Counted from the stretch's first letter, positions 1 to 64,000 are shown. The stretch is 64,000 nt of DNA from Vulcaniibacterium tengchongense (GCF_003814555.1 NZ_RKQN01000002.1:124001-188000); one strand, 5' to 3'. The notes: a model not told the origin generated them from the letters alone. Program-made: numbers and translations.

Positions 1-45
1 GTGCCGGCCCGCGTCGCGCGGCGGCGAAAATCCCGCCGCAGCCGC

Positions 46-888
46 TCAGCCGCCGCTGGGGGCCGCGGCCGCGCCGGTGGCCGGCGCCTTCTCCGCGGCC
101 AGCCGGTCCAGGGCCTCGCGCAACGCCTTCGGCGGCACGTAGCCGCCGAGCTGGGTGCCGTCGGCGGCCAGGATCATCGGCGTGCCGGTCAGGCCGACCC
201 GCTGGCCGAGGTCGTACTGCGCGTTGACCGTGGTCTTGCACTCGCGGTTCGGCAGCGCGCGGTCGTTCTTGGCGTCGGTCAGGGCCGTCTTGCGGTCCGG
301 CGCGCACCAGACCGAGACCATCTTCTTGTAGTCCTCGCTGCCGATGCCCATGCGCGGGAAGGCCAGGTACTCGATCGCGATGCCCTGGCGGTTGTACTCG
401 GCGATCTCGCTGTGCAGCTTGCGGCAGTAGCCGCATTCGACGTCGGTGAACACCGTCACCGTGTACTTCGGGTTCGGCGGGCCGAACACGATGCGCTCGC
501 TGGCCGGGATGGTCTTGAGCAACTCGACGCGCATCTGCGCCATCGCCGCCTCGCTCAGGTTCTTCTTCGCGTTCACGTCGAACAGCGCGCCGCCGGCGCC
601 GGGCAGGAACAGGTAGCGGCCGTCGTCGCTGACGTAGACCACCTGCCCGGCCACCACCGCCTCGCGGAAGCCCGGCAGCGGCGCCGCGCCGACGCGCTCG
701 ACCTCGACGTGCGGATTGAGCTGCCGCACCGCCTCGACCGCGCGCGCCTCCGGCGTGTTCGCCGCCGGCCTGGCCGCGGCGGGCTGGGTGGTGGCGGCCG
801 GGGTCTTCGCTGCGTCGGCGGGCTGCGGCGCCTGCGCGCAGGCGGAAAGGCTGATCGCGCCGACCAGGGCGATGAGAGTGCGCTTCAT
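46..888 (-). CDS. dsbC: Thiol:disulfide interchange protein, DsbC family, lipoprotein-like
   Basis: Periplasmic disulfide isomerase of 280 residues. The start at 888 gives a lipoprotein-type signal with lipobox LSAC (Cys17), followed by an Ala/Pro-rich linker to about residue 48. An N-terminal dimerisation region (about 50-125) precedes a thioredoxin fold with the active site CGYC at 152-155 and the cis-proline loop TGTP at 234-237. A second cysteine pair (C195, C217) matches the structural disulfide of DsbC. An in-frame upstream extension to 960 is possible, but it would bury the signal peptide, and AAGGAA precedes the chosen start. The gene lies 75 nt downstream of xerD on the same strand. 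The lipid anchor is inferred from the lipobox; DsbC of E. coli is soluble. Confidence 0.93.
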   Translation of the reverse strand: MKRTLIALVGAISLSACAQAPQPADAAKTPAATTQPAAARPAANTPEARAVEAVRQLNPHVEVERVGAAPLPGFREAVVAGQVVYVSDDGRYLFLPGAGGALFDVNAKKNLSEAAMAQMRVELLKTIPASERIVFGPPNPKYTVTVFTDVECGYCRKLHSEIAEYNRQGIAIEYLAFPRMGIGSEDYKKMVSVWCAPDRKTALTDAKNDRALPNRECKTTVNAQYDLGQRVGLTGTPMILAADGTQLGGYVPPKALREALDRLAAEKAPATGAAAAPSGG

Positions 889-963
889 CGAGCGGGTTCC
901 TTGCTGAAAGGCGATCCTCGGACCGCCGGAACGGGGGGAAGGTTCCGCCGATTGTGACACGCC

Positions 964-1917
964 TCAACCGCGCGGATGGTGCCTGGCGTGCAACTGCTTG
1001 AGCTGCTCGCGCGCCACCAGCGTGTAGATCTGCGTGGTCGACAGCGAACTGTGGCCGAGCAGCATCTGCAGCGCGCGCAGGTCCGCGCCGCGATTGAGCA
1101 GGTGGGTGGCGAAACTGTGGCGCAGGCCGTGCGGGCTGATCCGCGCCGGGTCGATGCCGGCCGCGCCGGCGTAGCGCTTCACCAGCTGCCAGAACTGCTG
1201 CCGCGTCGGCGCCTCGCCGCCGGCCGAGAGGAACAGCGGCGCCAGCGCGCGCCCGCCCGCCAGCTGCGGCCGCGCCTGGGCGAGGTAGCGCTCCAGCCAG
1301 TGCTGCGCCTCCTCGCCCAGCGGCACCAGCCGCTCCCTGCCGCCCTTGCCGAGCACGCGCAGCACCCCTTGGCGCAGGTTCAGCGCGGTCGCCGGCAGGT
1401 TCACCAGCTCGCTGACGCGCAGGCCGGCGGCGTACATCAGCTCCAGCATGGCGCGGTCGCGCAGGCCCAGCGGCGTGGCGACGTCGGGCGCGGCGAGCAG
1501 CGCGTCGATCTGGCTTTCCGGCAACGCCTTCGGCAGTGCGCGCGGCAGCTTCGGCGGCTCGAGCAGCGCGGTCGGGTCGTCGCCGCGCAGGCGGCGGCGC
1601 AGGCACCAGGCGTAGAACGCGCGCAGCGCCGACAGCAGCCGCGCGTTGCTGCGCGGCGAGTAGCCCTCGCGCGTGCGCCAGGCCAGGTAGTCGAACAGCG
1701 CCGCGCGGTCGGCGCCGGCCAGGCCGCCGTCGCGGCCGCCGCGCCAGCGCGCGAGCAGCTCCAGGTCGCGGCGATAGCTGTCGAGCGTCTGCTGCGCCAG
1801 CCCCTGCTCGGCCCAGATCGCATCGAGGAAGCCGCCGATCGCGGCGGCGTCGGCGTCCGCCAGCGGCGGCAGCGCATGCGCGTTGCGGCGGCGGTCGGCG
1901 GGAGTCTTCGCGGTCAT
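964..1917 (-). CDS. xerD: Site-specific tyrosine recombinase XerD
   Basis: Resolves chromosome dimers at dif together with XerC. The protein has 317 residues: an N-terminal SAM-like core-binding domain (about 22-110) and a C-terminal catalytic domain. All catalytic residues are visible: R167 (in AAGLRVSEL), K191, H263 and R266 (HGLRH), H289 (LLGHSS) and the nucleophile Y298. The frame stays open far upstream, to 3147, but that part is antisense to other genes. The start at 1917 follows a TAAGCT box (1925-1930) by 7 nt with no ribosome binding site, so the message may be leaderless. Divergent from the RDD gene with only 30 nt between them. XerC is the alternative, but the sequence and neighbours favour XerD. 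Confidence 0.93.
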
Positions 1918-1947
1918 CGCACGCAGCTTAGCGGCTATGCTGATGCG

Positions 1948-2415
1948 ATGGCATCCGCTTCCCCTTCCCGCCCCGCCGCCCTGATCGGCTGGCGCCTGCT
2001 CGCGCTGCTCTACGACCTGTGGCCGGCGCTGGCGCTGTGGATGCTGGTGTCGGCGGCGTTCACGGTCGGCTTCTACCTGGGCGGCCACCCGGCGCGCGAG
2101 AACATCGCGCCGTTCAGTGCGTTGCAGTGGCTGCTGTGGCTGGCGTGCTGGCTGGTCGGCGGCGCCTACGCGGCGATCAGCTGGCGCCGCGGCGGGCAGA
2201 CGCTCGGCATGCGGCCGTGGCGGCTGCGCGTGGTCGGCGCCGCAGCGGAGCCGCCACCCTGGCGCGCGCTGGCGCTGCGCTATGCGGTGGGCACGCTGTC
2301 GCTGCTGCTCGGCGGCCTGGGCTTCTGGTGGGCCTGGTTCGACCGCGACCGCCTGACCTGGCACGACCGCGCCAGCGGCACCCGGATGGTGCGCCTGCCC
2401 AGGCCGGGCAAGTAA
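1948..2415 (+). CDS. RDD family membrane protein
   Basis: A 155-residue inner-membrane protein with three hydrophobic segments (about 10-38, 52-73, 108-130) and the RDD hallmarks: an Arg/Asp-bearing first helix ([13 protein letters not shown]), the [13 protein letters not shown] stretch near residue 88, and a C-terminal [12 protein letters not shown] motif. The family's role is mostly unknown; some members act in ion or Na+/H+ transport. The start is preceded by a TATGCT box (1936-1941) 6 nt away and by no Shine-Dalgarno sequence. It faces lptG convergently, with a G/C-rich hairpin between them. Confidence 0.9.
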
Positions 2416-2428
2416 CGGGTGGGAGGAA

Positions 2429-2469
2429 CGGGAAACGAGCAGCGGCACCCATGGCCGCTCCCGTTCCCG
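2429..2469. terminator. Imperfect hairpin between RDD gene and lptG
   Basis: CGGGAAACGAGCAGCGG pairs imperfectly with CCGCTCCCGTTCCCG across a 9-nt loop. An overlapping AACGAGC / GCTCGTT pair is also possible. It sits in the 89-nt convergent gap and may end both transcripts, but there is no U-tract. Confidence 0.3.
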
Positions 2470-2504
2470 CTCGTTGGTTGCGCGCCACCCGCCGCTTCGG
2501 CCCT

Positions 2505-3605
2505 TCAGCCGCTGCGCCGCTTGAACAGGTAGGCCGACACGCCGAGCATGATCACGGTCGGCAGCAGGTAGGCCAGGCGGTAGTCGAACTTGTACACGGT
2601 GGCCAGCTTCACGAACTGGGTCTGCAGCTGCCAGAAGCCCAGCGCGAACACGATGCCGACGAACAGCCGCTTGCCCAGCCCGCCGCTGCGCAGCGTGCCG
2701 AACGCGAACGGCACCGCCGCCAGGCACAGCGCCAGCACGTTGAGCGGGTAGAACCAGCGCCCCCAGTAGTGCTCCTGGAACTCCGAGGCGTCCAGGCCGT
2801 TGCGCTCGCGGTACTCGATCGCCTTGCGCAGCGCGTTCGCCGACAGGTAGCGCGGGCGCTCGGTGCCGGCGGAGAGCGCGGCGGCGTCGAGCTGCGAGTT
2901 CCAGCGCTCCTCCGCCACCCGCTCCTGCCGCACCGACCTGGGCTCGAAGTGGGCGCGGGTCACCTCGCGCAGGCGCCAGCCGCCCGGCCGGTGCTCGGCG
3001 ACCTTGGCGAACGCCAGCGACTTCAGCCGGCCGTCCTCGCCGAATTCGTAGAAGGTGACGTCGTGCAGCTGCAGCCAACGGTCGTCGCCGGCCTCCCGCT
3101 CCTCGCCGCCGGCGGCGTTGAGGATCACCTCGCCCTCGCGCGCCCACAGCCCGCTGTACTGCGCCACCACGGTGTTGCCGGACTTGGCCGCGGCCTTGAG
3201 CGCGTCCGCGCGCTGCTGGCCCCAGGGGCCGAGGGTCTCGCCGTTGATCACCATCAACGCGGTCAGCAGCGCCAGCGCGCCGGCCACCGCCAGGCTGAGG
3301 CGGCGCCGCGACAGGCCCACGGCGCGCAACGCGGTCAGTTCGGAGGTCGCCGCGAGCTGGCCCAGCGCCATCAGCGCCCCGATCACCGCCGCGTACGGGA
3401 ACAGGTAGTGCAGCCGGCGCGGCACGCTGAGCGCCATGTAGCTCACCGCCTGGGCGAAGCCGTAGTCGCCCTTGCCGATGTCGCCGAACTCGCCGACGAA
3501 CGCCAGCATGAGGTCCAGGCCGATCAGCACCGCCCAGGTCAGCAGCACCGTGCCCAGCACCGCCTTGCCGACGTAGACGTCGTGGATCTTCGGCAGCAGC
3601 CTCAT
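2505..3605 (-). CDS. lptG: LPS export ABC transporter permease LptG
   Basis: Inner-membrane half of the LptB2FG machine that extracts lipopolysaccharide and feeds it to LptC/LptA. 366 residues with the YjgP/YjgQ layout: transmembrane helices near 12-35, 55-80 and 98-120, a periplasmic beta-jellyroll (about 125-265), and three C-terminal helices from about 270. The coupling-helix region ([15 protein letters not shown]) is present. The start at 3605 overlaps the lptF stop by 4 nt (ATGA), so the two are co-translated. LPS export fits with the O-antigen genes at 31-41 kb. Confidence 0.95.
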
Positions 3606-4705
3606 CGCGCCGTCTCCGCTGCCGCGATGCGTTTCGGCCGGCCCAGGCGGCCGTCGCGGAAGTACAGCCAGGCGCCGATCGCCAGCGCCGGCAGCACCAG
3701 CCACCACAGGCCCAAGGCCGGCGCGATCTTGCCGCTGGCCAGCCAGCCGCGGCCGGCCATCATCAGGTTGAGCCCGATCAGGTAGGCCAGGAAGCCCATC
3801 ACCACCCGCCCGTAGCGCGATTGCCGCGGCATGCTGCGCGCCAGCGGCACCGCCATCAGCGCGAACGCCAGGGTCAGCAGCGGCGGCGCCAGGCGGTAGT
3901 GCAGCTGCGCGGTGGCCTCGCGGCGCCCGTCGCCGAGCAGCTTCAGGGTCGGCTGCATGTCCGGCGCGTCGGGGTCGTAGCGCTGCTCGCTGGCCGGCAG
4001 CAGCAGCTGGTTGCGCGCGTAGTGCAGCATGCGGAAGTCCCGGTCGCCGACCCGCGGCCCTTCGACCTGGAAGCCGTCGTGCAGGGTGAGGTAGCGGCTG
4101 CCGGCCTGGTCCACGGTCACCTCGCCGCGCGCCGAGGTGGTGACGTCGATGCGGCCCTCGCCGAGGTCGCGGTAGATGAACACCCGCTCGAACCGGCTGC
4201 CGTCGCCGGACATGCTGCCGACGTAGATCACCCCGCCGCCGTTGGGGATGCCGGTGAACGCGCCCGGCTCCAGGCCGGCCACCGCCAGGTTGCGGCCGGC
4301 CTCGTTGATCATCTGCTTGGACAGCCGGTCCGCCCACGGCCCCAGCCACAGCGAACAGGCGGCGACCACCGCCACCAGCGGCGCGGCCAGCAGCAGCAGC
4401 GGCCGCAGCAGCCGGCGCGGGCCGACGCCGATCGAGGCGATCACCGGCATCTCCGAGTCGCGGTACAACCGCCCCACCGCCAGCATCAGCCCCAGCATCA
4501 GCGCCAGCGGCAGGATCAGCGGCAGCCACTTGAGCACCACCAGGCCGAGCTGGGCCAGCATCATCCCCGCCGGCACCCGGCCGCGGGCGATGTCCTGCAG
4601 CACGTCGGTGAAGGCCCCGCCGACGGTGACGATCATCAGCACCACCAGGGTGGCGAAGGTCGCCTGGGCGAATTCGCTCAACAGGTAGCGGTCCAGTTTC
4701 GGCAT
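3602..4705 (-). CDS. lptF: LPS export ABC transporter permease LptF
   Basis: Partner of LptG in the LPS extractor. 367 residues starting [17 protein letters not shown], the typical LptF opening. Three N-terminal helices (about 12-38, 50-78, 95-120), a periplasmic jellyroll with the sequence [16 protein letters not shown] near 147, and a helical C-terminus ending in a cytosolic tail. The cytoplasmic coupling motif appears as [16 protein letters not shown]. First gene of the lptF-lptG pair and divergent from pepA across 179 nt, so the promoters of both genes lie in 4706-4884. Confidence 0.95.
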
Positions 4706-4884
4706 CGGATTCGGTTTCGGGGGCGGGGTTGCTCTAAAATCGTCGGTTCGTACCAGGGCGCGCGACGGCTGCGCATGACGCGGCCAGGACCTTGCCGACC
4801 CCGATCGGACGCCCGATTGTACGGACTCCGGGTGCGGAACTCCGTACCGAACTCGTTCACCTCTTTCTGCCGGGAATCTGTTGG

Positions 4885-6369
<1,485 letters not shown>

Positions 6370-6374
6370 CGGGC

Positions 6375-6797
6375 ATGCCCCGCGCCGATTTCTACCTGAT
6401 CCAGAAACCGCGCTTCCGCGAGGAACCGCTGCTGCTGGTGTGCGAGCTGGCGCGCAAGGCGGTCGAGGCCGAGCAGTGGACCCTGGTGCTGGCGCGGGAC
6501 GCCGAGCAGGCCGAACGCCTCGACGACCTGCTGTGGTCGTTCGACGACGACGCCTACGTGCCGCACCAGATCGCCGGCGACGAAGAGGACGAGCTCACGC
6601 CGGTGCTGATCGCGCCGCCGGAGGTCGACGCGCCGCTCCGCCCGCTGGTGATCAACCTGCGCGACGCGGCGGTGGCCGGCGGCTTCGAGCGCGTGCTCGA
6701 GGTCGTGCCGGCGGACGCCGCCGCGCGCGGCCCGCTGCGCGAACGCTGGAAGCAGTACCAGGCGCGCGGCTTCGAACTGAACAAGCACGACATGTAA
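6375..6797 (+). CDS. holC: DNA polymerase III chi subunit
   Basis: Chi (140 residues) joins psi (HolD) to the clamp loader and binds SSB. The opening ADFYLIQKP, the FLxD-like run [16 protein letters not shown] near residue 50 and the late [11 protein letters not shown] are typical of HolC. Starts 5 nt after pepA, so translation is probably coupled. A likely HolD partner gene lies at 10385-10756, so both accessory clamp-loader subunits are in this window. Downstream, two palindromic repeats separate it from valS. Confidence 0.92.
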
Positions 6798-6804
6798 ATC
6801 GATG

Positions 6805-6911
6805 CCCTCTCCCGCCCGCGGGAGAAGGCGCCCGAAGGGCGGGCCGGGGCGTTCTGCTTCGTTCGCGGACGTCCTGCCCCCGCCCCGACCCTCTCCCGCA
6901 GGCGGGAGAGG
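6805..6911. repeat. Pair of palindromic REP-like repeats between holC and valS
   Basis: Two copies of a short hairpin repeat: CCCTCTCCCGCCCGCGGGAG at 6805-6824 and CCCTCTCCCGCAGGCGGGAG at 6889-6908, each continuing AAGG or AGG. About 60 bp of unrelated sequence lies between them. The same core recurs at 19874 and 30198. They may act as transcriptional attenuators or mRNA 3'-end stabilisers, which is inferred from REP behaviour elsewhere. Confidence 0.8.
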
Positions 6912-6936
6912 AGGCCACAACCACGATTCCGAGCCC

Positions 6937-9712
<2,776 letters not shown>

Positions 9713-9714
<2 letters not shown>

Positions 9715-9838
9715 AGCGCGGGACCGAGAGAAGGGGAGCGCGGGGCGAGTGAGCGGGCCCCCGCGCGTTTCGCTCCCGAGGAGGCCCCCTCCGAGGCGCC
9801 TCGCTGGTCCGGGCCCCGGATTGAAGCGCGGGAACGAG
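9713..9838. repeat. Direct repeats in the valS-rimI gap
   Basis: The 182-nt convergent gap after valS carries TGAAGCGCGGGACCGAG at 9713-9729 and TGAAGCGCGGGAACGAG at 9822-9838, differing at one base. The first copy includes the valS stop codon. Similar GGGAACGAG cores occur near 2425 and 19728. No gene is seen in the gap. Confidence 0.65.
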
Positions 9839-9896
9839 CCGAATGGAGCGAGGACCCGGGCGCTCGCTCCCGGTTCCTCTCGACTCGTTCCTGTCC

Positions 9897-10388
9897 TTAC
9901 GCCTCCGGCAGCAGCTCCATCGCCATCACCAGCGCGTCCTCGCGCCCGTCGCGGGCGGGGTAGTAGCGCGGGCGGCGGCCGATCTCGTTGAAGCCCTCGG
10001 AGTGGTACAGCGCGATCGCGCCGGCGTTCGACGGGCGCACTTCCAGGAACACCCGCTCGGCGCCGCGGCCGCGGGCGATGCGCAGCAGCGCGCGCAGCAG
10101 GCGCCGGCCGTGGCCGCGGCCCTGCTCGGCCGGGTCGATGCAGATGTTGAGCACGTGCGCCTCGCCGGCGGCGAGGCTCATCAGGAAATAGCCGATCACC
10201 ATGCCGTCCTGCTGCAGCACCCAGGCCGGATAGTCGGCGCGCAGGCAGTCGCGGAAGATCCCGACCGTCCACGGGAATTCGTAGGCGCGCACCTCCACCG
10301 CATGCACGGCGTCGAGATCGTCCTCGCGCATCGGCCGCAGCTCGGCCGCGCGTTGCCGGTGCCCCGCGGAAGAGGCGTGGGCGTTCAC
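9897..10388 (-). CDS. rimI: Ribosomal protein alanine N-acetyltransferase RimI
   Basis: GNAT enzyme that acetylates the N-terminal Ala of ribosomal protein S18. 163 residues; core beta-strand LRPMREDDLDAVHAVE, the FPWTVGIFRDCL stretch typical of RimI, acetyl-CoA motif A (DPAEQGRGHGRRLL) and the C-terminal NAGAIALYHSEGFNEIGRR. The GTG start at 10388 overlaps the TGA of the upstream gene (GTGA). The ATG at 10331 would cut off the first strand. The holD-rimI overlap is also known in E. coli, which supports both calls. Confidence 0.9.
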   Translation of the reverse strand: MNAHASSAGHRQRAAELRPMREDDLDAVHAVEVRAYEFPWTVGIFRDCLRADYPAWVLQQDGMVIGYFLMSLAAGEAHVLNICIDPAEQGRGHGRRLLRALLRIARGRGAERVFLEVRPSNAGAIALYHSEGFNEIGRRPRYYPARDGREDALVMAMELLPEA

Positions 10389-10756
10389 GCGCCGCCCTGC
10401 CCGCGCCGCAACGCGCGCAGGCGCGGCCACAGCGCGCGCTTGCCGGCGGCGTCGCCGCGCAATCGGCTCGGGTCGGGCAGCAACGCGGCCAGGTCGGCGT
10501 CCCACTCGCGGCGGCGCGCGGCGCGCGCGATCGCCGCGCCGAGCCGGTCGCCCGCCGCGGGCGGCCGCCGCGGCGGCGGGACGGGTCGCGCCGGCGCCGC
10601 GTCGCCGGGCCCCGGCACCGGTGCCAGCAGTTCCGCCGCCGCCGCGCGCGCGCGCTCGGCGCCGCCGCGCTCGTCCTCCGGCGTGGCCAGGCGCCACGGC
10701 GTCAGGCCCATCGCCCGCAGCCACTCGTGCTGCTCGGCGCTCCACAGGCCGGTCAT
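10385..10756 (-). CDS. holD: Probable DNA polymerase III psi subunit (HolD-like)
   Basis: 123 residues. The N-terminus reads EQHEWLRAMGLTPWRL, matching the L..GITxW.L motif of E. coli psi, the segment that binds chi and the clamp loader. The C-terminal AGKRALWPRLRALRR parallels the ARAALWQQI helix of HolD. The middle (about 45-85) is a low-complexity Pro/Ala/Arg linker. It overlaps pssA upstream (ATGA, start 10756) and rimI downstream (GTGA); the rimI linkage matches E. coli. Psi is weakly conserved, so the assignment rests on end motifs plus synteny. Confidence 0.72.
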   Translation of the reverse strand: MTGLWSAEQHEWLRAMGLTPWRLATPEDERGGAERARAAAAELLAPVPGPGDAAPARPVPPPRRPPAAGDRLGAAIARAARRREWDADLAALLPDPSRLRGDAAGKRALWPRLRALRRGQGGA

Positions 10757-11529
10757 GGCGCCGCCTCGCCCGCCGGCGCGCGGCGCAGCCGTCGCCACAC
10801 CGCGTAGGCGGGACCGGACAGCGCGTACAGCACGCCGATCGCCAGCAGCACCTTCGGCGGATCGATCGCGATCGCGATCACCACCGCCAGCGCGGCGACG
10901 ATCGCCAGGAACGGCACCCGGTCGTGGCGCGGTCCGCCGCTCTTGAAGCTGAAATAGCGCAGGCGGCTGACCATCAGCAGGCCCGCGGCCACGGTCACCG
11001 CCAGGGCGAGGTAGCGCAGCTGCTCGCCGGCGTAGCCGAGCTCGTGGCAGGTCCAGACGAAACTGGCGACCAGCCCGGCCGCGGCCGGGCTGGCCAGGCC
11101 GATGAACCAGCGCTTGTCGACCTGCCCGACCTGCGAATTGAAGCGCGCCAGGCGCAGCGCGGCGCAGGCGGCGTAGAGGAAGGCGGCGATCCAGCCGATC
11201 TTGCCCGCCAGCGGTCCGTCGAACTTCAGCGTCGACAGCGCCCAGTGGTAGGTCACCAGCGCCGGCGCCAGGCCGAAGCTGACCAGGTCGGCCAGCGAGT
11301 CGTACTGCACGCCGAACTCGCTCTGGGTATTGGTCAGCCGCGCGACCCGCCCGTCCACGCCGTCCAGGATCGCGGCGATGAACACCGCCGCGCAGGCGTC
11401 GTCGAAGCGGCCCTGGGTGGCGGCGATGATGGCGTAGAAACCGGCGAACAGGCCGCCGGTGGTGAACAGGTTCGGCAGCAGGTAGATCCCGCGTCCGCGC
11501 GGCCGCGGCGTTTGTTGCGTCTCGTCCAT
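10753..11529 (-). CDS. pssA: CDP-diacylglycerol-serine O-phosphatidyltransferase
   Basis: Makes phosphatidylserine, precursor of phosphatidylethanolamine, at the inner membrane. 258 residues, with the CDP-alcohol phosphotransferase signature complete: D59-G60, A63-R64, G73, D77 and D81 (DGRVARLTNTQSEFG then DSLAD). About six hydrophobic segments, which fits the membrane-embedded PssA subtype rather than the E. coli peripheral type. The start at 11529 has a TACACT box (11537-11542) 7 nt upstream and no Shine-Dalgarno sequence, so it may be leaderless. First gene of the pssA-holD-rimI overlapping set. Confidence 0.93.
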   Translation of the reverse strand: MDETQQTPRPRGRGIYLLPNLFTTGGLFAGFYAIIAATQGRFDDACAAVFIAAILDGVDGRVARLTNTQSEFGVQYDSLADLVSFGLAPALVTYHWALSTLKFDGPLAGKIGWIAAFLYAACAALRLARFNSQVGQVDKRWFIGLASPAAAGLVASFVWTCHELGYAGEQLRYLALAVTVAAGLLMVSRLRYFSFKSGGPRHDRVPFLAIVAALAVVIAIAIDPPKVLLAIGVLYALSGPAYAVWRRLRRAPAGEAAP

Positions 11530-11610
11530 GTTCGGAAGTGTAGCGCTTGCTTGCGCCGCGGCACGGTGCTGCAATCGGCGCGTTTGCCCGCCCGCGCTCC
11601 GGAGCCCGCC

Positions 11611-12027
11611 ATGCCGTGCCCGCCCCGTTCCCTCCGCCTGCTGCCCTGGCTCGGCGCCGGGCTGTTGCTCGCCCTCGCCCTGCCCGCCGCCGCGAGCAAG
11701 GTGTACCAATGGAAGGACGCCCAGGGCGTGACCCACTATTCGGACTCGCCGCCGCCGGACGCGGCCTACCGCAACCGCGCCATCCGCAACCCGGCCGAGC
11801 CGGCGCCGCAGGCTGCCGCCAAGCCGGTGGTCAACGCCAACTGCAGCAACGCGCGCAGCAACCTGCAGGTGCTGCAGAGCGGCAGCCCGGTCGGCGTCGA
11901 CGAGGACCGGGACGGCAAGCCCGAGCGCACGCTCACCGAAAGCGAGCGCGCCAACCGCGTCGCCCTGGCCGAGGCGCAGATCAAGACCTATTGCGAGGCG
12001 CCGGCGGTCGCGGGCAGCGGCGGCTGA
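11611..12027 (+). CDS. DUF4124 domain secreted protein
   Basis: 138 residues with a Sec signal peptide (MPCPPRSLRLLPWLGAGLLL, cleavage near AAAS-K). After it comes the DUF4124 core KVYQWKDAQGVTHYSDSPPP, then a variable tail with two cysteines and an acidic Asp/Glu stretch. DUF4124 proteins are periplasmic or envelope proteins of unknown role, common in gammaproteobacteria. Divergent from pssA and followed by a strong intrinsic terminator, so probably monocistronic. Confidence 0.88.
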   Translation: MPCPPRSLRLLPWLGAGLLLALALPAAASKVYQWKDAQGVTHYSDSPPPDAAYRNRAIRNPAEPAPQAAAKPVVNANCSNARSNLQVLQSGSPVGVDEDRDGKPERTLTESERANRVALAEAQIKTYCEAPAVAGSGG

Positions 12028-12193
12028 CGCGCCGTTTCCGTTGCGGAAGCGCCGGACGCCGTCACCGGGGAACCGGCGGACAAGGGGCGGAAAGCGGGAG
12101 TGGCCCCGCTTTCCCGCGTGCCGGGCGCCCGCGTAGCGGACTCGGGCCAAGCGCCCCCGGATCGGGGCGCCGGTGCGCGGTTTCCGGCGCCGC

Positions 12194-12228
12194 GCCGCCG
12201 TTTCCGCCTGTTCCCCGGCGGCTTTTTT
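12194..12228 (+). terminator. Rho-independent terminator after the DUF4124 gene
   Basis: Stem GCCGCCG (12194-12200) and CGGCGGC (12216-12222) with a 15-nt loop, followed directly by six T residues (12223-12228). It isolates the DUF4124 gene from proS. The rest of the 270-nt gap holds only G/C-rich palindromic sequence. Confidence 0.85.
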
Positions 12229-12297
12229 CTCCGGCCCGGCGGGGACGCGGCTTCGGTGATGGCAAAATGGCCGCTTCCCTACCCCGAAAGCCCGCCG

Positions 12298-13992
12298 ATG
12301 CGCCTGTCGCAGTTCCATCTCCATACTAGCAAGGAAACGCCCGCCGAGGCCGAGATCGTCAGCCACAAGCTGATGCTCAAGGCCGGCATGATCCGCAAGC
12401 TCGCCGCCGGCCTGTACACCTGGTCGCCGTTGGGCCTGCGCGTGCTGCGCAAGGTCGAAACCGTGGTGCGCGAGGAAATGGACCGCGCCGGCGCGATCGA
12501 ATTGCAGCTGCCGACGATCCAGCCGAAGGAGCTGTGGGAGGAGAGCGGGCGCTGGCAGAAGTTCGGCGACCAGCTGCTGAAGATCCGCGACCGCAAGGAA
12601 GCCGAGTACTGCTACAGCCCCACCGCGGAGGAGGCGATCACCGACTTCGCGCGGCAGGAGCTGAGCAGCTACAAGCAGCTGCCGGTGAACTTCTACCAGG
12701 TGCAGACCAAGTTCCGCGACGAGATCCGCCCGCGCTTCGGCGTGATGCGCGCGCGCGAGTTCCTGATGAAGGATGCCTACTCCTTCCACCTCACCGACGA
12801 GGACCTGGCGCGCGAGTACCGCAACATGCACGCCGCCTACAGCCGCATCTTCACCCGCCTCGGGCTGCGGTTCCGCGCGGTGCAGGCCGATTCCGGCGCG
12901 ATCGGCGGCGACGCCTCGCAGGAGTTCCACGTGCTGGCCGATTCCGGCGAGGACGCGATCGCCTTCTCCACCGGCTCCGACTACGCCGCCAACGTCGAGG
13001 CGGCGGCGGCGGCGGCGCCCGGCCCGCGGTCGGCGCCGGCGGAAACCCTGCGCAAGGTCGAGACCCCGACGCAGCGGACCTGCGAGGACGTGGCCGCGCT
13101 GCTGGGCATCCCGCTGGCGCGCACGGTCAAGTCGGTCGCGCTGATGGCCGAGGACGGCTTCGTCCTGGCGCTGGTGCGCGGCGACCACGCGGTCAACGGC
13201 ATCAAGCTGGGCAAGGTGCCGGGGCTGGCCGGCCACCGCCTCGCCGGCGAGGCCGAGATTCTCGAGCACCTGGGCTGCGAGCCCGGCTTCCTCGGCCCGC
13301 TGAACCCGCGCAAGGCCGTGCGCATCGTCGCCGACCGCGAGGTCGCGGCGATGGCCGATTTCGTCGTCGGCGCCAACGAGGCCGGTTTCCACCTGGCCGG
13401 CGTCAACTGGGGCCGCGACCTGCCCGAGCCGGACGTCGTCGCCGACATCCGCAACGTGGTGGAGGGCGACCGCGCCGAGGACGGCGGCGAGCTGCGCCTG
13501 GCGCGCGGCATCGAGGTCGGCCACGTGTTCCAGCTCGGGCGCAAGTATTCGCAGGCGCTGGGCTTCACCGTCCTGGACGAGAACGGCAAGGCCACGGTGC
13601 CGGCGATGGGCTGCTACGGCATCGGCATCTCGCGCATCGTCGCCGCCGCGATCGAGCAGAACCACGACGACGCCGGCATCGTGTGGCCGGAGGCGATGGC
13701 GCCTTGGCGCGCGGTGGTGTGCGTGATCAACCCGAAGAACGACCCCACGGTGGCCGAAGCCGCGGAGGCGCTGTACCGGGAACTCGCCGCCGCCGGCGTG
13801 GAAACCGCGCTCGACGACCGCGGCCTGCGCCCCGGCGCGATGTTCGCGGACATCGAGCTGATCGGCATTCCGCACCGGATCGTGGTGTCCGAGCGCGGCC
13901 TGGCGGCGGGAACGTTCGAATACCGCCACCGCCGCGCCGGCGAATCGGAAAACCTCGACCGCGCCGCGCTGCTGGCCCGTTTCGGCCTGTAA
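12298..13992 (+). CDS. proS: Prolyl-tRNA synthetase (bacterial type with editing domain)
   Basis: Class II synthetase charging tRNA-Pro, 564 residues. Opens [19 protein letters not shown]. Motif 2 lies around [24 protein letters not shown] (about 140-163). The YbaK-like INS editing domain that clears Ala-tRNA-Pro spans about 230-385 ([29 protein letters not shown]). Motif 3 is [18 protein letters not shown], and the anticodon-binding domain is at the C-terminus. The start at 12298 matches the family N-terminus; the frame is open another 66 codons upstream without homologous character. Confidence 0.97.
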
Positions 13993-14028
13993 CGCGGCGC
14001 GGCCGAATAACGCGACCGCGGTCGTGGA

Positions 14029-14057
14029 TTTACGCCGGCGCGGCGGGCGATTATCAT
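14029..14057 (+). promoter_or_regulatory. Sigma-70-type promoter of the H-NS-like gene
   Basis: TTTACG (14029-14034), a 17-nt spacer, then TATCAT (14052-14057). With the downstream GGAGG at 14103-14107 this gives a leader of about 47 nt before ATG 14112. An A/T-rich island in otherwise G/C-rich sequence. Confidence 0.6.
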
Positions 14058-14111
14058 CCGGCATTCGCCACGGACCGGCCGATATTCACCGACCCTATTT
14101 CCGGAGGCTCC

Positions 14112-14483
14112 ATGATCGATATCGAATCGCTGTCCGCGAGAGAGCTCGACGCCTTGATCAACCAGGCCAAGAAGCGCAAGAACGCGCTCAGCAAGCGCAA
14201 GCCGATCGCCGCCGTGCGCAAGCGGCTGACCCAGCTGGCCAGGGCCGAGGGCTACACCATCGCCGAACTGTTCGGCGGCGCGGCGCCGGCGCGCCCCGGG
14301 CGGCCGGCCAAGGCGGCGAAGAAAGCCGCGGGCGCCGGGCGCAAGGCCGGCGGCAAGGTCCCGCCGAAATACCGCAACCCCGACAATCCGGCGGAAACCT
14401 GGACCGGCCGCGGCAAGCAGCCGCGCTGGCTGGCGGCCTACACCCGCAGCGGCCGCTCGCTCGACGAGTTCCTGATCAAATAA
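14112..14483 (+). CDS. H-NS family nucleoid-associated protein
   Basis: 123 residues. An N-terminal coiled-coil oligomerisation segment (about 1-48, rich in Lys/Glu/Arg), a Lys/Ala/Pro/Gly-rich flexible linker (about 55-85), and the H-NS C-terminal DNA-binding domain KYRNPDNPAETWTGRGKQPR followed by WL and a YTRSGRSLDEFLI end. The core TWTGRGKQPRW is the minor-groove hook of the family. Such proteins silence A/T-rich acquired DNA, so it could act on the polysaccharide island at 31-41 kb (inference). Monocistronic: own promoter, GGAGG ribosome site and own terminator. Confidence 0.92.
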   Translation: MIDIESLSARELDALINQAKKRKNALSKRKPIAAVRKRLTQLARAEGYTIAELFGGAAPARPGRPAKAAKKAAGAGRKAGGKVPPKYRNPDNPAETWTGRGKQPRWLAAYTRSGRSLDEFLIK

Positions 14484-14501
14484 TCGGCCTCCGCTTTCGG
14501 G

Positions 14502-14529
14502 AAAACGCCGGCCGCGCGCCGGCGTTTTT
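14502..14529 (+). terminator. Rho-independent terminator after the H-NS-like gene
   Basis: Perfect 11-bp stem AAAACGCCGGC (14502-14512) and GCCGGCGTTTT (14518-14528) with a 5-nt loop and a T-run. The remaining gap to the convergent exporter gene (14530-14714) is G/C-rich and holds no recognisable gene. Confidence 0.88.
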
Positions 14530-14714
14530 CGTTGCGCCGCCGCCCGGGCCCGGCCGCGCGCCGGGCATTTTCCCCCGCGGGTTTTCTCCCCCGCGCGGCG
14601 CCGGCAGGAGCGCATCCGGATGCGGGCCCGTCCGGGCCGGCCCGGGAAAAACGCGGCCGGATCCGGGCATCTCGCCGTTCGCGCGCCTCGCGCCGGTCCG
14701 GGCCGGCCCTGCGG

Positions 14715-15965
14715 CTAGAGATTGCGCCGGGGCGGCAGCAGCAGGTTGCCGAACAGCAGGCCGGCGATCAGCGCCAGCAGGATGTTCAGCACCGCCAGCA
14801 GCGCGCTCTGGCCGGCGCCGACGTCCTGCTCCTGCACCAGGACCAGCAGCCCGCGCAGGCTGACGCTGCCGGGCACCAGCATGATGATGCCGGGCACGCG
14901 CAGGATCGCGCCCGGCCGGTGGCGCCAGCGCGCGTAGGCGTTGCCCGCCGCGGTCAGCACCAGCGCGGCGAGGAAGATGCCGGCCGGATTGCCGAGCGCC
15001 TGGCCGCCGAAGCGCGAGATCAGATAGCCCGCCGCGGCCGCGGCCATCACCTTGGGGTAGTCGCGGCGATGCGCGCGGAACAGCACCGCGAACGCGAACG
15101 AGGCCAGGGCCAGCGCCGCCCACTCCACCCATAGCGGCTGCGGCCGCGACGCGCGCACCTGCGGGTCCACGCCCAGCAGGGCGGCGACGTACAGCGCGAT
15201 CGCCACGCCGACGGTCAGCTTCAGCACCGTGGTCACCGCGCCGGCGAAGCGCGCGGTGCCGGAGACCAGGTGCTGGCTGGTCAGCTCGTTCATCGCGTTG
15301 GTCAGCGCCATGCCCGGCAGCAGCACGATCAGCGAGGCGATGATCACCGTGTTCTGGTTCAGCGGGCCGACGAAATCGGCGACCAGCAGGGTGATGCCGG
15401 CCGCGAACAGGGCGGCGATCGCCTCCTGCGCCTCCTTGAACGGCGGCCGCAGTTCCGCGGCCTGGACCAGCAGGCCGATCAGCAGGCCGTTGATCCCGGC
15501 CACGCCGATGTCCAGCCACGGCAGGCGCAGCACACCGGCGATGCCGACCGCGGCCAGGCCGTAGGCGAGCACCTGCATGGCGCGGAAGCGCCGGCTCGGC
15601 GGCCGGTCCAGCGCGCTCATCTGCGCGTGCGCCTCGGCCAGGTCGAGCCGCCCCGCCATCACGTCCTCGGCGATGCGGTCGGTTTCGGCCAGGCGGTACA
15701 GGTCGTTCTCGCCCGGCGGCAGGCGGATCACGCGGGTGATGTCGCTCTCGCCGGGGCGGCGCAGCGGATCGCTGAAGGTCAGGATCAACCCGGTCGGGTT
15801 CGACCAGGGCTGGCACTCCAGCCGCAGCGCGTGCGCGACCGCGGACACCGCGCCTTCCAGGCGCTGCGCGGTGGTGCCGTAGGCGTGCAGGCGCTCGGCC
15901 AGTTCGACCACGAAATTGATCCGGGCGGCGTAGCTGGCGGCGTTCAAGGGAGCGGCGGCGGTCAT
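14715..15965 (-). CDS. Threonine/serine exporter, ThrE family
   Basis: 416 residues. An N-terminal soluble DUF1212 domain (about 1-120) of YjjP/ThrE type opens with FVVELAERLHAYGTTAQRLE. About ten hydrophobic helices from residue 133 cover both halves of the ThrE fold, so one polypeptide contains what E. coli splits into YjjP and YjjB. The family exports threonine, serine or, for YjjPB, succinate; the substrate here is not known. A TACGAT box (15974-15979) lies 8 nt before the start without a ribosome site. Divergent from the mla-type operon. Confidence 0.87.
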   Translation of the reverse strand: MTAAAPLNAASYAARINFVVELAERLHAYGTTAQRLEGAVSAVAHALRLECQPWSNPTGLILTFSDPLRRPGESDITRVIRLPPGENDLYRLAETDRIAEDVMAGRLDLAEAHAQMSALDRPPSRRFRAMQVLAYGLAAVGIAGVLRLPWLDIGVAGINGLLIGLLVQAAELRPPFKEAQEAIAALFAAGITLLVADFVGPLNQNTVIIASLIVLLPGMALTNAMNELTSQHLVSGTARFAGAVTTVLKLTVGVAIALYVAALLGVDPQVRASRPQPLWVEWAALALASFAFAVLFRAHRRDYPKVMAAAAAGYLISRFGGQALGNPAGIFLAALVLTAAGNAYARWRHRPGAILRVPGIIMLVPGSVSLRGLLVLVQEQDVGAGQSALLAVLNILLALIAGLLFGNLLLPPRRNL

Positions 15966-16072
15966 GGCCGGGCATCGTACGCGCGATCGGCGGCGCGCGG
16001 CACGGCCATGCGCGGGCGCGAGGCGTCGCCGCGCCGGACGGCCCCGATCCGCGCTGCTATCCTTGCGCCGGC

Positions 16073-17191
16073 ATGGACGAAACCCTCGATCACGCGCCGC
16101 AGATCGCCAGCGACGGCTCCGGGCCCGCGCAGCTGCGCCTGTCCGGGCGCTGGACCCTGGAGTTCGCCGAACGCATCGGCGCGGCCCTGGCGCGCGCCCC
16201 GGACGACGTGGCCTCGATCGATGCCAGCGCGATCGAGCGGCTGGATTCGGTCGGCGTGCTGCAGCTGCTGCGCTTCGCCCGCCGGCGCGGCCTGGACTTC
16301 GGCGCGTTCGCCTTCCGCGAGGACCACCGCGCGCTGGTCAGCGCGATCGAGGACGTCGCCGACGACCGCCCGAAGAAGAAGCGCGAATACGGCATCAACG
16401 CCGCGTTGGAGCGGCTCGGCCGGGCGGTCACCCGCAACTGGGGCGAGCTGCTGGCGCTGGTCGCGTTCTTCGGCGAGGGCCTGGTCAAGCTGCTGCGCAT
16501 GTTCCGCGAGCCCGGCCGCTTCCGGCCGACCGCGACCGTGCACCACATGGAGCAGGTCGGCCTGGACGCGGTACCGCTGATCGCGATCCTGTGCTTCCTG
16601 GTCGGCGCGGTGGTGGCCTTCCTCGGCGCCAGCATCCTGCGCGACTTCGGCGCGCTGCTGTTCGTGGTCGAGCTGGTCAGCATCTCGTTCCTGCGCGAGT
16701 TCGCCGTGCTGCTGACCGCGATCGTGCTCGCCGGCCGCACCGCCAGCGCGTTCACCGCGCAGATCGGCGCGATGGTCAGCCGCGAGGAGGTCGACGCGAT
16801 CCGCACCCTGGGCATGGACCCGATCGACCTGCTGGTGATCCCACGCCTGCTCGCGCTGCTGGTGATGCTGCCGCTGCTGACCTTCATCGGCATGATCTTC
16901 GGCCTTCTCGGCGGCCTCACCGTCGGCGCCTACAGCCTGGACATCCCGCCGCAGCAATACCTGGCGCGGATGCACGAGACCATGGAACTGCGCCATTTCC
17001 TGGTCGGCCTGGCCAAGGCGCCGGTGTTCGCGCTGCTGATCGGGCTGATCGGCTGCCTGCAGGGCCTGCGCGTCGAGGGCACCGCGCAGTCGGTGGGCGA
17101 GCGCACCACCTCGAGCGTGGTGCAGGCGATCTCGCTGGTGATCGTGCTCGACGCGTTCTTCGCGATCTGGTTCATGGAACTGGGGTACTGA
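16073..17191 (+). CDS. mlaE: MlaE-type ABC permease with N-terminal STAS domain
   Basis: Permease of an MCE transporter that moves phospholipid between membranes. 372 residues: an N-terminal STAS-like domain (about 10-105, IDASAIERLDSVGVLQLL) that in E. coli is the separate protein MlaB, then the MlaE permease (about 130-372) with FLVGAVVAFLGASILRDFG and the conserved EVDAIRTLGMDPIDLLVIPR loop. TATCCT at 16058-16063 lies 9 nt before the start with no Shine-Dalgarno sequence. First gene of a four-gene operon with mlaF, mlaD and a lipoprotein. No mlaC or mlaA is present. Confidence 0.93.
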   Translation: MDETLDHAPQIASDGSGPAQLRLSGRWTLEFAERIGAALARAPDDVASIDASAIERLDSVGVLQLLRFARRRGLDFGAFAFREDHRALVSAIEDVADDRPKKKREYGINAALERLGRAVTRNWGELLALVAFFGEGLVKLLRMFREPGRFRPTATVHHMEQVGLDAVPLIAILCFLVGAVVAFLGASILRDFGALLFVVELVSISFLREFAVLLTAIVLAGRTASAFTAQIGAMVSREEVDAIRTLGMDPIDLLVIPRLLALLVMLPLLTFIGMIFGLLGGLTVGAYSLDIPPQQYLARMHETMELRHFLVGLAKAPVFALLIGLIGCLQGLRVEGTAQSVGERTTSSVVQAISLVIVLDAFFAIWFMELGY

Positions 17192-17192
17192 C

Positions 17193-18005
17193 GTGGCCGT
17201 CGCGCCCGCCGCCGTCGTCGATCCCGCCGCGGACACGCCGGCGATCCGCGTGCGCGGCCTGGTCAACCGCTTCGGCGAGCAGGTCGTGCACGAGGGGCTG
17301 GACCTGGACGTGCGCCGCGGCGAGATCCTCGGCGTGGTCGGCGGCTCCGGCACCGGCAAGTCGGTGCTGATGCGCAGCATCCTCGGCCTGCGCGAACCGG
17401 ACGCCGGCGCGATCGAGGTGCTGGGCCTGGACGCGCGCAGCCGCGACCCGGCCCAGCGCCGCGCGATCGAGCGCCACACCGGGGTGCTGTTCCAGGACGG
17501 CGCGCTGTTCTCCTCGCTGACCGTGGGCGAGAACGTGCAGGTGCCGCTCAAGGAGTACCACGGCGGCCTGCCCGATTCGCTGCTGTACGAGCTGGCGCTG
17601 CTCAAGGTGAAGCTGGCCGGCCTGCCGGCCGACGCGATCCACAAGCTGCCGGCGCAGCTGTCCGGCGGCATGCGCAAGCGCGCCGGGCTGGCGCGTGCGC
17701 TGGCGCTGGACCCGCCGCTGCTGTTCCTGGACGAGCCGACCGCGGGCCTGGACCCGATCGGCGCGGCGGCGTTCGACCGCCTGCTGCTGACCCTGCAGCA
17801 GGCGCTGGGCCTGACCGTGTTCCTGATCACCCACGACCTGGACACGCTGTACGCGATCTGCGACCGGGTCGCGGTGCTGGCCGACCGCAAGGTGGTGACG
17901 TGCGCGCCGCTGGCGGAGGTCGAGCGCTTCGACCATCCTTGGGTGCAGGAATATTTCCACGGCCCGCGCGCCCGGGCGGCGCGCGCGACCCGCGAGGCGA
18001 ACTGA
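17193..18005 (+). CDS. mlaF: MCE transporter ATPase, MlaF type
   Basis: ATP-binding subunit, 270 residues, GTG start one base after the mlaE stop. Walker A GGSGTGKS ends at residue 57, the Q-loop is near FQDGALFS (100-107), signature LSGGM at 156-160, Walker B LLFLDE about 176-181, and the H-loop is ITHD. The tail FDHPWVQEYFHGPRARA is the MlaF C-terminal extension that contacts the partner subunit. It powers MlaE and works with MlaD encoded next. Confidence 0.94.
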   Translation: MAVAPAAVVDPAADTPAIRVRGLVNRFGEQVVHEGLDLDVRRGEILGVVGGSGTGKSVLMRSILGLREPDAGAIEVLGLDARSRDPAQRRAIERHTGVLFQDGALFSSLTVGENVQVPLKEYHGGLPDSLLYELALLKVKLAGLPADAIHKLPAQLSGGMRKRAGLARALALDPPLLFLDEPTAGLDPIGAAAFDRLLLTLQQALGLTVFLITHDLDTLYAICDRVAVLADRKVVTCAPLAEVERFDHPWVQEYFHGPRARAARATREAN

Positions 18006-18006
18006 G

Positions 18007-18933
18007 ATGGAAACCAAGGCCAACTACGTCCTGATCGGCGCCTTCACCCTGGTGACGACGCTGTTCCTGCTGCTGTTCGCGCTGTGGGCGGCCAAGTACT
18101 CCTCGGAGAAGGAGTGGAAGAACTACGCGGTCGTGTTCAACGAGCCGGTTACCGGGCTGTCCGAGGGCAGCGCCGTGCAGTACAACGGCATCGCGGTGGG
18201 CACGGTGCAGAACCTGAGCCTGGCGCCGGACGATCCGCGCCGGGTGATCGCGGTGCTGCGCCTGCAGGCCAGCGCGCCGATCAAGGCCGACACGCGCGCG
18301 CGGCTGTCGATCGCCGGCATCACCGGCAGCCCGTTCATCCAGCTCACCGGGGGCATGCCGGGCAGCCCGCCGCTGGACGAGATCGACCGGCGCGAGGTGC
18401 CGGTGATCCAGACCGAAGCCTCGGCGCTGCAGAACATCGCCGACACCGCCAACCGCCTGGTCGCGCGCCTGGACCAGGTGCTGAGCGAGGACAACGTCAG
18501 GCGCGTGTCCAACACCCTGGCGCACATCGAGGCGATGACCGGCTCGATCGCCGACCAGCGCGAGGACCTGCGCGCGCTGATCGTCAACGCGCGCAGGTCC
18601 AGCGAGGAGCTGGCGCGCACGTTGGACAAGGCCAACGGCTCGCTGGACAAGGTCGACCGCGAGCTGGTCGACAAGCTGCCGGCGATGGTGAACAGGCTCG
18701 ACGGCACGCTGAACCGGATCGACTCGGCCGCCGCGGGCGCGGACTCGATCCTCAACGACAACCGCGCCGCGATCGGCAGCTTCGCCAACGACGGCCTGGC
18801 CCAGCTCGGCCCGACCCTGACCGAACTGCGCGCGCTGGTGCGCGACCTGCGCCGGATCAGCGACCGCCTCGACGGCAACCCCACCCGCTACCTGCTCGGC
18901 CGCGACGCCCCCAAGGAGTTCGAACCCAAATGA
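18007..18933 (+). CDS. mlaD: MCE-domain substrate-binding protein, MlaD type
   Basis: 308 residues. One N-terminal membrane helix (about 6-30), then a single MCE domain (about 38-115; VTGLSEGSAVQYNGIAVGTV) and a long helical C-terminal region (about 140-290) with heptad-like Leu spacing. This is longer than E. coli MlaD (about 183) and resembles the MCE proteins paired with an auxiliary lipoprotein, in which the helices form a needle-like tube. The start at 18007 follows the mlaF stop by one base. Its stop overlaps the start of the lipoprotein gene (ATGA). Confidence 0.92.
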   Translation: METKANYVLIGAFTLVTTLFLLLFALWAAKYSSEKEWKNYAVVFNEPVTGLSEGSAVQYNGIAVGTVQNLSLAPDDPRRVIAVLRLQASAPIKADTRARLSIAGITGSPFIQLTGGMPGSPPLDEIDRREVPVIQTEASALQNIADTANRLVARLDQVLSEDNVRRVSNTLAHIEAMTGSIADQREDLRALIVNARRSSEELARTLDKANGSLDKVDRELVDKLPAMVNRLDGTLNRIDSAAAGADSILNDNRAAIGSFANDGLAQLGPTLTELRALVRDLRRISDRLDGNPTRYLLGRDAPKEFEPK

Positions 18934-19592
18934 GCACCGGACGCCCGCCTTCCTTCGCCCGCCCGCTGCTTGCGGGCCTCCTCGCGCTGGCCGCGACCGG
19001 CTGCTCGGTCCTCGGCAACTCGACCCGCGAGGCGAGCACCATCTACGACCCCGAGCCGGAGCTGCGCGCCGAGCCCGGCTGGCCGGCGGTGGACTGGCAG
19101 CTCGCGCTGCCGCCGCCGAACGCGGCGCGGATGATCGACAGCCTGCGCATCGCGGTGCGGCCGCAACCGAACGAATTGCAGGTCTACAAGGGCGCGCAAT
19201 GGGCGCGGCCGCCGAGCGAGATGCTCAGCGACGCGCTGCTGCGCACGTTCGAGGCCTCCGGCAAGCTGCCCGGCGCGGCGCGCCAGGGCAGCGGCCTCAA
19301 CGCCGACTACCGGCTGCTGCTGGAGTTGCGCCGGTTCGAATCGGACTACGGCGCGCAGGGCGCGGCGCCGGCGGCGACGATCGAGGTCGCGGCCAAGCTG
19401 CTGCACGCGCAGGACCAGCGCATCGTCGCCGCGCGCAGCTTCGCCCGCGCCCAGCCGGCGGCGAGCGCGGCCGTGCCCGACGTGGTCGAGGCGTTCCGGC
19501 TCGGCCTCGGCGAACTCGCGCATGAGCTCGCCGGCTGGACCCTGGCCTCCGGCGCGGCGCACGAGCGCGACGCACACCGCCAGCGTCCTTAG
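18930..19592 (+). CDS. ABC-type transport auxiliary lipoprotein
   Basis: 220 residues with a lipoprotein signal ending ATGC (Cys25), then an ABC_trans_aux/PqiC-like domain (about 60-205) containing RIAVRPQPNELQVYKGAQW and SEMLSDALLRTFEASG. Such lipoproteins sit in the outer membrane and dock the tip of long MCE proteins, which fits the extended MlaD-like protein before it. Starts inside the mlaD stop (ATGA). It probably replaces the MlaA-MlaC route in this operon (inference). Confidence 0.88.
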   Translation: MSTGRPPSFARPLLAGLLALAATGCSVLGNSTREASTIYDPEPELRAEPGWPAVDWQLALPPPNAARMIDSLRIAVRPQPNELQVYKGAQWARPPSEMLSDALLRTFEASGKLPGAARQGSGLNADYRLLLELRRFESDYGAQGAAPAATIEVAAKLLHAQDQRIVAARSFARAQPAASAAVPDVVEAFRLGLGELAHELAGWTLASGAAHERDAHRQRP

Positions 19593-19898
19593 AACCCGCC
19601 GCGGCCGGGCTTCTGCGTCCCCGATGCGCGCCGCCCTTTCGCGCTCGGCCCTGGCCGACGGGATGCCCCCGGAAGCCGCGACGGGGATCCCGGATGCGCT
19701 TCGCTCGTCCGGGCTGGGCCGGGAACGAGGGCGTGAGCCGCGCCGAGCCGGGCCTCTCGCTGCCTCGATGCGCTTCGCCCTTCGCAGCCAGGGCCGAAGG
19801 CCGCGCCCGGAAGCGGGCGGCGACGGCGGGGCAGGTTGCGCTTGTCTGGAAGACGGGGGCTGCGAGGCCGTTCGCCCTCTCCCGCGTGCGGGAGAAGG
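19593..19898. other. Gene-free stretch with REP-like repeats
   Basis: 306 nt between the auxiliary lipoprotein gene and alkB, which converge. It holds at least two repeat types: a CCCGGATGCG...CGTCCGGG hairpin at 19689-19713 and, at the right edge, the CCCTCTCCCGC hairpin at 19874. GGGCCGGGAACGAGGGCG near 19724 echoes the GGGAACGAG motif found elsewhere. No coding region with plausible codon use was seen. Confidence 0.7.
19689..19713. repeat. Palindromic repeat, CCCGGATGCG hairpin
   Basis: CCCGGATGCG, a short CTTCG loop, then CTCGTCCGGG: a 10-bp arm with one G-T wobble and one mismatch. A degenerate relative starts near 19768 (TCGATGCGCTTCGCCC). Confidence 0.6.
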
Positions 19899-19911
19899 TC
19901 AGGGTGAGGGC
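19874..19911. repeat. REP-like hairpin overlapping the alkB 3' end
   Basis: GCCCTCTCCCGC, a 2-nt loop, GCGGGAGAAGG, followed by TCAGGGTGAGGGCG. Same family as 6805, 6889 and 30198. Here the repeat supplies the last codons and the TGA stop of alkB (19899-19901 on the minus strand). Confidence 0.8.
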
Positions 19912-20525
19912 GAACGCACCCGATCCGCCTCGCCGCCGCGTGACGCCACCCGCCGGAACGTCAGATTGATCCGCGCGCCGACCGGCCGCACCGTACGCGG
20001 CAGCGCGTGCTTGTAATGGCGTTGGGTGGTGCCCGCCATCACCAGCAGGCTGCCGTGCGGCAGTTCCAGGGCCAGCCGCTGCCGCGGGTGCTCGCGATGC
20101 CGGAGCAGGAAGCGCCGCGTCGCGCCCAGGCTGACCGAGGCGATCACCGGCGCCGGCCCCAGTTCCGGCTCGTCGTCGCTGTGCCAGCCCATCGCGTCGC
20201 GGCCGTCGCGGTACAGGTTGGCCAGCACGCTGTTGAAATCGGCGCCGAGCCCGGCGGCCAGGCGCCCGCGCAGCGCGCGCAACTCCGGCGGCCATGGCCG
20301 CGGCTCGAACCGCGCGCCGGAGTAGCGGTAGCGCGCGTCCGGGTCGCCGATCCAGCAGCTGAGCCGCGGCGAATCGACCTCGCGCCCGAACAGGCGGATG
20401 CGGTGCACCTCCCAGGGCACGTCGCGGCGCAGAGCGGCGAACAGCGCGTCGGCCTCGGCGCGAGGCAGCCAGTGCGGGTCGAAGCGGAGGTCGGCGCCCT
20501 CCAGCGGCAACGGAGTCAAGGCCAT
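19899..20525 (-). CDS. alkB: 2OG-Fe(II) oxygenase, AlkB-like DNA repair dioxygenase
   Basis: 208 residues of the AlkB fold, which removes alkyl lesions from bases using Fe(II) and 2-oxoglutarate. Iron ligands are visible as MGWHSDDE (H, D) and the later His in RHYKHALP; 2OG-binding arginines are in ARINLTFRRV. FNSVLANLYRDGRDAMGWHSD is very close to the AlkB2/AlkB3-like group. The last ten or so residues come from a REP repeat and are probably dispensable. A TACAGT box (20532-20537) lies 6 nt before the start and there is no Shine-Dalgarno sequence. Divergent from ETF-QO. Confidence 0.9.
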   Translation of the reverse strand: MALTPLPLEGADLRFDPHWLPRAEADALFAALRRDVPWEVHRIRLFGREVDSPRLSCWIGDPDARYRYSGARFEPRPWPPELRALRGRLAAGLGADFNSVLANLYRDGRDAMGWHSDDEPELGPAPVIASVSLGATRRFLLRHREHPRQRLALELPHGSLLVMAGTTQRHYKHALPRTVRPVGARINLTFRRVASRGGEADRVRSPSP

Positions 20526-20678
20526 GCGCGCACTGTAGGCCGCGCCGCGGCGATTTGCCCGGCTCCGCGCAAACCCGCGACAATCCGCTACCGGATAGGA
20601 GGGCGGAACCGGGCGGGTCGTCCGTTTCCAGGAGCCGGCCCTCGCCCAACCCCACCAGCAGCCGCCAGCGGAGCCGCC

Positions 20679-22322
<1,644 letters not shown>

Positions 22323-22332
22323 CGCGCACGTC

Positions 22333-24387
22333 GTGCAAGATCGACTGACGAGCGTTCTTTTCCGCAGCTTGCGCTTCGGGTTCCGGCTGATTCCGCTGCC
22401 GCCCCGAACCCGCGATACCCTGCGTCGGCGGTTTCTGGACCGCTTCTCCGCCCTGGTACCCCCTGCCCCAAGAGGGCGCGTGGTCAACGGTACGCGGACA
22501 CGCCGCAGCATGGAACGTGCGGATCAGCCCGCGTTGGGCCATGTCGGTTATCGCCGCCAAGCCCTGCCCTCCCCGCTTCCGGCGACGTTGGTCGCGTTCT
22601 ACCTGCCGCAGTTCCACCCGATTCCCGAGAACGATGCATGGTGGGGGGAAGGCTTCACCGAATGGCGCAACGTCGGCCGGGCGCTGCCGCAGTTCGAAGG
22701 CCACGCGCAACCCCGCCTGCCTGGAGCGTTGGGCTATTACGACCTGCGCAATCCCCAGGTCATGCGCGACCAGGCACGATTGGCGCGGGAATACGGGATC
22801 GGCGCATTCTGTTTCTACTTCTACTGGTTCGGCGGCAAGACCCTGTTGGAAGCGCCGATCCGGCAGTGGCTGACGGATCGCAGCATCGACTTCCCGTTTT
22901 GTCTCTGCTGGGCCAATGAAAACTGGTCCAGGCGCTGGGACGGCCGTGCCAACGACGTGCTGATCGCCCAGCAACACAGCCCCGAGGACGACTTGGCGTT
23001 CATCGCGCATGTCGCCGCTTACCTGCGCGATCCGCGCTATCTGCGCGTGGACGGCAAACCCTTGCTGCTGGTCTATCGTCCCAGCCTGCTGCCCGACCCG
23101 CGGGCCACCGCGGAACGTTGGCGCAAATGGTGCCGCGAAGCCGGTATCGGCGAGATCTGCATCGCCTATACCCAGAGCTTCGACAGCGCGCCGCCCCGCG
23201 AGTACGGATTCGACGCCGCCGTCGAGTTCCCGCCCAATTTGTCCACACCTCGGGATCTGACCGCGCAGCAACGCCTGATCAACCCGGACTACCGCGGGCA
23301 AGCTCTGGACTGGCGCGAACTTGCGGACGACTATCGTCGCCGGCCTATGCCGCCGTATCGGCTGTTTCCGGCAGTCAACTGCGGCTGGGACAACGAACCG
23401 CGCCGGCCCGGCAACGGCCGGACCTACCTTCACGCGGCGCCGCGCCGCTACCGCGATTGGCTGCGCGCTACCGTCGAAGAGCGCCTGGGCTCGGCGGCCG
23501 ATAGACTGGTTTTCATCAACGCATGGAACGAATGGGCCGAAGGCGCGGTTTTGGAGCCCGACGCACGGCTCGGCTACGCATGGCTGCAGGCCACGGCCGA
23601 CGCTCTGACGCCGCGCAGCGCGCCTACGCCTTCGCAAGCGGGTCCATGCGCCGTCGTGCACGCCTGGCACGTCGATGCGTTCGAGGAAATCCTGAACGCC
23701 CTGGACAAGAGCGGCCTCTCCTTCCGGCTCGTCGTGACCGTGCCGCAGGAACGCTCGGAACCGGTGCAAGCCGCGCTCGCCGCGCGCCGGGTCCAGGCGG
23801 AGGTGGTCGTCGTCGAGAATCGGGGCCGCGACATCCTGCCCTTCTTGCGCGTCGCAAACCGGCTGCTCGACCAAGGCGAACGCGTGGTCTTGAAGCTGCA
23901 TACGAAGCGATCGACGCATCGGGACGACGGCGAACTCTGGCGGCATCAACTGGTCGGCAGGCTGCTGGATCCTGCGCGTGCGCCGGCGATCGCTTCGGCC
24001 CTCGCGCGGAATCCGCGGCTCGGCCTCGTGGTGCCCGAAGGACACCTGCAACCCCTCGCCGACTTCTGGGGGGGCAACCGCGAGAACATCGACTATCTGC
24101 TCACCAGGATCGGCGTACCGCCGGCCAGCGCCGACGCGCGGTTTCCGGCCGGCAGCATGTATTGGGTGAATCTGGAAGCGCTGCGCCCCCTGCTCGACGC
24201 ACACCTCGATGAATGGGAATTCGAACCGGAGCAGGGCCAAATCGACGGCACGTTCGCCCATGCGGTCGAGCGGGTCATAGCGCTTTGCGTGGCTGCAACC
24301 GGGAGCGAGGTTGCCACCGCTGCCGCAATCTGCGGCGCCCCCGAGCCAGCGGGTAACGAACCTTATCCGTTCGCCCGCCGCGACTGA
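22333..24387 (+). CDS. Polysaccharide biosynthesis protein: WbsX domain fused to RgpF domain
   Basis: 684 residues with two parts. About 83-420 is a WbsX / glycoside-hydrolase-99-like domain (FYLPQFHPIPENDAWWGEGF, FCLCWANENWSRRWDG, FINAWNEWAEGA). About 440-670 is an RgpF (rhamnan synthesis F) domain (VVVENRGRDILPFL, LKLHTKRSTHRDDG, FPAGSMYWV). Both occur in O-antigen and cell-wall glycan clusters. The GTG start at 22333 is chosen because LIPLPPRTRDTLRRRF already looks like the family N-terminus; ATG at 22510 is the alternative. It lies alone, 10 nt after ETF-QO and convergent with scoB, away from the main island at 31-41 kb, and has lower G/C at codon third positions than its neighbours. Confidence 0.85.
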   Translation: MQDRLTSVLFRSLRFGFRLIPLPPRTRDTLRRRFLDRFSALVPPAPRGRVVNGTRTRRSMERADQPALGHVGYRRQALPSPLPATLVAFYLPQFHPIPENDAWWGEGFTEWRNVGRALPQFEGHAQPRLPGALGYYDLRNPQVMRDQARLAREYGIGAFCFYFYWFGGKTLLEAPIRQWLTDRSIDFPFCLCWANENWSRRWDGRANDVLIAQQHSPEDDLAFIAHVAAYLRDPRYLRVDGKPLLLVYRPSLLPDPRATAERWRKWCREAGIGEICIAYTQSFDSAPPREYGFDAAVEFPPNLSTPRDLTAQQRLINPDYRGQALDWRELADDYRRRPMPPYRLFPAVNCGWDNEPRRPGNGRTYLHAAPRRYRDWLRATVEERLGSAADRLVFINAWNEWAEGAVLEPDARLGYAWLQATADALTPRSAPTPSQAGPCAVVHAWHVDAFEEILNALDKSGLSFRLVVTVPQERSEPVQAALAARRVQAEVVVVENRGRDILPFLRVANRLLDQGERVVLKLHTKRSTHRDDGELWRHQLVGRLLDPARAPAIASALARNPRLGLVVPEGHLQPLADFWGGNRENIDYLLTRIGVPPASADARFPAGSMYWVNLEALRPLLDAHLDEWEFEPEQGQIDGTFAHAVERVIALCVAATGSEVATAAAICGAPEPAGNEPYPFARRD

Positions 24388-24393
24388 ACTCCG

Positions 24394-25023
24394 TCAAGCA
24401 CCGACCTCGACGCCTGTCTTGGTACGCACTTCGTCCTGGCTCACGCCAGGCGCCAACTCGACCAGCTTCAGCCCCTGCGGCGTCACGTCCATCACCGCCA
24501 GGTCGGTGATGATCCGGTTCACCACGCCGACGCCGGTCAGCGGCAGCGTGCATTCGCGCACGATCTTGTGCTCGCCGTTCTTGGCCACGTGCTCCATCAG
24601 CACGACCACGCGCTTGACCCCGGCGACCAGGTCCATCGCGCCGCCCATGCCCTTGACCATCTTGCCGGGGACCATCCAGTTGGCCAGGTCGCCCTTGTCG
24701 GTGACCTGCATGGCGCCGAGGATCGCCAGGTCGATGTGACCGCCGCGGATCATCGCGAACGAGTCGTGGCTGCCGAAATAGCTGGCGCCCGGGCGCGCGG
24801 TGACGGTTTGCTTGCCGGCGTTGATCAGGTCGGGGTCGACTTCCGCCTCGGTCGGGAACGGGCCGATGCCGAGCAGGCCGTTCTCGCTCTGCAGCCACAC
24901 GTCCACGCCTTCGGGGAGGTAGTTGGCCACGAGCGTCGGCAAGCCGATGCCGAGGTTGACGTAGGCGCCGTCGGTGAGTTCCTGCGCGGCGCGTTGCGCC
25001 ATCTGGTCGCGGGTCCAGGCCAT
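24394..25023 (-). CDS. scoB: 3-oxoacid CoA-transferase subunit B
   Basis: Beta subunit of succinyl-CoA:3-ketoacid CoA-transferase, 209 residues. The catalytic glutamate lies in [10 protein letters not shown] near residue 47. Other family stretches are [29 protein letters not shown] and the glycine-rich [13 protein letters not shown]. With ScoA it activates acetoacetate using succinyl-CoA, feeding ketone-body and leucine catabolism. Cotranscribed 25 nt after scoA; converges with the WbsX-RgpF gene with only 6 nt between. Confidence 0.95.
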
Positions 25024-25048
25024 GGTGCGGATTCCTGTATTCGTGGGC

Positions 25049-25786
25049 TCAGGCGGCGCGCACGGTGCGCTGCTCGATACGCTTCTCGGGATTCGGGTTG
25101 TGCACGATGCGGTCGACGTAGATGCCGGGCAGGTGCACGTGGTCCGGGTCGATCTCGCCGACCTCCACGATCTGCTCGACTTCGGCGATGCAGACCTGGC
25201 CGGCCATCGCGCAGGCCGGGTTGAAGTTGCGCGCGGTCTTGCGGAACACCAGGTTGCCGGCCTTGTCCGCCTTCCACGCTTTCACCAGCGCCACGTCGGC
25301 CTTGAGCGCGGTTTCCAGCACGTACCAGTGGCCGTCGTCGAACTGGCGGGTCTCCTTGCCCTCGGCGACCACGGTGCCGTAGCCGGTGCGGGTGTAGAAC
25401 GCGGGGATCCCGGCGCCGCCGGCGCGCAGCCGCTCGGCCAGCGTGCCCTGCGGGTTGAACTCGAGCTCGAGCTCGCCCGACAGGAACTGGCGCTCGAACT
25501 CCTTGTTCTCGCCGACGTAGGAGGAAATCATCTTGCGGATCTGCCGCGTCTCCAGCAGCACGCCGAGACCGAAGCCGTCGACGCCGGCGTTGTTGGAGAT
25601 CACCGTCAGTCCCTTCACGCCCGAATCGCGCAGCGCCGCGATCAGCGCCTCGGGAATGCCGCACAGGCCGAAGCCGCCGACCGCCAGGGTCTGGTTGTCG
25701 GCGACCACGTCGGCCAGCGCCTCGGCGGCGCCGGGGTAGAGCTTGCTCTTCGCGGCCGCGCGCGCGGCGGCAGGGGCCTCGGCCAT
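25049..25786 (-). CDS. scoA: 3-oxoacid CoA-transferase subunit A
   Basis: Alpha subunit, 245 residues. Contains the family signature [16 protein letters not shown], the CoA-binding [12 protein letters not shown], and the highly conserved [15 protein letters not shown] and [17 protein letters not shown]. Two adjacent ATGs exist (25798 and 25786); the inner one is preferred because GGAG lies 7-8 nt before it, so the outer ATG falls within the ribosome site. Forms a heterotetramer with ScoB. Divergent from the ATP-grasp gene. Confidence 0.95.
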
Positions 25787-25888
25787 GGACGTCTCCATCG
25801 GATCGAACTTGCGGTGGCCCCAGTTTACCCCGCCCGCCGGGCCGCCCCCACCGTACCTTCGGGCAGGCGGATGCGGCAGACTGCGCGC

Positions 25889-26794
25889 ATGCCCCGCCTC
25901 GCTCTCGCCACCGCGATCGCCGCCGCCGGCCGGGACGACGACCTCGCGCCGCTGCTGGACGCCTGCGCCGCGGCCGGTCTCCAGGTGCAGGCGCGCGCCT
26001 GGGACGACCCGAGCGTGAGCTGGGGCCGTTTCGATGCGGTCCTGCTGCGCTCGACCTGGGACTACACCGGGCGCCTGCGCGAGTTCCTCGACTGGTGCGC
26101 GCGCGTGTCCGCCCGCACCCGCCTGCTCAATCCGCTGCCGGTGGTCGGCTGGAACGTCGACAAGCATTACCTCGCCGACCTGGCCGCGCGCGGGGTACTG
26201 GTCGTGCCGGGCGCATTCGTCGAGCCCGAGCAGGACCCGTTGCCCGCATTGCAGGCCTTCCTCGCCGCGCATCCGCATGCGGCGGAGTTCGTGGTCAAGC
26301 CGGCCGTCGGTGCCGGCGCGCGCGACGTGCAGCGCTACGCGCGCGAGCAGGAGTTCGCCGCCGCCAACCACCTCGGCCGCCTGCTCGAAGCCGAGCGCAG
26401 CGCGCTGCTGCAACCCTACCTGCCGGCGGTCGACCGCGACGGCGAGACCGGGCTGGTGTTCCTCGCCGGCGAATTCAGCCACGCGATTCGCAAGCATGCG
26501 CTGCTGCAGCGCGATCGCCCGTCCGAGGCCCTGTTCGCGCCGGAGCGGATCGAGCCGCGCACGCCCAGGCCGGACGAACTCGCGCTGGCGCTGCAGGCGC
26601 TGGCCGCTGCCGGCGCGGCGCTACGGATGCGCGCGCCGCTGGCTTACGCCCGCGTCGACCTGCTCCGCGGCGACGACGGCCAGCCGCGCCTGCTCGAACT
26701 GGAACTGTGCGAGCCCTCGCTGTTCCTCGCCCAGGCGCCGGGCAGCGCGGAACGGTTCGCGCGCGCGCTGGCCCAGCGGCTCGGCGCGCGCTGA
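25889..26794 (+). CDS. ATP-grasp domain protein
   Basis: 301 residues with the RimK/glutathione-synthetase-like ATP-grasp layout: an N-terminal pre-ATP domain ([19 protein letters not shown]), the central lysines in [13 protein letters not shown] (about 138-150), and a C-terminal metal-binding stretch [25 protein letters not shown]. The final E-x-E and E-P-S-L-F match the STWDY-type family of uncharacterised ATP-grasp proteins, which are predicted carboxylate-amine ligases. Substrate unknown; the neighbours give no clear clue. The start at 25889 follows a CAGACT box by 6 nt; an in-frame ATG at 25871 is the alternative. Confidence 0.82.
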
Positions 26795-26925
26795 GCCGCG
26801 CCGGACGCGTCCCGAAGCCGCCGGCGACGCCTTGCTCCCGCCGCAGGCGTCCGCGTGCATCGGCCCCGTTGCTTCGGCCTGCCCGCCCGTGCCAACGGCC
26901 GTTACCAGAGACGCCTGAACAACCA

Positions 26926-27012
26926 TCGTCATCCCGCGAAAGCGGGAAGCCGATGTCCTGGCTGCCGATGGCCGGAGCCGCCGGGTTCCCGCTTCCGCGG
27001 GAAAGTCGTTAT
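26926..27012. repeat. Imperfect 87-bp palindromic repeat (MITE-like)
   Basis: Left arm CGTCATCCCGCGAAAGCGGG, right arm GGTTCCCGCTTCCGCGGGAA then AGTCGTTAT, separated by about 45 bp. Each arm is itself a small hairpin, CCCGCGAAAGCGGG and CCCGCTTCCGCGGG. It resembles the dispersed CGTCATTCCCGCGAAAGCGGGAAT repeats of many proteobacteria. Located just 3' of manC. The rest of 26795-27019 holds no gene. Confidence 0.7.
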
Positions 27013-27019
27013 CCGCCTC

Positions 27020-28432
27020 TCACGAGCGGCCGTATACGTCCTCGAGGCGGACGATGTCGTCCTCGCCGAGATAGCTGCCCGACTGCACCTCGATCAGCTC
27101 CACCGGCTCGCTGCCGCGGTTGCGCAGCCGGTGCACGCTGCCGAGCGGGATGTAGGTGCTCTGGTTCTCGCGCAGTTCGAACACCTTGTCGTCGCAGGTG
27201 ACTTCGGCGACGCCGGAGACGACGATCCAGTGCTCGGCGCGATGCGCATGCTTCTGCAGGCTGAGCGCCGCGCCCGGCTTGACCACGATGCGCTTGACCT
27301 GGAAGCGCGGCCCCACCGCGATCGAGTCGTAGCTGCCCCACGGGCGATAGACCTTGCGGTGGAACAGGTGCTCGCTGCGGCCGGCCGCCTTCAGGCGGTC
27401 GACCACCGCCTTGACGTCCTGCACCCGGTCCTTGCGCGCGACCAAGGTCGCGTCGGCGGTGTCGACGATGACCAGGTCCTCGACGCCGATGGTCGCGATC
27501 ATGCGGCGCTCGGAGGCACGCACCAGGCTGTCGCGGGTGTCGACGGCGATCACGTCGCCTTCGTAGCGGTTGCCGCCGTCGTCGCGTTCGGCCACCGACC
27601 ACAGCGACGACCACGAACCGATGTCGCTCCAGCCGCAGCTCACCGGGACGACGGCGGCGCGGTCGGTCTTCTCCATCACCGCATAGTCGATCGAGTCGCT
27701 CGGGCTCGCGGCGAAGGCTTCGCGGCCGATGCGGGTGAAGTCGAGATCCGCTTCCGCCGCGGCGTAGGCCGCGCGCGCCGCCCCGAGGATCGCCGGCGCA
27801 TGCCGGCCCAGCTCGTCGAGATAGGCCTGCGCGCGGAACAGGAACATGCCCGAATTCCAGGCATAGCCGCCTTCGGCCAGGTAGCGCTCCGCGGTGGCGA
27901 GATCGGGTTTCTCGACGAAGCGCGCCACCCGATAGCCGGCCTCGCCCAAGGCGGCGCCGCGCAGGATGTAGCCGTAGCCGGTCTCGGGGTAATCCGGCGT
28001 GATGCCGAAGGTCACCAGCCAACCCTCGCGCGCCAGCGCGGCGGCGGCTTCGACCGCGGCGCCGAAGGCGTCCGCGTCGTCGATCAGATGGTCCGCCGGC
28101 ATCACCAGCATCGTCGCATCCGCGTCCTTGGCCAGCACGTGCAGCGCCGCGAGCGCGATCGCCGGCGCGGTGCTGCGCGCGAGCGGCTCCAGCAGGATGC
28201 CTCCGCTCGGCACCCCGATTCCCTGCAACTGCTCGCCGACCATGAAGCGGTGCTCGTCGGCGCAGACGGTGACCGGCGCCTGGGCATCCGGGAGCCGGCT
28301 CGCGCGCAGCACCGTCTCCTGGTACAGCGAATGGTCGCCGACCAGGGCCAGGAACTGCTTCGGCTGGTTCTGCCGCGACAGCGGCCACAGGCGGGTGCCG
28401 CTGCCGCCGCTGAGGATGACCGGATGAAGCAT
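27020..28432 (-). CDS. manC: Mannose-1-phosphate guanylyltransferase / mannose-6-phosphate isomerase
   Basis: Bifunctional type II PMI/GMP enzyme (XanB/AlgA type) making mannose-6-P and GDP-mannose, 470 residues. The N-terminal nucleotidyltransferase shows GGSGTRLWPLSRQNQPKQF (from residue 8), VMPADHLI and FVEKPDLATAERYL. The C-terminal cupin isomerase shows LQKHAHRAEHWIVVSG and IPLGSVHRLRNRG. The start at 28432 has a ribosome site (GGAG) 7 nt upstream. GDP-mannose feeds LPS or exopolysaccharide made by the island genes. Divergent from the mutarotase gene. Confidence 0.95.
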   Translation of the reverse strand: MLHPVILSGGSGTRLWPLSRQNQPKQFLALVGDHSLYQETVLRASRLPDAQAPVTVCADEHRFMVGEQLQGIGVPSGGILLEPLARSTAPAIALAALHVLAKDADATMLVMPADHLIDDADAFGAAVEAAAALAREGWLVTFGITPDYPETGYGYILRGAALGEAGYRVARFVEKPDLATAERYLAEGGYAWNSGMFLFRAQAYLDELGRHAPAILGAARAAYAAAEADLDFTRIGREAFAASPSDSIDYAVMEKTDRAAVVPVSCGWSDIGSWSSLWSVAERDDGGNRYEGDVIAVDTRDSLVRASERRMIATIGVEDLVIVDTADATLVARKDRVQDVKAVVDRLKAAGRSEHLFHRKVYRPWGSYDSIAVGPRFQVKRIVVKPGAALSLQKHAHRAEHWIVVSGVAEVTCDDKVFELRENQSTYIPLGSVHRLRNRGSEPVELIEVQSGSYLGEDDIVRLEDVYGRS

Positions 28433-28517
28433 TCGAGCTCCGCAAGGGGAATGAGCGCGCAAAAGGGTACCGGATCGCGTTAAGGTCGGCGCTTCCACGA
28501 CTGAATCGTTGCCGTCG

Positions 28518-29366
28518 ATGCCGCCCGGCGATACGTCCGCTTTCCCGCGCCTGCTCCTGCGCCTCGGCGAGGACACGGCCACGGTGGTCCGCCACGGCGC
28601 CCACCTCCTGTCCTGGCGCGCCCGCGGCCGCGAACGCCTCTACCTGAGCCCGCGCGCCGGATTCGCCCCGGGTCGCGCCATCCGCGGCGGCGTGCCGGTG
28701 ATCTTTCCGCAGTTCTCCGCGCGCGGCCCCGGCCCGCGGCACGGGTTCGCCCGCCTGCGCCGGTGGCGACGGCTCGACGACGGCCGCGCCGCGGACGACC
28801 TGCGGCTCGGCCTGGCCGACGACGCCGACACCCGGCGCGCCTGGCCGCACGCGTTCGCGCTGGAACTGCGGATCGCGCTCGCGCCCGCCGCACTCGAACT
28901 GGAGCTGCATGTCGCCAACGCCGGGCCCGAAGCCTTCCGCTTCACCGCCGCGCTGCACACCTACCTGCGCGTGGACGAGGTCGCCGATGCGGCCCTGTCC
29001 GGCCTGGAGCGCGCGGCATTCGAGGACATGACGGCCGGGGGTGTGCAGCGGCCGGCCGAAGGCGCGCCGCTGCGCTTCGGCACGGAGCTCGACCGCGTCT
29101 ACCCGGACGCCCCGCCCGTGCTGCACCTGCGCGAGAACGGCGCGGTCCTGCGCATCGAGCAGGCCGGCTTCACCGACACGGTGGTCTGGAACCCCGGCCC
29201 CGAGGCGGCGGCGCGCCTGCCGGACCTGGGCGCCGGCGAACATCGCCGCTTCGTCTGCGTCGAGGCGGCCTGCGCCGCCCGCCCGGTCGAGCTCGGTCCC
29301 GGCGAACGCTGGTCGGGCCGGCAGCGGCTGGCCGTCGCCGACGAGCCCGCCCCTACGCCTGCGTAG
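28518..29366 (+). CDS. D-hexose-6-phosphate mutarotase (YeaD family)
   Basis: Interconverts alpha and beta anomers of hexose-6-phosphates; 282 residues of the aldose-1-epimerase beta-sandwich. Key family stretches are GAHLLSW, the phosphate-binding AIRGGVPVIFPQF, GPRHGFARLRRW, LHTYLRVDEV, and FTDTVVWNPG near residue 220. The start is ATG 28518; a TTG three codons earlier is possible. The stop codon lies inside a hairpin CCCCTACGC / GCGTAGGGG (29350-29369), which may end this transcript. Confidence 0.9.
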   Translation: MPPGDTSAFPRLLLRLGEDTATVVRHGAHLLSWRARGRERLYLSPRAGFAPGRAIRGGVPVIFPQFSARGPGPRHGFARLRRWRRLDDGRAADDLRLGLADDADTRRAWPHAFALELRIALAPAALELELHVANAGPEAFRFTAALHTYLRVDEVADAALSGLERAAFEDMTAGGVQRPAEGAPLRFGTELDRVYPDAPPVLHLRENGAVLRIEQAGFTDTVVWNPGPEAAARLPDLGAGEHRRFVCVEAACAARPVELGPGERWSGRQRLAVADEPAPTPA

Positions 29367-29387
29367 GGGGTCGCGCTCGGCTAGAAT
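29359..29387 (+). promoter_or_regulatory. Candidate promoter of etfBA
   Basis: TAGAAT at 29382-29387 is a good -10. CTGCGT 17 nt upstream is a weak -35 and lies in the hairpin that ends the preceding gene. Leader of about 45 nt, with an AAGGAA ribosome site before ATG 29439. Confidence 0.35.
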
Positions 29388-29438
29388 CGCGGGCTCTCGG
29401 GCCGGATCCGGCCGCGCAAACCAAGGAATCCCCGCACG

Positions 29439-30185
29439 ATGAAGATCCTCGTCGGCTACAAGCGCGTGGTGGACTTCAATGTCCGCATTCAGGTCAAGCC
29501 GGACGGCTCCGGCGTGGTCACCGACGGCGTCAAGCTGTCGCCGAACCCCTTCGACGAAATCGCCCTGGAAGAGGCCCTGCGCCTGCGCGACAAGGGCCTC
29601 GCGACCGAGGTCGTGGTCGCCACGATCGCCCCGGCCGACGCCCAGGCGCATCTGCGCAACGGCCTGGCGATGGGCGCCAACCGCGCGATCCACGTGGTCA
29701 GCGACGCGCCGATCCAGCCGCTGACCGCCGCCCGCGCCCTGCTCAAGCTGATCGAGAAGGAGCAGCCGGACCTGGTGATCCTCGGCAAGCAGGCGATCGA
29801 CGACGACGCCAACCAGACCGGGCAGATGCTGGCCACCCTGTGGGGCCGGCCGCAGGCGACGTTCGCGTCGAAGCTGGAGATCGAAGGCGGCAAGGCCACC
29901 GTGACCCGCGAGGTCGACGCCGGCCTGGAGACGCTCGAAGTCGAGTTGCCCGCGGTGGTCACCACCGACCTGCGCCTGAACGAACCGCGCTTCATCAAGC
30001 TGCCGGACATCATGAAGGCCAAGAGCAAGCCGCTGGAGACGATCCCGTTCGCCGACCTCGGCGTGGAGAGCGGCGACCTGCTCAAGACCACCCACTACGC
30101 CCCGCCGCCCAAGCGCAGCAAGGGCGTGATGGTGAAGGATGCGGCCGAGCTGGTCGCCGCGCTGAAGGCCAAGGGCCTGCTGTAA
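29439..30185 (+). CDS. etfB: Electron transfer flavoprotein beta subunit
   Basis: AMP-binding beta subunit, 248 residues, opening MKILVGYKRVVDFNVRIQVK. The ETF-beta signature region is VEIEGGKA...VTTDLRLNEPRF, and KARAALLKLIEKEQPDLVILGKQAIDDD is the conserved recognition segment. Works with EtfA, encoded 104 nt downstream, as a soluble carrier between acyl-CoA dehydrogenases and ETF-QO (20.7 kb). In Xanthomonas the etf genes mark one edge of the LPS locus, and the same holds here. Confidence 0.96.
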   Translation: MKILVGYKRVVDFNVRIQVKPDGSGVVTDGVKLSPNPFDEIALEEALRLRDKGLATEVVVATIAPADAQAHLRNGLAMGANRAIHVVSDAPIQPLTAARALLKLIEKEQPDLVILGKQAIDDDANQTGQMLATLWGRPQATFASKLEIEGGKATVTREVDAGLETLEVELPAVVTTDLRLNEPRFIKLPDIMKAKSKPLETIPFADLGVESGDLLKTTHYAPPPKRSKGVMVKDAAELVAALKAKGLL

Positions 30186-30197
30186 CTGCTTTCTAGC

Positions 30198-30236
30198 CCC
30201 CTCTTCCGCGCCCGGAAGAGGGTTGGGGCGAGGGCG
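30198..30236. repeat. REP-like hairpin between etfB and etfA
   Basis: CCCCTCTTCCGC, a short loop, then GGAAGAGGG and TTGGGGCGAGGGC. Variant of the CCCTCTCCCGC family at 6805, 6889 and 19874. It lies within an operon, so it may set the ratio of the two messages (inference). Confidence 0.78.
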
Positions 30237-30289
30237 CGCGATCCGTGCCGAGCACCGCGAGCCCACCCGATGCCAACGGAGATTCCGAG

Positions 30290-31228
30290 ATGTCCAAGGT
30301 CCTGATCGTCGCCGAGCACCTCGACGGCAAGCTCAACGCCTCCACCGCCAAGTGCGTGTCCGCCGCGCAGGCGCTGTCGCCGGAGGCCATCGACATCGTC
30401 GTGCTGGCCGCCGACCCGGGCGCCGTCGCTGCCGAGGCCGCGCAGATCGCCGGCGTCGCCCGCGTACTGGCCGTCGCCCATCCCGGCAACGCCCACGCCA
30501 TCGCCCAGGTGCTGGCGCCGCAGGTCGCCGAGCTCGCCGCCGGCTACAGCCATGTGTTCGGGCCGAGCACCACGTTCGGCAAGGACCTGATGCCCTGCGT
30601 CGCCGCCCTGCTCGGCGTCGCCCAGGTGTCCGACATCATGGCGGTCGAGGGCCCGCACACGTTCAAGCGGCCGATCTATGCGGGCAACGCCATCATCACC
30701 GTCGAGGCCCCGGCCGACCGCACCGTGGTCGCCACCGTGCGTACCGCCTCCTGGCCGGAAGCCGCCAAGGGCGGCAGCGCCGCCGTCGAGGCCGTCTCGG
30801 TCGGGGCCGCCCTGCCCGCCCACACCCGTTTCGTCGGCCTGGCCGCCGGCCAGTCCGACCGCCCCGACCTGCAGTCCGCCCGCCGCGTCGTTTCCGGCGG
30901 CCGCGGCGTCGGCTCGGCGGAGAACTTCAAGATCATCTACGGCCTGGCCGACAAGCTCGGCGCCGCCGTCGGCGCCTCCCGCGCCGCGGTCGACGCCGGC
31001 TACGTCCCCAACGAACTGCAGGTCGGCCAGACCGGCAAGATCATCGCCCCCGAGCTGTACATCGCCATCGGCATCTCCGGCGCCATCCAGCACCTGACCG
31101 GCATCAAGGACGCCGGCACCATCGTCGCGATCAACAAGGACCCGGATGCGCCGATCTTCGAGATCGCGGATATCGGGTTGGTGGGGGATTTGTTCGCGAT
31201 CCTGCCCGAGCTGCAAGGGGCGCTGTAA
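30290..31228 (+). CDS. etfA: Electron transfer flavoprotein alpha subunit
   Basis: FAD-binding alpha subunit, 312 residues. The FAD domain carries the family signature around [20 protein letters not shown] and [37 protein letters not shown], present in full (about residues 240-295). [10 protein letters not shown] near 205 is the conserved hinge. The start at 30290 has GGAG 7 nt upstream. It is the last gene before the sharp composition change at 31.23 kb. Confidence 0.96.
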
Positions 31229-31246
31229 TGCCGACCCTATGGCGGC

Positions 31247-32115
31247 TCACCCCTTCCGCCGGAGGAACCAGACTTCGATATCGGCAGGCAGCACCGCAAA
31301 AAACGGGCGGGCTGCCGATATCGCCACGGTGAGGAAAGCGGCCTTCACTGCCGAGACCTCGCGCGAATAGCGGATGCGCTCGTACAAGCCCGATGCAGAA
31401 ACGGACGGCAGCGTCATCTGCTCTTCGAGCACGAAACCGTGACGACGCGCCAGCGCTCCCATCGATGCGGTATCGAGGTAATGCACGTGCGGCGAGGGAA
31501 ACCCGAATTGCCACAGGCGCTCGAACAGGGCCCGCCATACCCAGGCGTGTCATGATGCGTGAAATCCGATACAGGACGCTACGCCGCGACGGCGCATTGA
31601 CGACCAGCAGCCCTCCCGGCCGCAGCCGTCCGAAACAGGCCTGCAGTGTCGAATTGATATCGGGGATGTGCTCGAGCACGTCGTTGAACGCGATGATGTC
31701 GAACCGCCCACTCTCTCCCAACGCCCCCGGGAAAAAGCCGAGGCGGACCTCATGGCCACGGGCACGGGTAGCCTGCGCGACCGCCTTGTCCGGCTCGATG
31801 CCAAGCGTATCGAAATCCTATTCTGCTGCTTCGAGGAACCAGCCATGGGCGCACCCCACGTCCAACAGCTTGGGCCGCTCCATAGTGAGCGGCGGCGATA
31901 AATCCCTGAGCCGTCGCATCAGCCGCTGGAAATTCGCCTGCGCAGGGCTACTAGCCCACTTTCCCGCGCGGATTCGTCCAAATCGCCCCCTCGGCCTGCT
32001 CGAGGATGTGGGGTTGCAGGTTGCTTCCTTCGTAGCTGCAAGACGTGCACTCGAAGTGCCAAGGTCTCAGGCCGGCATTCAATGTGGCGCCGCAAATCGG
32101 ACAGGGTTGCTTCAA
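31247..32115 (-). pseudogene. Decayed class I SAM-dependent methyltransferase with zinc ribbon
   Basis: Pieces of one methyltransferase lie in order on the minus strand but in different frames. From 32115 (TTG): a zinc ribbon CPICGA...CTSCSYEG. Frame changes near 31960 and 31940 are followed by SAM motif I LLDVGCAHGWFLEAAE, an in-frame TAG at 31818-31820, then FDTLGIEPD, the DVLEHI motif and RPGGLLVVN. Another shift near 31530 is followed by HYLDTASMGALARRHGF to the stop at 31247. At least three frameshifts plus a nonsense codon make sequencing error an unlikely full explanation. Intact relatives are typical of polysaccharide clusters, where they methylate sugars. It lies next to etfA at the island edge. 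Confidence 0.85.
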
Positions 32116-32255
32116 GGTTCCCTCTCTCAAAAGCGTTGAGCGGCGAAGCAAGCCCGGAGGAGTCGTGCTGCCGAGCAGAAGTGTACCGGGGAGAGCCGCT
32201 ACAATTGTGTCCAAGGGCCGATTGCCAGACACGCCGAACTTCACGAGACCGACGA

Positions 32256-33245
32256 ATGCGTGCTTCCATTGGTGTTGTCATCCCGAGCTATAAGGTACAC
32301 GACCATATCCTTCGGGTCCTTGGCTCGATAGGCCCCGAGGTCGAACGGATCTATGTCGTCGACGATTGCTGTCCCGACCGCTGCGGCGAATTCGTCAGGC
32401 AACACTGCAGCGACCCGCGCGTCGTCGTCTTGCGTCATGAGGCAAACCAGGGCGTCGGCGGCGCTGTCATGACCGGCTATCGCGCTGCGATCGACGACGG
32501 CATCCAAATCATCGTCAAGATCGACGGCGACGGCCAAATGGATCCGGCGCTCATTCCGAACTTTGTCTCACCGATCATCCAGGGCGAAGCCGACTATACG
32601 AAAGGCAACCGCTTCTTCGATCTAGAGAACATCCATGCAATGCCGAAGATGCGGCTACTCGGCAATGCCGCCCTGTCGTTCCTGACCAAGATCTCTTCCG
32701 GCTATTGGGACCTTTTCGACCCCACCAACGGTTACACCGCTATCCATGCCGACGTCGCACGGCATCTGCCTTTCCACAAGATTAGCCGCCGCTATTTTTT
32801 TGAGACCGATGTCTTGTTCCGCCTCAACACTCTCAAGGCGGTCGCCGTGGATGTCCCCATGCACGCCAAATATGGAGACGAGGTCAGCAATCTGAAGATC
32901 TCCAAGGTTGCGGGGGAGTTCTTCGTCAAGAACCTGCGCAACACCTTCAAACGGATCTTCTACAACTACTATCTGCGCGATATGTCCCTGGCGTCGCTCG
33001 AACTCCCATTGGGCGTACTGTTGTTCGGCTTCGGAACCCTTTACGGTATCACCGAGTGGATCGCCGGCTTCCGCTCGGGCACACCGGCCTCCAGCGGCAC
33101 CGTCATGCTGGCGGCCATGCCGGTCATCCTCGGCTTTCAACTAATACTGGCCTTCGTCGGGTCGGACATCAGTTCGACGCCCCGGCGCCCAATCCATCCA
33201 AGGTTGCGCAGCTTCGCACTGCATCCTCCGAGCCCATCATCATGA
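32256..33245 (+). CDS. GtrB-like polyprenyl-phosphate glycosyltransferase (GT2)
   Basis: 329 residues. GT2 domain (about 4-235): IGVVIPSYKV, the NQGVGGAVMTGY nucleotide loop and the metal motif D90-G-D92 (KIDGDGQMDP). The dolichol-phosphate-mannose-synthase-like lineage is shown by YTKGNRFFD and DLFDPTNGYTA. Two C-terminal membrane helices (about 250-272 and 281-302) place the active site at the inner membrane. Such enzymes load a sugar onto undecaprenyl phosphate for O-antigen modification. Overlaps the next gene (ATGA) and starts a three-gene module with a small transporter and a DUF2142 protein. Codon third positions are clearly less G/C-rich than in etfA. Confidence 0.88.
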   Translation: MRASIGVVIPSYKVHDHILRVLGSIGPEVERIYVVDDCCPDRCGEFVRQHCSDPRVVVLRHEANQGVGGAVMTGYRAAIDDGIQIIVKIDGDGQMDPALIPNFVSPIIQGEADYTKGNRFFDLENIHAMPKMRLLGNAALSFLTKISSGYWDLFDPTNGYTAIHADVARHLPFHKISRRYFFETDVLFRLNTLKAVAVDVPMHAKYGDEVSNLKISKVAGEFFVKNLRNTFKRIFYNYYLRDMSLASLELPLGVLLFGFGTLYGITEWIAGFRSGTPASSGTVMLAAMPVILGFQLILAFVGSDISSTPRRPIHPRLRSFALHPPSPSS

Positions 33246-33582
33246 CTTACTTCATCGCATTGCTCTGTGTTGTCGGAATCGCATCCGGGCAGATTCTTTT
33301 TAAGCTAAGCGCGGCGTCATTGGCAAAAACCAACAGCTTCCTTGCGCCACAAACCGCAGGTCTGCTAGCGGCGTCGCTAGCGTGTACGGAGTAACGACGA
33401 TCGCCTGCATCTGGGTACTACAGAAGTCCGAGCTCGGTCGCATCTACCCGCTGATGGCGCCAGCCTTCGTTCTCGTGTCGTTAGGTAGCCATCTCTTCTT
33501 CGGTGAGCGGTTCCCTCCCATGTACTTCGTTGCTGTCGCCATGATCATGGCAGGCATAGTCATCACGGTACGAGCCTCATGA
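33242..33582 (+). pseudogene. Small EamA/SMR-like membrane protein, frameshifted
   Basis: Two frames together encode a protein of about 113 residues with four hydrophobic segments. 33242-33394 gives MTYFIALLCVVGIASGQILF and a second helix ending ...SLACTE-stop. The other frame, from about 33382, gives YGVTTIACIWVLQKSELGR, then YPLMAPAFVLVSLGSHLFFGE and a last helix ending at 33582. The join at 33377-33382 needs one extra base. This layout matches ArnE/ArnF-like flippases that turn over lipid-linked sugars. Both ends overlap neighbouring genes (ATGA), so the module was once continuous. It is a true frameshift mutation or a single-base sequence error; no slippery run is present. Confidence 0.75.
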
Positions 33583-35354
33583 GATTGAGTATTCGGGAAT
33601 TGCCGCCCGCCCCGACACACTGGCCTCTATTCTGCGCCATTGTCTTCGTCGTTGGCCTTGTGTTCACGGCAATCGTTCCGCCATTCCAGGCACCGGACGA
33701 ATTCCACCACGTACAGCGCGCTTACCTGCTAAGCCGTGGCCAAGTCATCCTTAAATCCCATGGTAACCAGCCATCGGGCGGTGAAATAGACGCGGCGCTT
33801 GCGCGTTACATGGATACCTTCACACCGATCATGGGAAAGGCAGCGCGAAAGGTATCTAGAGACGAGATTTTGACTGCGAGCGAGGTTCGTTGGTCAGACA
33901 AGACTGTGTTCGCGACGCCCACCGGAACTGCCTACTATTTCCCGGCATTGTATCTTCCGGAGGCCCTTGCCATGTCGTTCGGCAGAGCAACAGGCCTCAC
34001 GGTCGGGCAGTCCTACAAGCTTGCGCGACTCGCCGCATTACTGACTTGCGTAATCTTGCTTTCAATCGCGTTCTACCTTTACCCGCCACCAATCGGTGTA
34101 CTGGCCGTCCTACTGCTCCCGATGAATCTGTTCCTGCTCTCATCGGCAGTCCTTGATGGCTTGGCTACTTCGACCTCAATATTGACGATCTCGGCGTTCC
34201 TTCGTTTAATAGGCTCGATCGAACGAGCGAAGAATCTCGCTTCGTGCTCGCTCGTTATCTCGGTAGCCTTGGTTGCCTCATGCCGGGCAAACATGCTGCC
34301 GATGCTGCTGCTCCCGTTCGTGGCCGCATTCGTACTCCGCGACCGCCGCATGCTGATCGCTGCGCTGATCGTCGCCCTATTTGTGGTCACATGGACGCTC
34401 TTTACGATAAATACCACGGTCTATCCGCCAGGGCCACGCGGGAGCGATAGCAGCGCACGACTCCTATTTTTCCTGAGCGATCCGATTGGTCTAGCAAGAA
34501 TCCTGTGGAATACGTTAGCTGATCCAGCTCTTCGTGCGTTCTACCTGCACTCCTTCATCGGTGTCCTTGGCTGGCTCGACGCACCTCTGCCTGAACTGCT
34601 CTATCCACTCATAGCAGCTCTGCTATTCCTCATTGTGATCGCTACGACGACGCTTCGCTCGTTCTCTTGGCTTCGCGGCGTGATGTTGATCGTCGTCGCC
34701 AGCTCAGCACTGTTGACGTTTCTTGCCTTACTAGTCCAGTGGACAATTGGTCCAGCAACCAAGGTTGAAGGCGTACAGGGGCGGTATTTCGTTATCCCCG
34801 CGATGTTTCTCATCTATGCTTTGACATGTGACCCGACTCCACGTCAGACACTGCGGCGTCGCTGCGCAACGGCGCTGACGTGCCTGCTGGCCGTGATCAG
34901 CATCTACGCAGCCACCTCTACCCTGGTTGCGCGCTACCACACCGCCCCACAACAGGCGTCGGTCGCCTCCGGAGAACTACAGGTAGCCGCACCATTGACA
35001 GCCAAGCAGGCAACGCAGCTCATTTTCGCGCCCCCGATAGCAGCGGAACACAAGATTACGGAGCTTCGTATACGGATTGGCACTTATCGAATGAGCCATC
35101 CCGGGCGTGCGAAGCTCGTGGTTTGGATGGCTGACGGCAAGACGTCCGAGCACCTTTTCGAACTCGCGTCGCTTGAAGATAATGAATACGCGGCTTTTCG
35201 CCTGAAACCTGGCAACTATGTCGGCGGCAGGCTGGAGTCCATCGATGGTGAAGGAGTAAGCGTTTACCAGGTAAGCTTCGGGCCCGCGCTGGTGAGCTGT
35301 CTGACCGCCGTCACTGAAGATGGACGCACTATCACGACGGCAGGGTGCCCCTGA
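33579..35354 (+). CDS. DUF2142 membrane protein, predicted GT-C glycosyltransferase
   Basis: 591 residues. First helix about 17-37, directly followed by the DUF2142 hallmark PPFQAPDEFHH (34-44) with its acidic pair, where GT-C enzymes hold a catalytic Asp. About ten more hydrophobic helices run to residue 440, then a soluble C-terminal domain (about 450-591) rich in beta-strand-like sequence. GT-C proteins move sugars from polyprenyl carriers to glycans on the periplasmic side. It overlaps the small transporter gene (ATGA at 33579), so GT2, transporter and GT-C probably work together. No substrate can be named. A/T-richer codons than the chromosome average. Confidence 0.75.
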   Translation: MRLSIRELPPAPTHWPLFCAIVFVVGLVFTAIVPPFQAPDEFHHVQRAYLLSRGQVILKSHGNQPSGGEIDAALARYMDTFTPIMGKAARKVSRDEILTASEVRWSDKTVFATPTGTAYYFPALYLPEALAMSFGRATGLTVGQSYKLARLAALLTCVILLSIAFYLYPPPIGVLAVLLLPMNLFLLSSAVLDGLATSTSILTISAFLRLIGSIERAKNLASCSLVISVALVASCRANMLPMLLLPFVAAFVLRDRRMLIAALIVALFVVTWTLFTINTTVYPPGPRGSDSSARLLFFLSDPIGLARILWNTLADPALRAFYLHSFIGVLGWLDAPLPELLYPLIAALLFLIVIATTTLRSFSWLRGVMLIVVASSALLTFLALLVQWTIGPATKVEGVQGRYFVIPAMFLIYALTCDPTPRQTLRRRCATALTCLLAVISIYAATSTLVARYHTAPQQASVASGELQVAAPLTAKQATQLIFAPPIAAEHKITELRIRIGTYRMSHPGRAKLVVWMADGKTSEHLFELASLEDNEYAAFRLKPGNYVGGRLESIDGEGVSVYQVSFGPALVSCLTAVTEDGRTITTAGCP

Positions 35355-35372
35355 CCCCAAGGCCCCGCTGCC

Positions 35373-36206
35373 TCAGACGATCGGCGACACCATGGCCCTG
35401 AAAGCCGCTTTGGCCTCTTCGGGAACAAAGACGTGATTCCACGCTTGGGGATCGAAATCGACTTGCTCGCTCTCGATCATGGTTCCATTCGACAACAGCC
35501 GAAGATCCACATATCCGTTTTCTTGCAAGAACCGGTCGAAGTAGCTGTAATCAGCCCTATCGAGGATCTCAACGAAGATCAGCGGCCGATGCCTTCTGAT
35601 GGTACGGATCGCACCACGGAAGACAGGCGCCTCATGCCCTTCGACGTCAATCTTGATGATGGACACCTTCGAAAATAAGTTGGCAACACCGCCCGCCAAC
35701 GCATCAAGCGTTGTCACATTCGTGGTTATCACCTCCGAGTGCTGGGCACGGAACGTCCTTTCTAAGGATGAGCTTGTCTCGACAAGCCCGTGGTCTTGCA
35801 AAGGAATGAATAGGTCTGCTGTCCCTTTGTAATCGCTGAGCGCGACGCGAAAGAGCTTGACTCGCCTGCCGAGCTGATTGATCGTGATGTTCTTCTCGAG
35901 TACAGGAAGCACTTTGGGATCTGGCTCCACCACCCAAACCTGTCCACGGCGCCTAGCAGCGGCGGCCAGGAGCGTGTAGAACCCTGTATTGGCGCCGATA
36001 TCTACGACGATTCCACTTGATGCCGCCACTGCACGCCAGAAGATGTCGGGCATAGGGTGCTCAAATGAGTTCCACCCCATATTTCCGATCTTCACCGCAA
36101 CCTGATCCTTCCCGTTGCAATCAAGCATCCGAATGGACTGGAGGCTTCCGCCAGGTGGAAGCCTCACCTCGACCGACGTCCCTTCCAGCATTGTTGGGTC
36201 GTACAT
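35373..36206 (-). CDS. FkbM family methyltransferase
   Basis: 277 residues. SAM-binding core with motif I VVDIGANTGFYTLLAA (about 67-82), the acidic VEPDPKVLPVLEKN, the FkbM stretch VTTLDALAG, and IIKIDVEGHEAPVFRGA. FkbM enzymes O-methylate sugars or polyketides; in polysaccharide loci they often cap or decorate a chain. Starts 17 nt after the stop of the large glycosyltransferase on the same strand and converges with the DUF2142 gene. Confidence 0.88.
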   Translation of the reverse strand: MYDPTMLEGTSVEVRLPPGGSLQSIRMLDCNGKDQVAVKIGNMGWNSFEHPMPDIFWRAVAASSGIVVDIGANTGFYTLLAAAARRRGQVWVVEPDPKVLPVLEKNITINQLGRRVKLFRVALSDYKGTADLFIPLQDHGLVETSSSLERTFRAQHSEVITTNVTTLDALAGGVANLFSKVSIIKIDVEGHEAPVFRGAIRTIRRHRPLIFVEILDRADYSYFDRFLQENGYVDLRLLSNGTMIESEQVDFDPQAWNHVFVPEEAKAAFRAMVSPIV

Positions 36207-36223
36207 ATCTCACCTGAGTTGAG

Positions 36224-39200
36224 CTACATTTGCTTCATGAGACGTTCGTGAAACTCCACCTCGGACATAAAGCGCATGGGGCGGCTGTTGCGCCTCAGCG
36301 CAACTTGGCCGAAAAGATCTCGCAATTCACGTGCTTGTTGCTCGAACAGACAGATGCTTCTAGCATGCGGGTTTCTGAAGCCGTCGAGGCGACTGGGGTC
36401 TTCCAACAGTTTACGGATCTCCCTGGCCAGTGCCGTTCCATCATCATCGAAGGGCACTATCGCTCCGTTCTCGCCTTCCACTATGTCCTCTACGACGCCG
36501 CCGGCATCTGTGGAAATCAGCCAGACATCGCGCACCAGCGCTTCACGTGCCGCAAGGCCGAAGCTTTCCTTACACCGGCTGGGAAATAGCAGCACATCGA
36601 TGGATCCAAAAAACTCATCGATCGTCGCCTGCGTGTAAGCGGGGACGATCTTTGTCTCGCCCGGAACCTGCCACTGCTCCGGATGAATCGATTGCCATCC
36701 CAGATTCAGCGCATTGTCTACTACCCACAATTCATAGTTGGTGTAAGGAAGACTGCGGAATGCCTTTTTCAGCATCTCTCCGCCCTTCATCACCCCCTCG
36801 CCACCAACAAATCCGAAGCGGAGCTTACGTTGACTCGGTGGCGTGCGCTTTAGCGCTGACCCCGGGGACGCAACGCCATTCTTATTGACAACCACCTTAT
36901 TTGAGTCAAAGCCGTTTGCTACGTACAAGTCACGCGAGAACGCACTGGGGGCAAGCAATAAGGCAGCCTTTGATAGCGCTTCGCGCAAGCGCGACGCGCG
37001 ATATGGGAGCATGGACGCGTCTCGTACGCAGCGTGAACATACGTCTAGCGAAATGGAACGCTGATTGCAGTAACGCCCTTCACCCGTCACCATGAATTGC
37101 CTAGCGCACAGCCACCATGCATCGTGCAAAGTGACCACGAAAGGTATCCCTTCCTGCTCACATACGTCGATCAGTTGAACCCCGAGCCCCTGGATGGAAT
37201 GAAGGTGCACGACATCAGGCCGCCACGCACGGAGAACATTCCTGAACTCCTCCACCGGATATGGGTTATCGAAGTCGAGCACTGGATCTGCTTCGGGCGG
37301 CAAGCCCATCGCGAAGACTTCGCAGTGCGAGGATTCGTACCGAATGATTTTGTACGGATGCACCTCGTGGGTTGGCGTAGAGGTAAACATGGCATAGCTG
37401 ACGCCACCGATTTCATTCAACCGCCGTGCGATCTGCTCGGCGACGATTGTGGCCCCGCCGAAGCTACGCGGCTCAAAGAAGATGTTCACTCCAAGCACTC
37501 GCAAGCCGCTCGGCATCAGCGCTTGGTGCGAACTCAAGAAGGGCGCAACGCTCTCGGCTGCGATTGCCTCAGGAGTGAAATGCGCAAGTGCGTGTTGGCG
37601 CGCGGCTTCGCCTACACGCGAACGAAGTGCTCGGTCATCCACCAAGCGTAGGATTTGCTCCTCCCACTCTTCAGGAGTCGTGGCAAGAAAACCATTCTTC
37701 TCATGCTCGACCGTATACAGGTACTCTTCGGTAGGCGAGCAGACCGAGGGGATCCCGAGCACGGCGGATTCCAAGTATTTAATATTCGACTTGGCGTCGT
37801 TAAAGACGGAAGCTTCTAGAGGCGCGATATTAATATCCGCTCTCGCCAAACTCTCCATGTATGTCTCGTAGTCCGTCAGCGGCAACCGCTCGACCTGACC
37901 CTTCACACTGTCGTATTCCGGCGGTATGTTCAAAGTACCAATCACCATCAAGCGGACGTAATAACGCGCTTTAAGAACGCGGAGCACCCCCTCCGCCGCG
38001 ACCTTGAAGTCGGAATCATGGGATCGGGAACCCGAGCCATAAACAATTCGGATGACGCCATCAGTCCGCCTCGGCAATTGCCGAATCCGATCCGCCATGC
38101 GGATGATTTCCGCGTCTAATGCGTTGCGCATAACGTGTGTGTGGCGCACACCCGCTTTACGCATCTCTGCCGCCAACGTTGGCGTAGACGCAATGCACTC
38201 ATCGCAAGCCAACATCATGGCGCGGTACACCGGCACCCCTTTGAGGATACCGTCCCGCGTAGCCTTGTCGAGATCGTTAAGATTCGAATTTGTCTTGTAG
38301 GCCTGTAAATCAAATATAAGGTCGTCAACCTCCCAAACGGTTACCACGCCGAGGCTCTTAGCAATACGGAGGGTCTCCAACTGCTCCGGCCACCCAGGAA
38401 CACGATAGAAGATGGCAATCGTGTGGGTCTGAAGCAGACTCCGCGTCGCAACGACATCCGTCCAATTGACCACGGAGCACTCAATGCCGAGGCTCTGGAT
38501 CAACTGGCGCTTTTGCAGCACGCGGTATCGCAGGCACTGCTGCAGACCAAGTTCCGCGACCAGCAGGACGCGTTGCACAAGCCGCTGAGATGCCGACCCT
38601 GCATCGGGCAGCCCGTTAGGTCGTGTCGTCTTCGCGACACCCGGCAATGCAATGGTGCTGCCGCTGAGGAATAGGCGCACGCGCCTAAACGAATGCCGAA
38701 AGCCGCCGGTACGAGTCTCACGCACGAAGGCCAAGGACAGTCTTATCATGCGCTGCCCAATGCCGTGCACCCGTCGCAGCCAATTTAGACCCGTACGTAG
38801 GGGCAATGTGAGCTGCCATGATCGCGACGCTTTTATCCTGTCCAGTTCCTCTTGGAGCAATTGGGCGCGGCGAGACAACGGATGTAAGGAATGCTTCGAT
38901 TTCGCGAGACTAATCGACAGCGATTCGATGCGTAGCTCGCTTTTCGCGACCTCGGCACTCGCCCGCTCGAACTGTAAGCGGTATTCGTCCCTGGCCCGCG
39001 CCACATCCTGCAATGCTCGCTCATACCCCGCCACAACCGCCATCGCTGGCGCCGCTGCGCGTTGAGAGGCTGCCCAGCTGGCGAGTGCGGTAGCAACATC
39101 TTTTCGAAGCGAATCATCGCGCCCCGCGATCCAACCTTCTTGCGGGAGAGGAAGCGTGAAGACCCAACACATGCCCCATTCCGCAAGCAACTCCTTTGGC

Positions 39201-39499
39201 GGTTCGGGGCCTCCGACAGCGAAGATCACCCCCTGATCGGACAGGCAAAGACCTGCCCGCCCGAACTTGCGAAGCGAATCTGCAGTGGGCACGACGAGCA
39301 AATCCACTCCTGCGGCAGCGACATCGCTTTCAGCGACGCATGCATGACTCCAGTCGTCGAAAGCAGGAAATCGCGCACGAGGATCGACCGCTTCATCGCC
39401 TATTTCGTGCAGGATAGACCGCGGAGCCAGTGCCGTCAGCAACTTGCTCACAAGATCATCAAACAGTGCATCCTTGTTCAGCTCTTCTATCGCAGTCAT
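36224..39499 (-). CDS. Large two-domain glycosyltransferase (GT4 + GT4) with coiled coil
   Basis: 1091 residues. About 1-130 resembles the tail of a class I methyltransferase but lacks a SAM motif. About 160-235 is a predicted coiled coil (repeated Glu/Arg/Leu) ending LDRIKASRSWQLTLPLR, common before GT domains. GT domain 1 (about 310-665) shows VVTVWEVDDLIFDL and IKYLESAVLGIPSV. GT domain 2 (about 675-1070) shows SFGGATIVAEQIARRL, VVTLHDAWWLC and SRCKESFGLAAREALV, with an EX7E-like site. Two retaining transferases in one chain suggest synthesis of a two-sugar step or repeat. Located between fkbM and wzt, so it probably builds the Wzm/Wzt-exported chain. Confidence 0.87.
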   Translation of the reverse strand: MTAIEELNKDALFDDLVSKLLTALAPRSILHEIGDEAVDPRARFPAFDDWSHACVAESDVAAAGVDLLVVPTADSLRKFGRAGLCLSDQGVIFAVGGPEPPKELLAEWGMCWVFTLPLPQEGWIAGRDDSLRKDVATALASWAASQRAAAPAMAVVAGYERALQDVARARDEYRLQFERASAEVAKSELRIESLSISLAKSKHSLHPLSRRAQLLQEELDRIKASRSWQLTLPLRTGLNWLRRVHGIGQRMIRLSLAFVRETRTGGFRHSFRRVRLFLSGSTIALPGVAKTTRPNGLPDAGSASQRLVQRVLLVAELGLQQCLRYRVLQKRQLIQSLGIECSVVNWTDVVATRSLLQTHTIAIFYRVPGWPEQLETLRIAKSLGVVTVWEVDDLIFDLQAYKTNSNLNDLDKATRDGILKGVPVYRAMMLACDECIASTPTLAAEMRKAGVRHTHVMRNALDAEIIRMADRIRQLPRRTDGVIRIVYGSGSRSHDSDFKVAAEGVLRVLKARYYVRLMVIGTLNIPPEYDSVKGQVERLPLTDYETYMESLARADINIAPLEASVFNDAKSNIKYLESAVLGIPSVCSPTEEYLYTVEHEKNGFLATTPEEWEEQILRLVDDRALRSRVGEAARQHALAHFTPEAIAAESVAPFLSSHQALMPSGLRVLGVNIFFEPRSFGGATIVAEQIARRLNEIGGVSYAMFTSTPTHEVHPYKIIRYESSHCEVFAMGLPPEADPVLDFDNPYPVEEFRNVLRAWRPDVVHLHSIQGLGVQLIDVCEQEGIPFVVTLHDAWWLCARQFMVTGEGRYCNQRSISLDVCSRCVRDASMLPYRASRLREALSKAALLLAPSAFSRDLYVANGFDSNKVVVNKNGVASPGSALKRTPPSQRKLRFGFVGGEGVMKGGEMLKKAFRSLPYTNYELWVVDNALNLGWQSIHPEQWQVPGETKIVPAYTQATIDEFFGSIDVLLFPSRCKESFGLAAREALVRDVWLISTDAGGVVEDIVEGENGAIVPFDDDGTALAREIRKLLEDPSRLDGFRNPHARSICLFEQQARELRDLFGQVALRRNSRPMRFMSEVEFHERLMKQM

Positions 39500-39544
39500 C
39501 GCGCTAGCCTCAAGGGCTCCCAGGAATGCTCGTCGCCCACCGCC

Positions 39545-40297
39545 TCAACCAGCAACGAAGCGTTCGTACGCAGAAACGACTTCCTCCGTCGGCCCAAACA
39601 TGCGAATAGAGCCATTGTCCATCCAGATGACCTTATTGCAAACCTTACGAATCTCATGGTTCGAATGCATGGCAAGAACCACGATCTCCGACCGCTCGTG
39701 GAGGTCGGCCAAGCGACGCTCGGCCTTATGCATGAACGACGCATCGCCTACGCCCATTACCTCGTCCAGCAGCAGAATTTCCGCGTCAACGGCAGTGGAG
39801 ATAGCGAATGCAAGTCGCACCCGCATGCCACTGGAGTAGGTCCGAATCGGCAGATCGAGGTAATCACCCAATTCGCAAAAATCAGCGATCTGCTGCTGTT
39901 TTTCGCGAATCTCCGCTTCGGACATCCCCAAGAGCAAGCCGCGGAGTTTGATGTTCTGCAGACCCGTGGAGTTGTCGTCCATACCAAGGCTGATGTCCAG
40001 CAACGGCACCACCTTGCCTTCGCGATGGATGACGCCGTGAGTCGGCGAGTAGATGCCCGCCATGGTCCGCAGGAGCGTGGACTTGCCCGCACCGTTATGG
40101 CCGATTAGGCCGATGCGGTCTCCGCTCTCGAGGCGAACGGAAATGTCGTTCAGCGCGCGCACCACGACTACACCATCGTTGTCTTCGGCAATGGCATTTC
40201 GCCGTCCCAGACGAACCATCTGCCGCTTGAGCGAGCGCGACTGCACTTCGTAGATGGGCAGGTCCAAGGTGACGCCACTTAGTTCGATGTAGGCCAT
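39545..40297 (-). CDS. wzt: O-antigen ABC transporter ATP-binding protein Wzt (short form)
   Basis: 250 residues. Walker A GHNGAGKST (66-74), polysaccharide-exporter signature TYSSGMRVRLAFA (SSGM 155-158), Walker B EILLLDEV with VGDASF after it, and the H-loop MHSNHE. It ends soon after the ATPase core, so it lacks the C-terminal glycan-binding domain of E. coli O9a Wzt and resembles KpsT or the short O2a-type Wzt. Export is then expected not to need a terminal cap (inference). Starts 7 nt after wzm. Confidence 0.92.
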   Translation of the reverse strand: MAYIELSGVTLDLPIYEVQSRSLKRQMVRLGRRNAIAEDNDGVVVVRALNDISVRLESGDRIGLIGHNGAGKSTLLRTMAGIYSPTHGVIHREGKVVPLLDISLGMDDNSTGLQNIKLRGLLLGMSEAEIREKQQQIADFCELGDYLDLPIRTYSSGMRVRLAFAISTAVDAEILLLDEVMGVGDASFMHKAERRLADLHERSEIVVLAMHSNHEIRKVCNKVIWMDNGSIRMFGPTEEVVSAYERFVAG

Positions 40298-40304
40298 GCG
40301 CTGC

Positions 40305-41087
40305 TTACACCCAGTACGCGATGCGCTTCAGATAGCGATTGGTAAAAGCCAAGGCGAACAACCAGCCGACGACGGCCAGCCCTACGGCAACGCACCAAGC
40401 GGTCAGGCTCGGCACTTCGCCGAGCAGTGGCTTCCGAACCACATCAAGCAGATATGCCAGCGGATTGAGATCGACGATAAAGGAGAAGCGTGTCAGCGCT
40501 TCGGGTTTGTACATAATCGGAGTGACGTAGAACGCGACCTGCATGAAAGCAGCCACGATTTGCGGAAGATCGCGAAAACGCGCCGAAAGCAGTCCCGCCA
40601 GCATCGCAATCCATGTCCCGTTTAATGCCAACACGAAAAGCGCTGGGACGAAAAGCGGCAGTGTGTCCCACCGCTTGACACCGAAGATCGCCAGCAGCGC
40701 TATCACGATGACGAAGTTGTGCGCAAGGATGATCAGGTTGCGCCACGTTACTTGCAGGACATAGATCAGCTTGGGCGTCGAAACCTGGCGTATATAGGCG
40801 GCGTTGTTGATGTACGCTTGACTACCTTCGGTAACGGTACTGGCGAACATACTCCAAGAGACCAGGCTGGCCGCGAGGTACGGCAAGTAGTCGCTGAGGT
40901 TCTGCCCGAACAGCGTGCCATAGACGACGCCAATGGAAGTGATGATCACCCCCATGCTGATGGTCAACCAGAAAGGCCCGACACGCGAGCGCGCATAGCG
41001 TTGTCGGATTTCCAGCCAGCCCAGCAAAGTCCAAAGCCGCCAAGAAGCAATGCTGTGCTTCAGGTCGGCTGCGGCTAGAGTCAACAT
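40305..41087 (-). CDS. wzm: O-antigen ABC transporter permease Wzm
   Basis: 260 residues, ABC-2 type membrane protein with about six helices. The amphipathic start WRLWTLLGWLEIRQRYARSRVGPFWLTIS is the family hallmark, and NPLAYLLDVVRKPLLGE is the conserved re-entrant region. With Wzt it moves undecaprenyl-linked polysaccharide across the inner membrane. It is 69 nt downstream of metB on the same strand, with a marked drop in G/C on crossing into it. Confidence 0.92.
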   Translation of the reverse strand: MLTLAAADLKHSIASWRLWTLLGWLEIRQRYARSRVGPFWLTISMGVIITSIGVVYGTLFGQNLSDYLPYLAASLVSWSMFASTVTEGSQAYINNAAYIRQVSTPKLIYVLQVTWRNLIILAHNFVIVIALLAIFGVKRWDTLPLFVPALFVLALNGTWIAMLAGLLSARFRDLPQIVAAFMQVAFYVTPIMYKPEALTRFSFIVDLNPLAYLLDVVRKPLLGEVPSLTAWCVAVGLAVVGWLFALAFTNRYLKRIAYWV

Positions 41088-41156
41088 GTAGTACTTCTCA
41101 CGTGTATGGGGTCGCAGGGGAAGAGGTGATGCCGTTTGCCCAACAGCATTGCTTTC

Positions 41157-42341
41157 TCAGGCTGCGTTCAGGGCTCCGTCGATGTCGGCGCGTAGATCCA
41201 CCATGTTCTCCACGCCTACGCTGAGGCGCACGAGATTGTCTGCGATACCCAATGCGAGACGTCGATCCGCCGGCACCGACGCATGCGTCATGATCGCCGG
41301 GTGATTAATCAGGCTTTCGACGCCACCGAGCGACTCGGCGATCGCGAACAGCTCGCAACGTTCCATCATCCGGCGCGCTGCGGCTTCGCCGCCCTTGAGG
41401 TGGATACTGATCATCCCGCCGAACCCGTCCATCTGCCGCTTCGCCAGCTCGTGCTGCGGATGCGACTTCAGCCCGGGGTAGATCACTCGTTCGATCGCGG
41501 GATGGGTTTCCAGCCATTCGGCCAGGGCCAGCGCGTTGTCGCAATGCGCCTTCATGCGCAGGTGCAGGGTCTTCAGGCCGCGCAGGGCGAGGAAGCTGTC
41601 GAAGGGGCCCTGCACGCCGCCGACGGCGTTCTGCAGGAACGCCATCTTCTCGGCCAGCTCGGCGTCGTCGCCGACCACCACCATGCCGCCGACCATGTCG
41701 GAGTGGCCGTTGAGGTACTTGGTCGCCGAGTGCATGACGAGGTGCGCGCCCAGCTCCAACGGGCGCTGCACGATCGGCGAGCAGAAGGTGTTGTCGACGA
41801 CGACGATCAGGCCGTGCCGGCGCGCGATGCCGGCGATCCGTTCGATGTCGACCAGCTTGAGCAGCGGGTTGGTCGGCGTCTCGACCCAGACCATGCGCGT
41901 CTCGGGCCGGATCGCGGCCTCGAAGGCGGCCGCGTCGCTGAGATCGACCCAGCTGAAATCCAGGCCCGCGGAGCGGCGGCGGACGCGCTCGAACAGACGG
42001 TAGGTGCCGCCGTAGACGTCGTCCATCGCGACCACGTGGCTGCCGCTGTCGAGCAGCTCCAGGATCGTCGAGGTCGCCGCCATGCCGGAGGCGAACGCGA
42101 AGCCGCGCGTGCCGCCCTCGAGCGCGGCGACGCAGCGCTCGTAGGCGAAGCGGGTCGGATTATGGCTGCGCGAATACTCGAAGCCCTGGTGCACGCCCGG
42201 GCTGGACTGGGCGTAGGTCGAGGTCGCGTAGATCGGGGTCATGACCGCGCCGGTGCTGGGGTCCGGCGTCTGCCCGGCATGGATCGCGAGCGTGCCCAGG
42301 CCGGGCTTGCGCGCCCCGCCCTCGGGAGGTGTGTCAGTCAT
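41157..42341 (-). CDS. metB: Cystathionine gamma-synthase / gamma-lyase (PLP)
   Basis: 394-residue PLP enzyme of the Cys/Met metabolism family. The PLP lysine is K208 in MHSATKYLNGHSDM; other signatures are FAFASGMAATST, VETPTNPLLKLVDI and GGVESLINHPAIMTHAS. Start ATG 42341. The family includes MetB, MetC and gamma-lyases; with the cystathionine beta-synthase gene just upstream it may work in reverse transsulfuration as a gamma-lyase. The name follows the Xanthomonas LPS-locus flanking gene. It marks the right edge of the polysaccharide island. Confidence 0.92.
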   Translation of the reverse strand: MTDTPPEGGARKPGLGTLAIHAGQTPDPSTGAVMTPIYATSTYAQSSPGVHQGFEYSRSHNPTRFAYERCVAALEGGTRGFAFASGMAATSTILELLDSGSHVVAMDDVYGGTYRLFERVRRRSAGLDFSWVDLSDAAAFEAAIRPETRMVWVETPTNPLLKLVDIERIAGIARRHGLIVVVDNTFCSPIVQRPLELGAHLVMHSATKYLNGHSDMVGGMVVVGDDAELAEKMAFLQNAVGGVQGPFDSFLALRGLKTLHLRMKAHCDNALALAEWLETHPAIERVIYPGLKSHPQHELAKRQMDGFGGMISIHLKGGEAAARRMMERCELFAIAESLGGVESLINHPAIMTHASVPADRRLALGIADNLVRLSVGVENMVDLRADIDGALNAA

Positions 42342-42480
42342 CGAATCCTTCCAATTCCGCAGATTTGGGGCAGCCGGCGATTCTAGCACCGCCCCTGCCG
42401 GCCGCTTCGCCGGGCTGCCCTGCGTTTCAGCCGCGATTGCGGCCGTCCGCCTGCGTTCCCTGTTCAGCAAAACACCCGGC

Positions 42481-43857
42481 TCACTGCACGCGGCGGCGCA
42501 GGTAGTTGAGCAGGTCGATCCGGGTGATCAGGCCGAGGAACTGGTCGCCGTCGACGACGATCGCGACGTGGCCGCGGTCGAACACCGGCAGCAACGACTC
42601 GATCGGCGAGCGCACCTCGATCTTGTCGAGCTTGCTGACCATCGCGGTGGAGACCGGATCGCGGAAGCGCGCCTCGTCGCCGTACACGTGCAGCAACACG
42701 TCGCTCTCGTCGACGATGCCGACGATGCTGTCGCCGTCCATCACCGGCAGCTGCGAGACGTCGTACACCTTCATCCGCTGGTAGGCCGTGACCAGCAGGT
42801 CGTTGGGGCCGACCACCACGGTGTCGCGCTGCGAGAACGGGCGCAGGATCAGGTCGCGCAGGTCGCCGTAGGGCTCGCGCTCGAGGAAGCCGTTGTCCAG
42901 CATCCAGTAGTCGTTGTACATCTTCGACAGGTACTTGTTGCCGGTGTCGGGCACCAGCGTCAGCACCTTCTTCGGCACGGTCTGCTCGCGGCAGTAGCGC
43001 AGCGCCGCGGCCAGCAGGGTGCCGGTCGAGGAGCCGCCGAGGATGCCTTCCTTGGCCAGCAGCTCGCGCGCGGTCAGGAAGCTCTCCCGGTCGCTGATCG
43101 CGTAGGCCTTCCTGACCCGGGCGAAGTCGGAAATGACCGGCAGGAAGTCCTCGCCGATGCCCTCGACCATCCAGGTGCCGGACTTCTCGCTGAGCGTGCC
43201 CTCGTTGATGTACTGGGCGAGGATCGAGCCGACCGGATCGGCCAGGACCAGCTCGGTGTGCGGCGACTTCTCGGCGAAGCAGCGCGACAGGCCGGTCATC
43301 GTGCCGGAACTGCCGCAGCCGAACACGATCGCGTCGGCGCCGCCGACCTCCGCCATCTGCTCGAGGATCTCCGGGCCGGTGCCGAATTCGTGCGCGGCCG
43401 GGTTGTCGGGATTGCCGAACTGGTTGATGAAGTACGCGCCCGGCGTCTCGCGGGCGATGCGCTCGGCCAGGTCCTGGTAGTAGTCGGGATGGCCCTTGGC
43501 GACGTCGGAGCGGGTCAGCACCACCTGCGCGCCCATCGCCTTGAGGTTGAAGATCTTCTCCCGGCTCATCTTGTCCGGGACCACGAGGATCAGCCGGTAG
43601 CCCTTCTGCTGGGCGACCAGCGCGAGGCCGATGCCGGTGTTGCCGGCGGTGCCCTCGACCAGGGTGTCGCCGGGCTTGATCTTCCCCGCCTTCTCCGCGG
43701 CCTCGATCATCGACAGGCCGATGCGGTCCTTGATCGAGCCGCCGGGATTCTGCGATTCCAGCTTCAGGTACAGCTCGCAGACGCCGGTGTCGAGACGTTG
43801 CGCCTTGACGATCGGCGTGCGGCCGATCAGTTCGAGTACGGAGGAGTGGATGGCCAT
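42481..43857 (-). CDS. cbs: Cystathionine beta-synthase
   Basis: 458 residues. PLP fold with the Schiff-base lysine K43 in NPGGSIKDRI, the phosphate loop GTAGNTGIGLAL and GCGSSGTMTG. A C-terminal pair of CBS domains (about 335-458; VVVGPNDLLVTAYQRMKVYDVSQLPV) binds adenosyl ligands. There is no N-terminal haem domain, unlike the human enzyme. Makes cystathionine from serine and homocysteine, and MetB, 139 nt downstream, uses cystathionine. A TAGAAT box 37 nt and AGGAA 9 nt before the start give a normal leader. Confidence 0.94.
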   Translation of the reverse strand: MAIHSSVLELIGRTPIVKAQRLDTGVCELYLKLESQNPGGSIKDRIGLSMIEAAEKAGKIKPGDTLVEGTAGNTGIGLALVAQQKGYRLILVVPDKMSREKIFNLKAMGAQVVLTRSDVAKGHPDYYQDLAERIARETPGAYFINQFGNPDNPAAHEFGTGPEILEQMAEVGGADAIVFGCGSSGTMTGLSRCFAEKSPHTELVLADPVGSILAQYINEGTLSEKSGTWMVEGIGEDFLPVISDFARVRKAYAISDRESFLTARELLAKEGILGGSSTGTLLAAALRYCREQTVPKKVLTLVPDTGNKYLSKMYNDYWMLDNGFLEREPYGDLRDLILRPFSQRDTVVVGPNDLLVTAYQRMKVYDVSQLPVMDGDSIVGIVDESDVLLHVYGDEARFRDPVSTAMVSKLDKIEVRSPIESLLPVFDRGHVAIVVDGDQFLGLITRIDLLNYLRRRVQ

Positions 43858-44030
43858 GCGATTCCTGCGGCCGCGTACCGCGCGGCGTCGCCGGATTCTA
43901 CCCGCCGGCTCCGGCCGGGGCACGGCGGCCGGGCCCGGACCACCGGGGCGGCCGCGCGCGGCCGCCGCCCCGGTTCCGGCCGCCGCGCGCGCCGGCCGAC
44001 GAGGAGGCCGGCACGCGCGGCTCGCAAGCG

Positions 44031-44255
44031 TCAATGGCGCCGGAGCTGCTCGTCGTAGAGGCGGACCAACCGGTCCTTCGCAGCCAGCTTTTCGCGCTTC
44101 ATCTGCGCCAGGGTGAGATCGTCGATCGGCAACACGCCGAGCTCCGCGTCCATCACCTTCTTGTCGAGATCCTTGTGCCGCTGGTAGAGCCGCTTGAATT
44201 CCGGGTTGCTCTTCATCAGCGCCTCGATCTCGGGCTGCGGCCGTTCTTCGAACAT
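44031..44255 (-). CDS. DUF465 (YdcH family) small protein
   Basis: 74 residues, almost entirely helical and highly charged, with heptad Leu spacing. FEERPQPEIEALMKSNPEFKR and HKDLDKKV...LKREKLAAKDRL are typical YdcH/DUF465 features. Function unknown; homologues are small cytosolic coiled-coil proteins. Start ATG 44255 with AAGGAGG upstream. The same frame stays open to 44588 through a structured leader. Confidence 0.9.
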   Translation of the reverse strand: MFEERPQPEIEALMKSNPEFKRLYQRHKDLDKKVMDAELGVLPIDDLTLAQMKREKLAAKDRLVRLYDEQLRRH

Positions 44256-44282
44256 GTGAAAGCCTCCTTCAGCATGGTCATG

Positions 44283-44468
44283 ACGCCGGGCCCGCGGGCC
44301 CGGCGATGGCGGAAGGCCCCGCAAAAACGGCAACGCCCCGGCCGCCGGGCGGCCAGGGCGTCGTACGGGGTCGTGGGGAAAGGACGGAGCGACGACCGGG
44401 CCGGCATCGCACGACCCGGTCGCCGGCAAGCGCGCGGCGGCGGGATCCTGCGGCTGGGTCTGGGTCAT
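44283..44468 (-). promoter_or_regulatory. Structured leader of the DUF465 gene, attenuator-like
   Basis: Part of a 391-nt gene-free stretch (44256-44646). On the minus strand an ATG at 44468 with AAGGAG 8-9 nt before it opens a leader frame starting MTQTQPQDP. About 105 nt later comes a 14-bp hairpin (44333-44361, one G-U pair) with T5 beginning 6 nt after its stem, then a perfect 22-bp palindrome CGCCGGGCCCGCGGGCCCGG at 44284 on. The layout suggests regulated termination ahead of DUF465, but no repeated codon of one amino acid is seen. Confidence 0.35.
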
Positions 44469-44646
44469 CGGAACCGGACTCCTTCGCCGAGCGTTGCGGT
44501 CCGCTCGGGTATCCGACCCTACTCCTCCCGGCCGACGTCGGCAAGGCGGTCCGGTCCCCGTCTTCAGCCGCGCGCAGGCGGCCGCCATCCCGGCCCTCCG
44601 CGCGCAAGTGCTTGATCCTACGTGCCCCTTGGCGCCGGGGCGGCGC

Positions 44647-45534
44647 CTATTTGGAGACGACGATCAACTCGGTCTTCTCGCTCTTGCCGCTGCGGCCGCT
44701 GACCTGAACGCGGTCCGCCGCGACCCCGCCCGCGGCCAAGGCCTCGCGTACCGCGGCGGCGCGGCGCTGCGCCAGCTTGGCGTCGGCGGCGGTCACCTCG
44801 ACCCGCACTCCGCCGGCCGCGCTGCTGGCCTGGACGTAGGCGGCGACGGTGCGCACGGCCTTGTCGGCGTCGCCGCTCAGCGCGGCCTTGCCGGCGCCGA
44901 ACGCGCCCTTGGCCAGGCTGAACACCTCGCCGCGGCCGTCGCGCTTGGACGCGGGCAGCTTGCCGCCGGTGACCAGTTCGGCTTCCTCGCGCGCCAGCCG
45001 GGCCTCGCGCTCGCGGGCGGCGTTGAGCCGCGCCGCCTGCGCGCCGGCCACGCCCTGCAGCGCGGTTTCCACGTCCTGCATCGCCAGCGCGTCGGCAGCC
45101 TGCTGCTGGCGCAGGCGCTCGGCTTCCTCGGCCTGCATCTGCGCCTGCAGGCGCAGGCGCTCGGCCTCGGCGCGGGCGCGGGCGGCATCCTGGCGGCTGG
45201 CCTCGACCAGCAGCTCGGCGCGCTCGCGCTCGAGCCGGTCGGTCTCGCGCTCGGCCGCCTCGGCGCGCGCGGCGATCTCGGCGATCTGCACCCGCCGCTC
45301 GGCGACGTACAGGGCGCCGTCGCGGTCGCGGCTGCGCGCCTGCGCCAAGGCGTCGAGCGCCTGGCGCGCCCGCAGCCGCTCGTAGGCGGCGAACGGGTTG
45401 AGTTGCGGGTCGGCATCGAGCGCGACCACGCGCTGGCGCAGGCGCGCCAGGTCGGGATCGTCCGCGGCGCGGGCGGCGGGCAGGAGCAGCGCCGCCAGCA
45501 GCAGCGGCGCGAACAGGGTCGTGCGCAGGCTCAT
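44647..45534 (-). CDS. OmpA-like envelope protein with coiled coil
   Basis: 295 residues. Signal peptide (MSLRTTLFAPLLLAALLLP, cleavage near ARAA), then a long Ala/Glu/Arg coiled coil (about 60-190), and a degenerate OmpA-type peptidoglycan-binding end (about 215-295) in which AQRRAAAVREAL, GGVAADRVQVSG are recognisable. Probably anchors to the cell wall from the periplasm. Its start overlaps the stop of the upstream lipoprotein gene (ATGA), and both are rich in coiled coil, so they probably act together. Confidence 0.8.
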   Translation of the reverse strand: MSLRTTLFAPLLLAALLLPAARAADDPDLARLRQRVVALDADPQLNPFAAYERLRARQALDALAQARSRDRDGALYVAERRVQIAEIAARAEAAERETDRLERERAELLVEASRQDAARARAEAERLRLQAQMQAEEAERLRQQQAADALAMQDVETALQGVAGAQAARLNAAREREARLAREEAELVTGGKLPASKRDGRGEVFSLAKGAFGAGKAALSGDADKAVRTVAAYVQASSAAGGVRVEVTAADAKLAQRRAAAVREALAAGGVAADRVQVSGRSGKSEKTELIVVSK

Positions 45535-45914
45535 CGCTGGCCCTCCGGGTTCTGCACGCGCCGGCGCAGCTCGGCGACTTCGTTGCGGCGCAGCTCCAAC
45601 GCGGCCTCGGCCTTGGCCTGGCGGCTGCGGGCGGCGGCCAGGTCGGCGTCGGCGGCCGCGGCCAGCGCGAGGCGCCGCGCGTCGTCGTCGCGGCCCGCGC
45701 TCAACGCGGCCTGCGCCTGCGACAATTCGCCGCGCGCACGGTTGAGATCGTCGGCCGCGTACTGGTCGCCATCGCCGTTCTCGGCGCGCGCCACCGCCTG
45801 TTCGGCCGCGGCCACCTCGCCGGTGGGCGGCGGCAACGACGCGCAGGCGCCCAGCGCCGAAGCGAGAACTGCGGCCAGTAGCGGTAACCGGAATTGTGCG
45901 AAGCTTGGGGTCAT
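45531..45914 (-). CDS. DUF4398 lipoprotein
   Basis: 127 residues. Lipoprotein signal with lipobox GACA (Cys24), then a DUF4398 helical region rich in Ala/Arg/Glu (LNRARGELSQAQAALSAGRDDDARRLALAAAADADLAAARS; pattern of TPR-like or coiled-coil helices). Role unknown. Paired with an OmpA-like protein through an ATGA overlap, an arrangement common in this family. Divergent from pilU. Confidence 0.85.
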   Translation of the reverse strand: MTPSFAQFRLPLLAAVLASALGACASLPPPTGEVAAAEQAVARAENGDGDQYAADDLNRARGELSQAQAALSAGRDDDARRLALAAAADADLAAARSRQAKAEAALELRRNEVAELRRRVQNPEGQR

Positions 45915-46007
45915 TGGGGCGGCCGTGCGTGAGTGATGCGCCCGGCCATTGTCGGAAGCCGGCAGCGTGCTTGCAACGGGACGCCGGCGTCAACAAGGGG
46001 TCGCTGC

Positions 46008-47123
46008 ATGGACATCGGCTATTTTCTCAAGCTGATGACGGAAAAGAACGCGTCGGACATGTTCCTGACCACCGGCGCGCCGGTCTACATCAAGGTCGAA
46101 GGCAAGCTCTACCCGCTCGGCAGCACCGGCCTGCCCGCCGGCATGGTCAAGAAGATCGCCTACTCGCTGATGGACGAGGGCCAGGTGCCGATCTTCGAGC
46201 GCGACCTGGAGCTCAACATGGCCCTGGCCCTGCCCGACGCCGGCCGCTTCCGCATCAACGTGTTCAAGCAGCGCGGCGAGGTCGGGATGGTGATCCGCGC
46301 GATCCGCAGCGTGATCCCGTCGATCGAGGAACTGCAGCTGCCGCAGGTGCTGAAGGAAGTCATCATGGCGCCGCGCGGGCTGGTGCTGATCGTCGGCTCC
46401 ACCGGCTCGGGCAAGTCGACCACGCTGGCGTCGATGATCGACTACCGCAACAGCAACGTCTCCGGCCACATCCTCACCATCGAGGACCCGATCGAATACC
46501 TGCACAAGCACAAGAAGTCGATCGTCAACCAGCGCGAGGTCGGCCTGGACACGCACGCCTTCCACAACGCGCTGAAGAACGCGATGCGCGAGGCGCCGGA
46601 CGTGATCCTGATCGGCGAGATCCTCGACGCGACCACGATGGAGGCGGCGATCGCGTTCGCCGAGACCGGCCACCTGTGCCTGGCCACCCTGCACTCCAAC
46701 AACGCCGACCAGACCATCGAACGCATCCTCAACTTCTTCCCCGAGGCCGCGCACAAGAACGTGCTGATGAACCTGGCGCTGAACCTGCGCGCGGTGGTGT
46801 CGCAGCGCCTGGTGGTGGGCGTCGACGGCCGCCGCCTGCCGGCGGTCGAGGTGCTGCTCAACACGCCGATGATCCGCGACCTGCTGCGGCGCGGGCAGAT
46901 CCACGAGCTCAAGCCGGCGATGGAAGCCTCGCTCGAGGAGGGCATGGAGTCGTTCGACCAGTGCCTGTTCCGGCTCTACAAGGAAGGCAAGATCGACATG
47001 GAGGAGGCGCTGCGCGCGGCCGACTCGCGCGACGGCCTGGCGCTGAAGTTCCGCCTGTCCGAGGGCGGCAGCGGCGAGCACGACCCGTACGCGGACATGT
47101 ACGACGTCGGCGCGCAGCACTAG
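46008..47123 (+). CDS. pilU: Type IV pilus retraction ATPase PilU
   Basis: 371 residues. N-terminal PAS-like domain (about 1-105), RecA-like ATPase with Walker A VGSTGSGKST (129-138), Asp box TIEDPIEY and His box TGHLCLATLHSNNA. The Walker B area reads LIGEILDATT, with Leu where PilT and many PilU proteins have Arg (GEIRD). PilU is accessory to PilT in pilus retraction and twitching. PilT is not in the window; in relatives it usually sits next to pilU. The start at 46008 (MDIGYFLKLM) is the family start. Confidence 0.93.
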   Translation: MDIGYFLKLMTEKNASDMFLTTGAPVYIKVEGKLYPLGSTGLPAGMVKKIAYSLMDEGQVPIFERDLELNMALALPDAGRFRINVFKQRGEVGMVIRAIRSVIPSIEELQLPQVLKEVIMAPRGLVLIVGSTGSGKSTTLASMIDYRNSNVSGHILTIEDPIEYLHKHKKSIVNQREVGLDTHAFHNALKNAMREAPDVILIGEILDATTMEAAIAFAETGHLCLATLHSNNADQTIERILNFFPEAAHKNVLMNLALNLRAVVSQRLVVGVDGRRLPAVEVLLNTPMIRDLLRRGQIHELKPAMEASLEEGMESFDQCLFRLYKEGKIDMEEALRAADSRDGLALKFRLSEGGSGEHDPYADMYDVGAQH

Positions 47124-47458
47124 CGCGCTCCTGCGCGAATCGCGACGAAACGCACCGCCCGGCGGGGCCCGCGCGGCGGTCAGCGCACCGAAGCTGCGGA
47201 AGTGATCGCGCGGTCAACGCGCCGTGACCGGGAGCCCGCACCCGCGGGCGCGGTGCGTCCGCCGGCGCCCGCCATGGCGCAGAGCCCGCGTGCCTGACGC
47301 GGTCGAGCGGTTCCGCACACGAGGCGCGTCAGCGGCGCGCCACGCGAGGCGCCCGCAGCGGGCGCGAGCGGCCGGCGCCCGCGCCTTCGTTCGTCGTTGC
47401 AGACGGGGTGGCACGCGCGCCCGGCCGCCGCAGCGGATCGCGAGCGCGCTCACCCCGC
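47124..47458. other. Gene-free stretch between pilU and maiA
   Basis: 335 nt between convergent genes. Very G/C-rich with several short GGCGC and GCGGGCGC palindromes, but no clean terminator, tRNA or plausible coding frame was seen. Confidence 0.5.
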
Positions 47459-48118
47459 TCAGGCCGGCCTGTCCGGCTGCGCGTCGGGGCTGGCGGCGGC
47501 GAACGCCGGCAGCGCCAGGCAGGCCTGCTCGATCCGCACCAGGGTCGGATACGGCCCCAGGTCGACGCCGAAGCGGCGCGCGCTGTAGACCTGCGGCACC
47601 AGCGCGCAGTCCGCCAGTCCCGGCGCGTCGCCGTGGCAGTAGCGGCCGGTGGCCGGGTCCCCGGCCAGCATCGTCTCCAGCGCGGCGAAGCCTTCGCCGA
47701 TCCAATGGCGGATCCATTCCTCGCGCTCGGGCTGCGGCACCTGCCAGCGCCGCTCGAGGTACTGCAGCACGCGCAGGTTGTTGAGCGGATGGATGTCGCA
47801 GGCCACCGCCAGGGCCAGCGCGCGCACGCGCTGGCGCTCGCCGGGGTCGCGCGGCAGCAGCGGCGGTTCCGGCCAGGTCTCGTCCAGGTACTCGAGGATC
47901 GCCAGCGACTGGCGCTGCACGTGCCCGCCGTGCTGCAGCACCGGCACCAGGCGCTGCGGGTTCGCGGCGCGGAATGCGTCCTGGTGCTGCTCGCCGCCGT
48001 CGCGCAGCAGGTGCACCGGCACGGTGTCGTACGCCAGCCCCTTGAGGTTCAGCCCGATCCGCACCCGGTAGGCCGCACTGGAACGCCAGTACGAATACAG
48101 CCGCAACGACTCGTCCAT
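47459..48118 (-). CDS. maiA: Maleylacetoacetate isomerase (zeta-class GST)
   Basis: 219 residues. Thioredoxin-like N-domain with the zeta motif SYWRSSAAYRVRIGLNLKG, in which catalytic serines are kept and Cys is Ala as in many bacteria, and the glutathione site QSLAILEYLDE. A helical C-domain contains DIHPLNNLRVLQYL, a MaiA hallmark. Converts maleylacetoacetate to fumarylacetoacetate in tyrosine/homogentisate breakdown; the next step is encoded 28 nt upstream on the same strand. Confidence 0.95.
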   Translation of the reverse strand: MDESLRLYSYWRSSAAYRVRIGLNLKGLAYDTVPVHLLRDGGEQHQDAFRAANPQRLVPVLQHGGHVQRQSLAILEYLDETWPEPPLLPRDPGERQRVRALALAVACDIHPLNNLRVLQYLERRWQVPQPEREEWIRHWIGEGFAALETMLAGDPATGRYCHGDAPGLADCALVPQVYSARRFGVDLGPYPTLVRIEQACLALPAFAAASPDAQPDRPA

Positions 48119-48146
48119 TCCGCTTCTCCGCTGATGCCCGCCGCCG

Positions 48147-49136
48147 TCACGCCGCGGGGGCGCGCTCGATGCGCTGCTCGATCGCGCCGAACACGCTGCG
48201 GCCGTCGCGGTCGAGCATCTCGATGCGCACGGTGTCGCCGAAGGCCAGGAACGGCGTCAGCGGCTTGCCGTGCTCCAAGGTCTCCACCGTGCGCTTCTCG
48301 GCGAAGCAGGACGCGCCCAGCGAGGTGTCCTGGTTGGCCACGGTGCCGGAGCCGACGATGGTGCCCGCCGACAGCGGCCGGGTCTTGGCGGCGTGCGCCA
48401 CCAGCCGGGCGAAGTCGAACTGCATGTCCACGCCCGCCTCCGGCGCGCCGAACCACTGGCCGTTGACATGGGTGAGCAGGGGCAGGTGGACCTTGTTGTC
48501 GCGCCAGGCCTCGCCGAGTTCGTCCGGGGTCACGAACACCGGGCTCAGCGCCGAGCGCGGCTTGCTCTGCAGGAAGCCGAAGCCCTTGGCCAGCTCGGCC
48601 GGGATCAGGTTGCGCAGCGAGACGTCGTTGACCAGGCCGACCAGCTGGATGTGCGCCGCGGCACGTTCGGGCGCGACGCCCATCGGCACGTCGTCGGTGA
48701 TCACCACGACTTCCGCCTCCAAGTCGATGCCGTAGTCCTCGCTGGCGACCAGCACCGGGTCGCGCGGGCCGTAGAAGCCGGCGCTGGTGGCCTGGTACAT
48801 CAGCGGATCGGTGTAGAAGCTGTCCGGCACCTCGGCGCCGCGCGCGCGGCGCACGCGCTCCACGTGCGGCAGGTAGGCGCTGCCGTCGACGAACTCGTAG
48901 GCGCGCGGCAGCGGCGCGGCCAGCGCGGCCATGTCGAGCTCGAACGCATCCTCGGCGCGGCCGTCGTTCAGCGCTTCCGAAAGCGCATTCAGCCGCGGTG
49001 CGGCGTTGGACCAGTCCTCCAGCGCGCGTTGCAGCGTGTCGGCGATGCCGGCGGCGCGCACGGCGCGGGCCAGGTCGCGGGAGACGACGATCAGGGTGCC
49101 GTCGCGGCCGCCCTCCTTCAGGGAACCGAGCTTCAT
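48147..49136 (-). CDS. Fumarylacetoacetate hydrolase family protein
   Basis: 329 residues. FAH fold with metal ligands in DYGIDLEAEVVVITDDVP and QLVGLVNDVSLRNLI, and KPRSALSPVFVTPDELG, typical of bacterial enzymes paired with MaiA. Releases fumarate and acetoacetate; acetoacetate is a substrate for the ScoAB transferase at 24-26 kb. Start ATG 49136 (KLGSLKEGGRDG). Leads the FAH-maiA pair. Confidence 0.93.
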   Translation of the reverse strand: MKLGSLKEGGRDGTLIVVSRDLARAVRAAGIADTLQRALEDWSNAAPRLNALSEALNDGRAEDAFELDMAALAAPLPRAYEFVDGSAYLPHVERVRRARGAEVPDSFYTDPLMYQATSAGFYGPRDPVLVASEDYGIDLEAEVVVITDDVPMGVAPERAAAHIQLVGLVNDVSLRNLIPAELAKGFGFLQSKPRSALSPVFVTPDELGEAWRDNKVHLPLLTHVNGQWFGAPEAGVDMQFDFARLVAHAAKTRPLSAGTIVGSGTVANQDTSLGASCFAEKRTVETLEHGKPLTPFLAFGDTVRIEMLDRDGRSVFGAIEQRIERAPAA

Positions 49137-49428
49137 CGAAACCTCGAGTGTACGAGCGAAGCGCTGTCGCGCGATGGTTTCAATTGTAACGGGTCGCCCG
49201 GCGGCCCAGCGACTCGCCAAGCGCCGCCCGCCCGCGAACGCGGCAGCCGCTCCGGACGACGAGGCGCGACGGCATGCCAGGTCCCGCCAGCGCCCGCGAA
49301 CGTCCCGCGCCGCTTTCGCCGATGGCCGGTCGCGCGCGACGGAGCCCTGGTGCCGGCGCCTCGCCGATCCGTCCCGCCGCCCCGCCGCGCCTGGTCAGGC
49401 GAGATCGCACCAGGCGGACGCCCACAAC
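49137..49428. other. Gene-free stretch upstream of the FAH gene
   Basis: Holds the FAH promoter region. TACAAT at 49185-49190 on the minus strand is the best -10 candidate, with no clear -35. The rest is G/C-rich with no recognised gene, ending at the tRNA terminator. Confidence 0.4.
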
Positions 49429-49457
49429 GAAAAACCCGCCTTGCGGCGGGTTTTTCG
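49429..49457 (-). terminator. Terminator of the tRNA-Gln transcript
   Basis: CGAAAAACCCGCC (49429-49441), loop TTGC, GGCGGGTTTTTCG (49445-49457). Symmetric, so it can act on either strand. It lies 22 nt beyond the tRNA 3' end. Confidence 0.85.
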
Positions 49458-49479
49458 CGACGCTTGCGCGTCCTTCATC

Positions 49480-49554
49480 TGGCAGCCCCGGATGGATTCG
49501 AACCACCGAATGTCTGAGTCAGAGTCAGATGCCTTACCACTTGGCGACGGGGCT
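49480..49554 (-). tRNA. tRNA-Gln (anticodon CTG)
   Basis: 75 nt including the encoded CCA. The acceptor arms AGCCCCG and CGGGGCT pair perfectly, with discriminator G. The D-arm contains AGTGGTAAGGC. The anticodon stem TCTGA / TCAGA has loop CTCTGAC, giving anticodon CTG for CAG codons. T-loop is GGTTCGAATCC. It begins 24 nt after the rpsI stop on the same strand and is followed by a terminator, so it is probably processed from an rplM-rpsI-tRNA transcript. Confidence 0.95.
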
Positions 49555-49578
49555 ATGCGACCGATTCTAGCGCAGAAA

Positions 49579-49971
49579 TCAGCGCTTGGAGAACTGGGTG
49601 GCGCGGCGCGCCTTGTGCAGGCCGACCTTCTTGCGCTCGACCTCGCGCGCGTCGCGGGTCATGAACCCGGCCTTGCGCAGTTCGGTCTTGAGCGACTCGT
49701 CGTACTCGACCAGCGCGCGGGCGATGCCGAGGCGGATCGCACCGGCCTGGCCGGTGGTGCCGCCGCCGGAGACGGTGACGACCACGTCGAACTTGTCGCT
49801 CGACTGGGTCAGCTCGAGCGGCTGGCGCACGATCATGCGCGCGGTCTCGCGGCCGAAGAACTCGTCGAGCGGACGCTGGTTGATGGTGATGTTGCCGCTG
49901 CCCTTGCGCAGGAACACGCGGGCGGTGGAGGACTTGCGGCGGCCGGTGCCGTAGTTCTGCTGAAGTGCCAT
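49579..49971 (-). CDS. rpsI: 30S ribosomal protein S9
   Basis: 130 residues, opening [20 protein letters not shown] and ending in the tRNA-contacting tail RRATQFSKR, both diagnostic for S9. [19 protein letters not shown] is the core RNA-binding segment. Second gene of rplM-rpsI, 10 nt after rplM. Confidence 0.98.
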
Positions 49972-49981
49972 GTGCTTAACC

Positions 49982-50410
49982 TTAGAAATCCAACGGCTGC
50001 GGCTGCTGGGCGGCGTGCGGGTGCTCGGCGCCCTTGTAGACCTTGAGCTTGCGGTACATCGCACGGCCGAGCGGATTCTTCGGCAGCATGCCCTTCACGC
50101 CGATCTCGATCACGCGCTCCGGATGGCGCTCCAGCGCCTGGGCGAGGGTCTCGCTCTTCAGGTTGCCGACGTACCCGGTGAAGCGGTGGTACATCTTGTC
50201 CTGCAGCTTGTTGCCGGTGACCGCGATCTTCTCGGCGTTGATCACCACCAGGTAATCGCCGGTATCGACGTGCGGAGTGTAGACGGGCTTGTGCTTGCCG
50301 CGCAGGCGGCGCGCGAGTTCGGAACACAGACGACCGAGCGTCTTGCCCGTCGCATCGACCACGTACCAGTCGCGCTGGACGGTCTCGTTCTTGGCGGTGA
50401 AGGTCTTCAT
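49982..50410 (-). CDS. rplM: 50S ribosomal protein L13
   Basis: 142 residues, opening [20 protein letters not shown], with the L13 signature region [19 protein letters not shown]. Leads rplM-rpsI. A promoter 111 nt upstream gives a leader long enough for L13 autogenous control as known in gammaproteobacteria, although that structure was not verified here. Confidence 0.98.
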
Positions 50411-50520
50411 GACTGCTCTGCTTAAGGGGTACCTGGTCGGGCTGATTCCGTGCCGGCCCCTGCGAGGGCGCCCGTCGGAACTTCGCCTCGCGTTGTGGAT
50501 GTCGGAGCGACAGAAGCGAA

Positions 50521-50549
50521 ATGATAACCGGGCTCGCGGGCCATCGCAA
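50521..50549 (-). promoter_or_regulatory. Sigma-70-type promoter of rplM-rpsI
   Basis: Reading the minus strand: TTGCGA (50549-50544), a 17-nt spacer, then TATCAT (50526-50521). The start is expected near 50514, giving a leader of about 100 nt before rplM. Confidence 0.65.
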
Positions 50550-50584
50550 GCCGCCGGGAACCCGCGTGCTAGCATCCTGCGGCC

Positions 50585-51745
50585 ATGCCCGCCGCGCCCC
50601 CGCCCTCACCCGACCCGCTGGTCGCGCTGGCCGAGCGCTGCGTGCGGTGCGGGTTGTGCCTGCCGGCCTGCCCGACCTACGCCCGCGAGCGGCTGGAGGC
50701 CGAATCGCCGCGCGGCCGCATCGCGCTGGTCCAGGCCTGGGCGACGGGCGCGGTGGATCCCACGCCCGCCGGCGATGCCCATCTCGACCACTGCCTGGGC
50801 TGCCGCGGCTGCGAGGCGGCCTGCCCGGCCGGGGTGCCGTATGGCCGATTGCTGGTCCAGGCGCGCACGGGGCAGCGCCGCCGGCGCCCGCCGGGGTGGC
50901 GCCAGCGCCTGGCCGAGCGGCTGATGGCGCGGCCGCGCGCGCTGGCCGCGCTGCTGGCCGGGTACCGGCGCGCCTACCCGGTGCTGCCGCGCGCCTGGCG
51001 CCTGCTGCCGCGCCCGCCGGCACCGTTGCCACAGGCGCCCGCGCACGGCCGCCCGGTGGCTGCGGCGCTGTTCGTCGGCTGCGCCGCCGGCCCTTACGAG
51101 GCGGCCGCGCGGCGGGCGCTGGCCACGCTGTGCGCGCGGCTCGGCGTCGGCCTGGCCGCGCCGCGCGGCCAGACCTGCTGCGGCAGCCCGCACGCCCATG
51201 CCGGCGATGCCGCGGCCGCGGCGCGCCTGGCGGCGGCCAACCGCGGCGCGTTCGCCGGCGCCGGACGCGTGCTGACCCTGGCCAGCGGCTGCCACGAGGC
51301 CGTGGCCGCGGCGGTCGATGCGCCGGCCGAGGACGCGCTGGCCTTTCTCGAACGCCACGCCGAGCGGCTGCGGTTCCGGCCGTCGCCGGAACGCGTCGCC
51401 GTGCACCTGCCCTGCACCCAGCGCAACGTGCTGCGCTCCGTCACGCCGCTGCGCCGGCTGCTGGCGCGGGTCCCCGGGCTGCAGGCGGTCGAACTGGACA
51501 CCGGCTACGGCTGCTGCGGCGCGGCCGGGCTGCAGATGCTGGCCGACCCGGTGCGTGCCGCCGACTACCGCGCACCGTTGCTGCGGCAGGTGGCGGAGAG
51601 CGGCGCCGCACGGCTGCTCAGTGCCAATCTCGGCTGCCGGCTGCACCTGGCCGGGGCCGCGACGGTGCCGGTGCAGCACCCGCTGGAATACCTCGCCGAG
51701 CGGCTCGAGCCGGCTTCGCCCGACGCTCCGGCCACGCCGGTCTAG
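50585..51745 (+). CDS. (Fe-S)-binding protein, glycolate oxidase GlcF-like
   Basis: 386 residues. Two [4Fe-4S] motifs: C19, C22, C25, C29 ([12 protein letters not shown]) and C70, C73, C76, C80 ([12 protein letters not shown]). Two CCG-type cysteine-rich domains follow ([20 protein letters not shown]). The layout is that of GlcF/heterodisulfide-reductase-like subunits, which pass electrons from flavin hydroxyacid oxidases. No GlcD or GlcE gene is nearby, so its partner is unknown. TAGCAT at 50570-50575 lies 9 nt before the start with no Shine-Dalgarno sequence. Followed after 9 nt by coq7. Confidence 0.85.
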
Positions 51746-51754
51746 ACTAGGCGC

Positions 51755-52399
51755 ATGAGCACCGCACGCCACCTGACCCCGCTCGACCGCGTCCTCGTCG
51801 AAGCCCAGCGCGCGCTCGATACCGTGCTCGGCGCGCCCGCCGCGGCGCGGCCGAACCCGGCGCGCGACGTCGCCGCGATCGAGCTCGACGAGCCCGAACG
51901 CCACCACGCCGCCGGCCTGATGCGGATCAACCACGTCGGCGAGGTCTGCGCGCAGGCGCTGTACTGCGGCCAGGCGGCGGTGGCGCGCGACCCGGCCACG
52001 CGCGAGCACCTGCTCGCGGCCGCGCAGGAGGAGACCGACCATCTGGCCTGGTGCGCCGATCGCCTGCGCGAACTCGACAGCCGCCCGAGCCTGCTCAACC
52101 CGCTGTGGTACGCCGGCAGCTTCGCGATCGGCGCGGTGGCCGGGCTGCGCGGCGACGGCTGGAACCTCGGCTTCGTGGTCGAGACCGAGCGCCAGGTGGA
52201 AGCGCACCTGGACGAGCATCTGGATTCGCTGCCGCCCGCCGACGCCCGCAGCCGCGCCATCCTGCGCACGATGAAGGCCGACGAGGCCCGTCATGCCGAC
52301 CACGCCGAGGCCGCCGGCGCGCGGCCGCTGCCGGCGCCGGTCCCGGCCCTGATGGCGGCGGCCTCGAAGCTGATGAAGGCGGTGGCTTACCGGCTGTGA
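51755..52399 (+). CDS. coq7: 2-polyprenyl-3-methyl-6-methoxy-1,4-benzoquinone monooxygenase
   Basis: Di-iron hydroxylase of the late ubiquinone pathway, 214 residues. Iron ligands are carried by EX2H-type motifs: [37 protein letters not shown] and [11 protein letters not shown]. This is the Coq7/CatA type found in many gammaproteobacteria instead of UbiF. TAGACT (51743-51748) is 6 nt before the start and no ribosome site is seen, so it may have its own leaderless transcript despite following the Fe-S gene closely. Confidence 0.94.
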
Positions 52400-52407
52400 T
52401 CCGGGCT

Positions 52408-52519
52408 GGGGTCCGGATCCGCGGAAGCGCAAGAACCAAGGCGGAGAACAAAGGCGAAGGGCCCGCGGCGCGGGCCCTTCGCCTGTTGGGGTCGCGGATC
52501 CGGTCCCGGATCCGACCCC
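52408..52519. repeat. Nested palindrome between coq7 and speD
   Basis: Outer arms GGGGTCCGGATCCGCG (52408-52423) and, inverted, CGCGGATCCGG...CGGATCCGACCCC (52493-52519) enclose a perfect 15-bp hairpin. The right arm holds two GGATCCG copies. The whole element fills most of the 124-nt convergent gap. Confidence 0.6.
52452..52484. terminator. Bidirectional terminator for coq7 and speD
   Basis: AGGCGAAGGGCCCGC (52452-52466), loop GGC, GCGGGCCCTTCGCCT (52470-52484): a perfect 15-bp stem. On the minus strand it is followed by TTTGTTCT, which suits termination of speD; on the plus strand by a short GTTGGGG only. Confidence 0.8.
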
Positions 52520-52523
52520 CGCC

Positions 52524-53315
52524 TCAGTCGGCCAGGTTGCGGCCGTGGTAGAGCTCCTCGATCTCGCGCTTGAGCCGCGCCTCGATCTTCATCCGCTCCT
52601 TGAACGAGAGGTTCTTGGCCTTCTCCTCGAACAGGTAGGTGTCGAGGTCGAACTCCTTCAGGTGCATCTTGGTATGGAAGATGTTCTCCTGGTAGACGTT
52701 CACGTCGAGCATCTCGTAGCGCGACTTGATGTTCTTGGCCAGGTAGTCCTGGATCGAGTTGATCTTGTGGTCGATGTAGTGCTTCTTGCCCTTCACGTCG
52801 CGGGTGAAGCCGCGCACGCGGTAGTCCATGATCACGATGTCGGACTCGAAGCTCTCGATCAGGTAGTTCAACGCCTTCAGCGGCGAGATCACGCCGCAGG
52901 TGGCCACGTCGATGTCGGCGCGGAAGGTCGCGATGCCGTTGTCCGGGTGGGTCTCCGGGTAGGTGTGCACGGTGATGTGCGACTTGTCCATGTGCGCGAC
53001 CACCGCCTCGGAGATCACGCCCTTGGCCTGCGACTTGTCGATCACCGGCTCCTCGGAGATGAGGATGGTCACCGACGCGCCCTGCGGGTCGTAGTCCTGG
53101 CGGGCGATGTTGAGGATGTTGGCGCCGATGATCTCCGCCACGTCCGTCAGGATCTGGGTGAGGCGGTCGGCGTTGTAGGCCTCGTCGATGTATTCGATGT
53201 AGCGCCTGCGCTCGTCCTCGGACGCGGCGAAACACACATCGTAGATGTTGAACGACAGGGCCTTGGTGAGGTTGTTGAAACCCTGCAACCTCAGGCGCGG
53301 CAACGGCTTGACCAC
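52524..53315 (-). CDS. speD: S-adenosylmethionine decarboxylase proenzyme (E. coli type)
   Basis: Provides decarboxylated SAM for spermidine synthesis, 263 residues, the usual length. Self-cleavage at K111-S112 ([13 protein letters not shown]) generates the pyruvoyl group on Ser112, the same position as in E. coli. [16 protein letters not shown] and the C-terminal [11 protein letters not shown] are family-typical. The GTG start at 53315 gives the conserved beginning. Divergent from clp. Confidence 0.96.
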
Positions 53316-53468
53316 GGCGGCGGAATCCCCTGGGGGCGACGAAAGTGCGAATTATGCGGCAATCGCCCGCGCAGCGGGGATACGCCGTGTGGCGGCGCGC
53401 CGACCGCAGGCTGAACGCGCGCTCCGTCACAGCTTCGGCTATGCCGCGTGACGCCGAGCGACCAGAAT

Positions 53469-53497
53469 TTGCCCACTGCGCCAGTTCATCCTAAGCT
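53469..53497 (+). promoter_or_regulatory. Candidate promoter of clp
   Basis: TTGCCC (53469-53474), a 17-nt spacer, then TAAGCT (53492-53497), 26 nt before ATG 53524. No clear CRP-type palindrome was seen in the speD-clp gap. Confidence 0.4.
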
Positions 53498-53523
53498 CGC
53501 TGGATTACACCGATTTCACGTCC

Positions 53524-54213
53524 ATGTCCGCGAACCCGGTAGCCCCCTTGTCCGCCCTGCGCCGAACCAACAGCCCTCTCCTGCCGGACAGCGCCACGAT
53601 CGAACGCTTCCTGGCCCACTGCCACCGGCGGCGCTATCCGTCGCGCACCGACGTGTTCCGCCCGGGCGACCCCGCCAGCACGCTGTACTACATCGTCTCC
53701 GGCTCGGTCAGCATCATCACCGAGGAGGAGGACGGCCGCGAACTGGTGCTGGGCTACTTCGGCCCCGGCGAATTCGTCGGCGAGCTGGGCCTGTTCATCG
53801 CCAGCGACCAGCGCGAGGTGATCCTGCGCACCCGCAGCACCTGCGAACTGGCCGAGATCGGCCATGAGCGCCTGTACGACCTGCTGCTGACGCGGCTGGC
53901 CGCGGACGCGCCGAAGCTGCTGTACGCGATCGGCGCGCAGATCTCGCGGCGCCTGCTCGACACCAGCCGCAAGGCCGGGCGCCTGGCCTTCCTCGACGTC
54001 ACCGACCGGATCGTGCGCACCCTGCACGACCTGGCCAAGGAGCCGGAGGCGATGAGCCACCCGCAGGGCACCCAGCTGCGGGTGTCGCGCCAGGAGCTGT
54101 CGCGCCTGGTCGGCTGCTCGCGCGAGATGGCCGGGCGCGTGCTGAAGAAGCTGCAGGCGGACGGCAAGCTGCACGCGCGCGGCAAGACCATCGTCCTCTA
54201 CGGCACCCGCTGA
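53524..54213 (+). CDS. clp: CRP/FNR family regulator Clp
   Basis: 229 residues, very similar in character to the Xanthomonas CRP-like protein Clp. Cyclic-nucleotide-binding domain (about 25-140; GDPASTLYYIVSGSVSI, GPGEFVGELGLF), a long dimer helix, and a helix-turn-helix SRQELSRLVGCSREMAGRVLKKL. In Xanthomonas, Clp activates virulence, extracellular enzyme and exopolysaccharide genes and is inhibited by cyclic di-GMP rather than activated by cAMP. The same is likely here but not shown by sequence alone. A GNAT gene follows after one base. Confidence 0.93.
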   Translation: MSANPVAPLSALRRTNSPLLPDSATIERFLAHCHRRRYPSRTDVFRPGDPASTLYYIVSGSVSIITEEEDGRELVLGYFGPGEFVGELGLFIASDQREVILRTRSTCELAEIGHERLYDLLLTRLAADAPKLLYAIGAQISRRLLDTSRKAGRLAFLDVTDRIVRTLHDLAKEPEAMSHPQGTQLRVSRQELSRLVGCSREMAGRVLKKLQADGKLHARGKTIVLYGTR

Positions 54214-54214
54214 G

Positions 54215-54676
54215 GTGGGGCGCGCCGCCGCGCCCGGGGCGGCGACGGCGCGGATCCGCGCGGCCGAGCCGGGCGACGCCCACGACGTCGCCCGCCTGCT
54301 GGAGGCGCTGGGCTACCCCTGCGGCCCCGGCGAGGCGGCCGAGCGCATCGGCCTGGTCCGCGACGACCCGCGCCAGCACCTGCTGCTGGCCGAATGCGAA
54401 GGCGAAGCCTGCGGCCTGGTCGCGCTGTACACGCTCTATTCCCTGGTCCACGGCGGCGAGCTGGCGCGGATCACCGCCCTGGTCGTGGCGCCGGAGCGGC
54501 AGCGCGAGGGGCTCGGCCGCCGCCTGTTGCGCGAGGTCGAGGCGCTGGCGCGGCGCAGCGGCATCGCCCGGATCGAGGCCACCAGCAGCGCCAGCCGCAC
54601 CGGCGCACACGCGTTCTACCGCCGCTGCGGCTACGCCGAAGGCTCGCTGCGGTTCCTGAAGACGCTGGGCGACTGA
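54215..54676 (+). CDS. GNAT family N-acetyltransferase
   Basis: 153 residues. GNAT fold with IRAAEPGDAHDVARLLEALGYP, the acetyl-CoA loop ALVVAPERQREGLGRRLL (motif A) and AHAFYRRCGYAEG (motif B). Substrate unknown. The GTG start at 54215 is one base past the clp stop, so translation is probably coupled and the enzyme may belong to the Clp regulon unit. Confidence 0.85.
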   Translation: MGRAAAPGAATARIRAAEPGDAHDVARLLEALGYPCGPGEAAERIGLVRDDPRQHLLLAECEGEACGLVALYTLYSLVHGGELARITALVVAPERQREGLGRRLLREVEALARRSGIARIEATSSASRTGAHAFYRRCGYAEGSLRFLKTLGD

Positions 54677-54764
54677 GATCGCCCGCGGCCGCGGCCGCGG
54701 CCAGCGGCATCGCGCGGGCCGGCCGGGATCGTCGACCCCGGCCTGGCCGTCGCCGCGCCGGCGC

Positions 54765-55517
54765 TCACGCCACCGGGTCGCCGCCGCGGTCCCGGCAGCC
54801 CCAGTTGAGGATCGGCGTGCCCGGCGGCAGCGCGCGACGGAACATCGCCACCCGGCCGGGCTTGGGGTTGACCACCACCGGCTGGCGCGCGGCCAGCAAC
54901 AGCGGCAGGTCGGCGCTGCTGTCGGAATACGCCACCGCGATCTGCCCGTAGCCGGCGTCCCGGATCATCCGCATCTTGTTGCGGTGGTGGCAGTGCTCGA
55001 CGGTGACCATGCCGCCGAGGAACGGCGCGCCGACGCTGCCGATCACCGGCAGGTCCTCATGGGCGACGAAGTCGAGGATCGCCCGCGCCAGTTCCGGCGG
55101 CGCGCCGGTCGCGATGATCACCCGGTCGCCGGCATCGCGGTGGCGCTGCAGCACCTTCAGCGCGGCCGGCAGCAGGCGCGCGCGCAGGCGCGCGGCGTTG
55201 GCCTGCACGTAACGGTCGATCAGCGCGTCCATGTCGCGGCGGCGATGCACGCCGACCGTGCCGATCCACAGATAGGCCGAGATCGCCCGCCGCCGGGTCG
55301 GCAGCCAGGCGATCAGCGGCAGCAGCAGCGGCGACAGCAGCAGGGCGAGCGCGGCGCGCCACCAACGCCGGCGGATCAGCCACAGCACCAGGTGCCCGCC
55401 GGAATCGCCGTCGTACAGGGTGTGGTCGAAGTCGAACACCACCAGCGGCGCGCACGGCCGCGCCTGCGTCTCGCGCTCGGCCTGCGCCGAGGCCGCCAGG
55501 GCCGGCGTGCCGCTCAT
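54765..55517 (-). CDS. HAD superfamily subfamily IB phosphatase
   Basis: 250 residues. Motif [16 protein letters not shown] (catalytic Asp about 29-31), motif II near [11 protein letters not shown], motif [15 protein letters not shown]. Between motifs I and II is a helical cap with a hydrophobic hairpin (about 48-75), as in SerB-like or phosphatidylglycerol-phosphatase-like members. Substrate not assignable. Start ATG 55517 overlaps the trpC stop (ATGA), so it is translated with trpC. Confidence 0.85.
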
Positions 55518-56305
55518 GCCGCGAACAGCCGCCGCAGCGCGGCACCGGGGTCGGGCTCGCGCATGAACGATTCGCCGACCAGGAACGTCTCCACGCCGGC
55601 GCCGCGCATCCGCGCCACGTCGGCCGGCGTGGCGATGCCGCTTTCGGTCACCAGGATGCGGTCGGGCGGCACCGCCCCGCGCAGCGCCAGGGTGGTGTCC
55701 AGCGAGACCTCGAAGCTGCGCAGGTTGCGGTTGTTGACGCCGATCAGCGGGCTGTCGGTCTGCAGCGCGCGCTCAAGCTCGTCGATGTCGTGCACCTCGA
55801 CCAGCACGTCCATGCCCAGTTCCGCCGCCAGGTTGGCCATCTCGATCATCGGCCCGTCCTCGAGCGCGGCGACGATCAGCAGGATCGCGTCCGCGCCGAT
55901 CACCCGCGCCTCGTACACCTGGTACGGATCGACGGTGAAGTCCTTGCGCAGCACCGGCAGCGCGCAGGCGTTGCGCGCCTCGCCCAGGAACAGGTTGCTG
56001 CCCTGGAAGAAGTCGACGTCGGTCAGCACCGACAGGCAGGCCGCGCCGCCGGCCTCGTAGCTGCGCGCGATCGCGGCCGGGTCGAAGTCCTTGCGGATCA
56101 GCCCCTTCGACGGGCTGGCCTTCTTCACCTCGGCGATCACCGCCGCCTCGCCGGCGGCGTGCTTGCGCCGGATCGCCTCGACGAAGCCGCGCGCCGGCGG
56201 CTGCGCGCGCGCGCGCGCGCGCATGTCCGCGAGCGGGCGCACCCGGCTGCGTTGCTGGATCTCCTCGGCCTTGCGCGCGAGGATGGTCTGGAGGATGTCG
56301 CTCAT
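55514..56305 (-). CDS. trpC: Indole-3-glycerol phosphate synthase
   Basis: TIM-barrel enzyme of tryptophan synthesis, 263 residues, without a fused TrpF. Catalytic residues lie in [28 protein letters not shown] and [15 protein letters not shown], and the phosphate site in [11 protein letters not shown] / FLVGESFM. Downstream of trpD with a small monooxygenase-like gene between them. Confidence 0.97.
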
Positions 56306-56377
56306 GGCACGGCAGTGAATGAAGAGAAGTGAGAAGGGAGGATGGGGCGGCGGCCTACGCGCGTGTCTCGCTCCCGC

Positions 56378-56719
56378 TCACTCGCGGCTCGCGTGGCCGT
56401 AGGCGCGCTCGACCTTGGCCACGCGCAGTTCGTAGCGCCCGTACCAGTGCGCGCGGCCGTGGGCGCGCGCCGCCGCGTGCTCGGCGTGTGCGCGCCACGC
56501 CGCGATCGCCTCCTCGCTGGCCCAGTACGACACCGTGATGCCGAACCCGTCCGCGCCGCGCGCGGACTCGGCGCCGAGGTAGCCGGGCTGCTGTTCCGCC
56601 AGCTCGAGCATGCGCTGCGCGGCCGCGGCGTAGCCGGCCTCGTCCGCGCCGTTGCGCTGCGAGGAGAAGATCACCGCGTAGTACGGCGGCGTAGGCAGGC
56701 GGGCGAAAGCGGTGTCCAT
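56378..56719 (-). CDS. Antibiotic biosynthesis monooxygenase (ABM) domain protein
   Basis: 113 residues. ABM/heme-degrading-like ferredoxin fold: PYYAVIFSSQRNG, AQRMLELAEQQPGYLGAESA, then FGITVSYWASEEAIAAWRAH, the classic two-half pattern with the SYW...W core. Function unknown. Many homologues sit beside trpC or trpD in this family, which suggests only loose linkage. Start ATG 56719 (DTAFARLPTPP). Confidence 0.85.
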   Translation of the reverse strand: MDTAFARLPTPPYYAVIFSSQRNGADEAGYAAAAQRMLELAEQQPGYLGAESARGADGFGITVSYWASEEAIAAWRAHAEHAAARAHGRAHWYGRYELRVAKVERAYGHASRE

Positions 56720-56813
56720 CGGTGGGGCGGAAGGTCCGGCGCGGCCCGTCAGCATAGCCGGCGCCGGCCGGCCGGCGCACCTTCCGCGCCTGCGCGCCGG
56801 GCCCGAGGCAGGC

Positions 56814-57848
56814 TCATGCGGCGCCGATCTGCTGCGTCGCGGCGACGAACGCCTCCAGCTTGGCCAGCGCCGCGCCGGAGGCCAGCGCCGCGCGCGCGCG
56901 CTCGATGCCTTCGGCGATGCTGTCGGCGACGCCGGCGGCGTAGATCGCGGCGCCGGCGTTGAGGGCGACGACCTCGCGCGCCAGCCCCTCCTCGTTGCGC
57001 AGCGCCTGCAGCACCAGCAGGCGCGACTCGTCGGCGTCGTTCACGCGCAGGTTGCGGCTGTGCGACATCGCGATGCCGAAATCCTCGGGGTGCACCTCGT
57101 ACTCGCGCACCACGCCGTCGCGCAGCTCGCCGACCAAGGTGGCGGCGCCGAGCGAGAGCTCGTCCATGCCGTCGCGGCCCCAGACCACCAGCGCCCGCTG
57201 CGCGCCCAGTTCCTGCAGCACGCGCACCTGGATGCCGACCAGGTCGGGATGGAACACGCCCATCAGGATGCTCGGCGCACCGGCCGGGTTGGTGAGCGGG
57301 CCGAGGATGTTGAAGATCGTGCGCACGCCCATTTCCCGCCGCACCGGCGCGACCACCTTCATCGCCGGGTGGTGGATCGGCGCGAACATGAAACCGATGC
57401 CGCAGCGCTCGATGCAGCCGGCGACCTGCTCCGGCTGCAGTTCGATGCGCGCGCCCAGCGCCTCGAGCACGTCGGCGCTGCCGGACTTCGACGACACGCT
57501 GCGGTTGCCGTGCTTGGCGACCTTGGCGCCGGCCGCGGCGGCGACGAACATGCTCGCGGTGGAGATGTTGAAGGTGTGGGCGCCGTCGCCGCCGGTGCCG
57601 ACGATGTCGACCAGCCCCTCGCGGTCGGCGACCTCGACCCGGCGCGAGAACTCGCGCAGCACCTGGGCCGCGCCGGCGATCTCGCCCACGGTCTCCTTCT
57701 TCACCCGCAGCCCGGTCAGGATCGCCGCGGTCATCACCGGCGAGACCTCGCCGCGCATGATCATGCGCATCAGTTCGACCATCTCGTCGTGGAAGATCTC
57801 GCGGTGCTCGATGGTGCGCTGCAGGGCTTCCTGGGGGGTGATCGGCAT
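56814..57848 (-). CDS. trpD: Anthranilate phosphoribosyltransferase
   Basis: 344 residues. PRPP site [14 protein letters not shown] (about 82-95), [21 protein letters not shown], the metal-binding acidic pair near GRDGMDEL, and anthranilate-binding ILGPLTNPA. Start ATG 57848 ([10 protein letters not shown]). Joins anthranilate from TrpEG to phosphoribose. Confidence 0.97.
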
Positions 57849-57865
57849 GGTGCGGTCCGTGATGG

Positions 57866-58189
57866 TCAAAGCGAGGCGTGTTCGGGGATCGTCCGCCCCG
57901 TCGGCAGGCAGGGGGCGCCGGCGCGGCAGCGCTCGAAGCGCGCCCGGGACACGCGGCCCCAGGCCTGCGGCAGGTCGAAGCGCTGCGTGGAATGGGCGGG
58001 GCTGGCGGCCCAAGGCTGGGGTTCGGCGCGCGGCGCGATCGCGGCGCGCGGGTCGTGATCGGCGCGCAACGCCAGCCGCCTGCGCGCCCGCTCCGGCGCG
58101 CAGGCGTCGCGCGACCGCCGCGCGGCGGCGGCGGCGGGCGGCGGCCGCCACAGCGGCGGCGCGATCGCATGGCGGCAGGCGCAGCCCAC
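57866..58189 (-). CDS. Hypothetical 107-residue protein between trpG and trpD
   Basis: Open frame filling the 342-nt trpG-trpD gap, beginning with GTG one base after the trpG stop and ending 17 nt before trpD. Third codon positions are almost all G or C while first and second positions are not, which is the coding pattern of this genome. The protein is basic (Arg/Ala/Pro-rich) with four cysteines and a more protein-like C-terminus ([20 protein letters not shown]). No family is recognised. It could be a real small gene, possibly starting further inside. Confidence 0.45.
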
Positions 58190-58190
58190 G

Positions 58191-58769
58191 TCAGCGCTCC
58201 AGGAAGTTCTTCAGCAGCGCGTGGCCGTGCTCGGTCAGGATCGACTCGGGATGGAACTGCACGCCTTCGACTGGATGCTCGCGGTGGCGCAGGCCCATGA
58301 TCTCCTCGAACGAGCCGTCCTCGCGCTCGGTCCAGGCGGTGACCTCCAGGCACCCCGGCAGGCGGTCGCGCGCGACCACCAGCGAGTGGTAGCGGGTCGC
58401 CTCGTAGCCGTCGGGCAGACCGGCGAACACGCCCGCGCCGCGATGGCGGATGCGCGAGGTCTTGCCGTGCATGATGGTCTGCGCCCGCACCACCTCGCCG
58501 CCGTAGGCCTGGCCGATGCTCTGGTGGCCCAGGCACACGCCGAGGATCGGCACGCGCGGGCCCAGTTCGCGGATCGTTTGCACCGAGACCCCGGCCTCGT
58601 TCGGGGTGCACGGCCCGGGCGAGATCACGATCCGCTCCGGCGCCAACGCCTCGATCTGGGCGACGCTCAACTCGTCGTTGCGGACCACCTTCACCTCCGC
58701 CCCGAGCGCCTGCAGGTACTGCACGAGGTTGTAGGTGAAGCTGTCGTAGTTGTCGATCATCAACAGCAT
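58191..58769 (-). CDS. trpG: Anthranilate synthase component II (glutamine amidotransferase)
   Basis: Supplies ammonia from glutamine to TrpE. 192 residues from ATG 58769 ([19 protein letters not shown]); a GTG two codons earlier is possible. Catalytic triad: Cys in [10 protein letters not shown], His in GVQFHPESI, and the following Glu. [12 protein letters not shown] is the oxyanion region. Also the likely PabA of folate synthesis if no separate pabA exists. Preceded by a Trp-rich leader frame. Confidence 0.97.
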
Positions 58770-58898
58770 GGGCACGGACTCGCGGTAGGCCGGCGCGGCG
58801 CGCGGCGGTCGCGCGCGAAGGCGCGATCGTCCGGCACGGGGCGCGGACGCGGGGCGGGAGGGGCGGAAGCGGCCGCGGGGCGGACGGCCGGCGGGGAA

Positions 58899-59030
58899 TC
58901 AGATCGGTAGGGGCAGCGCACGCGGGGGTTCCTGGGACGACGACGGGGCGGGGCGGACGGGGGCCGAAGGCCACCACCATCGCGCATCGCGGTCGGCGCC
59001 GAGGAACGGCAGGGGCATGCGAACGATCAT
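58899..59030 (-). CDS. trpL: trp operon leader peptide
   Basis: 43-codon frame between the histidine kinase gene and trpG, starting ATG 59030 (MIVRMPLPFLGADRDAR) and followed by three consecutive Trp codons TGGTGGTGG at 58971-58979, then a Pro/Ser-rich tail to TGA 58899. Trp is the rarest residue, so a run of three ahead of trpG is strong evidence for ribosome-mediated attenuation. The 129 nt from stop to trpG are extremely G/C-rich with competing hairpins (CGGCCG...CGGCCG; GCGCGC...GCGCGC), but no U-tract was seen, so the terminator may be Rho-dependent. Confidence 0.75.
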   Translation of the reverse strand: MIVRMPLPFLGADRDARWWWPSAPVRPAPSSSQEPPRALPLPI

Positions 59031-59131
59031 CGGCCTACTGTAGCGGCTCGCCGCGCCGAGCGCGACCGCGGCGGTCGCCGCCCGTGCCTGCCGCCTGTCG
59101 CGGCGCATCGCGGCCGCGTGCAGGCGCCCGC

Positions 59132-60493
59132 TCAGGCCGGCGGCAGCAGCACGCGCACCCGCAGTCCCGGCGCGCGATCGAGCAGCCGGATCCGGCCGCC
59201 GTGGCGCTGCAAGATCGCCCGCACCAGGCTCAGGCCGAGGCCGATGCCGGGCGAGCCGCGGTGCGCCTCCAGGCGCTGGAAGCGGTCGAACACCCGCTCG
59301 CGGTCGGCTTCCGGAATGCCCGGGCCGCGGTCGTCGACCTGCAGCAGCGCGCCCTCCTCGTCCGGCTGCAGCGAGACCTCGACCTCGCTGCCGGCGGGCG
59401 CGTACTTGAGCGCGTTGTCGAGCAGGTTCACCACCAGCTGGAACAGCTGGTCGCGGTCGCCGCGCACCCGGCACGGCAGCAGCCGTGCGCGCAGGCGCAG
59501 GCCGCGTTCGCCGGCGCTGGGCGTGTACAGCTCGACCGCATCGGCGACCAGCGCTTCCAACGCCAGCACCGGTTCGTCCTGCACCGGCGGCTGCGCCTCG
59601 ATCCGCGCCAGCCGCAGCAGCGCGCCGAACGCCTGCAGCAACTGGTCGGTCTCGGCCAGCGCGGCGTCGAGCGCGGCGCCGCGGGCTTCGGCCGGCTGGC
59701 GCCGCAGCTCTTCGAGGCGGTTGCGCAGGCGGGTCAACGGCGTGCGCAGGTCATGGGCGATGTGGTCGGTGGCGTGGCGCACGCCGCCGAGCAGGTCCTC
59801 GATGCGGTCGAGCATGCCGTTGAAGCGGCGCGCGAGGCGGTCGAAGGCATCGTCGCTGCCGTCCAGCGGCGCGCGCAGGCCGAGCTCGCCGGCGCCGACG
59901 CGCGCGGCGGTGGCGTCGAGGCTGCGCAGCCGGCGCGACACCCCGCGCGAGGTCAGCCAGCCGATCAGCGCGCCCAGCGTCGCCGCGGCCAGCAGCGCCG
60001 CCAGGGCGGTACGCAGCATCAGGGCGAGGAAGCGGTCCTGGCTGCGCAGGCGCAGCCCGGCGAGCAGCACGCTGCCGTCGTCCAGCGGCTGCAGCCGCGC
60101 GATCACCCGCGGGCGCCCGGCGCCGGGATCCTCGACGTACTCGATCCAGCGCGGCGCGAGGCGATGCGCCGCCGGGCGCCGCGGCCACGGCGGCGCCGCC
60201 CCGAGCACCGCCCGGCCGTCCGGCGCGACCCAGGCGTAGACCGCATCCGGATCCTCCGGCGCGGCGATGCGCCGGCGCAGCTCGTCGCGCAACGCGCCGC
60301 GGCCCTCGCCGCGGTACAGCTCGAGCAGGCCGGCGGCATCGGTGCGGACCAACTCGCGCGCGTCCTGGCGCAGCAGCGCCGACACCGCCAGGTACACGCC
60401 GCCGCCGAGCAGGACGAAGGCGAGCAGGAACGAGGCGGTCACCGCCAGCGCCAGGCGCGCGCTGGTCGAGCGCGGGCGCGGGCGCCGGCTCAT
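59132..60493 (-). CDS. Sensor histidine kinase
   Basis: 453 residues. Two membrane helices (about 14-40 and 157-180) flank a periplasmic sensor of about 115 residues; HAMP follows (about 180-235). Phosphoacceptor H247 in HIAHDLRTPLTRL, N-box NLLDNALKYAP, and G-boxes DRGPGIP and GIGLGLSLV. Orthodox class I kinase for the regulator upstream (ATGA overlap at 60490). Signal unknown. Lies between trpE and trpG but on the evidence has no direct tie to tryptophan. Confidence 0.93.
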   Translation of the reverse strand: MSRRPRPRSTSARLALAVTASFLLAFVLLGGGVYLAVSALLRQDARELVRTDAAGLLELYRGEGRGALRDELRRRIAAPEDPDAVYAWVAPDGRAVLGAAPPWPRRPAAHRLAPRWIEYVEDPGAGRPRVIARLQPLDDGSVLLAGLRLRSQDRFLALMLRTALAALLAAATLGALIGWLTSRGVSRRLRSLDATAARVGAGELGLRAPLDGSDDAFDRLARRFNGMLDRIEDLLGGVRHATDHIAHDLRTPLTRLRNRLEELRRQPAEARGAALDAALAETDQLLQAFGALLRLARIEAQPPVQDEPVLALEALVADAVELYTPSAGERGLRLRARLLPCRVRGDRDQLFQLVVNLLDNALKYAPAGSEVEVSLQPDEEGALLQVDDRGPGIPEADRERVFDRFQRLEAHRGSPGIGLGLSLVRAILQRHGGRIRLLDRAPGLRVRVLLPPA

Positions 60494-61170
60494 TCGCCCA
60501 GCCGATAGCCGGCGCCGCGCACGGTGTGCAGCAGCGGCCGGGCGAAGCCGTGGTCGATCTTCTGCCGCAGCCGGCTGATGTGCACGTCGATCACGTTGGT
60601 CTGCGGATCGAAGTGATAGTCCCAGACCGCCTCCAGCAGCATGGTGCGGGTGACCACGCGGCCGGCCTGGCGCATCAGGTATTCGAGCAGCCGGAACTCG
60701 CGCGGCTGCAGTTCGATGCGGCGCTCGCCGCGCCGGGCCTCGCGGCCGAGCAGGTCGAGCTCGAGGTCCGCGACGCGCAGCCGGGTGAGCGGCGCGGCCT
60801 CCTCGCCGTCGCGGGCGCGGCGGACGATGCCGTCCAGGCGCGCGCTCAGCTCGGCGTAGGCGAACGGCTTGACCAGGTAATCGTCCGCGCCGGCGCGCAG
60901 GCCCTCCACCCGGTGGTCCACTTCGCCGAGCGCGGTCAGCAGCAGCAGCGGCGTGCGGTTGCCGGCGCCGCGCAGGGTGCGCAGTACGACCAGGCCGTCG
61001 AGGCCGGGCAGCAGGCGGTCGAGGACGATCGCGTCGAAACGCTCGGTGGTGGCCAGGAACAGGCCGTCGCGGCCGTCGCCGGCGTGGTCGACCGCGTGCC
61101 CGTCCTCGCGCAATCCCTTGGCGATGAAGGCCGCGGTATGGGCGTCGTCTTCGATCAGCAGCACGCGCAT
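60490..61170 (-). CDS. OmpR/PhoB family response regulator
   Basis: 226 residues. Receiver domain with acidic pair ED at 7-8, phosphoacceptor D51 (IVLDRLLPGLDG), LTAL and K in YLVKPFAY. Winged-helix effector domain with ELQPREFRLLEYLMRQAGRVVTRTMLLEAVW and the recognition helix NVIDVHISRLRQKID. Pairs with the kinase downstream. A perfect 10-bp inverted repeat 22 nt before its start is a candidate control site. Confidence 0.94.
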   Translation of the reverse strand: MRVLLIEDDAHTAAFIAKGLREDGHAVDHAGDGRDGLFLATTERFDAIVLDRLLPGLDGLVVLRTLRGAGNRTPLLLLTALGEVDHRVEGLRAGADDYLVKPFAYAELSARLDGIVRRARDGEEAAPLTRLRVADLELDLLGREARRGERRIELQPREFRLLEYLMRQAGRVVTRTMLLEAVWDYHFDPQTNVIDVHISRLRQKIDHGFARPLLHTVRGAGYRLGE

Positions 61171-61191
61171 GGGAGGATCCTGGCCGGAACA

Positions 61192-61228
61192 GGATACCCC
61201 GCCGATTCGGGGGTTCGACGGGGTATCC
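61192..61228. promoter_or_regulatory. Inverted repeat upstream of the response regulator
   Basis: GGATACCCCG (61192-61201) and CGGGGTATCC (61219-61228), 17 nt apart, perfect. It lies between the small secreted-protein gene and the regulator. It could be an operator or a weak terminator, though no T-run follows on the minus strand. Confidence 0.5.
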
Positions 61229-61268
61229 CGCCGGCAGCGGACGCCGGCAAGCGGCGCCGGCGCCGGGC

Positions 61269-61445
61269 TCAGCCCTTCTTCGCGCCTTCGTTCTTCCTGG
61301 TCTCGGCCTTGCGCTCGGCCTTCTTCTCGGCCTTGTGCTTGGCGGAAGCGGAGGACGCGGCCGGTGCGGCGGCCGGCTGCGCGGCCAGGGCCGAGCCGGC
61401 CACGGCGCCCAGGGCGATGGCGAACAGTACGTTGCGAAGCTTCAT
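61269..61445 (-). CDS. Small secreted Lys/Ala-rich protein (58 residues)
   Basis: Starts MKLRNVLFAIALGAVAGSAL with signal cleavage after ALA-A, leaving a mature peptide of about 37 residues: Ala/Pro/Ser-rich, then a highly charged HKAEKKAERKAETRK stretch. Ribosome site AGGAG 7 nt before ATG 61445. Codon use is typical of the genome. Same strand as and 98 nt before the response regulator, so it may belong to that two-component system, as a target or sensed peptide (inference). No family recognised; short basic periplasmic proteins like this are common in the group. Confidence 0.75.
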   Translation of the reverse strand: MKLRNVLFAIALGAVAGSALAAQPAAAPAASSASAKHKAEKKAERKAETRKNEGAKKG

Positions 61446-61930
61446 GGCGGACTCCTACAAGGTGGCGGGACGACGGGCCTGCCGTGCCGGCGAACGCCCA
61501 TCGCCGCACAGACTGCGCCCGCGTCCCTCTCCGCCCGCTTTCCGCAACATGAATTGTTCGTAATGTTCGGCCCCGTTCGGGCGCAGCGCGCGACGTTCGT
61601 GCGCCGGGCGGCGCTTGCGAGGCACGCCGCAGTTCGGCGCATGGGTGGCGAATCGGCGCTGTACAGACGTGCCCGCCGCGCGCACCGGAGCGCAGCGCCC
61701 TCCGTCCGAGCGGCCGCGTCGCCAGGCCACGGCCGGGCCAACCCGGAGCCGACTTCTACGCGCACTCGAAGGCGCGCCGCGTCGCCGCCCAAGCAGGGCG
61801 TATCCACAGGGACAGGGCGCCGGCCGGACAGCCAGCCCGCGACCGCCCGGCGGCCGTCCGTGCCCGATCAGGCTCGGGACTGCGCGGCCGCGCGCAGGGC
61901 CGCGCACTCCCCGGCGGGGCCCGCGACCTG
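61446..61930. other. Gene-free stretch between trpE and the small secreted gene
   Basis: 485 nt, the longest non-coding stretch in the window. It contains a local A/T-rich patch (61548-61568, CATGAATTGTTCGTAATGTT) with TGTTCG direct repeats 9 nt apart at 61555 and 61564, and further CGTTCG copies at 61574 and 61589. Repeats at this spacing suit an OmpR-type regulator. No coding region was recognised. Confidence 0.45.
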
Positions 61931-63418
61931 CTACAGCCCGCGTGCGGCCTGCGCCACCGCGCGGAACAGCGCGCGGCCCTTGTTCATCGTCTCCTCCCAC
62001 TCCTTCTGCGGGTCGGAGTCGTGGACGATGCCGGCGCCGGCCTGCACGTACAGGCGGCCGTCCTGGATCACCGCGGTGCGGATCGCGATCGCGGTGTCGG
62101 CGTCGCCGACGCGGCCGGGCGCGCTCCAGCCCAGGTAGCCGATCGCGCCGGCGTAGACGTTGCGGCGGATCGGCTCGAGTTCGCGGATCACCTCCAGCGC
62201 ACGGATCTTCGGCGCGCCGCTGACGGTGCCCGCGGGAAAGGTCGCGCGCAGCACGTCGGCGTAGCTCAGCCCCGGCTTCAGCGTGCCGGTCACTTCGCTG
62301 ACGATGTGCATCACGTGGCTGTAGCGCTCGATCACGAACTGTTCGCCGACCTCGACGGTGCCCGGCTGGGACACGCGGCCGACGTCGTTGCGGCCGAGGT
62401 CGATCAGCATCAGGTGCTCGGCGCGCTCCTTCGGGTCGGCCAGCAGCTCGGCCTCGAGCGCGGCGTCCTCCTCGGGCGTGGCGCCGCGCGGGCGGGTGCC
62501 GGCGATCGGGCGCACGGTGATGCGGCCGTCCTGCAGGCGCACCAGGATCTCCGGCGAGGAGCCGACCACCTGGGTGCCGCCGGCGTCGAGGAAGTACATG
62601 TACGGCGACGGGTTCAACGCGCGCAGCGCGCGGTACACGTCGACCGGCCGCGCCTTGAACGGCACCGACAGGCGCTGGCTGAGCACCACCTGGAAGATGT
62701 CGCCGGCGCGGATGTAGTCCTTCGACTTCTCGACCGCGGCAACGAAGCCTTCGCGGGTGAAGCCGGAGACGAAGTCGGCCTCGTCCAGCGCGCGCCCTTC
62801 CAGCGTCTCGGGGTAGCCCGGGCCGCCCTGGCGCAGCCGGTGCACCAGCTCGTCGAGGCGGCGCTGCGCGCGCGCCAGCGCGCGCGGCTGGCTGGGGTCG
62901 GCGTGCACGACCAGGTACAGCCGGCCCTTGAGGTTGTCGAACACCGCCAGCTCGTCGCTGTGCATCAGCAGGATGTCGGGCGTGCCCAGTTCGTCGGTCT
63001 TCCCGCCCCCCGCCAGGCGCGGCTCGATGTACTGGATGCACTCGAAGCCGAACCAGCCTACCAGGCCGCCGGTGAAGCCCGGCAGGCCCGGCACCTCGGG
63101 CACGCTGTGCGCGGCGCGCAGCCGCTCGACCTCCGCGAACGGGTCGTCGACCACGCGGCTTTCGACCAGCTCGCCGTCCTCGGTGACGAACAGCGTGTGC
63201 CCGGCGAACGCGTACACGCGCCGCGCCGGCAGGCCGATGATCGAGTAGCGGCCGAAGCGCTCGCCGCCCTCGACCGATTCGAACAGGTACGTGTGCGGGC
63301 CGTCGGCGAGCTTGAGGTAGACCGACAGCGGCGTGTCGAGGTCGCTCAGGACCTCGCGCACGACCGGGATCAGGGTGTGGCCGTGGGCGGCCTGCTGCTG
63401 GAACTGTTCGGGGGACAC
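61931..63418 (-). CDS. trpE: Anthranilate synthase component I
   Basis: Converts chorismate to anthranilate with TrpG, 495 residues. Trp-feedback site region around [10 protein letters not shown]...SVYLKLADG. Chorismate-binding core: [45 protein letters not shown], and [18 protein letters not shown]. The GTG start at 63418 is preferred because GAGGA lies 8 nt upstream and the protein aligns from SPEQFQQQA; an ATG at 63475 would add 19 Arg/Pro-rich residues. Separated from trpGDC by about 3.2 kb holding the two-component system. Confidence 0.96.
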
Positions 63419-63561
63419 GCGGCGATTCCTCGGAAGACGGCGGGGCAGAGGGCGAGGTCGGCGCGCGGCCGCCATCGCCGACCCACGTCGGCAAGGAATT
63501 GCGGGTTCGCCCGGGCTGTCATCGCGCTACTCTAGCGGCTTCGCCGGCGCGATGCGATGCG

Positions 63562-64000
63562 TCAGGGCGCCGGCGGTTCCACTGCGCGGCCGAACAGCGG
63601 ACAGTCGCGCGGCAGGTGCATGCGCAGCCGCCCCGGCACGCAGTCGATGCGGAAACGCGCCGCCTGCACCGGTTCGCCGTCGACGTTGAGCTGCAGCGGC
63701 GCCGGCGCATCCAACTCGACCCACGCCAGGCGCGCGCGCAGCGCGGCGCGATCGAGCGCGGCGTGGCGGCCCTCGGTCAGCAGCGTGCCCAGGGTGTCGC
63801 GCATCTCGCCGGACAGCTCCGGCACCACCGTGAGGTCGATCAGGCCGTCGTCGAGCAAGGCCTCCGGGCACAGCGCCTGGCCGCCACCGGCCTGGCGGCC
63901 GTTGCCGAGCCCCAGCGCGATGAATTCGCCCGTCCACTCGAACCCGGGCCCGCGCAGGGCCGCGCGCACCGGCTCGATGCGGCCGAGCTTGGCGATGCCG
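63562..64000 (-). CDS. Lipid kinase, YegS/diacylglycerol kinase family (5' part outside window)
   Basis: C-terminal 145 residues only; the gene runs off the right edge. The visible part reads [53 protein letters not shown] and [14 protein letters not shown], the beta-sandwich half of YegS/BmrU-like lipid kinases (GNGRQAGGG and the DGLIDL strand are diagnostic). The catalytic GGDGT loop would lie beyond position 64000. Stop at 63562. Ordinary codon use. Confidence 0.88.

Follow-up and report, generated by a model that had tools for sequence, protein, structure and literature searches.

A frameshifted GT2-SMR-DUF2142 cassette in the LPS locus of Vulcaniibacterium tengchongense: a probable three-component O-antigen glycosylation system

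The window, i.e., the whole stretch of DNA that was analysed (G000:C2:124001-188000; 64,000 nt), belongs to the 3.58 Mb genome of Vulcaniibacterium tengchongense. ORF reading combined with profile searches revealed three adjoining genes at 32256-35354, encoding a GT2 glycosyltransferase, a small SMR protein and a DUF2142 protein, the middle gene being broken. The locus runs from etfB-etfA through a methyltransferase pseudogene to this triplet, and continues with genes for an FkbM methyltransferase, a two-domain glycosyltransferase, Wzt, Wzm, metB and cysK-CBS (Table 1). The cassette is thus located between etfAB and the GT/Wzt/Wzm-metB segment, in the metB-etfA interval, which in xanthomonads, among them Stenotrophomonas, is established as the LPS locus and varies strongly (PMC2238763). 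The large glycosyltransferase, which matches a 1113 aa protein of S. maltophilia at 56%, is presumed to be the O-antigen backbone enzyme. In the Wzm/Wzt pathway the O-antigen backbone is completed on the cytoplasmic side before an ABC transporter exports it, rendering Wzx or Wzy unnecessary. This makes a separate step of decoration in the periplasm plausible at the locus, and the cassette need not act in a Wzx/Wzy-type capacity. Sugar-making genes of the ArnA, ArnB or ArnD type were not recognised among the genes from etfA to metB.

Table 1. Features of the LPS locus in the window (positions counted from the first letter of the window)
Feature	Coordinates	Strand	Basis and remarks
etfB	29439..30185	+	PF01012; 85-90% to EtfB of neighbours; flank of the LPS locus
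etfA	30245..31228	+	PF00766/PF01012; flank of the LPS locus
Degraded class I methyltransferase, pseudogene	31131..32244	-	tblastn with the methyltransferase at 13157-14062 of locus L018
GT2, polyprenyl-phosphate sugar synthase type (GtrB/ArnC/DPMS; predicted), 329 aa	32256..33245	+	PF00535
ArnE/SMR-like flippase gene, N-terminal half, 50 aa then stop	33242..33394	+	SMR HMM
ArnE/SMR-like flippase gene, C-terminal half, -1 frame	33379..33582	+	EamA, ArnE and SMR HMMs
DUF2142 protein, 591 aa	33579..35354	+	PF09913
FkbM-family methyltransferase of the LPS locus	35373..36206	-	PF05050
Glycosyltransferase, 1091 aa, two GT4-type domains	36224..39499	-	PF00534, two stretches
Wzt, ABC exporter ATPase	39545..40297	-	PF00005; 81% to S. 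maltophilia
Wzm, ABC exporter permease	40305..41087	-	PF01061; 75% to S. maltophilia
metB, other flank of the LPS locus	41157..42470	-	PF01053

The ATGA overlaps between the triplet genes, reported in an earlier note on this DNA, are present at both junctions (33242-33245 and 33579-33582). The first gene, described there as a polyprenyl-P glycosyltransferase, is a whole ORF with a PF00535 match of 69 bits, and its product combines an N-terminal GT-A domain with a C-terminal TM pair. A PDB search returned the DPMS of Pyrococcus (5mlz, E 6e-12), while PHROG 841, annotated as 'GtrB-like O-antigen conversion', was matched at E 1e-11. These features are consistent with a GT-A-fold polyprenyl-P sugar synthase bearing C-terminal TM helices. 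Orthologues (50-72% identity) were detected in 73 of 299 family genomes.

The second gene had been described as encoding a four-helix transporter, which proved incorrect at the level of the ORF: the frame opening at 33242 yields 50 aa (MTYFIALLCVVGIASGQILFKLSAASLAKTNSFLAPQTAGLLAASLACTE) up to a stop codon at 33392-33394, and what remains of the EamA/ArnE-like sequence (VYGVTTIACIWVLQK...) is readable only in the -1 frame, ending in a TGA (33580-33582) that overlaps the DUF2142 ATG. An SMR profile constructed from homologues in related genomes scored 12 bits with the N-terminal half (E 2.5e-5), 40 bits with the C-terminal half and 52 bits with the read-through, whose alignment to the relatives is continuous across the break. 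Since both halves match SMR and the read-through alignment is gapless, this is one ArnE/SMR-like gene minus one base, i.e., with a -1 frameshift in the sequence as read. Programmed frameshifting was considered and rejected: no slippery heptamer is apparent by eye at the break, in the relatives examined one frame covers the whole gene, and the methyltransferase gene next to the triplet is broken as well.

The nearest named family of the small carrier is ArnE, and its sequence marks it as ArnE-like rather than as ArnE itself. The C-terminal half matches EamA (E 4e-4) and scores 32.4 bits (E 8e-8) with the NCBIfam ArnE model, below the equivalog cut-off of 92; the intact SMR homologue of one relative (G124) also falls below this cut-off, at 54.9 bits. 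In a six-protein test, the family SMR profile made from the relatives matched E. coli ArnE (E 1.8e-18). The GQxLxK motif that the window protein has in common with the SMR proteins of the family falls in the N-terminal half, and the GQ motif of TM1 is also found in ArnE. The aligned TM1 (VVGIASGQILFKLSA) contains no acidic residue; as lipid-type SMRs have no central TM1 glutamate, and often an Asn in that place (PMC9574504), the window protein would in this respect belong with the lipid-type SMRs. GtrA (PF04138) was not found in the window cassette, which is therefore not a Gtr cassette sensu stricto. The idea that an SMR-like carrier stands in place of GtrA holds as regards the family that occupies the flippase seat, but the gene is frameshifted and relatives use GtrA equally often.

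This break is not the only lesion at the locus. The methyltransferase sequence upstream of the triplet was recovered by tblastn as pieces in three frames with an internal stop, while etfAB, Wzm, Wzt, the large glycosyltransferase and metB are intact ORFs, and this combination favours a real lesion in the SMR gene over generally poor sequence. The same two lesions raise the question as to whether in this strain the entire cassette has ceased to function and is in decay, with GT2 and DUF2142 intact only since the loss is recent. We regard this as a serious possibility, albeit one that we lean against: no lesion is present in the 329 codons of GT2 or the 591 codons of DUF2142, the missing base of the SMR gene may be a sequencing error, and both interchangeable GtrA/GtrB proteins and cassettes tolerating a deleted gtrB have been reported (PMC3688519). 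Furthermore, a second carrier may be available, as the only GtrA gene of the genome lies outside the cassette, on contig C4 (G000:C4:124242-124586). As sequenced, the cassette is incomplete by virtue of its frameshifted flippase gene; in the window strain it is possibly disabled, or else rescued in trans by this GtrA.

The third gene is a whole ORF whose product matches PF09913 with 168.4 bits (cut-off 30.1) over profile positions 1-389 of 395, leaving the DUF2142 assignment of the note in place. The APDEFHH acidic pair highlighted there forms part of a PDExxH motif, in which D40, E41 and H44 are invariant in an alignment of 15 DUF2142 proteins; further invariant residues are W332-L333-D334 (GWLD) and Q400-G401-R402-Y403 (QGRY). 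In an AlphaFold2 model of the window protein, based on 14 sequences (pLDDT 72.8, pTM 0.71), TM1 (15-32) is followed by a helix at 41-52, and alignment and model together would put an invariant acidic position into the first periplasmic loop, just behind TM1, as expected of GT-C enzymes. The predicted architecture comprises a polytopic GT-C-like membrane domain and a C-terminal beta domain (about 480-591), presumably periplasmic, for which Foldseek indicated a weak, non-significant resemblance to carbohydrate-binding modules.

A Foldseek search of 350,542 PDB chains with this model placed ALG12, EmbB, STT3, ArnT (two entries) and EmbA at ranks 1-6. A second AlphaFold2 model, that of a phage DUF2142 protein (pLDDT 84.2, pTM 0.88), retrieved ALG12, ArnT, AftA, DPY19, AftA, PglB, ALG9, PglB and EmbA at ranks 1-9, with mostly weak E-values. 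Both models, which have alignment members in common and are not fully independent, therefore retrieve GT-C enzymes first, at TM-scores below 0.5, and unrelated folds rank only lower. The relation is distant, given these TM-scores, and the models suggest that DUF2142 is a distant GT-C-fold membrane enzyme, in agreement with the fold that the earlier note had anticipated. Sequence comparison gave no relative among PDB sequences (phmmer, and hmmsearch with the DUF2142 profile), and hhalign found no match between the DUF2142 profile and single-sequence ArnT. No model matching DUF2142 exists in PHROGs or NCBIfam, and a fold search of BFVD gave nothing at E ≤ 0.001. The likeness of the first-loop motif to that of ArnT was discarded as proof, as 872 of 1000 shuffles score as high.

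The role of DUF2142 had been held to be undescribed, which is too strong: the WpsI/WpsJ/YcaA-type DUF2142 proteins of Lactococcus are predicted polysaccharide polymerases or transferases (PMC12599335, PMC9746298), and the family is thus not wholly undescribed. These proteins are, like that of the window, predicted membrane glycosyltransferases of the DUF2142 family encoded in surface polysaccharide loci, and a neighbouring bactoprenol glycosyltransferase has been reported (PMC12599335). They differ in being of Gram-positive origin, in their assignment to polymerisation or chain transfer, and in that no small-flippase triplet has been described for them. The lactococcal predictions could be taken to imply that DUF2142 acts here, too, as an O-antigen polymerase or en bloc chain transferase, and not as a transferase of single sugars. 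We deem this very unlikely at a locus with Wzm/Wzt, where the chain is finished in the cytoplasm and no Wzx or Wzy is needed, and for a protein that is paired with a GT2 of the monosaccharide-loading type and a small flippase and that has a relative in a phage gtr cassette.

Genuine DUF2142 proteins are encoded by 13 of the 299 family genomes, C-terminal-only matches in three others (G211, G248 and G278) being left out of the count. Of 14 genomes, the window genome and S. maltophilia included, 12 have a small flippase gene no more than about 7 kb from DUF2142. This gene is of the SMR type in six (the window genome, where it is broken, G124, G035, G109, G070 and G267) and of the GtrA type in another six (G086, G112, G130, G133, G011 and S. 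maltophilia), so that the loci of 11 relatives contain an SMR or GtrA gene; GtrA is a member of the cassette itself at the relatives' loci L019/L020, L023 and L025. No small flippase was seen near DUF2142 in G065 and G063, and the GT2 of the latter itself has an SMR neighbour. The GT2 subfamily of the window (P0001-type) occurs in 12 of the 13 DUF2142 genomes versus 61 of 286 others (Fisher 2e-7, a value that overstates independence since genomes sharing the locus are kin). When 29 GT2 loci were inspected within 1.5 kb, nine had SMR and five had GtrA for a neighbour; other large membrane proteins are encoded beside several of them.

In Stenotrophomonas maltophilia SJTL3, DUF2142 (47%, membrane domain) comes straight after GT2 (72%), with no SMR gene between them and with GtrA elsewhere within the metB-etfA locus. 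Gene order differs among loci (DUF2142-GT2-GtrA, SMR-DUF2142 or GT2-SMR-DUF2142), which argues against a single operon inherited unchanged. Several genera carry the cassette within their O-antigen locus; beyond the family, GT2 lies next to DUF2142 in further proteobacterial genomes as well as on a plasmid of Ruegeria conchae. The recurrence that the earlier note had called for is thereby observed, with either SMR or GtrA as the small partner, and it exceeds chance. Between genomes, the median identity is 58% for GT2 and 23% for DUF2142, and all 78 pairs are more similar in GT2 than in DUF2142, just as GtrA and GtrB are conserved and GtrC divergent in Salmonella (PMC3688519).

Systems of this kind are already known. 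The gtrA-gtrB-gtrC cassettes of Salmonella, Shigella and their phages (PMC3688519) likewise consist of a charging GT2, a small flippase and a polytopic, serotype-specific glycosyltransferase, the loader being conserved and the transferase divergent, and they are also carried by phages. The window cassette differs by its (frameshifted) SMR/ArnE-type flippase gene in place of GtrA (relatives have either), by DUF2142 in place of GtrC, and by its position in the chromosomal metB-etfA locus alongside an ABC-exported O-antigen. The ArnC-ArnE/F-ArnT system, which adds L-Ara4N to lipid A, is similar in possessing a GT2 loader, an SMR flippase and a GT-C transferase, and ArnE is the best named match of the small window protein. 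In contrast to that system, the window has no recognised arnA/B/D-type genes between etfA and metB and a single SMR subunit, which scores below the curated ArnE cut-off, and similarity between DUF2142 and ArnT is undetectable beyond a short motif.

The use of an SMR protein as flippase is not new to three-component systems, precedents being ArnE/F and ORF14 of Citrobacter youngae (PMC11127046). In the C. youngae O1/O2 system, which also combines an ABC-exported O-antigen with an ArnE/EmrE-like small flippase, GT136 is the proven transferase; its proposed catalytic Asp31 follows TM1, R349/Y350 contact the donor, and a C-terminal beta domain is present (PMC11127046). The DUF2142 model has the same layout (Asp after TM1, RY, C-terminal beta domain), GT136 (ORF12) having been compared by description only. 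The loaders differ, that of C. youngae being a UbiA-type phosphoribosyltransferase with a phosphatase domain and that of the window a GT2.

Taken together, gene content, structural models and recurrence lend support to the load-flip-transfer logic proposed in the note, and we consider it probable that the triplet is, or was until recently, a three-component (Gtr/Arn-type) cassette for periplasmic O-antigen glycosylation with DUF2142 as the terminal transferase. In the mechanism that we infer, a single sugar would be loaded onto undecaprenyl phosphate by GT2 on the cytoplasmic side, the ArnE-like SMR protein (elsewhere GtrA) would give this lipid-sugar access to the outer leaflet, and DUF2142, acting as a GT-C enzyme, would transfer the sugar to the exported O-antigen in the periplasm. 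By analogy, D40 after TM1 could serve as general base and the QGRY motif could hold the donor, while contact with the glycan may fall to the C-terminal beta domain. Lipid A and proteins are the targets of ArnT and PMT-type GT-C enzymes, and sequence alone does not reveal the acceptor; the cassette might, accordingly, glycosylate another envelope target (lipid A/core, capsule or protein). Its placement in the O-antigen locus of several genera makes this unlikely, and a serotype-like surface glycan is suggested both by the strong variability of DUF2142 and by its occurrence on tailed-phage contigs, once within a gtr cassette.

What is new lies in the detail: DUF2142 as predicted terminal enzyme, its seat in a phage gtr cassette, and the exchange of SMR and GtrA beside one GT2 subfamily. 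A membrane family named only by its DUF number is thereby given a testable role in periplasmic O-antigen side-chain transfer, and the interchange of SMR/ArnE-like proteins and GtrA beside the same loader speaks for the as yet unproven idea that the two families act as polyprenyl-phosphate-sugar flippases. The broader proposition is that DUF2142 is a GT-C family of serotype-determining transferases in modular O-antigen cassettes, chromosomal as well as phage-borne, in which one loader GT2 works with SMR or GtrA, and that lone phage genes convert the host surface through the host's loader and flippase; we judge the chances of this to be evenly balanced. As O-antigen decoration affects recognition by phages and antibodies, such cassettes could be useful as markers for serotyping and phage host range.

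The link between DUF2142 and phage seroconversion comes from a scan of viral contigs, which yielded 12 loci with DUF2142 proteins; the window protein itself had no tblastn match in phage GenBank records. GtrA was present in only one of ten records searched in full (L089). At two of the loci (L085 and L093) DUF2142 is followed by an acyltransferase-3 gene and, apart from these two, L089 and L090, the viral loci show DUF2142 with no gtr partner that was recognised; such lone phage genes may borrow the loader and flippase of the host. In phage L089, a GtrB-like GT2 (1443-2384) is followed by GtrA (2388-2783; PF04138, 72 bits) and by DUF2142 (to 4542; 132 bits), and this gtrB-gtrA-DUF2142 cassette adjoins tail and baseplate genes. 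A close copy of its DUF2142 (L090) is located on a contig that also encodes a portal protein.

The compact cassette found on a phage contig (locus L089), in which DUF2142 follows gtrB and gtrA, appears to serve seroconversion and to use DUF2142 for the specific transferase step (see the table). On two further phage contigs, L085 and L093 (4953-7585 in each), the gene immediately after DUF2142 encodes an acyltransferase-3, which is likewise typical of O-antigen modification, and in L085 a tail fibre-like gene lies near this pair.

Features and their coordinates
Feature	Location	Strand	Setting
gtrB-gtrA-DUF2142, compact cassette	L089 1443-4542		phage contig; adjoins baseplate and tail genes
class I methyltransferase pseudogene	window 31131-32244	-	etfA on one side, GT2 on the other

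In genome G063 (L098 5279-8198), a GT2-GtrA-GT-C-like set (326, 144 and 496 aa, respectively), distinct from the set that comprises DUF2142 and the window-type GT2 (P0001), adjoins etfA; cassettes of this kind seem to gather at the etfA end of the LPS locus. The methyltransferase pseudogene of the window is split into three frames and carries an internal stop, as judged against the intact copy in L018 (13157-14062).

The accessory domain of DUF2142 proteins appears to vary by subfamily: many (L019-L028) possess an extra N-terminal domain of ~200 aa, while the extra domain of the window protein is C-terminal. In S. maltophilia SJTL3 (L002 6001-7794), the DUF2142 frame is broken where its two domains meet: the membrane domain extends to 7386, and the C-terminal beta domain starts at 7408.

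The sole GtrA of the window's genome adjoins a 752-aa polytopic protein; the two (L096 2866-5599, on G000:C4) are flanked by a glmU-like gene and atp operon-like genes. Most relatives possess GtrA matches of similar score elsewhere in the genome, which may represent a conserved second system. Finally, on a Lawsonia intracellularis plasmid (L132 3141-11341), DUF2142 belongs to a glycan cluster that also contains GT2 genes and DUF2304 proteins; the latter are small membrane proteins and may be another flippase type.
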